From: Verrucomicrobia bacterium ADurb.Bin070
GTDB lineage: Bacteria; Verrucomicrobiota; Kiritimatiellia; RFP12; UBA1067
Assembly (NCBI GenBank): GCA_002071025.1
Contig: MWEJ01000004.1
Span: 1 to 46,915, forward strand
Direction: 5' to 3'
Length of the DNA stretch: 46,915 nucleotides
Shown: one piece after another, positions 1-46,915 of the stretch
How the letters are laid out: the number at the start of each line of letters is the position of its first letter
Numbering within the stretch: position 1 is the first letter of the stretch
The notes under the pieces: model-generated
What the model saw: only the letters and a program-made list of their open reading frames with translations
Database searches by the model: none
Told to the model about the DNA's origin: nothing
Position numbers and translations under genes: made by a program

Positions 1-387
1 GTGCTCTTCATCTGCTTCAACGCGGACGTGATCGCGGCGGTGCGTCGTCAGTTTCCGGCGTACCGCGCGTACTGGCTGACCGGGACCGGTCCGCGAAACG
101 ACGGGAAGCCGGGGCCGACCATCGAGCAGATCCTCGCCAAGGCCAAGGCGTGCCAGGCGTCGGGTGTGGACATGCAGGACTCGGTGGCGATCACGCCGGA
201 CTTCATCCGCACGGTGAAGGAGGCCGGGTTCTCGGCCCATATCTGGACCGTCAACCGCGAACCACGCTCGCGCGCGCTGGCGGACATGGGCGTTGAAACC
301 ATCACCAGCGACTGCGGTGCGGCGCTTAAGCAGGCGCTGTACGGTGTGCCGGATCGGAAACGGGATGCGAATGGCGTTCGGAACTAA
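1..387 (+). CDS. Glycerophosphodiester phosphodiesterase family protein, C-terminal part
   Basis: The open frame runs in from the window edge, so the true start is upstream and only about 128 residues are seen. The text matches the last third of the GDPD TIM barrel: a residue pair SVAITPDFI, then a strand ending in HIWTVN, then a DMGVETITSDC segment, which is the usual close of this barrel where a helix and the last strand carry the 'switch to the next period/ITSD' motif. The family hydrolyses glycerophosphodiesters to glycerol-3-phosphate and an alcohol. The catalytic His and Glu residues would lie in the missing N-terminal part, so activity cannot be judged. The next gene begins only a few to about 20 bases after the TAA, suggesting one transcript. 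Confidence 0.72.
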   Translation: MLFICFNADVIAAVRRQFPAYRAYWLTGTGPRNDGKPGPTIEQILAKAKACQASGVDMQDSVAITPDFIRTVKEAGFSAHIWTVNREPRSRALADMGVETITSDCGAALKQALYGVPDRKRDANGVRN

Positions 388-408
388 TGTGTGAACGGGG
401 TTGGACTG

Positions 409-2013
409 ATGGTTAAACAGCGGGTTGCGGTGCTCGGCGTGTTGTTGGTGACCGGCGCATCCTGGGCGGTGGAGGCGGTGCTGGATCCTTATTACGATGT
501 GGATTGGGACACGGTCACGTACCTGCATTCATTCTCGCATCAGCATGCGACGCAAAGCCGGTTACAGACGTTGCGCGAGATGGGCTACGGGCATCTACCG
601 GTGTCCAACTATTACCCCTCGAAGCCCCTGTATCCCTTGCCCGAGGATTTTCGGCGGGCCAATCCCGGTGTGCTGGGCGCACCGAACGCGGAGCAGCACA
701 GCACCACGGATTCGCCGGTCCATTTCAACGCCATCGGCAGCTACTATACGACCGGCTACGGCGAGACGCCGCGCGTCCAGCGGGACCGTTCGCCGATCGA
801 GTATGATTTCCAAGGGCTGCATGTGTTCGACCCGGCGTGCGAGCCGTGGCGTGGTATCTACCGCCTCGACCTGTCGTTCGCCGCTGTCACAAAGGGCGGC
901 ACCGATGCGTCGGTTTTGCTCACGGTGGACGGGGCACGGCAGGTTTCTTACAAAGATTTTTCAGAGCCGGCCGATGGCGGCATCGTGCGCGACCGGGTGC
1001 TGACCCTGTCTTCGGCGCGTTCGCTGACGCTGAAAGCCGTGGCACCGACGATGCGCGTGCGGATCGTCTTTGACCCTGCGGTGGCGCGTGTCACCCAGTT
1101 TCGCCTGATGCAGGGGACATACCGTCCGTGGCGCGACGCTTTCCGGGCCGCGCTCGACGGCGAGACGCGGGACGCGGACGGTCGTCCTGTCGCAGGTTTG
1201 ATGTTTCCGGAGGGAGGCGGTATCACGATCAACCATCCGACCGAACCGGTGTCGCGCGTGGCCGGCTATCTGGATTTTGACGCGCGCGTGCTGGGTATTG
1301 AGGTGTGGAACCAGCATGAGATGTTTGGTGGGCAGACGCTGGAAAGGGCCGCCGCGTTGCCCTTTTATACGTTGTGGGATGAGGTGTTGCGGACGGGCCG
1401 ACGTTGTTTCGGTTTTTTTGTGAAAGACCATTGCCTCTTCGGGCGCGGGCGCAATGTGTTGCTGGTGCCGCCCGGCGGCGATGTGGCGTCGCGTGAACGT
1501 CAGGCGCTGTGGGCGTATCGAAACGGGTGTTTCTTTGGCTTGGTCGGAGCGATGTCGGTCGGAGCAGACGGCAAGCCGGCGGCCCCTTACGATCTGAGCG
1601 GTTTTCGGTTCACCCGCATGACGCTGCGCCGGGAAGAGGGCCGGCCTGTCAGCCTTGAGGTGTCGGTCGACGGAGCCGACACGCAGCGACGTCCAAACAT
1701 GCAGATCAGGTTTCTCACCGACCAGGGGTTGGTGCACGTCGTGGACGGCACCGCGGCGACATTCGCCCTGCCGCAGGCGGCGGACGGTCGGGTGGCCTGC
1801 CGGTATGTGCGGGTTGAGGCCTTTGCCTATCCGAACACCCATTCGGGCGGTCAGGTGCTGACGCCGGCCGCATTCGCAGCACTGAACGTGTTCCAGATTG
1901 CGCGGCTGCATGATTTTCGGGGCGACAGTGGTGTGGTTTATATGGATGGCGATTCAGGAACTCCTTTGGGGATTGCGGATATGCTGTTTGCCCAGCCGAT
2001 TCTCTTCCCGTGA
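409..2013 (+). CDS. Secreted PHP-superfamily-like protein (534 aa)
   Basis: The first 20 residues form a signal peptide (basic MVKQR, hydrophobic core, cleavage near SWA). Residues 35-70 hold a histidine-rich stretch, LHSFSHQHA, followed by a helix and GYGHLPVSNYYPS, which resembles the metal-binding start of PHP phosphoesterases. Around residues 275-340 there is GGGITINHP, then VLGIEVWN, then WDEVL and GRRCFGFFVKDH, the order expected for the end of a PHP barrel. The middle (about 130-240) looks like an inserted beta-rich domain. PHP proteins are usually metal-dependent phosphoesterases; the substrate here is unknown. An in-frame GTG at 391 is an alternative start, but ATG 409 has a G-rich stretch eight bases upstream and gives a cleaner signal peptide. 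It sits just behind a glycerophosphodiesterase end and before two exported heme proteins. Confidence 0.62.
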   Translation: MVKQRVAVLGVLLVTGASWAVEAVLDPYYDVDWDTVTYLHSFSHQHATQSRLQTLREMGYGHLPVSNYYPSKPLYPLPEDFRRANPGVLGAPNAEQHSTTDSPVHFNAIGSYYTTGYGETPRVQRDRSPIEYDFQGLHVFDPACEPWRGIYRLDLSFAAVTKGGTDASVLLTVDGARQVSYKDFSEPADGGIVRDRVLTLSSARSLTLKAVAPTMRVRIVFDPAVARVTQFRLMQGTYRPWRDAFRAALDGETRDADGRPVAGLMFPEGGGITINHPTEPVSRVAGYLDFDARVLGIEVWNQHEMFGGQTLERAAALPFYTLWDEVLRTGRRCFGFFVKDHCLFGRGRNVLLVPPGGDVASRERQALWAYRNGCFFGLVGAMSVGADGKPAAPYDLSGFRFTRMTLRREEGRPVSLEVSVDGADTQRRPNMQIRFLTDQGLVHVVDGTAATFALPQAADGRVACRYVRVEAFAYPNTHSGGQVLTPAAFAALNVFQIARLHDFRGDSGVVYMDGDSGTPLGIADMLFAQPILFP

Positions 2014-2056
2014 CGAGTGAACAAGCCCGGCAATCGGGTGCCGGTCAGCCTTTCCT

Positions 2057-2074
2057 GCGGACGGGACCGTCCGC
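2057..2074. other. GC-rich palindrome, possible weak terminator
   Basis: An 8-bp inverted repeat, GCGGACGG and CCGTCCGC, is separated by two bases. A run of seven T follows at 2093-2099, about 18 bases beyond the stem, which is too far for a textbook intrinsic terminator. A second imperfect stem, CGCGTT with AACGCG, encloses that T-run. It lies after the PHP-like gene and before the promoter of the next gene, so a role in ending the upstream transcript is plausible but unproven. Confidence 0.3.
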
Positions 2075-2153
2075 GCCCCCAGTTCCGCGTTATTTTTTTC
2101 TCTGGAAAAACGCGATCGCCGCGCAACGCATCCCGACCGATTACGTTCCGAAC

Positions 2154-2182
2154 TTGATCGAGGCGCCTGAATACGGTATGAT
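2154..2182 (+). promoter_or_regulatory. Predicted sigma-70-type promoter of the HzsA-related gene
   Basis: TTGATC at 2154-2159 and TATGAT at 2177-2182 are separated by exactly 17 bases. Transcription would begin near 2189, about 40 bases before the ATG at 2230, leaving the GGAGG ribosome binding site at 2221 inside the leader. Confidence 0.5.
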
Positions 2183-2229
2183 GAAATTTGTTTTCGGATC
2201 ATAAAAAAGCATGGGCGAGCGGAGGAAGT

Positions 2230-5200
2230 ATGGCGGACAAAGGGGGATGGCTGTGTCTGATCGTGTCGGCGTGCGTGGCTGCGGTCGGGCATGCGGAGAT
2301 GACGTTCTTTGCGCATTCAGGCAAACTGAGCACCGTGGCGCTGATCGGGGACGGCAAGCAGGTGGGAACCGGCACGGTCGGCGCGGTCAACTCGATGGGC
2401 GACAAAAAATACGGGGACGCTTGGAACATCGAGTTTTCCGGCATGCTGGATGTCAAGACCGCAGGCGCCCATGAGTTCGCCGTCACGTCCGACGACGGCA
2501 GCGCGCTTTACGTTAACAGCCGTGAGGTGGTCATGAACGACGGCCTGCACGGGCCGGCCACCCGCAAGGGAAGCATCGACCTGCCGGTCGGCCAACACCA
2601 GGTCAATCTGCTCTATTTCAACAACAATGGCGGGCACGATCTCAAGGCGACGGTCAAGGCGCCGGGCGGACAGGCGGTCGACCTGGCGGGGGCCTGCACG
2701 CCCGGCAGCAAGCGGCAGGATATGGCGGCTTTGCGCGAAAAGGCGCGCCAGCGCGAGGCCGCCGAAGCGCAGAAAGCGCTTGTGTCGATCTCGTCGCCCG
2801 AGGCGCTGGTGCGTTCGATCCGGCACATTCTCAAGACCAAACCCCGTGCCTACAAGAACGGGCGCGAGTATCTCAAACAGGCCGAAGCGTTTGTGGTCAG
2901 CATGCCCGCGCTGCTGGAGCGCAGCGAAAAGGGCGACGCCGAGGCCGCGCGGGAACTCGCCGCTTTCAGCGATCTGAAAGTCAAGGCGCTGATCGCGGAT
3001 AATCCGTATGTTGATTTTGACGAGATGCTGGTCGTGCTGTCCGACAGGGTGGCGCTCAAAGCCAACTGGCTGGGCACGCACACGCTCGGCCCCAAGGGAT
3101 ATAAAAACAAAATCGCACGTGTCAACCTGCGCACAGGAGCGGTGGCTGACGTCTATGCGCCCAAGGACGGCGCGTATCTTGGTGAACTCGACGTGCATTA
3201 TGACGGCAACAAGCTGCTCTTCACGTCGACAGACACCAACAGCATGTTTCAGGTGATGGAAGCGGGGGTGGACGGAGGCAATGTCCGCCAGGTGTCCACG
3301 ATCGTCGGCCAGTACGTGCACAACTACGGAGGCGTCTATTTGCCGGACGAACGGATCGTCTTCAGTTCGACCGCGCCGATGATCGGCGTTCCGTGCATCG
3401 GCGGGTCGCGCACCGTGCCGAACCTCTATGTGATGGATGCCGACGGGGGCAACACGCGGCAGTTGACGTTTGAGCAGGATGCGGACTGGTATCCGACGGT
3501 CCGCGAGGACGGACAGATCATGTATCTGCGGTGGGAGTACACCGACATCATGCACTACTACTCGCGCATCATGATGACCATGAATCCGGATGGCAGCAAT
3601 CAGCGCGCCATCTACGGATCGCAGAGCCTGTGGCCGAACTCGATGTTCAACGCCCGGCCGATACCCGGCGCGGCCGGACAGTTCGTCGCCGTGGTCTCCG
3701 GGCATCACGGCACTGCGGCATCGGGCAAACTCACGATTTTCGACACCAACAAGGGCTACGCGCACGCCGACGGCGTGGTTCAGCACATTCCCGGTTACGG
3801 CAAGAAGGTGACGCATGTGACCGTGGACCAGCTCTATCCGACCGTCAAGAAAGAGCTGCTCGGCCAGTTCCCTGATTTGCAGAAGGATGTGGATAAGCTC
3901 GTTGCCGAGCAGATGCCGCCCGAGTCGCAAAAAGACAAGGATTATCATGAGTTGAACAACGATTTCTTCAACACGTGCTACCCCCGGCTGAAGCACATTT
4001 ATCCCGAAATGGCGCTCGACCTGGACACCCTGGTGGACGGCGTCTTCCCGCAGTTCATTCAGCCCTATCCGTTGAGCGCGAACTATTTCTTGGCGGTCGT
4101 CAAGCTCACCGGCCAGGGTTCGTGGGGCCTCTATCTGGTCGATACATTCGACAACATGGTGCCGATCGCGAATCCGGAGACCGGCGGATACCGCTATATG
4201 ATCGAGCCTTACCCGCTCAGGAAACGCGCCCGCCCGCCCGTCATCCCGAGTAAGGTGAACCTGCACGACAAAGAGGGGGTCTGTTACATCCAGAACGTCT
4301 ATCGCGGGCCGGGACTCAAAGGCATTCCAGAGGGGACGGTCGAAGCCTTGCGGGTCTTTACCTACGCATACGGCTACTACAACATCGGTAACCACCATCA
4401 TATCGGCGTCGAGAGCGGGTGGGACATCAAACGCCTGCTGGGCACCGTGAAGGTCGAGAAGGACGGTTCAGCGATGTTTCGCGTGCCGGCCAACACCACG
4501 ATCTCGCTGCAGCCGCTCGACAAGCAGGGGCGCGCCGTTCAGCTCTTCCGGAGCTGGCTGGTCGCCATGCCGGGCGAGAAGCTCTCGTGTATCGGCTGCC
4601 ACGAGCCGCCGACGGAGCCGCCGGTCACCAGCAAGACCATCGCGTCCGGCAAGCCGCCTCAGGCCATCACGCCGCACCGTGCGACGGTCGAGGGGTTCGC
4701 CTTTGAGATGGAGATCCAGCCGATCCTCGACGCCTACTGTATCCGCTGTCATGACGGCAGCGATCCCAAGAAGCCCGATTTCAAAAACAAAGCGCTGCTC
4801 GACACCAAACGCGCCGAGGAACGCTTCAGCCATTCTTACCACGCCTTCCACCGCTATTTCCGTCGTCCGGGACCTGAGAGCGCGGGCACGATGGGAATCC
4901 CCTATGAATTCCATGCCTCGACCTCGGAAGGCGTGCAGCTTCTGGAAAAAGGCCATTACGGGGTGAAGCTCGATGACGACTCGTGGCGGCGCCTCTACAC
5001 GTGGATTGATCTGAACGTGCCGTTCCACGGCAACTGGACATCAGTCTATTCGATGGACGCCGGGCGGCACACGTGGACCACCAACATCTCCGCGCATGCG
5101 GCGGCGCTGCGCGTGCGCTACGCCAACATCGACGATGACTGGGAAGCGGTCCCGGCCCAGCCCTATCCGGTCAAGCCCGCCCGTGAAAAAGGTGAGGAGC

Positions 5201-6126
5201 GCGCCGCACCGGTCCGGGTTTCAGCCAAGGGCTGGCCGTTTGACGCCGAAACCGCCAAGCGCATGCAGCGCCAGGCCGGCGGCGAAGCCGTCACGCGCAC
5301 GCTCGATCTGGGTGACGGTGTCCGCATCACGCTGGTGCGTATCCCGGCCGGCGAGTTCGTGATGGGGAGCGATGACGAGACCGTCTTCGAGCAGCCGCGC
5401 CACCGCGTCACCATCGATAAGCCCTTCTGGATCTCCGAGAACGAAATCAACAACACGGCCTTTTTTGCCTTCAAGCCCGATCACAACGCCAGTGTGTTCG
5501 ACCAGCAGTGGAAGGATCACGTGCGTCTGGGCTACTACGCCAACTATGCCGAGCAGCCCGCCGTACGCATGAGTTGGCTGGATGCCGACGCTTTCTGCGC
5601 CTGGGCGGCGAAACGCAGCGGCGCAAAGGTCGCGCTGCCTACCGAGGCGCAATGGGAGTGGGCGTGCCGCGCCGGCAGCGCGACGGCTATGTCGTTCGGT
5701 GCGGTGGGCGACGATTTCAGCCCGTTCGCGAACCTCGCTGACAAATCGATTGAGAAATACGCGGTGAACGGGGTTAATCCGGTCTTCAATAAGGGGCTGG
5801 TCGGCAACCGGGTCTTCGATTTCGTGCCGCGCGTTTCGGCCTTTGACGACAAGCAGTTTCTGGTGACCGGCACCAAACAGTATCAGCCCAACCCGTGGGG
5901 CCTGTTTGATATGCACGGGAATGTGGCGGAGTGGACGCGCAGTGATTACACGCGTTACCCGTATGCGCCGCGCAAGAGCGACTCCCGGCGCCCCGATCTG
6001 AAAAAGACGGTACGCGGCGGTTCGTTCTATGACCGACCGCACCGCGCCACCGCGAGCTACCGTCTCGGGTACGAGGCGTGGCAGGGCGTCTTCAATGTCG
6101 GATTCCGAATTGTCGTCGAGGAGTGA
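2230..6126 (+). CDS. HzsA-related secreted diheme protein with PA14 and FGE-like domains (1298 aa)
   Basis: The ATG at 2230 is preceded by GGAGG and opens a signal peptide ending near GHA. Visible order: a PA14-type beta-sandwich (about 25-155, with VTSDDGSALYVN); a helical linker; a propeller-like middle related to the hydrazine synthase alpha subunit (about 260-750, with LYVMDADGGNTRQLT); two CxxCH heme sites (CIGCH at 787, CIRCH at 837); and an FGE/SUMF1-like fold (about 1036-1298, with IPAGEFVMGS, LPTEAQWEWACR, MHGNVAEW and VRGGSF). The HzsA-related label is a family name and does not imply hydrazine synthesis. The FGE-like part lacks cysteines after VRGGSF, so formylglycine formation is unlikely and a binding or structural role is inferred. 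The neighbouring downstream gene is another exported diheme protein, so the pair may form a periplasmic redox unit. Confidence 0.8.
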   Translation: MADKGGWLCLIVSACVAAVGHAEMTFFAHSGKLSTVALIGDGKQVGTGTVGAVNSMGDKKYGDAWNIEFSGMLDVKTAGAHEFAVTSDDGSALYVNSREVVMNDGLHGPATRKGSIDLPVGQHQVNLLYFNNNGGHDLKATVKAPGGQAVDLAGACTPGSKRQDMAALREKARQREAAEAQKALVSISSPEALVRSIRHILKTKPRAYKNGREYLKQAEAFVVSMPALLERSEKGDAEAARELAAFSDLKVKALIADNPYVDFDEMLVVLSDRVALKANWLGTHTLGPKGYKNKIARVNLRTGAVADVYAPKDGAYLGELDVHYDGNKLLFTSTDTNSMFQVMEAGVDGGNVRQVSTIVGQYVHNYGGVYLPDERIVFSSTAPMIGVPCIGGSRTVPNLYVMDADGGNTRQLTFEQDADWYPTVREDGQIMYLRWEYTDIMHYYSRIMMTMNPDGSNQRAIYGSQSLWPNSMFNARPIPGAAGQFVAVVSGHHGTAASGKLTIFDTNKGYAHADGVVQHIPGYGKKVTHVTVDQLYPTVKKELLGQFPDLQKDVDKLVAEQMPPESQKDKDYHELNNDFFNTCYPRLKHIYPEMALDLDTLVDGVFPQFIQPYPLSANYFLAVVKLTGQGSWGLYLVDTFDNMVPIANPETGGYRYMIEPYPLRKRARPPVIPSKVNLHDKEGVCYIQNVYRGPGLKGIPEGTVEALRVFTYAYGYYNIGNHHHIGVESGWDIKRLLGTVKVEKDGSAMFRVPANTTISLQPLDKQGRAVQLFRSWLVAMPGEKLSCIGCHEPPTEPPVTSKTIASGKPPQAITPHRATVEGFAFEMEIQPILDAYCIRCHDGSDPKKPDFKNKALLDTKRAEERFSHSYHAFHRYFRRPGPESAGTMGIPYEFHASTSEGVQLLEKGHYGVKLDDDSWRRLYTWIDLNVPFHGNWTSVYSMDAGRHTWTTNISAHAAALRVRYANIDDDWEAVPAQPYPVKPAREKGEERAAPVRVSAKGWPFDAETAKRMQRQAGGEAVTRTLDLGDGVRITLVRIPAGEFVMGSDDETVFEQPRHRVTIDKPFWISENEINNTAFFAFKPDHNASVFDQQWKDHVRLGYYANYAEQPAVRMSWLDADAFCAWAAKRSGAKVALPTEAQWEWACRAGSATAMSFGAVGDDFSPFANLADKSIEKYAVNGVNPVFNKGLVGNRVFDFVPRVSAFDDKQFLVTGTKQYQPNPWGLFDMHGNVAEWTRSDYTRYPYAPRKSDSRRPDLKKTVRGGSFYDRPHRATASYRLGYEAWQGVFNVGFRIVVEE

Positions 6127-6142
6127 TCGCGAGCTGAGGCTG

Positions 6143-6169
6143 CCGAGCGCATGAACGTGACGCGCTCGG
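6143..6169 (+). other. Intercistronic stem-loop between two heme-protein genes
   Basis: CCGAGCGC at 6143-6150 and GCGCTCGG at 6162-6169 form a perfect 8-bp stem with an 11-base loop. There is no T-run, and the strong AGGAGG of the next gene follows directly at 6174-6179. It could set the relative expression or stability of the two cistrons; it does not look like a terminator. Confidence 0.4.
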
Positions 6170-6190
6170 AGGCAGGAGGATGGTGATAGC

Positions 6191-8020
6191 ATGCTGGGTC
6201 GTAGGTGTCGTCGGATGAGGGTGATCGCGTGCGCGGCGCTGGCGGTTGCCGGCGTGTCGGGGGCGCCGTCGCCGTATCTGTCGCCGGGTTCCGTGGTGGC
6301 GGACCGCGCGGGCAAGCGGCTGTACGTGGCGTGCGAGACGGCTGGCGCGATCCTTGTGTTTGACACCGGCGACGAGAAGGTGGTGGCCCGGTATACGTTG
6401 GAGCAGGTGCGGCGCATCGCGCTCTCGCCGGACGGCAAGCGGCTGTTCGCAACGGCGGGTGAGGTGACGGGCCTACTCCACGAGATCGACTTGGCAACTG
6501 GTGCGCACCTTCGTTCGCTGCCGGCCGGGCACACGCCCGAGGCGCTGACGGTGAGCCCGGACGGACGGACGCTCTACTATTGCAACCGGTTCGCGCGTGA
6601 CGATCAAAAGGATGTTCATGCGCTTGACCTGGCTAGCGGGCGGATCACGCACTCGGCGAAAGCGGTGCGCGAGCCTGCGGCGATCTGCCTCTCCAAGGAT
6701 GGCAAGACGCTGTGGGTCGGCAATCACCTGCCGATCATGCCTGCCAACAGCCAGCATGTCTTTGCCGTGCTCAATGTGTTTGACAGCGCGACGCTGGCAC
6801 CGGTGGCGACGCTCGACCTGCCGGCCGGTGCCTTCGCGGTGCGGGATGCCGTGATGAGCCCGGACGGGCGGTATTGTTATGTAACCCACTCCATCGGACG
6901 GTTCACGGTGCCGACCACGCACCTCGACCGCGGTTGGATCAACACCAGCGCGGTGTCGGTGTTTGAGGTGGCGTCGCGCACCTATGTGAATGCGGTGCTG
7001 CTGGACGATACCGTCAGGGGCGCGGCGAACCCGTGGGGCGTCGCGGTGTCGTCCGACGGGCGCTGGCTGTGCGTCAATGTGTCCGGCACGCACGAGCTGG
7101 TGGTGGTGGACGCCGTTGAAATGATGAAACGTCTGGCTGCGGCGGAACATCCGAAAGAGGTGGTCAATGATCTGGGCTTCCTGTACGGGGCCAAGACCCG
7201 CGTGCCGCTTGAGGGGCAGGGACCGCGTGCGCTGGCGGTGTGTGGGGAGCGTGTCTTCAGCGCCATGTATTTCGGCGATAGCCTGAACAGCGTCGAGCTT
7301 TGGGACGACGGTCCGGGCGCGGCCGTTGAACTGCCACTGGTGGACACCCGGCCGCAACCTGGGTTGGCGCGGCAAGGCGAGATGGCGTTTCATGACGCGA
7401 CACTCTGTTATCAGCACTGGCTGAGTTGCGCGAGCTGCCATCCGGAAGCGCGGTCCGACGGCACCAATTGGGATTTGATGAACGACGGCATCGGCAATCC
7501 CAAGCAATCGCGCAGCCTGCTCTATACGCACCGTACCTCGCCGGTCATGATCACCGGCGTGCGGGCTTCCGCCGAGGTTGCGGTCACAAAGGGGTTCGCG
7601 CTGATTCAGTTTCATGAGCTGCCCGAGCCGCAGTTGGACAGTGTCAACGCTTATTTGAAAGCGCTGAAGCCGGTGCCGAGCCCGTATCGCAAGCCGGACG
7701 GCTCGTTGACCGATGCGGCGAAGCGGGGCAAGGTGGTTTTCGAGGGCAAGGCCGGCTGCGTGACATGCCATACGCCGCCCTATTACGGGAGCAAGAAGAA
7801 ATTCGCGTTCGGTTTAGGGTCGGACAGCGAGCGCGACCGCGAATTCGCCACGCCGATTTTGATTGAAGTGTGGCGTACAGCACCCTACATGTATGACGGT
7901 CGCGCGATGACGATCCGGGATGTCATCACCACCGACAACACGAACAACAAGCATGGCCACACCAAGGGGCTGTCGCCGCAAGAGGTCGCTGACCTCGCCG
8001 AGTACGTCAACTCGCTGTAG
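6191..8020 (+). CDS. Exported YVTN beta-propeller / diheme cytochrome c peroxidase-like protein (609 aa)
   Basis: After a short basic start and a hydrophobic segment ending near SGA, residues 30-390 carry repeated propeller blades of the YVTN type, with phrases such as [21 protein letters not shown] and [13 protein letters not shown]. Residues 395-609 resemble diheme peroxidase-family proteins: CASCH at 413, followed by [11 protein letters not shown], and CVTCH at 523, then a heme-distal part ending in EYVNSL. The two hemes and the signal imply a periplasmic electron-transfer or oxidase role; the substrate is unknown. The AGGAGG at 6174-6179 supports ATG 6191; an ATG at 6180 in another frame stops after 12 codons. 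The 3' end overlaps larB on the opposite strand by 14 bases. Confidence 0.8.
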
Positions 8021-8675
8021 CGCCGTGGTTGATGCGCGCGGCGGCGACGCCCGCGCCGAAGCCGTTGTCGATGTTGACCACGGTGACGCCTGCGGCGCAG
8101 GTGTTCAGCATGCCGAGCAGGGCGGCCAGCCCGTTGAAGCTGGCTCCGTATCCCACGCTGGTCGGCACGGCGATAACCGGTTTGTCGATGAGCCCGCCGA
8201 CGACCGAAGGCAGTGCGCCCTCCATGCCCGCGACGACGATAATGGCGCATGCGTCGGCGAAGCGCTCCACGCGCGAAAGCAGGCGGTGAAGCCCGGCCAC
8301 ACCCACGTCGTAGACGCGCTCGACCGTCGCGCCCAGGCGTTCGGCGGTGACGGCGGCCTCTTCCGCGACCGGCAGATCTGAGGTGCCCGCGCAGAGCACG
8401 GCAATTTTGCCGGTGCGCGGCGGCAGTGGGATAACATCGCGGGTCAGAATGCGCGCCTCCGCGCGGTAGACGGCGTCAGGCAACTCCGCGCGCACCGCGG
8501 CGGCCTGCTCCGGCGTCACGCGCGTGGCAAAGGCATTTTGTCCAGCGTCGTTCAGCGCGCGCATGATCGCGACGATCTGCGACGCAGTCTTGCCCGCGCC
8601 GTAGATCACCTCCGGCACGCCGCAGCGCTGCTGGCGGGCGTAGTCGGGTTTTGCGAAATGCAGGTCGTCGGTCAT
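8007..8675 (-). CDS. larB: LarB, nickel-pincer cofactor biosynthesis carboxylase/hydrolase
   Basis: The 222-residue protein is full length for LarB. The N-terminal half ([12 protein letters not shown]) leads into a PurE-like C-terminal domain with [43 protein letters not shown] and [12 protein letters not shown]. LarB carboxylates and hydrolyses nicotinic acid adenine dinucleotide to start the nickel-pincer nucleotide made for lactate-racemase-type enzymes. The partners LarC and LarE and a LarA target are not in this window. It starts 10 bases after the glyQS stop with a GGGGG ribosome site, so both are probably on one transcript. Its end overlaps the convergent cytochrome gene. Confidence 0.92.
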
Positions 8676-8685
8676 GCGGCCCCCG

Positions 8686-10455
8686 TTATACGATCAGCGC
8701 CTCGTCGAGCTTGGCTTTGAGCTGCTCCAACGTGAGGCGTTCCTGCTGCATGGAGTCGCGGTCACGGACCGTCACCGTGTCGTCTTCGAGCGTCTGGAAG
8801 TCAATGGTCACGCACCACGGCGTGCCGATCTCGTCTTGGCGGCGGTAGCGGCGGCCGATCGCGCCGCTCTCGTCCCAGAACGCGGGATAGCGGCGGCGCA
8901 GGTGCTCGAAGATGCCGCGCGCCTTGTTGTAGACCTCGGGCTTGTTTTTGAGCAGCGGGAAGACGGCCACTTTGACCGGCGCGATACGCGGGCTGAAGTG
9001 CATCACGATGCGGGTGTCCTCTTTCCCCTTGTCGTCGGTCAGCTTCTGCTCCTCATAGGCGTTGCAGAGCAGCGCGAGCATCATGCGGTCTACGCCGGCA
9101 GAAGGTTCGATCACATGCGGCACGTATTTGCCTTCAAACAGTTTGGTCGTGAAGGCGCGTGCAGCGGCCTCGTCCTTGCCGCGCGCGCACCATTCGGACG
9201 CGACCTTGTCGGCGAACGCAGCCTTTGCGGCGTCGTCCAGTTTCGCGGCCGCGAGCTTGAGCGGCTCGTCGAAGACCTCCATGCTCTTTCCGCTGTGCTT
9301 CTGGTGCTGCGAGAGGTCGAAGTCCGAGCGCGCCGCGATGCCTTCCAGTTCCTGCACGCCGAAGGGGAAGCTGTACTCGATGTCGACGCAGGCGCGCGCG
9401 TAGTGGGCCAGCTCCTCGGGCTTCTGCCAGTACTCGACGAACGACGCCTGGGGCAGGCCGCACGCCACGATCCAGTCCTTGCGCCGCTCGACCCAGTATT
9501 TATGCCACACTTCCCAGCCCCACGAATCCTGCGGCACCGAGAGATCAGGCTTGTCGGCCATGGTGGTGACGCGCCCGCAGATCAGTTCGACCGCCTCGTC
9601 GGGACGGATGAAGAATTCCAGTTCCATCTGCTCGAATTCGCGTGAGCGGAAGGTGTAGTTACGCGGCGTGACTTCGTTGCGGAATGACTTGCCCATCTGC
9701 GCGATGCCGAAGGGCACCGCCATGCGGCTCGTGGCCAGCACGTTCTGGAACTGCGCGAAGATCGCCTGCGCGGTTTCCGGGCGCAGATAGGCGATGTTCG
9801 CCGGGTCATCGATCGGGCCGACCACCGTCTTGAACATCAGGTTGAACGGGCGCGGCTCGGTCAACTCGCCGCCGCAGTAGGGACAGGGGGCGACGGCGGG
9901 CTGCGGGGCCTTGGCATTGGCCAGCAACGTGTAGAGCGCCTGCACGGTGGCGTACGGCGCGGGGTCGGCCTTGAGCGTCTCGAAGGCGGCGGTCAGCGTG
10001 TCCGCGTCGAGCACGGCGGCCAGATTCGGCGCGAGGCCCTTGGCCTTGCCTTTACACCAGCCCGCGACTTTAGCGGCGTCCGCGCCGCCTTCCAGCAGCG
10101 CCAGCAGGCTCTGCCCGGTCTCGCCGTCGGCCAGGATGTCCCACACCTGGTCGGCACGCATCAGTTTCTTGCAGGCGCGGCAGGTGCACATCGGGTCAGA
10201 GAAGGTGTCGAGGTGGCCCGACGCCTTCCAGATCGCAGGGTGCATGATGATCGTGGCGTCGAGGCCGGCTACATCCTCGCGGTTGCGCACGGTCGTTTTC
10301 CACCAGTCTTCCTTGATGTTGCGCTTCATTTCGCAACCGAGCGGGCCGTAATCCCAAAAGCCGTTGATTCCGCCGTAAACTTCCGAGCTGTGGAAAATAA
10401 ACCCGCGACGTTTGCACAGCGACGCAATGACATCCAGACTGCTTGTATTCGACAT
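8686..10455 (-). CDS. glyQS: Glycyl-tRNA synthetase, single-chain class II type
   Basis: The product charges tRNA-Gly in the cytoplasm. The 589-residue chain begins with [18 protein letters not shown] and GFWDYGPLG, the class II motif region of the dimeric (alpha2) GlyRS. Later come [11 protein letters not shown], the motif [17 protein letters not shown] (motif 2), and [10 protein letters not shown] near the C-terminal core (motif 3), followed by an anticodon-binding domain with [11 protein letters not shown]. Zinc-type cysteines occur at CTCRACKKL and CPYCGG. The second ATG (10455) is chosen because an AAGGA lies six bases upstream of it, while the ATG at 10461 would leave no spacing. This is the archaeal/eukaryotic-like form and not the tetrameric glyQ/glyS pair. 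Confidence 0.95.
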
Positions 10456-10534
10456 AACCATCCTTCACTTGCGAGACGCAAAAATGCGTACTAAAAAAAG
10501 ACTGTTATCTTCGCCCAAAAACGTGCTCTCGGCA

Positions 10535-10564
10535 AGTGAAATCCCCGACAGTGAAATCCCCGAC
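10535..10564. repeat. Tandem 15-bp duplication
   Basis: The unit AGTGAAATCCCCGAC occurs twice head to tail, followed by AGTCC. It lies in the gap between the start of glyQS and the end of the kinase-like gene. A nearby small palindrome, ACGCA-AAAA-TGCGT at 10476-10489, would fall in the glyQS leader. No clear promoter could be assigned in this gap. Confidence 0.75.
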
Positions 10565-10586
10565 AGTCCATTCGCGTCCATGCGCA

Positions 10587-11279
10587 TTACGCGCCGTCAT
10601 ATTTGCGGAGCAGCGCGGCTTCAAACTTCTTGAGCGGTCGCTGGCGCAACATGACGACCTTGTAGCCGCGGAAGCGCCACCATTTGCGGACACGCAGTTG
10701 CCAGAGCAGGATTTTCTCGCGCGGGGCGCCGAGCGACTCCGGAGCGAGCCGCGCCCAGTGCTTGTAGATGCCGGAGAGATCGAGCCGTTCCAGCACCTTT
10801 CGCAGGCGTGCCGGCAGGCGACAGGTGGCGACGGCCGACTGGAAATCGATTAGGATCGGTTTGCCGTCCGGCGTGACCAGGATGTTGTTGGCGTTACGCA
10901 GGTCAAGATGCACCACCTGCCGGCGGTGCATGTCCCTGACCTGCGTCTCCAGCCGTGCGAAAAATGTGGGTGGAAGTTCGCCCGGAGCGAAGGTTTTGAG
11001 CGCGCGGCTCGGGACAAAGCGCTGGGCCAGCGCGAAGCGGTCGAGGCGTCTTGTCGCCGCCGGCGTGTAGCCGCCCGTATCAACGCGCTGCAGAAACGCG
11101 CATTCGCGCCGCGTCATCCAGATGCCGAGCGTCCAGCGCAGAAGCAGGGGGCGGGTGCTGAAGTCTTTGACAAACCACTCGTCACCGGCCATGACGCGCC
11201 AACAGTCGGCATTACACCATCTGCCTTTGTGAATGCAGGTTTTGCTGTGCTTCGAAAAACTGTCGCGATCAAGTTTCAT
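10587..11279 (-). CDS. LPS-kinase/WaaP-RIO-like small protein kinase (230 aa)
   Basis: Residues in the centre carry a kinase catalytic loop, VVHLDLRNANNILV, and a metal-binding IDFQS in place of DFG, typical of the lipopolysaccharide kinase (InaA/WaaP/KdkA) and RIO-like branch. An upstream WFVKDF could supply the ATP-binding lysine. These enzymes phosphorylate heptose or Kdo sugars of LPS, but some act on proteins; the target is not known here. A basic, Trp-rich tail (LRVRKWWRFRGYKVV) may bind membrane. At 230 residues it is compact, with a short N-lobe. The frame stays open further upstream to 11963, but that part overlaps the opposite esterase gene and has no kinase-like features, so ATG 11279 is used; its ribosome site is weak. 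Confidence 0.68.
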   Translation of the reverse strand: MKLDRDSFSKHSKTCIHKGRWCNADCWRVMAGDEWFVKDFSTRPLLLRWTLGIWMTRRECAFLQRVDTGGYTPAATRRLDRFALAQRFVPSRALKTFAPGELPPTFFARLETQVRDMHRRQVVHLDLRNANNILVTPDGKPILIDFQSAVATCRLPARLRKVLERLDLSGIYKHWARLAPESLGAPREKILLWQLRVRKWWRFRGYKVVMLRQRPLKKFEAALLRKYDGA

Positions 11280-11366
11280 GCTTGGCGGAGACGGTGAACC
11301 GTTAGGATACGTCCCCTTTATACGATGTTCGCGAGGCTGTGTGCAAGCCCAGACGTCGCTTCTGGA

Positions 11367-11395
11367 TTGAGTTACTGAACCGGTTCGCGTACACT
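11367..11395 (+). promoter_or_regulatory. Predicted sigma-70-type promoter of the esterase gene
   Basis: TTGAGT at 11367-11372 and TACACT at 11390-11395 have a 17-base spacer. The start of transcription would be near 11402. The 181-base region between the kinase-like gene and this gene also contains a small stem-loop just downstream. Confidence 0.5.
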
Positions 11396-11402
11396 TCACC
11401 CT

Positions 11403-11422
11403 GCAATCCGCAAGCGGGTTGC
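11403..11422 (+). other. Small stem-loop at the predicted 5' end of the esterase mRNA
   Basis: GCAATCCG and CGGGTTGC pair over eight bases (one G-U) around a CAAG tetraloop. It lies almost exactly at the predicted transcript start and could stabilise the 5' end. Confidence 0.3.
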
Positions 11423-11460
11423 TGCGCGGCACGCAGGCAGCCGGAAAGAAAGGAACAGAG

Positions 11461-12318
11461 ATGAAGCGCAGGACGGGAGAGGCGGTGGTGGTGATGGCCG
11501 GATGCTTGGGACTCGTCTGGACGGCCTGTGCGCAGGCCGAGGGGGTGCCGATCTGGCCCGCCGGTAAAATTCCCTTGAAGACCAGCGACGCGGCGGAGCG
11601 CGTGACGCCGTCAAAAGACGATATCGTGCGGCTGACGGATGTCAACGAGCCGACGCTGACTGTGGCGCTCGCGCCGGATGCCGGACGGCCGGCGCCTGCA
11701 GTGATGATCTGTCCCGGCGGCGGATACGGCATTCTCGCCTGGAACCATGAGGGCACCGAGGTGGCCGCATGGCTGAACGCGCAGGGCATTTCCGCGTTTA
11801 TTCTCAAATACCGCGTGCCCAAGAACCGCGACGCCGCGTTTTGCGATGCCCAGCGCGCCCTCGGCCTGATCCGCGCGAAGGCCTCCGCGTACCGCGTGGA
11901 TCCCAAGCGGATCGGCATCATGGGGTTCTCGGCCGGCGCGCATCTCTCGGTACGAGTCAGCACGGATTTTTCGAAGCGCTTCTACACGCCGGTCGATGAG
12001 GACGACGCGGTGTCGTGCCGCCCTGATTTCGCGCTTATCATCTACCCGGCCTACCTCTATCGCGACGGGTTCACGCTGGTTCCGGAACTGCCGGTTACGG
12101 CTCAGACGCCGCCGACCTTTCTGCTTCAGGCCGAGGATGACAAGCCGCATGTCGACAGCAGTTTGGCCTATTTCATTGCGCTCAAAGCCGCAGGTGTGCC
12201 GGCCGAAATGCATCTTTTTCCGGATGGCGGCCACGGGTATGGCCTGCGCAAGAAACAGAAGAGCACCGATGTCTGGCCTGACCTTGCGACCGCGTGGCTC
12301 CGACGCGTGACGCAATGA
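11461..12318 (+). CDS. Secreted alpha/beta hydrolase, acetyl-esterase type (285 aa)
   Basis: A signal peptide ends around AQA near residue 21; a WTAC sequence is a marginal lipobox. The mature part is a compact alpha/beta hydrolase: CPGGGYGIL as oxyanion loop, the nucleophile elbow GFSAG, an acid in the AEDDKPH segment and the catalytic His in GGHGYGL. This layout is that of the endo-xylanase-associated esterases, which remove acetyl groups from hemicellulose; other ester substrates are possible. AAAGGA lies seven to twelve bases before ATG 11461, which excludes the upstream TTG extension. The following genes include a ThuA protein and a Gfo/Idh/MocA enzyme, in line with a carbohydrate role. 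Confidence 0.83.
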   Translation: MKRRTGEAVVVMAGCLGLVWTACAQAEGVPIWPAGKIPLKTSDAAERVTPSKDDIVRLTDVNEPTLTVALAPDAGRPAPAVMICPGGGYGILAWNHEGTEVAAWLNAQGISAFILKYRVPKNRDAAFCDAQRALGLIRAKASAYRVDPKRIGIMGFSAGAHLSVRVSTDFSKRFYTPVDEDDAVSCRPDFALIIYPAYLYRDGFTLVPELPVTAQTPPTFLLQAEDDKPHVDSSLAYFIALKAAGVPAEMHLFPDGGHGYGLRKKQKSTDVWPDLATAWLRRVTQ

Positions 12319-12404
12319 CATGCCCGCTCTGCGGCTGGCGCGAATGATCGAAGGGGATGACTCTCAACACTCAAGTTATCGTTATGGACAGGACAGAAAC
12401 CAGC

Positions 12405-12650
12405 ATGGATCAACAAGAACCCATTGAACGGAACCTCGGTGAGCAGCCCATCGCGCGCGTGATGGCGGACGCAGGAATCAAGCCGCACGATCTTGTGGCG
12501 GCATCGACGGTGCCGATGACACACAAGATGGTCGCCCGCGCCTGCAAGGGACGCCGGTTGACCCTCAACACGCAAACCATCGTGCTGAAGGCCCTGCAGG
12601 CCGCAACGGGCAAGTCTTTCACGTTGGACGAGCTCTTTACGTACCGCTGA
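12405..12650 (+). CDS. Small helix-rich conserved protein, possibly DNA-binding (81 aa)
   Basis: The product has a helix-turn-helix-like rhythm: ARVMADAGIKPHDLVAAS, then HKMVARACKGRRL, then TQTIVLKALQAATG and a final LDELFTY. This is reminiscent of a shortened XRE-type fold, with a basic putative recognition helix, but no family is assigned with certainty. In-frame ATGs at 12357, 12384 and 12405 compete. The first has AAGGGG directly touching it, too close to serve as a ribosome site; 12405 is taken because the protein-like pattern begins just after it. It lies in line with the esterase before and the ThuA gene after it, about 40 bases from the latter. Confidence 0.6.
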   Translation: MDQQEPIERNLGEQPIARVMADAGIKPHDLVAASTVPMTHKMVARACKGRRLTLNTQTIVLKALQAATGKSFTLDELFTYR

Positions 12651-12688
12651 ACGGGCGGACTTTCATTCATTCAGTCAGGGGGAACGAC

Positions 12689-15600
12689 ATGGGATATTCC
12701 GCGAGTTTTCGCAGCAGCGTGCTCGGGCTCTGCATCGCCGGCGCGGCGTCAGCCGCGTGGCCTCAAACACTCCAGCCTGTGCCGCAGGCCGATGTGGCGC
12801 AACTGGTCGAGCGGATTCACGCCTGGGACGCCGCACGGCCGGCCCGCCCGCGGCGCGTGCTGGTCTTCTGGCGCTGCGAGGGGTTTGTGCACGGCAAGGC
12901 GCTGGAGTACGGGAACGAGACATTCAAGCTCGCGGGCAAAGCGTTCGCGGCGGATTTGTCGAATGACTACGCGGTCTTCGCGCCGGAGAATTTGGCGAAG
13001 TATGACGCGGTCGTTCTCAACAACACCACGGCGCTCGACACCCGCGAACATCCCTTTATCGAGCCCGCTCTGATCGACTACGTTCAGGCCGGCAAGGGCT
13101 TGGCGGTGATCCATGCGGGCGCCGACAATTTCTACAAAGCCGAGCGGGCGGCCGAGATGGTCGGCGGCCGCTTCTGGGGCCACCCGTGGGGCAGCGGCGG
13201 GACCTGGTCCTTCAAGCTGGATGAGCCGGGGCATCCCCTGAACCGCGCGTTCGGCGGCAAGGGGATCTCGTTCGGAGACGAGATCTATCAGCAGCAGTCG
13301 CCCTTCTACAACCGCGCGAAGCTGCGCGTGCTGGTCTCGCTTGACCTGTCGGATGCCGCGACCGCCGCCGCGAATGGCCAACGCCGTGCGGATAAGGATT
13401 ACGCCGTTTCTTGGATCCGCCCCTATGGCAAAGGCCGCGTCTTCTATACCTCCTTCGGCCATGATCAGCGCGCCTTTCTCGACAAGGCGGTGGTCGTCCA
13501 CATTCTGGACGGCATCCAGTACGCGATCGGCGACCTCAAGGCGGATGACGCGCCGGGAGGGCTTTCTGAGTCCGACCTCGCCCGCGTGCGCGGTGCCTCC
13601 GACGAGCATGCGAACGAGGTCTTTGCGTTTCTTCAAGACACTGTGGCGCACACGTACCACGCGCGCACGGCGTCGGCCAACCGCGCCAAACTGGAGGCGT
13701 TGCTCAAGGATCCGACGACTTCGACGCACGGCAAGCGCGTGATTCTGCGCATCATGCTGAGCATGGGCGCACCTGCGGATTTAGATCCGGTCGCGGCCTG
13801 TCTGTTGCCGCCGGAGACTCGCGACTGGGCCGCGGCGCTGTTGGCCGGCACGCCCGGCAACGCGGCGGCGCAGAGCCTGGCGCGGGCGTTGCAGAACCCC
13901 GATCCCGCGCTGCGCCTGACCGTGTTGAACGCGCTGGCGATCCGGCGCGACGCCGCAGCGGTCGCGCCGCTCGCCGCGGACCGCGACCCGGCTGTGGCTG
14001 CCGCAGCGTTCGCCGCGCTGGGCCGGATCGGCGACGAAGAGGCGCTGAAGACGCTGGTGAAACCGGCCGCTGCCGCGCATGAACCGGCCCGGCTCAGGGC
14101 GCTTGCCGCCTGCCTTGGCACGCTGGGCGACCAGGGACAGGCCCGCGCGGCGGTGCGAGCGGCCAAGCCGATCTTCACTGAATCGTCGCATCCTGGTGCG
14201 GTGCGGGCGGCCGCCGCGCGCGTATTGCTGTTGGCCGACAGACGTTTCTTTGAGTTCGGCATGAAAGACGTGTCACCCTTGGTGCGCCAGACGGTCATCC
14301 GCGCGGCGGACGACGTACCGGTCAATGTTCTGGCTGACGCGCTCAAGACCGCCGCGCCGTCCGAGCAGGCCATGCTGGCGGCCAAGCTGGCGTCGCGGGG
14401 CGACGCGGCGGCGGCGGACGCCGTGGCCGCGCTGCTCGCCAGCGATCAGGATGCGGTGGCGGTCGCGGCGTTGCAGGCGTTGACGCGATTGGGCACGGGA
14501 CGCCATGTGTCTGCGATTGCGGCGCTGATCGGGCACGAGGGGGCGGTCGGGCGCAGTGCGGTCGAAACGCTGCAGGACATGCGGGCGAAGGATGCGGGGG
14601 CGGCGCTGTTCGCACTGGCTGAACGCGAACCCGACCGTCAGGCCAAACTCTTGCCTGTGCTGGGCGAGCGGATGGAGTCGGCTCTGCTGCCGAGGTTCGC
14701 CCCGTTTGTGACCTCTGACCGCGCGGAGGTGCGGCGCGAGGCGTGGAAGGCGTTGGGCAAGGCGGCGGATGAACGGAACTGCGGCACGTTGCTGGCTTGG
14801 CTGCCGCAGATCCGCGAGGAGGAGTTGAATCAGGCAGAGGCCGCCGTACGGGCCGCTGCCAAGAATCTTGAACCGGCCGCGCGCACATCGTCCTTTGTTG
14901 CGGCGTGGGGCAAGTCGGGGCCCGTTGCTAAGCGCGCGCTCGCCTCGTTAATGACCGGTTACAGCGATCCGGCGTTCCTGGCGCCCCTCACGGGTGCACT
15001 GGCCGCTCCTGAGGCGTCTGTGCGCGAGACAGCGTTGCGCCAACTGGGTGAATGGCCGTCGATGGAGCCGTTCGCGGCTTTGAAGGCGGCAGTCGCCGCG
15101 CAGGGCGACGCGGCTCTCAAGCAGGTCGCACTGCGGTCGGCGCTCAAACTGGCCGCCGCGCAGGGCGGGGCGGGCGCGCGCGACCGTTTTGTCGAGCTGT
15201 TCAAGGTGGCTCCGGATGACAAGGGTCGTCACAGCGTGGCGGACGCGGTGTTCCGGCGCGACGGCATCGACCTGTTTCCGCTGCTTCGCGGACTGTTTGA
15301 CGATGCGGCGTGCGGCGGCGCGGCCAAAGCCCTGTACCGTCGGTTTTACGACGAGAAGCTGAAGCAGCAGGCGGCGCAGCCTCTGCGCGAAATCGCGCCG
15401 GGCAAGTGGAAGGCGAATGCGTCGCATGCCGGCCGTGACGCAGCACGCGCGTTTGACCGTAAGCCCGAGACGCGCTGGTCCTCCAACCGCGGGTCGGAGA
15501 AGGGCATGTGGTTTACGCTGGACTTGGGAGAAAGCGTCTTCGTTTCGGAGGTCGTGCTCGACACCGAGCGCTCCGGTAACGACACGCCGAACGGCTATGA

Positions 15601-15832
15601 GGTCTTTGTTTCGGCCGACGGCAAGGCGTGGACCGGACCGGTGGCGAAAGGGGACGGCAACCACAGCAAGAAGACGGTGATTCCGCTCTCTGTGCAGACG
15701 AGCCATCTGAAGATCGTGACGACCGGCGGCCGCGGCGGGCTGCATTGGTCGATTCACGAGATCACGGTCAAGGCAGGGCTTGACCAGAAGAAAGTGGATG
15801 AGATCCGCGCCGTTGCGGATGCGATCCGGTAA
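12689..15832 (+). CDS. Secreted ThuA-like protein with HEAT repeats and F5/8-type C domain (1047 aa)
   Basis: GGGGGA stands six bases before ATG 12689 and a signal peptide ends near AAWPQ. Residues about 50-275 are a ThuA (trehalose-utilisation-like, glutamine-amidotransferase-fold) domain with VLVFWRCEGFVHGKAL, NNTTALDT, GLAVIHAG, GGRFWGHPW and GKGRVFYTSFGHD. From about 300 to 900 there is a long alanine-rich series of HEAT-type helical pairs, for example VRREAWKALGKAAD. The end, about 935-1025, is a discoidin/F5-8C carbohydrate-binding sandwich with RDAARAFDRKPETRWSS and MWFTLDLG. PVC bacteria have many such proteins beside sugar oxidoreductases; the exact reaction of ThuA domains is poorly defined. 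The context and discoidin domain suggest work on polysaccharide at the cell surface or periplasm. Confidence 0.85.
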   Translation: MGYSASFRSSVLGLCIAGAASAAWPQTLQPVPQADVAQLVERIHAWDAARPARPRRVLVFWRCEGFVHGKALEYGNETFKLAGKAFAADLSNDYAVFAPENLAKYDAVVLNNTTALDTREHPFIEPALIDYVQAGKGLAVIHAGADNFYKAERAAEMVGGRFWGHPWGSGGTWSFKLDEPGHPLNRAFGGKGISFGDEIYQQQSPFYNRAKLRVLVSLDLSDAATAAANGQRRADKDYAVSWIRPYGKGRVFYTSFGHDQRAFLDKAVVVHILDGIQYAIGDLKADDAPGGLSESDLARVRGASDEHANEVFAFLQDTVAHTYHARTASANRAKLEALLKDPTTSTHGKRVILRIMLSMGAPADLDPVAACLLPPETRDWAAALLAGTPGNAAAQSLARALQNPDPALRLTVLNALAIRRDAAAVAPLAADRDPAVAAAAFAALGRIGDEEALKTLVKPAAAAHEPARLRALAACLGTLGDQGQARAAVRAAKPIFTESSHPGAVRAAAARVLLLADRRFFEFGMKDVSPLVRQTVIRAADDVPVNVLADALKTAAPSEQAMLAAKLASRGDAAAADAVAALLASDQDAVAVAALQALTRLGTGRHVSAIAALIGHEGAVGRSAVETLQDMRAKDAGAALFALAEREPDRQAKLLPVLGERMESALLPRFAPFVTSDRAEVRREAWKALGKAADERNCGTLLAWLPQIREEELNQAEAAVRAAAKNLEPAARTSSFVAAWGKSGPVAKRALASLMTGYSDPAFLAPLTGALAAPEASVRETALRQLGEWPSMEPFAALKAAVAAQGDAALKQVALRSALKLAAAQGGAGARDRFVELFKVAPDDKGRHSVADAVFRRDGIDLFPLLRGLFDDAACGGAAKALYRRFYDEKLKQQAAQPLREIAPGKWKANASHAGRDAARAFDRKPETRWSSNRGSEKGMWFTLDLGESVFVSEVVLDTERSGNDTPNGYEVFVSADGKAWTGPVAKGDGNHSKKTVIPLSVQTSHLKIVTTGGRGGLHWSIHEITVKAGLDQKKVDEIRAVADAIR

Positions 15833-15874
15833 ACGCCAGCCCTTCCGTTTAACCCTTTTGTGCGAGAGACAAAC

Positions 15875-17149
15875 ATGAACCTGTCACGCAGAACCTTTCT
15901 CCGCGGCTCGGCCGCGACCGCCTCGGCCGCTCTTTTCAACATTGTTCCCGCGCGCGTGCTCGGCCAGAACGCGCCCAGCAACCGCATTGCCATGGCGATG
16001 ATCGGTGTCGGCGGCATGGGGCGCGGCAACATGGGCTCGTTCCTCGACATTGAGGATGTGGCCGTGCGCATCGTGTGCGACGTCAACACCAAGAAGATGG
16101 AGGACGCCAAGCGCAGCGTCGATGAGCGTTACAAAAATGCGGACTGCCTGATGATCAAGGATTTTCGCGACGTGTGTGCGCGCGCTGACATTGATGCGGT
16201 GATGATCGCCACGCCGGACCATTGGCATGCGTTCATCGGGACGTTTGCGGCTCGCCACGGCAAAGACATCTATGGCGAAAAACCGTTCACGCACGATCTG
16301 TTGGAGGGGCGTGCGCTGGTCAATGCCGTCCGGCAGCACGGACGGGTCTGGCAGACCGGGAGCTGGCAGCGGTCGTCCGGCGAGATGCGCCGCGCGGTCG
16401 AGCTGGTGCGCAACGGACGCCTCGGCCGGATCAGCCGCGTGGAGGTGGGGCTGCCCTCGGGCGGCCGTGGACGTCCGGCCGACGCTGCCGCGCAGGTGCC
16501 GCCGGAACTGGACTGGAATTTCTGGCTGGGACCGGCGCCGTTCCGTCCGTTCCAAGGCGTGTATGACTGGGACTGGCGCTGGGTGCTTGAATGGGGCGGC
16601 GGCCAGATGATGGACTGGATCGGGCACCATGCCGACATCGCGCAGTGGGGGCTTGGCCGTGACGCCACCGGCCCGGTTTCGTTTGAAGGGTATGCGCCGT
16701 TCGAGCCGGACGGCATCTACGACTCGCCCAAGACCTACCGCTACACGTGCCGGTATGCCGACGGTGTCGAGCTGACGGTGGCCGACAGTTCGCAGGTCAA
16801 GAGCGGCACGACCTGGTACGGCGAGAACGGGGCGTGGATCTGGGTGGACCGCGGCCGCTACGACGCCTCGTCGCCGGCGCTCCGCGACAGCAAGATCGAG
16901 GCGGGCGAATTGCGCTTACGCAGCCCCGGGCATCAGCGTGATTTCGTCGCCTGCGTGAAGAACCGCGATACCACGCTGACGCCGGCCGAGGTCGCGCACC
17001 GTTCGGCCAGCATCGGGCATCTCGGCCAGATCGCGATGCTGACCGGGCGCACGATCGCGTGGAATCCCGCGACTGAACAGATTCTCAACGATCCTGCGGC
17101 GGCGGCCCTGCTGGGGCGTACGCCGCGCAGCCCTTGGTCGCTGAGCTGA
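15875..17149 (+). CDS. Tat-exported Gfo/Idh/MocA family oxidoreductase (424 aa)
   Basis: The N-terminus is a twin-arginine signal (SRRTFLRG then an alanine-rich core ending at VLGQ). A Rossmann start follows, IGVGGMGRGNMG, then MIATPDHWHA and the family motif GEKPFTH, whose lysine is the usual catalytic residue. The C-terminal alpha/beta domain contains GHHADIAQWGLG. These enzymes oxidise or epimerise sugars with NAD(P); Tat export of a folded protein with bound cofactor is typical of PVC and glycosidase-like members. ATG 15875 begins the Tat signal directly; a GTG at 15860 would put five extra residues in front. The stop abuts the stop of the convergent EEP gene with no gap. Confidence 0.9.
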   Translation: MNLSRRTFLRGSAATASAALFNIVPARVLGQNAPSNRIAMAMIGVGGMGRGNMGSFLDIEDVAVRIVCDVNTKKMEDAKRSVDERYKNADCLMIKDFRDVCARADIDAVMIATPDHWHAFIGTFAARHGKDIYGEKPFTHDLLEGRALVNAVRQHGRVWQTGSWQRSSGEMRRAVELVRNGRLGRISRVEVGLPSGGRGRPADAAAQVPPELDWNFWLGPAPFRPFQGVYDWDWRWVLEWGGGQMMDWIGHHADIAQWGLGRDATGPVSFEGYAPFEPDGIYDSPKTYRYTCRYADGVELTVADSSQVKSGTTWYGENGAWIWVDRGRYDASSPALRDSKIEAGELRLRSPGHQRDFVACVKNRDTTLTPAEVAHRSASIGHLGQIAMLTGRTIAWNPATEQILNDPAAAALLGRTPRSPWSLS

Positions 17150-18121
17150 TCAGAAGGCGATGTCGAGGATCAGCGGCAGGTGGTCGGAGCCGATGGACGG
17201 TCCGAGCCTTCGAGCCACGACATGCACGTCGGGCGAGTGAAAGACATGGTCCAGCGGAATGCGCGCGACCGGCGGCAGGAAGGTCGGCCAGGTCGGTTGC
17301 AGGCAACGCCCGCTCGCGCTGTCGCGCAGGCCGCTTCCGGCCAGAAAGGCCTGGAAATGGTCGGACCACGGCGTGTTGTTGAAATCGCCGGTCACGATGC
17401 AAGGGCCTTTGATGCGGCGCACGCGTGACGCCAGCCGCTGTGTGTGCTGGTTGCGCCCGAGCCAGCGGGAGCGGTTGTAGGGGGCAAAGGGATGGGTCCC
17501 GATCACCGTGAGCGGACGCCCGTTGGCGGTCAGTCGTGACTGCGTCGAAGGTACGGCGTCGCGCACATCCAGATAGAAGATCTCCGCCGCGTGCGCATTC
17601 GTCCTGCAGTAGATCGCGGCCCCGAAGTTGTCCTCGCGCGGCACGGCGGCAAAAACAGGATAGTCGTTGGTTAAAACCGAGAGGTCGTTCAGCCAGCGGA
17701 GGTTGGTCTCTTGCAGCACGATCACGTCGGGCGCTTCACGGGCCACGAGGCTGAGCAGCGCGGCGGCGTCGCGGTTGCTGGTGAGAACGTTGGCCTGCAC
17801 GATGCGGATCTGAGCGGACGGAGCGTCAGCGGCGGGCGGCTGCCGGGGCGTGGCGGTCAGGCAGAGCAGCAGCACCGGCAGCGCGTTCACGGCGGCGAAC
17901 GTCGCGCCGGCCGCCGCGTGGTGCCAGTGGCGCGCCGCGAATTCGATGAGCACATAGAGCGCGAAGCAGCCGGCGAGCTGCAGCTTGAAATGCGTGAAAA
18001 GCTCCAGGAACCAGGCGTGCCGGCCGAAGAGTCCGGCCAGCGTGACGAGCACGCCGTACAAGGCGGCGCGCTCGGCAAGCCGGTGCAGGCGGGCGAACAG
18101 GTGGCGGGCCGCAGTGTTCAT
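17150..18121 (-). CDS. Membrane-anchored endonuclease/exonuclease/phosphatase family protein (323 aa)
   Basis: The first 90 residues hold two to three hydrophobic helices (AALYGVLVTLAGLFG, LAGCFALYVLIEFA, FAAVNALPVLLLCLTA). The rest is an EEP fold: IVQANVLTSN, VIVLQETN with the metal-binding Glu, GTHPFAP, the core GDFNNTPWSDHF, and SDHLPLILDI with the final Asp-His pair. Members cleave phosphodiesters in nucleic acids, sphingolipids or phosphoinositides; membrane-tethered ones of this layout are of unknown substrate. Its ATG overlaps the TGA of the M3 peptidase gene by four bases, so the two are translationally coupled. Confidence 0.85.
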   Translation of the reverse strand: MNTAARHLFARLHRLAERAALYGVLVTLAGLFGRHAWFLELFTHFKLQLAGCFALYVLIEFAARHWHHAAAGATFAAVNALPVLLLCLTATPRQPPAADAPSAQIRIVQANVLTSNRDAAALLSLVAREAPDVIVLQETNLRWLNDLSVLTNDYPVFAAVPREDNFGAAIYCRTNAHAAEIFYLDVRDAVPSTQSRLTANGRPLTVIGTHPFAPYNRSRWLGRNQHTQRLASRVRRIKGPCIVTGDFNNTPWSDHFQAFLAGSGLRDSASGRCLQPTWPTFLPPVARIPLDHVFHSPDVHVVARRLGPSIGSDHLPLILDIAF

Positions 18122-20190
18122 GAGGATGGCTGGAGTCCGCAGTGGCGCAGCAGCGCGTCGACCGTCGGGGCGCGTCCGCGGAAGCGCCGGTAGACGGCCA
18201 TCGGGTCTTCGCTGCCGCCCAGCGCCAGCAGGGTGTCGCGGAATCGTTGGCCGGTAGCACGAACCGCCGCGTCATCTGTCAGGCCGGCCTCTTCGAAGGC
18301 GGCGAAGGCGTCGGCCGAGAGCACTTCCGACCATTTGTAGCTGTAATAGCCGGCGGCATATCCGCCGCCGAAGATGTGCGTGAACGAGCAGAGGAAACGG
18401 TCTTCCGGCAGCAGGGGAGTCGGCAGATAGGCTGCGGCATTCAGGCGCTTGACGGCGTCGGCGTCCGGCCACTCCGGTCGCGGATAGCGCGCATAGAGAT
18501 CCATGTCGGTGGCCGCGAAAAAGAGCTGGCGGCACATTGCGGTGGCGGCGCGGTAGTTCTTGGCGGCGACGAGTTTGTCGAAAAGCGCGTCCGGCAGCGG
18601 TTCACCGGTTTCGGCATGGCGGCTGAGCCCCCTGAGCGTGGGACGGTCAAAGCACCAGTTCTCCATAAACTGGCTGGCGATTTCGATGGCGTCCCATTCA
18701 ATGCCGTTTACCCCGGAGGCGTCGGGCTCTTCCACCGTGGTCAGCATGTGCTGCAGCGCGTGGCCGAATTCGTGGAAGAGCGTGTTCACCTCTTGGAAGC
18801 GCATGACGGGCGGCTGGCCGCCGACCGGTACACTCTGGTTGCAGACCAGTACGGCCATGGGGAGTTGTAGCGTGCCGTCGGCGCGGCGGTCGCGCGTGCG
18901 GAAATCGTTCATCCACGCGCCGCCGCTCTTGGTCGCGGGGCGGCTGTAGGGATCGAGGTAGAAGCAGGCGCGTGGCGTGCCGTCGGCGTCTGCGACGCGG
19001 AAGAAGCGCACGTCGGGATGCCACACCGGTGCTTCGCCGTCCGCCGGGGTGATGGTGATGCTGAAGAGGCGTTCGGCCAGTTGGAAGAGACCCTCCAGCA
19101 CGCGCGGGAAGAGGAAGTAGCGGCTCAATTCCTCGTCGCTGTAGGCATAGATGTGTTCGCGCTGGCGCTCGGCCCAGAAGGCGGTATCCCACGGTTCCAG
19201 CGTCGCGCCGTCGAAACCCTGCGCACGGGCGAAGGCTAGCAGGTCATCAGCTTCGCGCAGTGCGGCGTCGCGCGCGGCGCCGGCCAGTTGCGCAATCAGG
19301 GCGTCGACGGTCTCGACCTTTCGCGCGGTTTTGTTGGAGAGGCTGAGTTCGGCATAGGAGGCGTAGCCGAGCAGGGCGGCCATCTCGCGGCGCAGCGAGA
19401 GGACCTGTTCGATGAGCGGGGTGTTGTCGAGATCGCCGCTCGCGGCGCGCGTGGCCGAGGCGCGGCAGAGCCGTTCGCGCGCGGCGCGGTTGCGGCTATG
19501 CATCATGAAGGGGGCGTAGACGGCGTGATCGAGCGTGATGCGCCAGGGGCCGGCCTCGGCCGTGGCCTGCGTCTCGCCGGCGTCGCGTGCGGCCTGCGCG
19601 GTGACGGCGAGCAGGGCGGGCGAAAGGCCGTCCGCCTCGTCGCGCGTACGCAGGGTGAGCGTGAAGGCCTTGGTCGCGTCCAACACATGGTTGCGGAAGT
19701 CGGTGGCGAGGCGTGCCAGCTCTGCCTGGACCTCGTTGAAACGCTGTTGCCGGGACTCGGGCAGGCCCACGCCCGCTTGTTCGGCGGCCTGGAGGGTCTT
19801 CTCCAGAATGCGGCGCTGAACCGGGGTCAGGCAGGGGACGTTGCGGTCGGCGTCGCGCAGCGCGCGGTAGCTCGCGTAAAACGCGCGGCTCTGGCCGACG
19901 CGCAGCGAAAAGGCGACGAGCGCAGGCTGGAGCGCCTCGTGGACGCGCCGCCAGGCGTCGCTGTTCATGACCGACAGCATGTGGCCAAGCAGGCCCCACG
20001 CGTCGAAGAGCGGGTGGCAGGCGTCATGCAGCGGACGCATCAGGCCGGTCCAGGTCGGCGTGTGTCCGCGCTCCAGAGCGTCGACGGCGCGGGTCGCATC
20101 GGCCAGCAGGCTTTCGAATGCGGTCGCGGCGTCCTCGGGCGTCATGCGGTCAAAGGCGGGATAGTAGGGGATGTTGAGGAAAGGGGACAT
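18118..20190 (-). CDS. M3-family zinc oligopeptidase (690 aa)
   Basis: The zinc motif HEFGH lies at residues 473-477 (NTLFHEFGHALQHM), with the third ligand expected in the following GIEWDAIEIASQFMENW segment. FGGGYAAGYYSYKWSE near the C-terminus is the signature of the PrlC/Dcp branch. These cytosolic enzymes cut short peptides, including degraded signal peptides. Length fits oligopeptidase A or dipeptidyl carboxypeptidase; the two cannot be separated by eye. The start is odd: the bases before ATG 20190 belong to a heptamer repeat tract and offer no Shine-Dalgarno sequence in the sense strand. No better internal ATG with a ribosome site was found. Confidence 0.9.
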   Translation of the reverse strand: MSPFLNIPYYPAFDRMTPEDAATAFESLLADATRAVDALERGHTPTWTGLMRPLHDACHPLFDAWGLLGHMLSVMNSDAWRRVHEALQPALVAFSLRVGQSRAFYASYRALRDADRNVPCLTPVQRRILEKTLQAAEQAGVGLPESRQQRFNEVQAELARLATDFRNHVLDATKAFTLTLRTRDEADGLSPALLAVTAQAARDAGETQATAEAGPWRITLDHAVYAPFMMHSRNRAARERLCRASATRAASGDLDNTPLIEQVLSLRREMAALLGYASYAELSLSNKTARKVETVDALIAQLAGAARDAALREADDLLAFARAQGFDGATLEPWDTAFWAERQREHIYAYSDEELSRYFLFPRVLEGLFQLAERLFSITITPADGEAPVWHPDVRFFRVADADGTPRACFYLDPYSRPATKSGGAWMNDFRTRDRRADGTLQLPMAVLVCNQSVPVGGQPPVMRFQEVNTLFHEFGHALQHMLTTVEEPDASGVNGIEWDAIEIASQFMENWCFDRPTLRGLSRHAETGEPLPDALFDKLVAAKNYRAATAMCRQLFFAATDMDLYARYPRPEWPDADAVKRLNAAAYLPTPLLPEDRFLCSFTHIFGGGYAAGYYSYKWSEVLSADAFAAFEEAGLTDDAAVRATGQRFRDTLLALGGSEDPMAVYRRFRGRAPTVDALLRHCGLQPSS

Positions 20191-20322
20191 GGCTGGGAAG
20201 TTGGAGTTAGGAGTTAGGAGTTAGGATTTAGGAGTTGGGAGGAAGGAGGAAGGAGAAAGGAGGAAGGAGGAAGGAGGAACGAGGAGGAAGGAGGTGGGAG
20301 GGGGGGAGGAGGGGAGGAGGGG
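20191..20322. repeat. Heptanucleotide-periodic purine tract (locus 1)
   Basis: The plus strand can be read in unbroken 7-base steps from 20191: one GGCTGGG, one AAGTTGG, three AGTTAGG, ATTTAGG, AGTTGGG, then AGGAAGG and near copies (AGAAAGG, AGGAACG, AGGAGGA, AGGAGGT) to about 20295. An irregular G/A-rich stretch follows to 20322. It fills the whole gap between the TPR gene stop and the M3 peptidase start; the TPR C-terminus PPPAS is encoded by what looks like the same composition. The strand bias (nearly all purine on plus) could allow triplex or G-quadruplex structures. Confidence 0.85.
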
Positions 20323-21813
20323 TTAAGAGGCGGGAGGGGGAAAGGCGTTGTGATCGCGCAATTTTTTTTCAACGGCTGGGTCGGGCTGTAAGCGGTGGCT
20401 GCGTGTCCAGAAAAGGATCGCCTCGCTGCCGCGACCGATGGCCTTGAGGACATCGCCGGCATGGTCGAAAATCTCGGGCTCCTCTTTGTCAAGTTCAGCC
20501 GCTTTGAGCAGCCATTGCAGCGCCTCGTAGGTGCGTCCGAGCCGGTAAAGGATCCAACCTTTGGTGTCGAGGTATGCGGCGTTTTCGGGCTGCTGGCGCA
20601 GGGCGTCGGTTACCAGTCGGTCGGCCTCGTCCAGGCGCGTGCCGGCTTCGGCCCAATGGTAGGCGAGAAAGTTCTTGAGTTCGTGCGAGTGCGGATAAGC
20701 GGCGAGGGCGTCCAGAAGGATGTGCTCGGCCGCCTGCTCGCGCTGCGCGGCTTCAAGCAGCGCAGCGTGCCAGAGATAGACACTCTCGCTGGGGAAATAC
20801 CCGAGGCGCATGCGTTGCGCGTACGCCTGGCTGAGGGTGTCGGCTGCGGCTTCCGCCTGGTCGAGCGCCTGGTAGGTGGCGGCCAAGATGAGTCGGTCTG
20901 CGTAGGCGCCGTCGGGGTCCGCTTGAATGCGCCGGGCCAGCCGGTGGGTGGCGTCCGGGCGCGCCGCCCAGAGCGCGCCGAGCCGCAAGATGGCCGTGTT
21001 CACCTCGGGATTCAGGCGGTAGGCGTCGAGCAGGACCGTTTCCGCCGTGTTGGTCTGCCCCAGAAGCAGCCGGTTCTCGGCCGCGAGGGTCAGAAGCGCG
21101 GCGCGTTCGGCCGCGTTGGTGCGAAGCGGCAGGGCCAGATCGAGGCAGGAGAGAGCGCGCGCGGCGGTCTGCGGGCCTTCGCGCGTGAAGTGGATCGCCC
21201 ACTGCACCGGCACGGCGGCGCTCTTGGCATCGTTGAAACGGGTTTGCAGGTCACGCATGACGCGCAGGGCTTCCGCGTCGCGGTCTGACTGGAAGAGGAG
21301 CCGGATCAGCGCATGGCCCAGTTCGCGCTCATCGGGACGCAGCGCGAAGAGTGCCGCGCAATGGCGCGCGGCGTCGTCCGTACGTTCGCTGGCTTCTGCC
21401 AGGCGCGCCGCTTCAAAACGCAGTTCAACCTCTTCGGGATGGCGCGTCAGAAAAGGTTCCAGGGCGCTCAAAGCTTCTTCGAAACGCGCGTTGTCCGCCA
21501 GCGCGCTGATGAGCGCTTCCAGCGGGCGGCGGTTGTCGGGATCCAACGCGACGGCTTGACGAAAGGCTTCGCAGGCTGCCTGCCGGTTCACGTTGGTGTC
21601 GCCCTGCGTGCTGCTCTCCAGCAGGATGCCCTTGGCATAGAGCGCCAATGCCCCGGCCTGACGCGCATCGCGTTCCGGCAAGGCGAATACCGCCGGGCGT
21701 GCGGGCGTCCGGGGAAAACGACACCCGCACACCAACACGAGGCCAAACACAAAAAAAACAACAGAGGCCGATCCGATCGGCCGGTTAAACGCGGCGCATC
21801 GAATCGGTCTCAT
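20323..21813 (-). CDS. TPR-repeat lipoprotein (496 aa)
   Basis: The N-terminus has a hydrophobic core and an LVCGC lipobox-like site near residue 31, so it is probably lipidated and placed in the periplasm or outer membrane. The rest is a helical solenoid of tetratricopeptide repeats, with clear units such as ACEAFRQAVALDPDN, NAAYLDTKGWILYRLGRTYE and ALQWLLKAAELDKEEPE. Such proteins act as assembly scaffolds; no specific partner is evident. GGGAG lies close before ATG 21813. Downstream genes (M3 peptidase, EEP protein) follow on the same strand after the heptamer tract. A hairpin at 21885-21909 separates it from the bS22-like gene. Confidence 0.85.
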   Translation of the reverse strand: MRPIRCAAFNRPIGSASVVFFVFGLVLVCGCRFPRTPARPAVFALPERDARQAGALALYAKGILLESSTQGDTNVNRQAACEAFRQAVALDPDNRRPLEALISALADNARFEEALSALEPFLTRHPEEVELRFEAARLAEASERTDDAARHCAALFALRPDERELGHALIRLLFQSDRDAEALRVMRDLQTRFNDAKSAAVPVQWAIHFTREGPQTAARALSCLDLALPLRTNAAERAALLTLAAENRLLLGQTNTAETVLLDAYRLNPEVNTAILRLGALWAARPDATHRLARRIQADPDGAYADRLILAATYQALDQAEAAADTLSQAYAQRMRLGYFPSESVYLWHAALLEAAQREQAAEHILLDALAAYPHSHELKNFLAYHWAEAGTRLDEADRLVTDALRQQPENAAYLDTKGWILYRLGRTYEALQWLLKAAELDKEEPEIFDHAGDVLKAIGRGSEAILFWTRSHRLQPDPAVEKKLRDHNAFPPPAS

Positions 21814-21884
21814 ATCGCTTCTCCCGATAATGGGAAGATCCGGCTGCGGCAGATGCGCAGGCCGGTATTCCAGAAAACAAGTTC

Positions 21885-21909
21885 GGAAGGCGCACCTCGG
21901 CCGCCTTCC
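21885..21909 (-). terminator. Terminator-like or attenuating hairpin after the bS22-like gene
   Basis: On the minus strand, GGAAGGCG and CGCCTTCC form a perfect 8-bp stem with a nine-base loop. GAACTTGTTTTCT follows, which is T-rich though interrupted. It lies 27 bases after the stop of the small ribosomal peptide gene and before the TPR gene, so it may end or attenuate the hisG transcript. Confidence 0.4.
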
Positions 21910-21936
21910 CGCGCATATGCACGCCTTGCGCGCGCC

Positions 21937-22026
21937 TTACTTGTTCTTGTGGCGCTGAGACTTCAGGCGTTTCCGGTACTTATGCTTCGACATTTTCGCA
22001 CGGCGCTTTTTCTTGATTGAACCCAC
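21937..22026 (-). CDS. bS22-like small ribosomal peptide (AURKAIP1/COX24 domain, 29 aa)
   Basis: A 29-codon frame begins with GTG at 22026 and ends with TAA at 21937. The product starts MGSIKKKRRAKMSKHKYRK and ends with a further basic stretch; more than half of the residues are Lys or Arg. This matches the AURKAIP1/COX24 domain, known as mS38 in mitochondrial ribosomes and as bS22 in mycobacterial small subunits, where it sits near the decoding centre. An AGGAG lies seven bases before the GTG, which fixes this start over the internal ATG at codon 12. It lies 57 bases after hisG on the same strand. Its size makes it easy to miss in automatic annotation. Confidence 0.85.
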   Translation of the reverse strand: MGSIKKKRRAKMSKHKYRKRLKSQRHKNK

Positions 22027-22083
22027 GTTTGTTCTCCTGGAATGACGTGGCCGCCCGCCCGGGCCGCCACGCCGTGTTGTGTG

Positions 22084-22953
22084 TTAAAAGATGACTTTGT
22101 TCAACGGCAACTCGATGATGCCGGTGGCACCGGCGGCGCGCAGCGGCGGAACGATGTCGCGCACGACTTTCTCTTCGACCACGGATTCGACCGCGAACCA
22201 CTCGGCATCGTTGAGCCGGTTGATGGTCGGCGCGTGCAGCGACGGCAGAATCGCGGACACGGTCTCAAGCTGCGCGGCCGGCACGTTCAATTTGAGCAGC
22301 ACGCGCGACTCGGCGGCCAGCGCGCCCTGCAGCAGCATCGCGAGCTGCTCGATTTTTGCGCGTTTGGCGGCATCCGTCCACGCCTTCTTGTTGGCGATCA
22401 GACGTGTGGTGGAGGTCAGGATCGTCTCAACGATGCGCAGATTGTTGGCGCGCAGCGAGGAGCCGGTTTCGGTCAGCTCCACGATGGCGTCGACCAGTTC
22501 GGGGGCTTTGACTTCAGTAGCACCCCATGAGAACTCGACTTCGGCGGTCACGCCGTGCTGGGCGAGATACCGGTTGGTCAGGCCGACCGCCTCGGTGGCG
22601 ATGCGCTTGCCCTGCAGGTCCTTGACGCTCTGGATCGGCGAGTCGTTGGGCACGGCGAGCACCCAGCGCACCGGGCGCGACGTGGCTTTGGAGTAGCACA
22701 TCTCCGAGACTTCATGCACGTCGGAGTTGTTTTCGTAGATCCAGTCGAAGCCGGTGATGCCCGCGTCGAGCAGTCCAAGCTCGACGTAGCGGGAGATCTC
22801 CTGCGGGCGGATCAGGCGGCATTGAAGCTCGGGATCATCCACGCTTGGCACATACGAGCGCGAACCCGCCTGCACATGAAATCCCGCTTTCCGCATCATG
22901 TTGAAAGTCGCGTCCTGCAAACTTCCTTTGGGCAAACCCAGAATCACCGGCAT
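22084..22953 (-). CDS. hisG: ATP phosphoribosyltransferase HisG, long form
   Basis: The enzyme joins ATP and PRPP in the first step of histidine synthesis. The 289-residue length and a C-terminal regulatory domain (about 215-289, ending [12 protein letters not shown]) mark the long, HisZ-independent form that binds histidine. Visible motifs are LGLPKGSLQ at the start, [24 protein letters not shown] and the PRPP-binding stretch [21 protein letters not shown] 22953 has AGGAAGAG just upstream; the 10-residue upstream extension is therefore rejected. The rest of the his pathway is not adjacent; hisC lies about 19 kb away under its own promoter. Confidence 0.95.
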
Positions 22954-22999
22954 GTCTCTTCCTTGTTTCGCTTCCGTCACCATTGATTAAAGGCTTTTC

Positions 23000-23028
23000 A
23001 TCTTATCGGATTCGGACGGTCGAGGCAA
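23000..23028 (-). promoter_or_regulatory. Predicted sigma-70-type promoter of hisG
   Basis: On the minus strand, TTGCCT (23028-23023) and TAAGAT (23005-23000) have a 17-base spacer. Transcription would begin near 22993, giving a leader of about 40 bases with the AGGAAGAG ribosome site before ATG 22953. Confidence 0.5.
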
Positions 23029-23047
23029 GCGGAGGGGTGGTTTTTTT

Positions 23048-23096
23048 TTAAGGCCGGTGCCAGGTGTCAAGGTCGGTGTCAGGACGGGTGTCAGGG
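23048..23096. repeat. Degenerate GTGTCA-containing repeat
   Basis: GTGTCA recurs at 23064, 23076 and 23088, twelve bases apart, preceded by GTGCCA at 23057. A run of T lies just before it at about 23039-23049. It is within the propeller remnant and may be a leftover of low-complexity linker DNA. Confidence 0.5.
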
Positions 23097-23253
23097 AATC
23101 AGCTCCGGCTCTAAGCAGTGTACCGTTCGCGCCGACAGCCACACAGGCGTGCGGGCCGATGGCAACGCCCGAAAGGTAGTTCAACGTGGGCGTCGCCCGC
23201 GCCACCCAGTTGCTGGCATCTGCGCTCGTGAAGAGGTACCCGTCATCAAACAA

Positions 23254-23650
23254 GTCTGCAATCGCAGGTCCGCCGCCAGAATCTTTTCAAGCTGGGCCTT
23301 CAACGGTGCCAGTGATGACCCGAAGAAAAAGGGAGGGGTCGCTTCCGCCTCGCGCTCATGGTCCGCCACGCGGGACGACTGCCTCGCAAGGCGGGCGCGC
23401 TTCATGACAAGCGGGAGCATCGAAAAATCAAAGGGCTTGGCCAAAAAGTCCACGGCGCCAAGCCGCAGGGCCTCAACCACGCATTCAACCCCGCCCTGGG
23501 CCGTCATCACAATCACGCCGCACTCCCGTGAAATAAGCCCCTCACGCATCACGTCTAACCCGATGCCGTCCGGAAGGTTGATGTCCAGCAGCACGAAATC
23601 GAATTCTCTTGCCTTGAGATCGTCTCGCGCCGCGGCAAGACTGTCAGCCC
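23254..23650 (-). pseudogene. Fragment of an NtrC-type response regulator
   Basis: The frame shows the last two thirds of a receiver domain: FDFVLLDINLPDG with the phosphoacceptor Asp, VIVMTAQGG with the switch Thr, and LAKPFDF with the conserved Lys. It continues into a linker and LKAQLEKILAADLRLQ, the very start of a sigma-54 AAA domain, and is then cut. The N-terminal acidic pair is absent: in the same frame a TGA lies just upstream, while related text (AFDLALTSRG) continues in another frame, so a frameshift has occurred near 23660. The gene is truncated at both ends and joined out of frame to the propeller remnant. Confidence 0.65.
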
Positions 23651-23832
23651 CCGTGACGTCAGCGCCAAGTCAAATGCCTGCCGGCCCGTTTGCTTTTGGC
23701 GTTTGGCGATCCCGTCGCGAGTTCTGTTTGCACTGGACAAGGTGCGTAAAAAGAGCCATCATTCCGGTCCATAACGATCCGTTCGCGCATGCAGCAAATG
23801 CAACGCCGGGAACACAAGGAGAACACTCGCGT

Positions 23833-24972
23833 ATGAACAATCCGATTTGGCTGATGACGTCCGCCTTTCCTAAACTCACGCTCGCGGAGGTGATCGCGCG
23901 CGTCAAGGCTGTCGGCGCGCAAGGCGCCGAGCTGTGCGTCTTCCGACGCGACGGCACGCGCCGCGACCATGTGGCCACGCACCTGGATTACGAGGCCTTC
24001 TCGCTGGAGGACGCCAAGCGCGTGCTCGACACCTGCGCGAAAGAGGGCATCCGCATTTCGGTCGGCGCCTACGACAACCTGCTGGCGGGCGATCCCGCCG
24101 AGTGCGAGGCGAACCAGAACCATATCCTGAAGTTGATCCGCATGGCGCATCTGTTGGGCGGCGACGCCAACGACGTGTGCGTCGGCACGTTCGTCGGCTA
24201 TAACCACGAACTCGGCAAAGAGGACGGCGGTTTCGCGAAGAATCTAGAGTTGTATGCCAAGGTCTTCACGCCGATTGTCAAGTATGCCGAGAGCCTGGGC
24301 GTGACGCTGGTCTACGAGAACTGTCCGATGGAGGGCTGGCGTCCGGCCACGGCGCCCACCACCTACAACAACCTGCCCTGCACGCTGGCGGCCCGCAAGT
24401 TGATGTACGCGCTGATTCCGAGCAAGGCGCACGGCGAGACGTATGATCCGTCGCACGACGCTTGGCAGAACATCGATCCGGTGGATGTCATCGCGAACAC
24501 CGATTTCTCCCGCCTGCACCGCGTGCATGTCAAGGGCACGCGCAACCGTGCCGGCAGCCTGGCCGCGATCCAGTGGGGCCGCCTCTACCCGATGCAGCAG
24601 GTCGATGCCGAACTGGCCCGGCGCGCGGGCGTCTGCCAGCCGGCCTGCGAGTGGGACCGCCACCACTACGATCCGAAATTGCCGGGCTACGGCGGATCGG
24701 ACAGCATCGACTGGACCGCCTTCTTCAAGACGCTGATGGGCAAGGGTTTCTCGCGTCCTTTCGTGATTGAGAACGAGGCCGATAACTCGTCGCACACCGG
24801 CAACGCCGCCGCAACCTTGCAGGGCTTCGCCTCGACCGTGCTGTCGATGGCACCGGCGATCTGGTCGCTCGACGCCGAAAAGGGATGGTGGTTCAACCCG
24901 AAGCACCTCTCCGAACTGAAGCCGGTTGCGGCCAAGGACCTGCCTGTCGTGACGATGAAAGAGCTGGTCTGA
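23833..24972 (+). CDS. Xylose-isomerase-like TIM barrel, sugar isomerase/epimerase (379 aa)
   Basis: The protein begins NPIWLMTSAFPKLTLAEVI and has TIM-barrel strand ends with likely metal ligands, including VYENCP and FVIENEAD, plus a conserved RVHVKGTRN stretch. The family includes sugar isomerases, hydroxypyruvate isomerase-like enzymes and endonuclease IV folds; substrate cannot be named. No signal peptide is seen, so it is cytoplasmic. The open frame extends upstream to 23149, but that part is translated from the antisense of decayed fragments. ATG 23833 starts the barrel and has AAGGAG about eleven bases upstream. folE follows after about 80 bases. Confidence 0.85.
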   Translation: MNNPIWLMTSAFPKLTLAEVIARVKAVGAQGAELCVFRRDGTRRDHVATHLDYEAFSLEDAKRVLDTCAKEGIRISVGAYDNLLAGDPAECEANQNHILKLIRMAHLLGGDANDVCVGTFVGYNHELGKEDGGFAKNLELYAKVFTPIVKYAESLGVTLVYENCPMEGWRPATAPTTYNNLPCTLAARKLMYALIPSKAHGETYDPSHDAWQNIDPVDVIANTDFSRLHRVHVKGTRNRAGSLAAIQWGRLYPMQQVDAELARRAGVCQPACEWDRHHYDPKLPGYGGSDSIDWTAFFKTLMGKGFSRPFVIENEADNSSHTGNAAATLQGFASTVLSMAPAIWSLDAEKGWWFNPKHLSELKPVAAKDLPVVTMKELV

Positions 24973-25053
24973 TCCGACTGTACGCTTGCAGCGACGTCGC
25001 GCGACCCGCGCCTGCATGGCGCGCGCGCGTCTTCCTGTGCGCGGGACGACCGG

Positions 25054-25644
25054 ATGAATGGATACGCAATGACCCAAAAGAAAACGATCAATACCGACCG
25101 TGTGGCCGCGCTGGTGCGCGACCTGCTGGTGGAACTCGGCGAGGATCCTGAGCGCGAAGGACTCAAACGGACGCCTGAGCGCATGGCAAAGGCGCTCGCT
25201 TTCCTGACCGGCGGCTACCGGCAGACCGCGCGGCAGGTGCTGAACGGTGCCGTGTTTCAGGCGCACCTGAACCACATGATCATCGTGCGCGACATCGAAG
25301 TCTACAGCCTGTGCGAACATCATGTCCTGCCTTTCTACGGGCGGTGCCATGTCGGCTACATCGCCAAGGACAAGGTGATGGGGGTCAGCAAGATCGCCCG
25401 GATCGTGGACTGTTTCGCGCGCCGCCTCCAGATTCAGGAGCGTCTGACGGAGCAGGTTGCCCGGTCGGTGATGGATGAGGTGCAGGCGGCAGGAGTTGGC
25501 GTGGTGATGGAGTGCCGCCACCTGTGCATGATGATGCGCGGCGTGGAGAAACAGAATTCGGTGATGACGACCTCCGTCGTGTTGGGGTCATTCAGGACCG
25601 ATCCCGCCACGCGCCAGGAGTTCATGACGCTGATCAATCGGTAG
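25054..25644 (+). CDS. folE: GTP cyclohydrolase I
   Basis: FolE converts GTP to dihydroneopterin triphosphate for folate and related pterins. The 196-residue chain has the expected REGLKRTPERMAKAL, the zinc-binding CEHHVLPF, the VMGVSKIARIVDCFARR stretch, and CRHLCMMMRG with the third ligand. It ends with RQEFMTLI as is usual. ATG 25069 is an alternative start that would remove five residues; neither start has a strong ribosome site. It lies between two unrelated TIM-barrel genes, the downstream one only six bases away, so co-expression is likely. Other folate genes are not in the window. Confidence 0.96.
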   Translation: MNGYAMTQKKTINTDRVAALVRDLLVELGEDPEREGLKRTPERMAKALAFLTGGYRQTARQVLNGAVFQAHLNHMIIVRDIEVYSLCEHHVLPFYGRCHVGYIAKDKVMGVSKIARIVDCFARRLQIQERLTEQVARSVMDEVQAAGVGVVMECRHLCMMMRGVEKQNSVMTTSVVLGSFRTDPATRQEFMTLINR

Positions 25645-25650
25645 CCTGTT

Positions 25651-26601
25651 ATGCGGATCGCGCTTTCAACCAACTGGAATGCCGCGCGCCATGAGACGGG
25701 CGAGCCGCTGGTCGATGAAATCCTCAACATGGGGTTCGATGCCCTGGAGCTGGGCTATCACATGACCGAGGAACTGGCTGCCGGCGTGCGCCGCAAAGTT
25801 GAGGCCGGCGCGGTGGCTGTGGACAGCGTGCATGCCTTCTGTCCGGTGCCTGTGGGCGCGCCGCACGGCTATCCCGAGCTCTATCTGCTGGCGTCGCAGG
25901 ATGATGACGAACGCGCCATGGCTGCGATCCTGCTGCGCCGCACGCTGGCGTTCGGGGCTTCGATGGGCGCGCGGGCCGTGGTGCTGCATGCGGGCCGTGT
26001 CTTCTTGAACGCCTGGTTCGGCAATCTGCACACCGGCTCGCTGGTCGAGGCGTTGGAGGCCGAAGGCTCGGTCGAGGCCCCCGCGTATCAGCGCCTGCTG
26101 GCCAAGGCGCGGCGCCGGCGCACGGCGCGCGTCCGCAAGTGTTTCGACCGCTTCTGCCTGACGCTCGATGCGCTGTTGCCGGAGTTTGAGAAGGCGGGTC
26201 TCGCGCTGTGCCTGGAGAATCTGCCGTCGGTCGAAGCGTTTCCCGACGAAGGCGAGATGGCGATGTTGAAACAGCGCTTCGACACGCCGGCGCTGGCCTA
26301 TTGGCATGACATGGGGCATGGCGAAGTGCGCGCGAACCTGGGGCTGATCCGTCACGCCGACGCGGCGCGGACGCTCCTGCCGTTCACGCGCGGCATCCAC
26401 ATCCATGACGCGCTGCCGCCCACGCACGACCATTTGCCGCCCGGCGAGGGCGCGATCGACTTTGCCGCCTTTGCTTTTTACGCGCCGGACACCGTTCTCA
26501 AAGTGTTCGAACCCGCGCCTCGGGTCAAACAGGACGATCTCGTCGAAGCCCTGCGCTTCGTGCGCCGAACGTGGGCTCAGGCGACGACTCCAGCCCTTTG
26601 A
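25651..26601 (+). CDS. Second xylose-isomerase-like TIM-barrel protein (316 aa)
   Basis: It begins RIALSTNWNAARHETGEPLV and follows the sugar phosphate isomerase/epimerase pattern: ALELGYHM, VVLHAGRVF, ALCLENLPS with a metal-binding Glu, YWHDMGHGEV and GIHIHDALPP. The latter two have the His-rich metal-site look of the family. It is cytoplasmic, with unknown substrate, and is only distantly like the gene at 23833. It starts six bases after the folE stop, so it is probably translated from the same mRNA. Its stop is followed by a heptamer-periodic tract shared with the convergent glycosyltransferase. Confidence 0.82.
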   Translation: MRIALSTNWNAARHETGEPLVDEILNMGFDALELGYHMTEELAAGVRRKVEAGAVAVDSVHAFCPVPVGAPHGYPELYLLASQDDDERAMAAILLRRTLAFGASMGARAVVLHAGRVFLNAWFGNLHTGSLVEALEAEGSVEAPAYQRLLAKARRRRTARVRKCFDRFCLTLDALLPEFEKAGLALCLENLPSVEAFPDEGEMAMLKQRFDTPALAYWHDMGHGEVRANLGLIRHADAARTLLPFTRGIHIHDALPPTHDHLPPGEGAIDFAAFAFYAPDTVLKVFEPAPRVKQDDLVEALRFVRRTWAQATTPAL

Positions 26602-26614
26602 TGAGGGGGGCTGG

Positions 26615-26705
26615 TTTCAGGTTTTGGATTGGGCGTTAAAAGTTGAACGTTGGGCGTTCCTCCCTCCTCCCTCATCCCTCATCCTTCCTCCTTCCTCCTT
26701 CTCTC
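26615..26705. repeat. Heptanucleotide-periodic tract (locus 2)
   Basis: The plus strand reads in 7-base steps: TTTCAGG, TTTTGGA, TTGGGCG, TTAAAAG, TTGAACG, TTGGGCG, TTCCTCC, CTCCTCC, two CTCATCC, two TTCCTCC, TTCTCTC. Every step begins with TT or CT. It fills the gap between two convergent genes, and its last bases overlap the stop codon of the glycosyltransferase. The sense relative to the neighbouring genes is opposite to locus 1: here plus is pyrimidine-rich. Confidence 0.8.
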
Positions 26706-27855
26706 ACCCCGCCGTCCGCGCGAAGAACGCTTCGAGGGCTGCGATGTTTTTCTCGGCATCGAAGCGTGACTCCACCGTTGTTCGTGCCGCACGCGCCAGC
26801 GCGTGCGCGGTGTCCTCGGCGCGAAGCAACTCGTCCAGCGCGTCGGCCAGCGCATCCGGATCATCGGGCGGCACCAGCAGGCCGTTCCGGCGGTTTTCAA
26901 TGACTTCGCCGGCGGCGCCGGCCTCGGTTGTGACGACTGGCGAGCCGAGCGCCATCGCCTCCAGCAGGATGTTCGCGATGCCGTCGCGGTCGCCGTCGGC
27001 GGCGCGGCGTGACGGCAGCGCCACGGCGCGCGCGGCCATCAGACGTGCGCGGATCTCCTCCTGTGGGAGCCAGCCGGTGAAGGTGACGGCGGCACCGAGC
27101 GACAGCCGTCGCGCGAGCGCGTGCAGGTCGCGCTCAAACGGGCCGCTGCCGGCGATCACACAGGTAAAGTGCGTGCCGCGTCGGGCAAGAATCGCGCAGG
27201 CGTGCAGCAGGGTGTCGATCCCCTTTTTGGCCTCCAGCCGGCAGGCGGTGAAAAGGGTCAGGCCGTTACGCTTGGGATCGAAGGGAAAGTTCGGCAGCGG
27301 CAGGCCGTGATGGATGACATGAACCTTTTCCGGCGGAAGGCCGCAGGCGGTCACCGCGTTTGCCGCCTGTTGCGAGCAGGCGGTCACGGCAGAGGCGGAA
27401 CGCAGGCGCCGGTAGAGCAGGGGCGGCAGCACCGCGAAGACATCACGCGCGTGGACGGCGCAGCTCCAGGGCAGGCCGGCCGCCTGTGCCGCGAGGGCGG
27501 TCAGGTCGGCGGTGATGCCGGCAAACTGCGCGTGCAGCAGGCGCGCGCCGTCGTGACGCACAATGTGGAGCAGCGAGGCAGCCTGCGGCAGCCGGCGCAG
27601 CAGGCGGGCAGCGGTCATCGGCGAGCGCGGCCACTCTTCGCGCAGGCGGCAGCCTGCGGCGCGGAGCAGCGCCCTGCGGTCTGCGGCAGGCAGCGCCTGC
27701 CACATGAACGGTAGCGCTTCAGGCTCGCCTTTCAGCATGCGCACGGTGAGCGGCCAGCCGCGCTGCCGCAGCAGGTCCAACTCGCGCCGGATGAAGGTTT
27801 CGCTGGGCGCGGGCTGGTCGAGCAGGCAGGTGATGGGAAAAGGCGGCATGGGCAC
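26704..27855 (-). CDS. GT4-family glycosyltransferase (383 aa)
   Basis: The GT-B fold is visible: an N-terminal half beginning ITCLLDQPAPSETFIRREL, with HARDVF in the acceptor side, and a C-terminal nucleotide-sugar half with RLEAKKGIDTLL, VIAGSGPFERDL, FTGWLPQEEI and the catalytic-type stretch GIANILLEAMALGSPVVTTE. It likely adds a sugar to an envelope or exopolysaccharide chain; the neighbouring upstream gene (M42 peptidase) does not clarify the substrate. ATG 27855 has no strong ribosome site. The stop overlaps the edge of the heptamer tract. The region is Arg/Ala-rich as in most genes here. Confidence 0.9.
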   Translation of the reverse strand: MPMPPFPITCLLDQPAPSETFIRRELDLLRQRGWPLTVRMLKGEPEALPFMWQALPAADRRALLRAAGCRLREEWPRSPMTAARLLRRLPQAASLLHIVRHDGARLLHAQFAGITADLTALAAQAAGLPWSCAVHARDVFAVLPPLLYRRLRSASAVTACSQQAANAVTACGLPPEKVHVIHHGLPLPNFPFDPKRNGLTLFTACRLEAKKGIDTLLHACAILARRGTHFTCVIAGSGPFERDLHALARRLSLGAAVTFTGWLPQEEIRARLMAARAVALPSRRAADGDRDGIANILLEAMALGSPVVTTEAGAAGEVIENRRNGLLVPPDDPDALADALDELLRAEDTAHALARAARTTVESRFDAEKNIAALEAFFARTAG

Positions 27856-27880
27856 TCTGTGTGCTCTGTGGTTACATCAT

Positions 27881-28957
27881 TCAAGGTTGCGGGGGGCGCA
27901 AATCGATGTCCGCCGGTATGGCACGAATCGACGCGCAGAGCAGGTCGACGGTCTGGGCCGCGTCGTCCAGGCTGATGACTTCGACCGGGCTGTGCATGTA
28001 GCGCAGCGGGATGCTGAGCTGCGCCACCGCCGCGCCGGAACGCGAGAGGCGCATCGCCCAGGCGCAGGTGCCGGTGCCGCGTCCGCGCACCTGGCGCTGC
28101 ACGGTCAGGCCCGCAGCGGAGGCTGCATCGGTGACCAGGCGGTTCACGGCGGTGTGGTAGGTGGGCCCTACGCCGACAACGGGGCCGCCGCCCAGGCGGA
28201 TGTCGCCCGCGACCTTGCGGTCCTCCTTCTGGGCGTCGGTGGCGAAGGTCACGTCCACGCACAGGCCGATGTGCGGATTGATGTCATAAGCGGCGGTGAT
28301 GCCGCCGACCAGACCGACCTCTTCCTGCACGCTGGCGACCATGTGCAGCGCGACCGGGAGTCGCTCGCCGGCCAGGCGGCGCATGGCCTCGGTCACAATG
28401 AACGCGCCGATGCGGTTGTCAAAGCCGCGGCACGCCACACGGTTGTTCGCGAGCGGGCGCCAGCCGGCATCGACGACAGCGGGGCTGCCGAGATCCACGA
28501 GGTCCAGCGCCTCCTGGCGCGTGCGCGCGCCGATGTCGACGGCGATATCCTTGATCTCTTGCGGCGCGACCTTTTCCCTGTCTTTGGCGGACATCAGGTG
28601 GGGCGGACGCACGCCGAACACGCCGAACACGTTGCCGTGCCGGCCTTGGATCACGATGCGCTCGGCCGCGATCAACGGCACGGTCACACCGCCGAGCGGG
28701 CACATGTAGAGGAAACCGTCGTCGTCGATGTACTGCACCATGAAGCCGATTTCATCGCAGTGGCCTTCGATCATGACCCTGAGCGGCGCGTCGGGGTTGA
28801 GACAGGCGCGCAGATTGCCGTGAACATCGATGGCAAGATGGGGGACAGCGGCTTGCTTGAGATAACGGGAGAGCAAAGCCATGCCATCGTGCTCGAAGCC
28901 GGTCGGGGTCGGCAGCGCAACGAGGGCGTGCAGGAGGTCGAGAGCGATTTGATCCAT
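27881..28957 (-). CDS. M42-family metallo-aminopeptidase (358 aa)
   Basis: The co-catalytic site can be followed: EGHCDEIGF, RGFDNRIGAF with a bridging Asp, SVQEEVGLVGG with the general base and a metal Glu, VDVTFATD, and RYMHSPVEV with the last His. The family (TET/FrvX-like) forms large cytosolic tetrahedral assemblies that remove N-terminal residues from peptides. GGPVVGVGP is the typical conserved stretch after the acidic ligand. The start at 28957 has AAAGG ten to fourteen bases upstream. It shares a divergent region with lpxK and leaves 25 bases before the glycosyltransferase gene. Confidence 0.92.
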   Translation of the reverse strand: MDQIALDLLHALVALPTPTGFEHDGMALLSRYLKQAAVPHLAIDVHGNLRACLNPDAPLRVMIEGHCDEIGFMVQYIDDDGFLYMCPLGGVTVPLIAAERIVIQGRHGNVFGVFGVRPPHLMSAKDREKVAPQEIKDIAVDIGARTRQEALDLVDLGSPAVVDAGWRPLANNRVACRGFDNRIGAFIVTEAMRRLAGERLPVALHMVASVQEEVGLVGGITAAYDINPHIGLCVDVTFATDAQKEDRKVAGDIRLGGGPVVGVGPTYHTAVNRLVTDAASAAGLTVQRQVRGRGTGTCAWAMRLSRSGAAVAQLSIPLRYMHSPVEVISLDDAAQTVDLLCASIRAIPADIDLRPPQP

Positions 28958-29078
28958 GTCAAACTACCTTTCGCGTTAAAGAAGAGGGCCGAGCTGTCAG
29001 GGCCGATGAGACAAACAGTTTACGGGGTACGGGCCCAAACATCAAGCGGACGTGCTACGCAGCCATCTTACATTGGAA

Positions 29079-29107
29079 TTGCGTGCGCTGGGGGCCGCTG
29101 ATACACT
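29079..29107 (+). promoter_or_regulatory. Predicted sigma-70-type promoter of the lpxK-murJ-murG operon
   Basis: TTGCGT at 29079-29084 and TACACT at 29102-29107 have a 17-base spacer. The predicted start near 29114 leaves a 50-base leader to ATG 29164. The 206-base divergent region shows no comparable promoter for the M42 peptidase on the other strand. Confidence 0.5.
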
Positions 29108-29163
29108 GGCCATACCCTTCAGATCAGCCCGGTTGGCGGCATCAGGCACGAAGGGCGAGGTCT

Positions 29164-30408
29164 ATGCGAAAAGCTAAAATCAAGCGAATCGAGCGGATTG
29201 AGCACTACCTGGTCCGCATTATTCAGCAGCCCGGCGCGGATCAAGGCCATCCTTGGGCCGTGCGCATGCTGTTGAGTCTCCTCAAGGGGATTTCCCAAGT
29301 GTTCAAGGGCGTGGTGCTGGCGCGGCTCTTTCTATACAATGCGGGCATTTTCCGCCGGTATCCGCTCGGATGCCAGGTGATCAGCGTCGGCAACATAACG
29401 GCCGGTGGCACAGGCAAGACGCCGGTGGTGGAAATCTTTGCGCGCGAACTGCAAAAGTCGGGACGCAAGGTCGCGATCCTGAGCCGCGGCTACCGCAAGA
29501 AAGAACTGCCGTGGTATCAGCGGCTCTTCAGCGAAACCATCGAGCCGCCCCGCGTGGTGAGCGACGGCAAACGACTGCTGCTCGACAGTGAGATGGGAGG
29601 CGACGAACCCTACATGCTGGCCAGCAATCTGCCGGGCGTGGTGGTGCTGGTCGACAAGAACCGCGTGAAGAGCGGACGGTACGCCGTCAAACGCTTCGGT
29701 TGCGATACGCTGATTCTCGACGACGGCTTTCAGTATCAGAAGCTGCGCCACCGGCTGGAGATCGTGCTGGTTGACAAGACCAACCCATTCGGCAACACCC
29801 ATCTGCTGCCGCGCGGCGTGCTGCGCGAGCCGATCCGCAATCTCAAGCGCGCGGACTTCATTTTCATCACCAAGTCGGACGGCCACTCTGAGGCGTTGCG
29901 CCAGCAGATTCGCGCTTTGAACGGTCGCGCGGAGATGATCGAATGCTGTCACCAACCCCGTTTTCTGCAGAATGTATACACGGCGGAACGCGTGCCGCTG
30001 GAGTGGCTCAAAGGGCGTACGGTGACCTCGCTCTCGGGCATCGCGGTACCGCAAAGTTTTGAAAATTCGTTGCGCCTGATGGGAGCGCGCGTGATCCATT
30101 GCGAACGTTACGCCGATCATCACCGCTATCACGCGCAGGAGATCATCGATGCGGTCAACCGCGCCGCCGACCTGCACGCCGACGCGCTGCTGACAACCGA
30201 AAAAGACGCTGTGCGTTTCCCGCGGCTGGAAACCACGCCGGTGCCGGTTTACTATGTGCGCGTGGACATCGAACTGTTGAGCGGCTCGGAAAATTTTCAC
30301 GAGGCGGTGGAGCACATCTGCTTCCGAAAAAACTCGCAGGGAAGGACCGCGTCAGCGGGGCGGACTGCGGCACGTGCGACGGCGTCCAGCGAGGAGAAAC
30401 GCTCGTGA
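29164..30408 (+). CDS. lpxK: Tetraacyldisaccharide 4'-kinase LpxK
   Basis: LpxK phosphorylates the lipid A disaccharide at the inner membrane, so the cell makes LPS. The 414-residue protein has a membrane-near N-terminal helix region, then the P-loop stretch [17 protein letters not shown] with AGGTGKT at residues 80-86, then [28 protein letters not shown] and the late [10 protein letters not shown], all family markers. About 40 N-terminal residues are extra and basic compared with enteric LpxK. ATG 29164 has GAGG shortly upstream. The TGA overlaps the GTG of murJ by four bases, which couples lipid A and peptidoglycan export genes. Confidence 0.95.
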
Positions 30409-32048
30409 GCGCCGTGCCGGACACGCGCACCGAACGCATGCAAGAGCCCGCCACGCGCGTGTTGCGCGCAGTGTCGGTCGTGAGCCTGATGACGGCGGTC
30501 AGCCGCGTGCTGGGGCTGGTGCGCGAGATCGCGATGGCGTATTTTTTCGGCACGTCGGCGCTCAAGTCCGCGTTCGATTTGGCATTCGTGATTCCGAACC
30601 TGTTCCGCCGCCTGTTTGGCGAGGGGGCGCTGTCCAGCGCGTTTGTGCCGGTTTTCAGCGAGTCATTGGTGAAGGAGGGCCGCGACAGCGCGTTGCGGTT
30701 TGCGGTGCGCGTGATCAGTCTGCTGGTGGCGGTGCTAGGGGCGGTGACCGTTCTGGGCATCCTGCTGACATGGCCGCTGGCCGGCCTGCTGCCGTCCGAC
30801 AGCCGCTGGCTGATTCCCTTGCCGATGCTGCGCATCATGCTGCCGTATGCGCTGTTGATCTGTGTCGCGGCGCTGCTCTCGGGGATGCTCAACGCGCTGG
30901 GGCGTTTTGCGATTGCCTCGCTGACGCCGTTTCTGCTCAATCTCATCTGGATCGTGACGCTCTGCGTGGCGTGCCCGTTGCTGCGCGGTCTGCCGGACAC
31001 GCAGATCATCGTGTTGAGCTGGGCAATCCTGGCCGCCGGACTGGCGCAGGTGCTGTTCCAACTGCCGGCGCTGGCCCGCGAGGGGTTCCGCTTCCGGCTG
31101 AAATTCCGTGCGCTGCTGTCTGATCCCAAGCTGCGGCGTGTGCTGACGCTGATGGCGCCGGCCGCGCTGGGCATCGGCATCATTCAGATCAACGTGTGTC
31201 TCGACAAATTTCTGGCGTTCTGGGCGGACCCCGCCGCGCCCGCGGCGCTGGAGTATGCGGAGCGGATTGTGTATCTGCCGCTGGGCATGTTCGGCACGGC
31301 GTTTATGACCGTGCTGCTGCCGACCTTCTCTCGCCAGGCGGCTACGGGCGATACGACGTTGATGCGCGAGACGCTCGAACGTGCCATCCGCAACTTGGCG
31401 GTGATCATGGCTCCCTGCTCCGCCGCGCTGCTGGTGCTGGCGTTGCCGGTGATCTCTCTGATCTACAACATCAAGGGCGGGCGTTTTGACGAGACCTCGG
31501 CCGTGCTCAGCGCGCGGGCACTGGCCGCCTATGCGCCGGGTCTGTTGGTTTTCAGCCTGCAGAAGGCGTTGACGCCCGTGTTTTACGGGCTGCAGGATCT
31601 CAAGACGCCGGTGCGCGTGAGCATGATTGGACTGGTCTTGAACGTGACGCTGAATGTCACGAGCGTGGCGGTGTTGCCTCACGGCTGGAAACATGTCGGG
31701 ATCGCGGGATCGACCGTGCTTTCCAGTCTGGTGAACGGGGTCATGCTCGCGGTGCTCCTGCGTCGGCGCGGCGCGTTTTTGCGTATGGCGGGTTGCGCCG
31801 GCGCCGTGGTGCGCGCGGTCCTGTGCGCCGCGCTGATGGCGTTCGCCGCGCTGGCAGTACATGCATGGTGCTGGCACGTGCTGGCACAGGACGGGACGCT
31901 GGCCAAAGGAGCGGAGATTGCGGCGATGGCAGTGACCGTTGCGGCGGGCATGGCGGTATACGGCGGAGCCATGGCGGCGGTGAGCCGCAGCGAATTGCGT
32001 GAGATGGTCGGAGATGTGCGGCGGCGCAAGACGAGGAAGGGGGCATAA
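30405..32048 (+). CDS. murJ: Lipid II flippase MurJ
   Basis: This 547-residue polytopic membrane protein begins with a short hydrophilic head and the classic TAVSRVLGLVREIAMAYFFG, followed by NLFRRLFGEGALSSAFVP. About 13-14 hydrophobic segments run to the end, where RRRKTRKG forms a basic tail. MurJ moves lipid II across the inner membrane for wall synthesis. The start is GTG 30405: GAGGAGA lies about seven bases upstream, and the GTGA overlaps the lpxK stop. An open frame continues upstream to 30099, but that is the lpxK sequence read in another frame. murG starts two bases after the TAA. Confidence 0.95.
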   Translation: MSAVPDTRTERMQEPATRVLRAVSVVSLMTAVSRVLGLVREIAMAYFFGTSALKSAFDLAFVIPNLFRRLFGEGALSSAFVPVFSESLVKEGRDSALRFAVRVISLLVAVLGAVTVLGILLTWPLAGLLPSDSRWLIPLPMLRIMLPYALLICVAALLSGMLNALGRFAIASLTPFLLNLIWIVTLCVACPLLRGLPDTQIIVLSWAILAAGLAQVLFQLPALAREGFRFRLKFRALLSDPKLRRVLTLMAPAALGIGIIQINVCLDKFLAFWADPAAPAALEYAERIVYLPLGMFGTAFMTVLLPTFSRQAATGDTTLMRETLERAIRNLAVIMAPCSAALLVLALPVISLIYNIKGGRFDETSAVLSARALAAYAPGLLVFSLQKALTPVFYGLQDLKTPVRVSMIGLVLNVTLNVTSVAVLPHGWKHVGIAGSTVLSSLVNGVMLAVLLRRRGAFLRMAGCAGAVVRAVLCAALMAFAALAVHAWCWHVLAQDGTLAKGAEIAAMAVTVAAGMAVYGGAMAAVSRSELREMVGDVRRRKTRKGA

Positions 32049-32049
32049 G

Positions 32050-33117
32050 ATGGAGCCGAAACGACTGGTTGTGGCGTGCGGCGGAACCGGGGGACATGTA
32101 TTTCCCGGCTTGGCGGTGGCTCGGGAATTGAAACGGCGCGGGCATGAGGTGGAGGTCTGGCTGTCCGGCCGGGACATCGAAAGCGCCACGCTGCACGGCT
32201 GGGACGGCGCGGTGTTCGCGACCGGCGCCCGCCAGCTTTCGCTGCGCACGCTGCCGGCCGCGGCGCGCGCGTTCTGGACCTGCCTCGGCGGTGTCAAACG
32301 GTTCCGTCCCGACGCGATGCTGGCCATGGGCAGTTATTCCAGCCTGCCGCCGGTACTGGCCGCAAAGCTTCGGAGCGTGCCGGTCGTGCTGCATGAGGCC
32401 AACGCCGTGCCGGGCAAGGCGGTTGAATTCCTTTCGCGGTACGCGGTGGCGACGGCGGTGAGCTTTGAAGAGACGGTCCGGTGGCTGCCGGGACGTGCCA
32501 CGCGGTACACGGGATTGCCGGTGCGCGCCGACCTGGCGGGGCAGCCGCGCTTCAGTGAGATTCCAGAGGGGACGTTTACGGTGTTGGTGACGGGCGGCAG
32601 CCAAGGCGCGCGGCGGGTCAACGAGCTGGCCGCTCAAGCGATGTGCCTGTTGAAACAGTCGGTGGAAGCGCCATTCTTTGTGATTCACCAGTGCGGCGCG
32701 GCGGATGAAGCGCGTATTCGCGAAACGTATGCGGCGGCGGGCGTTGCGTCCATGGTGCGGGCTTTCATTGCGGACATGGGGCGCGCGTACGCATCGGCTG
32801 ATCTGGTGATCTGCCGCGCCGGCGCCTCGACGTGTTTCGAGCTGTGCCTGCTGGGCAAGGCCGCGCTCTTGATTCCCTTGCCCACTGCGGTGCGCAATCA
32901 CCAGCATGCCAATGCGGCGGCGCTGGTGCGCAGCAACGGTGTAGACGAGGGCATTCAGCAGGAGTTGACCGGCCGTTCGTTGATGCGCTATGTGAAGACT
33001 AAAATGGACCAGCCCGTGCTGTTGGAACGCATGAGCCAAGCAATCCGTGCGCTGGCCGTGCCGGACGCGGCCGCGCGCGTGGCGGACGTGCTGGAAGAGG
33101 CGACCGCCTCTAATTGA
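32050..33117 (+). CDS. murG: UDP-GlcNAc:undecaprenyl-PP-MurNAc-pentapeptide GlcNAc transferase MurG
   Basis: MurG makes lipid II from lipid I on the inner face of the membrane. The 355-residue chain shows the N-terminal GGTGGHVFPGLAVA loop, MGSYSSLPP, HEANAVPGKA (usually HEQN), VTGGSQGARRVNE for nucleotide-sugar binding, ADLVICRAGAST and PLPTAVRNHQHANA in the donor domain. AGGAAGGGGG precedes the ATG at 32050. It is the last gene of the lpxK-murJ-murG transcript. Its 3' end overlaps the convergent secreted-protein gene by eight bases. Confidence 0.95.
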   Translation: MEPKRLVVACGGTGGHVFPGLAVARELKRRGHEVEVWLSGRDIESATLHGWDGAVFATGARQLSLRTLPAAARAFWTCLGGVKRFRPDAMLAMGSYSSLPPVLAAKLRSVPVVLHEANAVPGKAVEFLSRYAVATAVSFEETVRWLPGRATRYTGLPVRADLAGQPRFSEIPEGTFTVLVTGGSQGARRVNELAAQAMCLLKQSVEAPFFVIHQCGAADEARIRETYAAAGVASMVRAFIADMGRAYASADLVICRAGASTCFELCLLGKAALLIPLPTAVRNHQHANAAALVRSNGVDEGIQQELTGRSLMRYVKTKMDQPVLLERMSQAIRALAVPDAAARVADVLEEATASN

Positions 33118-34474
33118 AAAAGATAAGGGTTCCCGAATGCCCGCGACGGAAACTGACTTCGAGCCGCGGCGGAAACTTGGCGGTGTTCTCTTTTGAGGAC
33201 AGGTTGTCACCCTGCGGCCCGTCAAACGTCCGGTAAAGCGCCAGCGACAGAACGCCGTCCGTGTCGGCACGGACGGCCTCCAGCAACGCCCGGCTGCTGA
33301 AGCCGACGGTTGTGTTTTCAAGATTGGTCGAAACGTCAAAGCTTCCCACAGGCGCACCGCCAAAGATCTTGCTGACATCAACGGCCTCATCCACGGTATC
33401 GTCCCAGGCGTCATTCACCCCAGGCCAGAGATTTGTCTCGTTGAAGTTTTCCGCTTCGGCATCTTCGGCAATGACGGCCGCGTAAATGGCGTGATTGGTG
33501 CCCGAGCCCTCGTCAAGAAGATCGATTTTGAAGGTGGCGTTGGTCAAGACCATTTTCTCGTCCAGCGTAGCGAGGTCGGAGACGTCGAAGCGCAGGAAGG
33601 CCACACGGTCCAAAGCAGAAGGGATAGAACCGTTATCGTTCTTGATCACCATCATCGTTTCTGCATAACGAAACGCATTTGTGTCGTCCCGCCTGAGGTA
33701 GGTGTCGTCCGTTGTCGCGAAAACAAACCTTTGCGGTTGCTCCAGAGGGGACATGGCGGGGCCGTCTCCGGTCGGAGCAGGCAGAAAGTTCCGCTGGAAC
33801 ACGAAGGCGTCAACTGCGGCGCCGTCCTCGCGCTGACTGAACCGCAATGTATAATGACCCGCCTTCGGGATCAGCCAGTCGGCGGTGTATCCGGAAGCAC
33901 CGGCCTCATTGACTTCCGGTTTGCACGTTGACGTCCACGGGAGCAGGGCGAAGTCATTGGTCGTGGGGCCCCCGGCGAATTCATACCAGTCAGCAATCTT
34001 GTTGGTGGGACTGTTGAAAACTCCGTCGGTCCCGTCTTTCAATTCCTCGATATCCACAAACATTGAATCGGAACTTCCGGCGGTGTCGGCGGTCGTGCAG
34101 TTTTTGCCCCAGCGGAGATAGAGCCTGTAGGTGCCCGGCACGCTGATTTTCATCCGGTATGACACCGAAGGCGGATTTGTCGGACTTCCCCCGGACGAGT
34201 TGTCGGGCAGGCACTGGATGTATGCAGCATTCCGGGCGTTGGTGAAGGTGCCAGCACCGGCGCTCTCCAACGGCACGACATACCAACTGTTTGAGACGCT
34301 TTTTTCGTATCGGTACGTGCGGCTGGAATAGATCTCGCCTTCGCCCGCCACCACGCCGTCGACCTCGTGATAGACGACATCGGCCCGCGCCGGCGTGAGC
34401 GACGTTAGCGCCCATCCGGAGGCAAGCGCGAGAATCGTGAAAACCGAAGATCCTGTACACGTAGCTTTTTTCAT
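33110..34474 (-). CDS. Secreted two-domain carbohydrate-binding-like protein (454 aa)
   Basis: ATG 34474 has AGGA seven bases upstream and starts a signal peptide ending TPARA. Residues about 35-240 have the look of a beta-sandwich similar to the C-terminal domain of GH115-type proteins: TYRLYLRWGKN and GHYTLRFSQREDGAAVDAFVF. Residues 260-450 resemble the CBM96/DNRLRE-type module with DDTYLRRDD, AFLRFDVSDL and PPRLEVSFRRG. No catalytic domain is seen. It likely binds a glycan outside the cell or in the periplasm. The gene looks less GC-rich than its neighbours, which could hint at more recent acquisition. It overlaps murG by eight bases at the 3' ends. Confidence 0.7.
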   Translation of the reverse strand: MKKATCTGSSVFTILALASGWALTSLTPARADVVYHEVDGVVAGEGEIYSSRTYRYEKSVSNSWYVVPLESAGAGTFTNARNAAYIQCLPDNSSGGSPTNPPSVSYRMKISVPGTYRLYLRWGKNCTTADTAGSSDSMFVDIEELKDGTDGVFNSPTNKIADWYEFAGGPTTNDFALLPWTSTCKPEVNEAGASGYTADWLIPKAGHYTLRFSQREDGAAVDAFVFQRNFLPAPTGDGPAMSPLEQPQRFVFATTDDTYLRRDDTNAFRYAETMMVIKNDNGSIPSALDRVAFLRFDVSDLATLDEKMVLTNATFKIDLLDEGSGTNHAIYAAVIAEDAEAENFNETNLWPGVNDAWDDTVDEAVDVSKIFGGAPVGSFDVSTNLENTTVGFSSRALLEAVRADTDGVLSLALYRTFDGPQGDNLSSKENTAKFPPRLEVSFRRGHSGTLIFFN

Positions 34475-34533
34475 CGCCAGTCCTTTCTGGGTAACGTGTT
34501 CCAACAAGCTGCCAGACGGCCAACCCCGGCACC

Positions 34534-36177
34534 CTACTGTGCGGCCGGCCGTTTGCTGTCCATCATCTGGTTGGCGAAAATCTGGAAAAAGACCTCCTGC
34601 AAGACGGCCCGGCCTTCGCGGTTGAGGCGTTGCAGCGCGGCGATCTCATTGGACTGCACGCGCAGCGAGGCGGTCAGCGTGCGTCCGTTGTGTACGATGC
34701 CGAACGTCGCGCCGTCACCGCCGCGGGGCAGCAGCCGAGCCTGCTCGGGTTTGATTTCAGGCATGATCGTCACGGTGTGCCGCACCAGGTCCGCCGCGCA
34801 CAGGAAGCCTCCGAAGCTCAGGTCCGGGGTCAACGCCGGATCCTGGCCGCCGATCCGGCGGTTGAGCGGCAGCGGCCGCGCGGCAAAGGTCTCGGGCGGC
34901 AAATGTTCGTCGATCGCGCCTTCCGGCCCGATCACGGTGACGCAGTGGCCGTTGTGCACGGCACACTCCAGCACGGCGCGTTTCAGCAGCAGCGACAGCA
35001 GAATATGGCCCAGCGAAGGGTCGGCCGGCGTCTTGTCCGCCTGCGCCATCTGCGGCGGCTGGAGCGTGACCGTATAGGTCTCGATGGCTGTCGCGCCAGC
35101 CTGGCGCCGCCGCAGACGACTGAAGGTCACGGCGTTCGTGCAGCCGGCGTCAGCGAGCATGCGGATCGCGGCTCGGGCCGCAGCGGGATCTTTAACCGGC
35201 AGGAGTTGGACCCAACAGAGGCCTTTGCCGTCGCGGGTCGGCGCGACATAATCCAGCCGGTCGCCCGTGACGGCCGGAGGCGGCAGGCGACCAGAGGTCG
35301 GCACGAGCAACCGGTGTCGCTGCGCACCTAAAAAGGGTGTCCAAAGATCGGGCCGGTCGGCGGCGCCGAGCGACATGAAGAATGCGTTGTCGGGCACGGC
35401 GTGCCAGAGCGGTTCGGACGGCACGCGCCACGAGGCGAGCAGCGCGTCCAGCGCTGAGCCCTGCTTGGCGGTGGCGCGCAGCGTCACCGCCAGCGCCGCG
35501 CCCTCCAGCGTGAATGAGAACGAAAGGGCCTCGCACGCGCGCAGCAACCGGCCGAGATCGATGATTCTTGCCGCCTGAGCGCTGCGCGCGCCGGTCAGAT
35601 CCGCCATGCGCTGCGGATTCACCAGGATGCGGAAGGTGCCGGGCAGGCTTTGCGCCGGTGCCTCAAGGAATTTTGAGCGATTCTGCCATGCCCAAGTCAG
35701 CGCGGGGCGCGAGACCGAAGTGAACAGGTGGCGGTCCGCCACCGCCACCGCCACGCACGGCGCTCGGTTGGTGTCGGAGGGGGCTTCATAGAGCGTGAAG
35801 GCGTCTTGCGACTTGTGCCGCGCATAGGCGGCTGCGAAGGCCTGTCGGATCATCGTTCCGTCGTCGGTCAGGGGGATGATAGCCACGTTCGCGGGATTGT
35901 CAGGCGCCGGGGGGGCGTCGGAGTCGACGGACTGCACGATTTTTAGTGTTTCAGATGCTGCGATGCCGGCGTATGCCGGCAGCAGCAAGGCCTGCGCGAG
36001 ACGGGCCTGGACCTGCTCCTGTACCAGCGGCAGATCCGAGATGCGGCTGAACGCGGCAGCGCCGTAGTGGATACTTTGGATGCTGTCCGCCTCCAGAATG
36101 CCGATAAACAGACGTTCCGCCCGGCAGGTGAAGGTGGTCAGCAGGATGGCAATCAAGACCAATGGATTGACGGTCAT
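34534..36177 (-). CDS. Secreted protein of unknown function (547 aa)
   Basis: I do not recognise the family. A signal peptide spans about residues 1-20 (PLVLIAILLTTFTCRA). The mature chain is a mix of alpha/beta segments with no heme, zinc or catalytic motif evident; several stretches look like repeated alpha-beta units (for example TFRILVNPQRMADL and AALAVTLRATAKQ). The C-terminus, LQRLNREGRAVLQEVFFQIFANQMM, is a likely amphipathic helix. It follows a lipoprotein gene by 16 bases on the same strand, and a secreted carbohydrate-binding-like gene follows, so it may belong to an envelope complex. Confidence 0.72.
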   Translation of the reverse strand: MTVNPLVLIAILLTTFTCRAERLFIGILEADSIQSIHYGAAAFSRISDLPLVQEQVQARLAQALLLPAYAGIAASETLKIVQSVDSDAPPAPDNPANVAIIPLTDDGTMIRQAFAAAYARHKSQDAFTLYEAPSDTNRAPCVAVAVADRHLFTSVSRPALTWAWQNRSKFLEAPAQSLPGTFRILVNPQRMADLTGARSAQAARIIDLGRLLRACEALSFSFTLEGAALAVTLRATAKQGSALDALLASWRVPSEPLWHAVPDNAFFMSLGAADRPDLWTPFLGAQRHRLLVPTSGRLPPPAVTGDRLDYVAPTRDGKGLCWVQLLPVKDPAAARAAIRMLADAGCTNAVTFSRLRRRQAGATAIETYTVTLQPPQMAQADKTPADPSLGHILLSLLLKRAVLECAVHNGHCVTVIGPEGAIDEHLPPETFAARPLPLNRRIGGQDPALTPDLSFGGFLCAADLVRHTVTIMPEIKPEQARLLPRGGDGATFGIVHNGRTLTASLRVQSNEIAALQRLNREGRAVLQEVFFQIFANQMMDSKRPAAQ

Positions 36178-36193
36178 GGAGAAAGATTCCGGT

Positions 36194-36715
36194 TCAGCGC
36201 CGGCGTTTGGGCTGGGGGTGGTAGAACATCAGCATGACGTTTTTCAGGTGTTCCGCGAGATTCGGATCGCTGCCGAAAACGTCGTCCTCCGAGCCGCAGG
36301 TCTTGCTCTGAATGTTGGCCGAAACAAAAATCGCCTCATTGGTGTTGATGCTGTCGCCTTTGCGGCGGTCTTCAAAAAGCCCTTGGTCGACCAACATCTG
36401 AAAAATGCGGTTGACCTCTTCGCGCGGCAGCGTGATGCGTGATTCTATCACATCGTTCCAGTTCGGGTCGTTGTGATTCGAGGCGAAAGGATTGGTCACC
36501 AGCAGGCTGCTGCCTTCGCGCACCGTCACGATTCCGTTGCCGTCCATGCGGACGGCCACGCGCTGAATCGGTTTGACGCGATAGTTGTAGTGGCGGATCG
36601 AGACCCAATTGAGCCCGGACTCTTTAACGGCGAAATAGGGGTTGTCGATGAAACTCGCGCACCCGCTGACGACAGTGACCGCGAGCAACACGCCGAGGCG
36701 CTTACGTTTTCTCAT
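36194..36715 (-). CDS. Small lipoprotein of unknown function (173 aa)
   Basis: The N-terminus is a lipoprotein signal with a VVSGC lipobox, so the Cys near residue 19 would be lipidated. The mature part is about 150 residues, with a beta-rich first half (RHYNYRVKPIQRVAVRMDG) and NHNDPNWNDVIESRITLPREEV. I do not recognise the family. It starts one base after the AI-2E-type permease gene stop, so both are surely on one message, which implies a shared envelope task, and it ends 16 bases before the 547-residue secreted protein gene. Confidence 0.75.
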   Translation of the reverse strand: MRKRKRLGVLLAVTVVSGCASFIDNPYFAVKESGLNWVSIRHYNYRVKPIQRVAVRMDGNGIVTVREGSSLLVTNPFASNHNDPNWNDVIESRITLPREEVNRIFQMLVDQGLFEDRRKGDSINTNEAIFVSANIQSKTCGSEDDVFGSDPNLAEHLKNVMLMFYHPQPKRRR

Positions 36716-36716
36716 G

Positions 36717-37892
36717 TCAGATCAGTTCCTTGATGTACTTGTTTTTCAACAGGCGCCAGACGACCACGATAAAGGCGCTGAGCGGAATCGCCAGCAATAC
36801 GCCCAGCAGCCCTCTAAAAACCACACCCCAGAAGAGCAGCGAAAAGATGATGACCGGATCGCTCAGCCCTGTTTTCTTGCCTTGAATGCGTGGCGTGATG
36901 AAATAACCATCGAGCACCTGCACGACACAAAAAACAGCGAGCACCAAAACCAGCCGCACGACGCTGCCCGCCTCGCCGAAAAAGGCCATCGGCAGGGTGA
37001 CTGCCAGCCCGACGACATTGCCGAGATACGGAACAAGATTGAAGCATCCCAAGGTCAAGCCGATCAGGAATCCGTAGGGCAGCCCGACCAGCCAGAAGCC
37101 CGTGCCGAACAGTAGGCCCTGGACAAAGGCGATCGTGAGCTGGCCGCGGAAAAAAGCGACGATGATCGTGAAGAACTCGTCGATCAGATACGTGACGTCA
37201 CGGCGCGTGGCAGGCTTCAGGAAAGGCAAAAACGTCTCCGCGTTGCGGCCGGAAAAGGGTTGGGCGGTCAGGAAGTAGATCAGATAAACCGGCACCACCA
37301 GCCAGCCGACCAGCGAAGCAACATAGCGGATCGCGCCCATGCCGACCGAGAGCGCTCTGCCGCCCACGTCATTGAACGAGATCTGCTCGGCCAAGGAGGC
37401 GATGAAAGCGTGCGGGTCGGCCAGAAGCGGGATTTTTTCCTCAAGTCCGTACTTGGTGAGGAAAGCCTGCAAGTCCGGGTGGGAAGCGGTCATGGCGTCG
37501 GTGACCCGTTCGGCCAGCGTGGGCAGGTATTCGACCAGCGATACAAGCTGCGTCACAAACAGCGCGCCAAAAAAGAATAGCAGCGCGGCCAGCGGAAGCA
37601 GGATCGAGAGAAAGAGCACCGGGATGGCCAGCAGATTGGACCGTCGCAGCCGGCGGTGCAGCCAGAGGTAATAGGGCTTGAGCAACAGCGTTAGGATCAG
37701 CGCGACCAGCAACGGGGTGAGGACCACCGAAACCGCCGAGAGCAATGCGAGCAAAGCCCACAGGATCAGCGCGATGAAACCGGTGACCAATGTCGCGCAC
37801 AGCACGGTGATGCCGGCGGCGACAATGCCGTTCTGTCGCTCCGTGAACGAGATCGCCGGGCGCTGATCGGAAGGATTGCGGATGACTGGCAT
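36717..37892 (-). CDS. AI-2E family transporter (391 aa)
   Basis: This is a polytopic membrane protein of the AI-2 exporter/TqsA-PerM-like superfamily: paired hydrophobic helices at about 25-70 and 75-115, a central soluble part (about 120-190), then GWLVVPVYLIYFLTAQPF, QLTIAFVQGLLFGTGFWLVGLPYGFLIGL, NLVPYLGNVVGL and PRIQGKKTGLSDPVIIFSLLFWGV. The last two motifs are the family signature. Substrate varies widely among members and autoinducer transport cannot be claimed. A GAGGAG sits about eight bases before ATG 37892 and a good promoter lies just upstream, making it the first gene of a four-gene envelope operon. Confidence 0.92.
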   Translation of the reverse strand: MPVIRNPSDQRPAISFTERQNGIVAAGITVLCATLVTGFIALILWALLALLSAVSVVLTPLLVALILTLLLKPYYLWLHRRLRRSNLLAIPVLFLSILLPLAALLFFFGALFVTQLVSLVEYLPTLAERVTDAMTASHPDLQAFLTKYGLEEKIPLLADPHAFIASLAEQISFNDVGGRALSVGMGAIRYVASLVGWLVVPVYLIYFLTAQPFSGRNAETFLPFLKPATRRDVTYLIDEFFTIIVAFFRGQLTIAFVQGLLFGTGFWLVGLPYGFLIGLTLGCFNLVPYLGNVVGLAVTLPMAFFGEAGSVVRLVLVLAVFCVVQVLDGYFITPRIQGKKTGLSDPVIIFSLLFWGVVFRGLLGVLLAIPLSAFIVVVWRLLKNKYIKELI

Positions 37893-37927
37893 GGGGAAAA
37901 CTCCTCGTTCCCATTAAGGTTGCCGCC

Positions 37928-37956
37928 AGTATACGCCGCTGCCTGTTGGGTGTAAA
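37928..37956 (-). promoter_or_regulatory. Predicted sigma-70-type promoter of the AI-2E operon
   Basis: On the minus strand, TTTACA (37956-37951) and TATACT (37933-37928) have a 17-base spacer; only one base of each element departs from consensus. The start of transcription would be near 37921. Confidence 0.6.
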
Positions 37957-37969
37957 CCGTCGATTGCCT

Positions 37970-39355
37970 CTACCGCTTCGGCAGGTGGATGCAGGCGTTG
38001 TGGAACGCGTGCGCCGCCTCCATCCACGCCTCGGACATCGTCGGGTGCGAATGGATGGTGCGCCCGACCTCGTCAACCGTGAGCTCATTGCGGATGGCGA
38101 GCGCGGCCTCGGCGATCAGCTCCGTCGCATGCGCTCCGACCGCCTGCGCGCCCAGCACCTGGCCGGAGGCGGCGTCGCAGATCCATTTGACGAAGCCGTC
38201 GGTCTCGCCGGCAGCCATGGCTTTGCCGAGGGCCGAGAAGGGGAAGGTCGCGGTCTTGACGGTGAGGCCGAGCTGCTGCGCCTTGGCTTCGGTCAGGCCG
38301 GCAAGTCCGATTTCGGGCGATGTGAAAATGCAGGAGGGGCAGAGCTTTTCAACGTGCGACTTCAGGCCTGCCGCAGCTTCAACGGCGGCTTCGCCCTGCT
38401 GGGTCGCGGCATGGGCGAGCTGGATAGAACCGGTCACCAGGTCGCCGACCGCGAAAATAGAAGCCACGTTGGTGCGGCCCTGCGCGTCCACCGGAATCGT
38501 GCCGCGCTCGTCGATCTTGACACCGGCGCGAGCGAGATCCAGCGCGGCGGTGTTGGGACGGCGTCCGACCGCCACGAGCAGGAGATCGCCGGTGACGGTC
38601 TGATCTTTGTAGGTGCCGCTGACCGTACCGTTTTTGACGGCGATATCCATGAGCGGGGCACCGGTGAGGAGCGTGACGCCCAGCGCCTCCATGCGCTTGC
38701 GCAGCACGCGCCGCACATCGCGGTCGAGCACCATGACGATGTCCTCGAGCATCTCGACCACCGTGACCTGTGTGCCGAGCGCGGCCGCCATGCAGGCGAA
38801 CTCGCAGCCGATCACGCCGCCGCCCAGAATCAGGAGGCGATCTGGCAACGCTTTGAGGTCGAGAAACGCGCGGCTGTCCATCACCCGCTTGTCCTTCGGC
38901 AGAAAGCCCGGCATGGCGGCGTCGCTGCCGGCCGCGATGATGATCGAGGCGGCGCTGAGCCAGCGCGAGGTGCCGTCGGGCTGAACGACGGAAAGCCGGT
39001 TCGGTCCCTCGAAACGGGCCGCGCCGGCGATCAGCTCGACGCCGTTGGACTTGAGCAGTCCCTGCACGCCGCCACTCAGCCGCTTGACGATCTCATTTTT
39101 GCGCGCGGCCATCACGGCATAGTCGAACGCGACGTTTTTCGCGGTGACGCCGAACGACTCAGAGTGCGCGGCGTGGTGGAAGCGTTCGGCCGACGCGATT
39201 AACGTTTTGGTCGGGATGCATCCCCAGTTGAGGCAGGTGCCGCCGAAGGCTTCTTTTTCGATAATCGCCGTCTTCTTGCCAAGCTGCGCAGCGCGGATGG
39301 CGGCAGGATAGCCGCCCGGCCCCGCTCCGATTACGATCACATCAAAGTCAAACAT
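37970..39355 (-). CDS. lpdA: Dihydrolipoyl dehydrogenase (E3)
   Basis: The enzyme reoxidises the lipoyl group of E2 with NAD+. The 461-residue flavoprotein shows VIGAGPGGYPAAIRAAQLG for FAD, the redox disulfide in GGTCLNWGCIPTK, LLILGGGVIGCEFA for NAD, IFAVGDL, and near the end HSHPTMSEAW with the catalytic His-Glu pair. It lies 62 bases after aceF on the same strand, so the two serve one dehydrogenase complex. The ATG is preceded by a heptamer repeat and a T-rich stretch without a ribosome site, so translation initiation may be weak or coupled. Confidence 0.96.
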   Translation of the reverse strand: MFDFDVIVIGAGPGGYPAAIRAAQLGKKTAIIEKEAFGGTCLNWGCIPTKTLIASAERFHHAAHSESFGVTAKNVAFDYAVMAARKNEIVKRLSGGVQGLLKSNGVELIAGAARFEGPNRLSVVQPDGTSRWLSAASIIIAAGSDAAMPGFLPKDKRVMDSRAFLDLKALPDRLLILGGGVIGCEFACMAAALGTQVTVVEMLEDIVMVLDRDVRRVLRKRMEALGVTLLTGAPLMDIAVKNGTVSGTYKDQTVTGDLLLVAVGRRPNTAALDLARAGVKIDERGTIPVDAQGRTNVASIFAVGDLVTGSIQLAHAATQQGEAAVEAAAGLKSHVEKLCPSCIFTSPEIGLAGLTEAKAQQLGLTVKTATFPFSALGKAMAAGETDGFVKWICDAASGQVLGAQAVGAHATELIAEAALAIRNELTVDEVGRTIHSHPTMSEAWMEAAHAFHNACIHLPKR

Positions 39356-39360
39356 AATAA

Positions 39361-39402
39361 AAAGTGGAGTTAGAAGTTAGGAATTAGGAGTTGTGATTTG
39401 AC
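39361..39402. repeat. Heptanucleotide-periodic tract (locus 3)
   Basis: In 7-base steps on the plus strand: AAAGTGG, AGTTAGA, AGTTAGG, AATTAGG, AGTTGTG, ATTTGAC. Its AGTTAGG core is identical to that of the tract at 20191. It lies between the aceF stop and the lpdA start, and in the sense strand it is C/T-rich with almost no G. Confidence 0.75.
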
Positions 39403-39417
39403 ACTGCCAATCGCGTG

Positions 39418-40806
39418 CTACACAAGCGCTTTCCACAGCTCGATGTTTTCGAGCTTTGCGCGGATGGCGTTGACGAATTGCGCGCCCACGGCGCCGTCCA
39501 CGATGCGGTGGTCGGCGGAGAGGGTCATGGCCATCATCGTGCGGATCTTGATTTCGCCGTTCACCACGGCCGGCACCTGCCGTCCGCTGGAAACCGCCAG
39601 AATGCCGGCTTCGCCGGGATTGATGATGGCGGTAAACTGGTCGACATTCATCATGCCCATGTTCGAGACGGTGAACGTGCTGCCTGCCATCTCATCCGGC
39701 AGAAGTTTGCCGGTCCGCGCCTTCTCGGCCAGCGCCTTGGTCTGCGCGTTCAGCTCGGCGAGCGTCAGGGTCTGCGCGGCGCGGATCACCGGAACCACCA
39801 GGCCGTTGTCCACGCTCACGGCCATCCCGAGGTCCACGTCGCCGCGCCAGGAAACCGTCACGCCGTCTGTGACCGAGTTGACGACCGGGAACTCTTCCAG
39901 CGACAGGATCACCGCTTCCAGCACGAAATCGTTGATGCTGTAGGAAAGCCCCTTCGCCTTGAGGTCGGCGCGGAACGCCATGAGGTCGGTGAGGTCGGCC
40001 TTGACGGTCACGTAGAAGTGGGGAATCGTCTGCTTGCTCTCCACCAGCCGGCGCGCGATGATCTGGCGCATGCGCGAGAGCGTCACCGGTTTACGGCGCA
40101 GGGCGCGCTCGATATCCTCGACCATGATGCGGCCGCCGTCACCCGATCCCCGCACGCTCAGGATGTCCACCGCCTTCTCGGCGGCGAGGCGCTTGGCGGC
40201 CGGCGTGATGCGCAGCGCGTCATAGTTGGCCGCGCCCAGGAAGGCGCGCACGTCTTTTTCTACGATGCGTCCGTTCGGTCCGGTGCCCTTGACGCGCGAC
40301 GGATCAATGCAGGAGGCCTGTGCGAGGGCGCGTGCGCGCGGCGAGATCACCAGGCGCTTGGCGGCCGGAGCCGGCGCCGGCGCGGGCAGAGCGGCCGGTT
40401 TGGCAGGGGCCTGCGGCACAGGCGCAGGCGAGGGGGCGGGGGCTGCAACCGGTGCTGCAGGGGCGGCCGGTGCTGCGGGCGCGGCACTCGCGCGCGGCGC
40501 CTCGGGGGCTGCCGCGGCCGGCGCGGGCGCCGCTTCGGCGGCAGGCGGCTGGTCCGGCACCTTTTCACCGGCACCGCCGACATAACCGACCACGGTGTTG
40601 ACCGGGACGGTCACGCCTTCGCGCACATAGATCTTCAGCAACACGCCTTCAAAGAAGCTCTCGACCTCCAGGTTGGCCTTGTCGGTCTCAATCTCAAAGA
40701 GGATGTCGCCCTTCGCGACCGCGTCGCCCTCTTTCTTGAGCCATTTGACGATCGCGCCTTCCTCCATGGTCTGCCCGAGTTTCGGGAAAATCACTGCCTG
40801 AGCCAT
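39418..40806 (-). CDS. aceF: Dihydrolipoamide acetyltransferase (pyruvate dehydrogenase E2)
   Basis: The 462-residue protein has one lipoyl domain (1-80; lipoyl Lys at 43 in ETDKANLE), a long Ala/Pro linker (about 85-150), then two subunit-binding motifs in tandem: ISPRARALAQ with KGTGPNGRI, and ITPAAKRLAA with RGSGDGGRI. The catalytic domain follows, with GSTFTVSNMG and LSADHRIVDG, the His-Asp active-site motif. It transfers acetyl groups to CoA; the close E3 gene fits. One normally finds a single peripheral subunit-binding domain per chain, so the doubling is notable. No E1 gene lies nearby. GGAGAG before ATG 40806 supports the start. Confidence 0.94.
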   Translation of the reverse strand: MAQAVIFPKLGQTMEEGAIVKWLKKEGDAVAKGDILFEIETDKANLEVESFFEGVLLKIYVREGVTVPVNTVVGYVGGAGEKVPDQPPAAEAAPAPAAAAPEAPRASAAPAAPAAPAAPVAAPAPSPAPVPQAPAKPAALPAPAPAPAAKRLVISPRARALAQASCIDPSRVKGTGPNGRIVEKDVRAFLGAANYDALRITPAAKRLAAEKAVDILSVRGSGDGGRIMVEDIERALRRKPVTLSRMRQIIARRLVESKQTIPHFYVTVKADLTDLMAFRADLKAKGLSYSINDFVLEAVILSLEEFPVVNSVTDGVTVSWRGDVDLGMAVSVDNGLVVPVIRAAQTLTLAELNAQTKALAEKARTGKLLPDEMAGSTFTVSNMGMMNVDQFTAIINPGEAGILAVSSGRQVPAVVNGEIKIRTMMAMTLSADHRIVDGAVGAQFVNAIRAKLENIELWKALV

Positions 40807-40881
40807 AGTCTCTCCAAACGGTTAGGTGGCGGCACGCCCGACGATCCGGAAAAACCTCGGAAGTGCCATCAAATGTTCATC

Positions 40882-40910
40882 AGTATACCGGGGCGGCGCG
40901 CGCTTGTCAT
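40882..40910 (-). promoter_or_regulatory. Predicted sigma-70-type promoter of aceF-lpdA
   Basis: On the minus strand, ATGACA (40910-40905) and TATACT (40887-40882) have a 17-base spacer; each departs from consensus at one base. The -35 lies in the palindrome TTGTCA-T-TGACAA (40904-40916), which also supplies a -35 on the other strand. Confidence 0.6.
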
Positions 40911-40938
40911 TGACAAAAATGAGCAAAAAACGTCAAAT
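40910..40938 (+). promoter_or_regulatory. Possible divergent promoter of hisC
   Basis: A perfect TTGACA at 40910-40915 is followed after 17 bases by TCAAAT at 40933-40938, a 4/6 match. A second candidate -10, TAGACT at 40990-40995, has only a 15-base spacing to TTGCAT. The region to ATG 41036 is A-rich and lacks other obvious structure. Confidence 0.35.
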
Positions 40939-41035
40939 CCGAAAAAAATAAATCATCACGCGCGCTGGTTGCATCCCGCCTCGCTGTGTTAGACTACGGC
41001 CCGTTTTCTGCAACCCGCATAATCTGGTGTTCATC

Positions 41036-42067
41036 ATGATCTGCAAAAATGTTCAGGCCCTGACGGCCTACACGCCCGGCGAGCAGCCCAAAGACGCGGG
41101 CATCATCAAGCTCAACACCAACGAGAATCCTTATCCGCCCAGCCCCAAGGTGGCCGAGGCGCTGCGCACGTTTGATGTCGCGCGACTGCGTCTCTACCCG
41201 GACCCTGTGTTTATGGCGCTGCGGCGGCGGATCGCCGAGATCCACGGCTGCACGGTCGAGCAGGTCTTTATCGGCAACGGGTCGGACGAGATCCTGGCGC
41301 TCTGCACGCGCGCGTTCGTCGAGAACGACGGCAGCGTGGGGTATTTCGAGCCGTCCTATTCGCTTTATCCGGTGCTGGCGGACATCCGGGGCGCGGCCCG
41401 TCGCCCCGTTGCGCTGGGGCCCGGTTTCACATGGCGCACGCCGGCGGACGATACGGCCTCGCTCTTTTTTATCACCAACCCCAACGCACCCACCAGCCTG
41501 CTGCACGACAAGGCGTCGGTCGCCGCCTTCTGCCGCACCTTCCGCGGCGTGGTGCTGATCGACGAGGCGTACGGAGACTTTGCCGACGACACCTGCATGG
41601 ATCTGGCGCTGGCAACGGACAACGCCAACACGTTGGTGATGCGTACCTTCTCGAAATCCTTCTCGCTGGCGGGCCTGCGTTTCGGTTACGTGATCGGCCC
41701 GGCCGCGCTGGTCGGGGCACTCTACAAGATCAAGGACTCGTACAACATGGACATGTTGGCGCAGGTCGTGGGCTTGGCCGCGTTGAACGATCTGCCTTAC
41801 ATGCAGGAGAACGTACGGCGCATCCGCGCCACCCGTGCCCGCCTGACGGCGGAACTGCGCCGGCGCGGCTGGACGGTCTGCGAGTCACAGACCAACTTTC
41901 TCTTTGCGCGTCCGCCGGACGGCGACGCCGTGCGGCGCTTCGAGGCGCTCAAGGCCGCTAAAATCTACGTACGCTATTTCCCAGGCCCTGAGACTGGCGA
42001 ATACCTGCGCATCACGATCGGGACTGAGGCGCAGACCGACGCGCTGCTGGCGCGGATCGGCGCCTGA
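41036..42067 (+). CDS. hisC: Histidinol-phosphate aminotransferase
   Basis: HisC is a PLP enzyme that transaminates imidazole acetol phosphate in histidine synthesis. Motifs: KLNTNENPYPPSP at the start, IGNGSDEIL, FITNPNAPTS, LIDEAYGDF, and the PLP-lysine stretch MRTFSKSFSLAGLRFGY. The late QTNFLFARPP and YLRITIGT are normal. Length (343) fits the family. A GTG at 41027 would add three residues; neither start has a clear ribosome site. It stands alone between divergent aceF and convergent polyamine genes, far from hisG. Confidence 0.93.
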   Translation: MICKNVQALTAYTPGEQPKDAGIIKLNTNENPYPPSPKVAEALRTFDVARLRLYPDPVFMALRRRIAEIHGCTVEQVFIGNGSDEILALCTRAFVENDGSVGYFEPSYSLYPVLADIRGAARRPVALGPGFTWRTPADDTASLFFITNPNAPTSLLHDKASVAAFCRTFRGVVLIDEAYGDFADDTCMDLALATDNANTLVMRTFSKSFSLAGLRFGYVIGPAALVGALYKIKDSYNMDMLAQVVGLAALNDLPYMQENVRRIRATRARLTAELRRRGWTVCESQTNFLFARPPDGDAVRRFEALKAAKIYVRYFPGPETGEYLRITIGTEAQTDALLARIGA

Positions 42068-42088
42068 GGGGTTGACAGTCAGCCCGTG

Positions 42089-43288
<1,200 letters not shown>

Positions 43289-43314
43289 GAAGAAATCCTC
43301 GTTCGCGTTAAGAA

Positions 43315-45240
43315 TTACTGTTCGAAGTAGGTGTAGCCGCGCAGGCCGTTGTCGTAGGCGGCGAGGATCTCGCGGCGCTCCGCAGGTGTGATGCGCTTGG
43401 CTTTCACCGCATCCTCCGCCAGCGCTCGAAACTGCTCCATCAGACGTTCCGGGCGGTATTCGACGTAGCTCAGCACGTCGCCGACCGAGTCGCCCTGCAG
43501 TTCCTGCACGTATTCGATCTCGCCGTCTTCATCAACCTGCACGCTCACGACATTGGTGTCGCCGAACAGATTGTGAAGATCGCCCAGCGTCTCCTGATAC
43601 GCGCCGACCAGGAAGGCGGCGAGCATGTAGGGTTCGCCCTTGCGCAGCGCGTGCACCGGCAGCACGGACTTGACATCGTGCTGGTCGATGAACTTGTCGA
43701 TGCGCCCGTCGCAATCGCAGGTGATGTCTGACAGGCAGGCCATGCGCGTCGGTTTTTCGGTCAGGCGGTGGATTGGCATGATCGGGAAGAGCTGGTCGAT
43801 GGCCCATGCGTCGGGCAGCGACTGGAAGACGCTGAAGTTGCAGTAGTAGACGTCCGCCAGCAGGGCGTCGAGGCCGAGCAAGTCTTTGGGGACGATCTTG
43901 AGGCCGGGCAGCAGCTCGCGGATGCGGGTCAGGATGTGCCAGAACAGGCAGTCGGCGGCCGCGTGCTGGCGCAGCGTGATGTCGCCGTGCTTGAAAGCCT
44001 TCTGAATCTCCTCGCGGTAGTAGAGCGCGTCGTTGAACGACTCCTGAAGGTTTTTGAGGCTCAGCGTGCGCGCCACGTACATCATGTTCTCAAGCGCCTC
44101 GGGGCGCGGCTCGGGAATGTTTTCCGGGCACCCCTTCTCCTCATAGATCGCGGCGTCGAGCACATTGATGACCAGCACCGAGTAGTAGCCGATCAGCGCG
44201 CGGCCGGATTCGCTGATGACGGCCGGGTGGGGAATCTCGGCCTCGTTGCAGGCGGTCATGATCCCCTCGATCACGTCGGCGCAGTACTCAGAGATGTCAT
44301 AGTTCGCGCTGCTGGCGAAATTGGTGTGCGAGCCGTCGTAATCGATGGCCAGGCCGCCGCCGATGTCGAAGATCCCCATGCGGGCGCCCTCTTTGACCAG
44401 ACCGACGTAAAAGCGCGAGGCTTCCTTGACGGCGTCACGGATCTCGCGGATGTTCGGCACCTGCGAGCCGAGGTGGTAGTGCAGCAGTTCGAGGCAGTCG
44501 AGCATCTGCGCATCGCGCAGGCTGTCGACCACATCGATCACCTGCGACGGGGTCAGGCCGAAGACGCTGCGCTCGCCGCCGGACTCGGACCACTTGCCGC
44601 CGACGCGGCTGGAAAGCTTCACGCGGATGCCCATGCGCGGCCGGATGCCGAGCGCGGCCGAACGCTCGAGGATCAGGTTCAGCTCGTCGGTCGTTTCAAG
44701 CACCAGGATGGTCTGAAGCCCCATTTTGAGCGACGAGAGCGCGAGGTCGATGAACTCCGCGTCTTTGTAGCCGTTGCAGATCAGAAAAGCCTCCGGATCG
44801 CGCATATAGGCCAGTGCGGCGATCAGCTCAGCTTTTGATCCCGCTTCAAGCCCGTGATGGTAGGGGGCGCCGAAGGTCACAACATCATGGACCGCCTGCT
44901 GCTGCTGGTTGACTTTTATCGGAAAAACGCCGCGATACACATTCTGGTAGGCGTAATCCGCGATCGCTTTTTTGAACGACTCATTGATCAGGCGGATGCG
45001 GTTGCCGAGCAGGTCGCTGAAACGCAGCAACAACGGGAGACTCATGCCGCGGTCGTGCAGGCCGTGGACGATGTCCGAGAGGTTGACGCGGACCGTACCG
45101 GTGGCGTTCTTCAGATTGACGGCCGCGAAGCCGTCGTCCGTAACCATGAAGTGGCCCTGGCCCCACGCACCGACGCCGTACAATTCGGCGCTTTTCACAC
45201 TGTTCCAGCCGTCCAGCGCATCCAGCAAGTTTTGTGACAT
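43315..45240 (-). CDS. speA: Biosynthetic arginine decarboxylase SpeA
   Basis: SpeA makes agmatine from arginine using PLP. The 641-residue length is that of the large biosynthetic class. The PLP lysine is in GVFPIKVNQQQQ (Lys109). Others: EAGSKAELIAALA, ILVLETTDEL, HYHLGSQVPNIREI, DIGGGLAIDYDGS with the glycine loop, the active-site CDCDGRIDKFID, and MLAAFLVGAYQETLGDLHNLFGD. No ribosome site is evident before ATG 45240. It leads a two-gene operon with the carboxynorspermidine-type dehydrogenase, implying spermidine or norspermidine production by a non-SAM route. Confidence 0.95.
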   Translation of the reverse strand: MSQNLLDALDGWNSVKSAELYGVGAWGQGHFMVTDDGFAAVNLKNATGTVRVNLSDIVHGLHDRGMSLPLLLRFSDLLGNRIRLINESFKKAIADYAYQNVYRGVFPIKVNQQQQAVHDVVTFGAPYHHGLEAGSKAELIAALAYMRDPEAFLICNGYKDAEFIDLALSSLKMGLQTILVLETTDELNLILERSAALGIRPRMGIRVKLSSRVGGKWSESGGERSVFGLTPSQVIDVVDSLRDAQMLDCLELLHYHLGSQVPNIREIRDAVKEASRFYVGLVKEGARMGIFDIGGGLAIDYDGSHTNFASSANYDISEYCADVIEGIMTACNEAEIPHPAVISESGRALIGYYSVLVINVLDAAIYEEKGCPENIPEPRPEALENMMYVARTLSLKNLQESFNDALYYREEIQKAFKHGDITLRQHAAADCLFWHILTRIRELLPGLKIVPKDLLGLDALLADVYYCNFSVFQSLPDAWAIDQLFPIMPIHRLTEKPTRMACLSDITCDCDGRIDKFIDQHDVKSVLPVHALRKGEPYMLAAFLVGAYQETLGDLHNLFGDTNVVSVQVDEDGEIEYVQELQGDSVGDVLSYVEYRPERLMEQFRALAEDAVKAKRITPAERREILAAYDNGLRGYTYFEQ

Positions 45241-45432
45241 TTCGGGTTCGTTGCCTCACGTGCTCACGGTGTTGATGATCGATTCCCCGCGCAGCCTGGC
45301 CGGTGCCGGGGAAGTGAAAGAAAGCGAGTCAAACCATGCCAAACCCGGGGCCAAAGCGCAATAGCAAAACACGGCGGAATCACGCTCAGACTGGCGCCTC
45401 CCCATCACCTCCCGTCACGCCTGCGCCCGACA

Positions 45433-45461
45433 TTGAGTTTTGCGGACGAGTCACGTATCAT
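45433..45461 (+). promoter_or_regulatory. Predicted sigma-70-type promoter giving a near-leaderless helicase mRNA
   Basis: TTGAGT at 45433-45438 and TATCAT at 45456-45461 have a 17-base spacer. Transcription would begin at about 45467-45470, essentially at the ATG, which has no Shine-Dalgarno sequence. The rest of the 229-base region between speA and this gene holds nothing clear. Confidence 0.5.
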
Positions 45462-45469
45462 GGATTCCT

Positions 45470-46915
45470 ATGACTGATTACTCGAAGCTTCTGAACCCGG
45501 AACAATGCGAGGCCGCGACGGCGGGAGACGGCCCGTTGCTGGTGCTCGCCGCAGCCGGCACCGGCAAGACGCGCACCCTGGTGTACCGCGTGGCGTATCT
45601 GGTCGAGCGCGGCGAACGCCCCGACAGCCTGCTGCTGCTCACCTTCACCAACCGCGCGGCGCGCGAGATGCTGGAGCGCGCCAAAGAGGTGGCCGGCGAC
45701 GCGGTGGGCAACCTCCTGAGCGGCACGTTTCACCACGTCTGCAACCGCTTTCTGCGCCGCTTCGGCGACCGGCTCGGCTATCCCAACGACTTCACCATCC
45801 TGGACCGCGACGACTCGCACGCGCTGATTGACCGCTGCATCAAAGACACGGTGCGCAATAAAAAAGATTTTCCCAAAAAAGATGTCATGTCGTCTCTGAT
45901 CGGTTCGGCCGCCAACCGCGCGTGCGACATCGAGGACGTGCTGGAGCAGACGGTCCAGGAGCTGCGTGTGGATCCCATGGAGATCATCAAAGTCGCCAAC
46001 CTGTATGCCGAGCGCAAATGTGCGATGGGGGCGATGGATTTCGACGACCTGCTGGTCAACGGACTGCGGTTACTGGTCGAGCACGAATCGGTGCGCGACT
46101 TTTATCAAAACCGCTTCCGGCATGTGCTGGTTGACGAGTATCAGGACACCAATCTGCTGCAGGCTCGCATGGTGGACATCTTGGGCGGGCTCAGCCGCAA
46201 CGTGATGGCCGTGGGCGACGATTTTCAGTGCATCTACTCGTGGCGCGGCGCGGACTTCAAGAACATCATGGAGTTCCCGAAGCGCTGGGACGGTTGCCGG
46301 ATCGTCAAGCTGGAACGCAATTACCGCAGCGTGCCGGAGGTGCTGGCTGTGGCGAACGCCTGTATCCAGGGCAACCCCGAACAGTTCCAAAAGACGCTGC
46401 GTCCCACGCGCAAGGCGCGCAACAAGCCGCAAGTCTTTTTCCTGCGCGACGGCGACGAGCAGGCGCGCGCGGTGCTGGCTATGATCCGGCGGTATCAGGA
46501 GGACGGCTATGCCCTGCGCGACATGGCGGTGCTTTACAGGGCGCACTTCCACTCGATCGAGCTGCAGATGATGCTCGGGCGCGCGCGCCTGCCGTTTGTA
46601 ATCACCTCCGGCATCGGCGTGTTCGAGCAGGCGCACGTCAAGGATGTCGTCGCCTTCCTGCGGGTCTGCGAGAACCGCTCGGACCGCATGGCTTTCGGGC
46701 GGCTGCTCGGCATGCTCAGCGGAGTGGGCGAAAAGACCATCGACGCGCTGTGGGAAACCTTGAACGGGCGCTTCGAAACGAGCGATCCGCAGCAGCGCGC
46801 GCGCCTGGTTGCGGCGCTCAAGCCTGCGGCGCGCGGGCAATGGCAGGAGATCGACCGGCTCATGGACGAGTACCACCGCGAACGCCTCGCGGCTGCCGGC
46901 GGCGAAGCGGTGCAG
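45470..46915 (+). CDS. UvrD/PcrA/Rep-type superfamily 1 DNA helicase, 3' end cut by the window
   Basis: The 482 codons seen cover the N-terminal two thirds of a 3'-5' helicase used in repair and replication restart. Order: the Q-like LNPEQCEAATAGDGPLLV, Walker A AAAGTGKT at 27-34, LLLLTFTNRAAREM (Ia), GTFHHVCNRFLRRF, the DFDDLL segment, Walker B VLVDEYQDTN, GDDFQCIYSWRGAD (III) and LERNYRSVP (IV). LYRAHFHSIELQMML and TSGIGVFEQAHVKDV belong to domain 2A. The remaining motifs lie beyond the window. ATG 45470 is the only start that keeps the expected N-terminus; it seems to be used without a ribosome site. Whether it is UvrD, PcrA or Rep cannot be decided. Confidence 0.93.
   Translation, partial: MTDYSKLLNPEQCEAATAGDGPLLVLAAAGTGKTRTLVYRVAYLVERGERPDSLLLLTFTNRAAREMLERAKEVAGDAVGNLLSGTFHHVCNRFLRRFGDRLGYPNDFTILDRDDSHALIDRCIKDTVRNKKDFPKKDVMSSLIGSAANRACDIEDVLEQTVQELRVDPMEIIKVANLYAERKCAMGAMDFDDLLVNGLRLLVEHESVRDFYQNRFRHVLVDEYQDTNLLQARMVDILGGLSRNVMAVGDDFQCIYSWRGADFKNIMEFPKRWDGCRIVKLERNYRSVPEVLAVANACIQGNPEQFQKTLRPTRKARNKPQVFFLRDGDEQARAVLAMIRRYQEDGYALRDMAVLYRAHFHSIELQMMLGRARLPFVITSGIGVFEQAHVKDVVAFLRVCENRSDRMAFGRLLGMLSGVGEKTIDALWETLNGRFETSDPQQRARLVAALKPAARGQWQEIDRLMDEYHRERLAAAGGEAVQ

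Follow-up and report, generated by a model that had tools for sequence, protein, structure and literature searches.

A heptad repeat tract between an M3 peptidase gene and a TPR gene in a Verrucomicrobia genome, probably a solo arm of an intergenic IVP-type cassette

Heptanucleotide intergenic tandem repeats (STRR) are present in many copies in filamentous cyanobacteria. REP/REPIN and MITE-like elements are likewise dispersed and intergenic, have inverted ends, and include small gene-carrying versions beside gene-less ones. The intergenic heptads of cyanobacteria, sulfur bacteria and others have no agreed origin so far, and no function is known for the IVP/S23 proteins, to which thousands of 'four helix bundle protein' annotations belong. 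Direct TAACTGA repeats occur in Beggiatoaceae, Cyanobacteria and some Bacteroidetes, mostly in forward orientation just upstream of start codons, and translational regulation has been proposed for them (MacGregor 2015, PMC4679880). In Coxiella, the 23S rRNA intervening sequence (IVS) has a 28-bp terminal stem that is cut by RNase III and, before the S23 ORF, GACAGAT heptads whose number differs between strains (PMC4990558). Four-helix-bundle or S23 proteins are not mentioned in MacGregor 2015 (PMC4679880), and we found no paper linking heptad repeats with IVP/S23 genes; few subscription journals were covered, so that novelty is provisional.

The window analyzed here, i.e. the whole stretch of 46,915 nucleotides from Verrucomicrobia bacterium ADurb.Bin070, forms contig C4 in a genome of 4.44 Mb and 856 contigs. 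It contains a heptad tract whose likeness to the cyanobacterial STRR in another lineage had been proposed from the sequence, and this likeness held: intergenic tandem heptads are present in many copies (21 two-unit matches, with more unit families in 750 kb), although the units are different and the lineage is not cyanobacterial (judged by the M3 peptidase, the nearest named relatives are Kiritimatiellae MAGs). With the TAACTGA repeats, the heptads share an intergenic position, many occurrences per genome, frequent location by start codons without a Shine-Dalgarno sequence (SD), a distribution across phyla and 7-nt indels (PMC4679880); however, the unit here is TAACTCC, and start codons are not preferred over stop codons (31 vs 32 arrays within 40 bp). 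The resemblance to REP/REPIN and MITE-like elements lies in dispersal, intergenic site, inverted ends and the coexistence of gene-carrying and gene-less forms, whereas tandem-heptad ends that vary by cassette, with no RAYT or other transposase found and no target-site duplication seen, set the present sequences apart. What is shared with the 23S rRNA IVS that carries an S23/IVP ORF (Coxiella, Leptospira; PF05635) is the protein family inside complementary, stem-forming ends. In contrast to that IVS, all cassettes examined here, as well as the window tract, lie between or inside protein genes and not within 23S rRNA helices; the cassettes are present in many copies, have heptad arrays as both arms and also occur in ORF-less and one-armed versions, and the window tract itself has neither an ORF nor a stem.

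The tract in the M3-TPR gap

A 132-nt gap (20191-20322) separates the gene for a Peptidase family M3 protein (18118-20190, minus strand, 690 aa; PF01432, E 9e-132), which is downstream of the array in the mRNA sense, from the gene for a TPR protein with a lipoprotein-like N-terminus upstream of it (20323-21813, minus strand; TPR Pfam matches, ORF list). Self-identity of the gap was 0.76 at lag 7, 0.72 at lag 14 and 0.69 at lag 21, and in 2000 dinucleotide-preserving shuffles the best value at lags 4-24 did not exceed 0.60, with none reaching 0.76. The tract, which was also detected by TRF, is real and far above chance, and the autocorrelation peak at 7 that the original prediction had proposed as a check is present.

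The extent of the tract was smaller than first described. Instead of about 15 consecutive heptad steps starting directly at the start codon and reaching the TPR stop codon, we counted 12 in-phase heptads (20196-20279), the first lying 5 nt and the first exact GGAGTTA 12 nt from the M3 start codon. On the plus strand, the units from 20196 onward are GGAAGTT, three copies of GGAGTTA, GGATTTA and GGAGTTG, and then GGAGGAA-type heptads up to 20279. Six of them form a TAACTCC block (20196-20237, minus strand; GGAGTTA on plus) that adjoins the M3 start codon and shows a 7-nt polymorphism between relatives. The unit changes from GGAGTTA at 20203-20237 to GGAGGAA at 20238-20279, where six more heptads form a TTCCTCC block (minus strand) in the same phase. 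Phase is lost at 20280, where a slip (CGAGG) is followed by one or two further AGGAAGG-like units (20280-20301, minus strand), and the remainder (20302-20322) is G-rich, non-heptad, with a period near 8, and also varies in length relative to L022. Because of the phase slip and the G-rich last 21 nt, the heptads stop short of the TPR stop codon.

In the mRNA sense, the units read TAACTCC, with TAAATCC variants, and TTCCTCC, and the whole is a C/U/A tract without SD and with a predicted folding energy of 0 kcal/mol, in agreement with the SD-less, pyrimidine-type leader that had been described. Of 451 predicted genes, just 206 had an SD-like 4-mer, and thus SD-less leaders are ordinary and even the majority in this genome. 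The ORF list contains no ORF between the M3 and TPR genes, and no inverted partner of the window tract was found.

Copies, length variation and orientation of arrays

The two-unit pattern AGTTAGGAGTTAGG had 21 matches in the genome and the reversed control had none, so the genome search proposed earlier did return further copies. Each of four congeners contained 15-23 matches of this type, which were absent in most other genera of the family or order, the exceptions being G015 (65) and G031 (27). In a 750-kb sample of the own genome, 12 arrays were detected at lag 7 compared with 0-5 at lags 5, 6 and 8-13, and several unit families were present (TTCCTCC, TAACTCC, GTTGAGC, TTTCCAG and TTGCCGA). 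Two more heptad arrays lie in the window: a TTCCTCC array between convergent genes (26655-26702) and a TAACTCC-family array 8-10 bp upstream of a start codon (39364-39393, minus strand), whose G001 orthologue, L183, has more units. To the left of the TTCCTCC array, at 26625-26665, there is a second possible heptad series, GGGCGTT-AAAAGTT-GAACGTT-GGGCGTT. An Rfam search of six loci at gathering cut-offs returned tRNA only.

The comparison of tract lengths, another check proposed at the outset, showed that the window and G002 differ at the M3 locus by exactly one 7-nt unit, and the same is true of L023 and L024. Arrays may gain or lose whole 7-nt units in this way, and slippage is the likely source of the change. 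The M3 gap of L025 (G015) holds both opposed arms, GGATTTA...TAAATCC, and no array was present in the M3 gap of L026 or L027.

The sequence used for the orientation analysis amounted to ~750 kb from the own genome, 202 kb from congeners and 312 kb from G015, the latter two having been picked because they bear arrays, which biases frequency but not orientation. A simple codon-usage script supplied the gene calls in these stretches, so that start positions are approximate. When TAACTCC-family arrays were counted up to a distance of 40 bp from a gene edge, 31 were at start edges and 32 at stop edges. In 33 of the 37 cases with a clear nearer edge (p 1e-6), GGAGTTA ran from the gene edge into the gap and TAACTCC from the gap toward the gene, the ratios for start and stop edges being 16:1 and 17:3, respectively; array orientation is therefore set by the side of the gap and not by the sense of the gene. 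When two opposed TAACTCC arrays were no more than 600 bp apart, all 16 pairs had the order GGAGTTA...TAACTCC and none the reverse (p 3e-5, no gene calls used). The window tract obeys the same rule, with GGAGTTA on the plus strand at the left edge of the gap. This is what the inward-oriented ends of an insert look like, unlike a translation signal.

IVP genes and their flanking arrays

Such arrays are better explained by a cassette that, when complete, consists of a purine-rich heptad array, an ORF of ~120-140 aa for a four-helix bundle (IVP/S23) and an inverted array. The ORF belongs to the 23S rRNA-intervening-sequence/four-helix-bundle family (PF05635, TIGR02436). One opposed pair in G015 encloses an ORF of this kind (L153:10086-10550; PF05635, structure relative 2rld), and for this complete cassette, folding predicts a ~21-bp closing stem (z -2.25). 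In the own genome, the L197 protein matches PF05635 (E 1e-24) and also PDB 2rld. The genome's own TAACTCC cassette (L235) has the 5' arm GGAGGAAGGAGAAGGGAGGAGTTA and the 3' arm CTCCTTTCTCC...TAACTCCTAACTCC, and in the latter (about 4918-4965) a TTCCTCC-type block is followed by TAACTCC units, i.e. the block order of the window tract. A Nostoc example (C052) reads AATTCGTAATTCGTAATTCG - ORF - TTACGAATTACGAATTACGAA.

A survey of the IVP family in ten genomes and across the phylum revealed heptads, or 8-9-mers, beside the genes. Among 107 distinct IVP genes, a heptad array was present on at least one side in 67 and on both sides in 38, and 8-mers shared by the two flanks were inverted in 93 and direct in 33. 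Period-8 arrays flanked 13 of these genes on at least one side and 5 on both, and none was flanked on both sides at periods 5, 6, 10 or 11. In contrast, none of the 419 control genes of the own genome had heptads on both sides; among its genes with gaps on both sides, inverted 8-mers were found in 21 of 170 and two-sided heptads in none. The IVP genes of sixteen plasmid loci from cultured or enriched organisms (Nostoc, Anabaena, Dolichospermum, Planktothrix, Pseudanabaena, Euhalothece, Bernardetia, Treponema and Chlorohelix) nearly all had flanking heptads, mostly inverted, and the other genes of three of the IVP-bearing cyanobacterial plasmids had none on both sides (0/130). Some IVP genes are exceptions in which the units measure 8 or 9 nt or the flanks carry a simple inverted repeat, and a few (L205, L207) are enclosed by direct rather than inverted array pairs.

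As to arm polarity, more than half purine was observed in 47 of 60 5' arms and in 47 of 60 reverse-complemented 3' arms from 67 IVP cassettes. For genes of the GxxExxY type (TIGR04256; loci L269-L288 and L293), the two flanks shared inverted repeats in 20 of 20 loci, with units of 8 or 9 nt. In the own genome, a degenerate GxxExxY ORF with CACAGATG-type octads (L235:1024-1322) occupies a gap that holds an IVP cassette in G004.

Similarity among IVP proteins correlated with similarity among their units in gene-relative orientation (Mantel rho 0.27, p 2e-4 for 34 genes; rho 0.22, p 0.001 for 67 genes), and the reverse-complement control was lower (0.06 and 0.12, respectively). The GGAGTTA/TAACTCC unit is tied to one IVP clade (own L197, L203 of G002, L212 of G015 and L219 of G031). 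Of 61 related genomes, the only ones with a protein at least 60% identical to the TAACTCC-associated IVP were G000, G002, G015 and G031, all of which are array-rich, and the same-genus partners G028 (3 array matches) and G018 (0) are without this clade. G001, G003 and G004 have arrays but no detected cognate IVP, their MAGs being 56-90% complete. In distant array-bearing genomes the expected cognate IVP was only weakly borne out (p 0.03); G143 and G203 did not conform, and the IVP genes concerned were without TAACTCC arms. An IVP protein might recognize its unit.

Cassette placement and origin of the window tract

Cassette positions differ between close relatives. In the MoxR/VWA operon, the IVP cassette is in gap 3 in the own genome, in gap 2 in G002 and in gap 1 in G004, and gap 2 of the own genome holds an ORF-less version with both arms. 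Comparison of L104 with L123 revealed an insert of array, core and inverted array in G001 and a short spacer in the own genome. Nostoc cassettes were found to separate cas2 from cas1, which in a relative are 2 bp apart. In Nostoc N6 and ATCC 53789, a cassette sits within a DNA cytosine methylase gene, part of which it replaces; three other plasmids carry this gene intact. In N6, ~300 bp of the methylase gene are replaced, and a CAATTCG match is present at the junction in the intact gene (a single case). The host sites of IVP cassettes (L302, L307, L310, L308, L309) include cas2-cas1 in Nostoc and Anabaena, the DISARM methylase-helicase junction in Planktothrix and the inside of the DNA cytosine methylase gene in Nostoc. 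We infer that cassettes have been copied or moved; no transposase, target-site duplication or movement was seen in them. A reverse transcriptase was considered as the mover, but RVT_1 was found in G000 and not in the array-rich G002, G015 or G031 (incomplete MAGs), and therefore does not represent a shared mobility factor.

Taken together, the window tract is probably a solo arm of this small intergenic IVP-type cassette family. As neither a partner nor an ORF accompanies it, a single arm of the 3' type is the best reading. The composite GGAGGAA and GGAGTTA units have the order found in L235, the orientation is as predicted, and the second arm is present in the G015 gap (L025). On the other hand, the missing partner and ORF count against the cassette explanation, as does the fact that, at the threshold used, no more than about two thirds of IVP genes have heptads on one or both sides. 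Once transcribed, the two arrays of a cassette would base-pair to form a long stem that encloses the ORF in its loop, an arrangement known from the 23S rRNA IVS. ORF-less versions (array, short core and inverted array) and single arms are scattered through the gaps of cassette-bearing genomes, and at the M3 locus one composite arm, with TTCCTCC and TAACTCC blocks, would have been left before the start codon.

Three other explanations were weighed against the solo arm. The original prediction had suggested that repeat copy number tunes translation of the peptidase, and a cis-acting tract of this kind, as proposed for the TAACTGA repeats of Beggiatoaceae, would suit a position 5-12 nt from the start codon in place of an SD, the lack of structure and the variation by whole units; translational regulation has been put forward for similar repeats (MacGregor 2015, PMC4679880). 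However, this suggestion is unsupported because stop codons have arrays as often as start codons do, with equally regular orientation, and the orientation follows the side of the gap. Moreover, arrays are also present where genes converge (window 26655), most starts in the genome have no SD and the genes behind the arrays are unrelated. We consider tuning unlikely; an effect on M3 expression is possible as a by-product, and nothing points to selection for such an effect.

It also seems quite unlikely that neutral slippage alone generated the heptads de novo from chance 7-nt repeats, with spread in the absence of any element (polymerase-slippage model cited in PMC4679880). Length changes of exactly 7 nt, several unrelated units in one genome and the observation that, of the long repeats in many bacteria, heptads are the most frequent (as cited in PMC4679880) agree with such a model, but the 16:0 order of opposed pairs, the flanking of IVP genes (38/107 vs 0/419) and the unit-protein correlation are left unexplained, and the pair orientation and the IVP association contradict slippage as a complete account. 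That the inverted arrays are terminators, attenuators or RNase III sites, i.e. host RNA-processing stems merely tolerated by IVP genes, might be suggested by the closing stem predicted for the complete cassette and by RNase III cutting of the Coxiella IVS stem (PMC4990558). We regard this as very unlikely: the majority of arrays are lone arms that have no stem, IVP clades have different units, and cassette position differs between sister genomes.

The association of heptads with IVP genes provides a shared framework for both, in which arrays would be the arms of IVP cassettes, each protein clade would have its cognate unit, and a single arm in a leader would be a remnant and not a regulator. 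The heptads of the Nostoc plasmids beside IVP genes are cassette arms, which suggests a common origin with STRR. A broader and rather doubtful extension is that the heptads dispersed in genomes of many bacterial phyla represent arms of mobile cassettes of a class not yet described, which have no recognizable transposase and whose IVP protein might recognize its own 7-nt (sometimes 8-nt) unit and help to build or copy arrays at new sites, single arms and ORF-less copies being non-autonomous offspring. Nostoc is cultured, and its plasmids hold complete cassettes and matching empty sites, which makes the system testable.

Several minor observations were made at array-bearing loci. GAGCCGTNAGGCACTAA, considered as a cassette end, had no match in the own genome at up to one mismatch and is found beside some arrays in relatives, so it is not general; the gap between L118 and L176 proved to be missing coding sequence and not an element. 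An interspersed motif of ~50 nt, AAAACAACTTGTTTTTTATYG...GAGCCGTAAGGCACTAA, is present in gaps of several family members (L023:203, L149:1908, L150 (rc 8695), L158:3595, L288 (rc 2891) and L125:5490-5535), sometimes abutting heptad arrays, with a variant in the own genome. Finally, IVP genes of Nostoc plasmids (L303, L304) neighbour xisH/xisI and a site-specific integrase gene, and xisH/xisI had been noted in genomes with TAACTGA repeats (MacGregor, PMC4679880).
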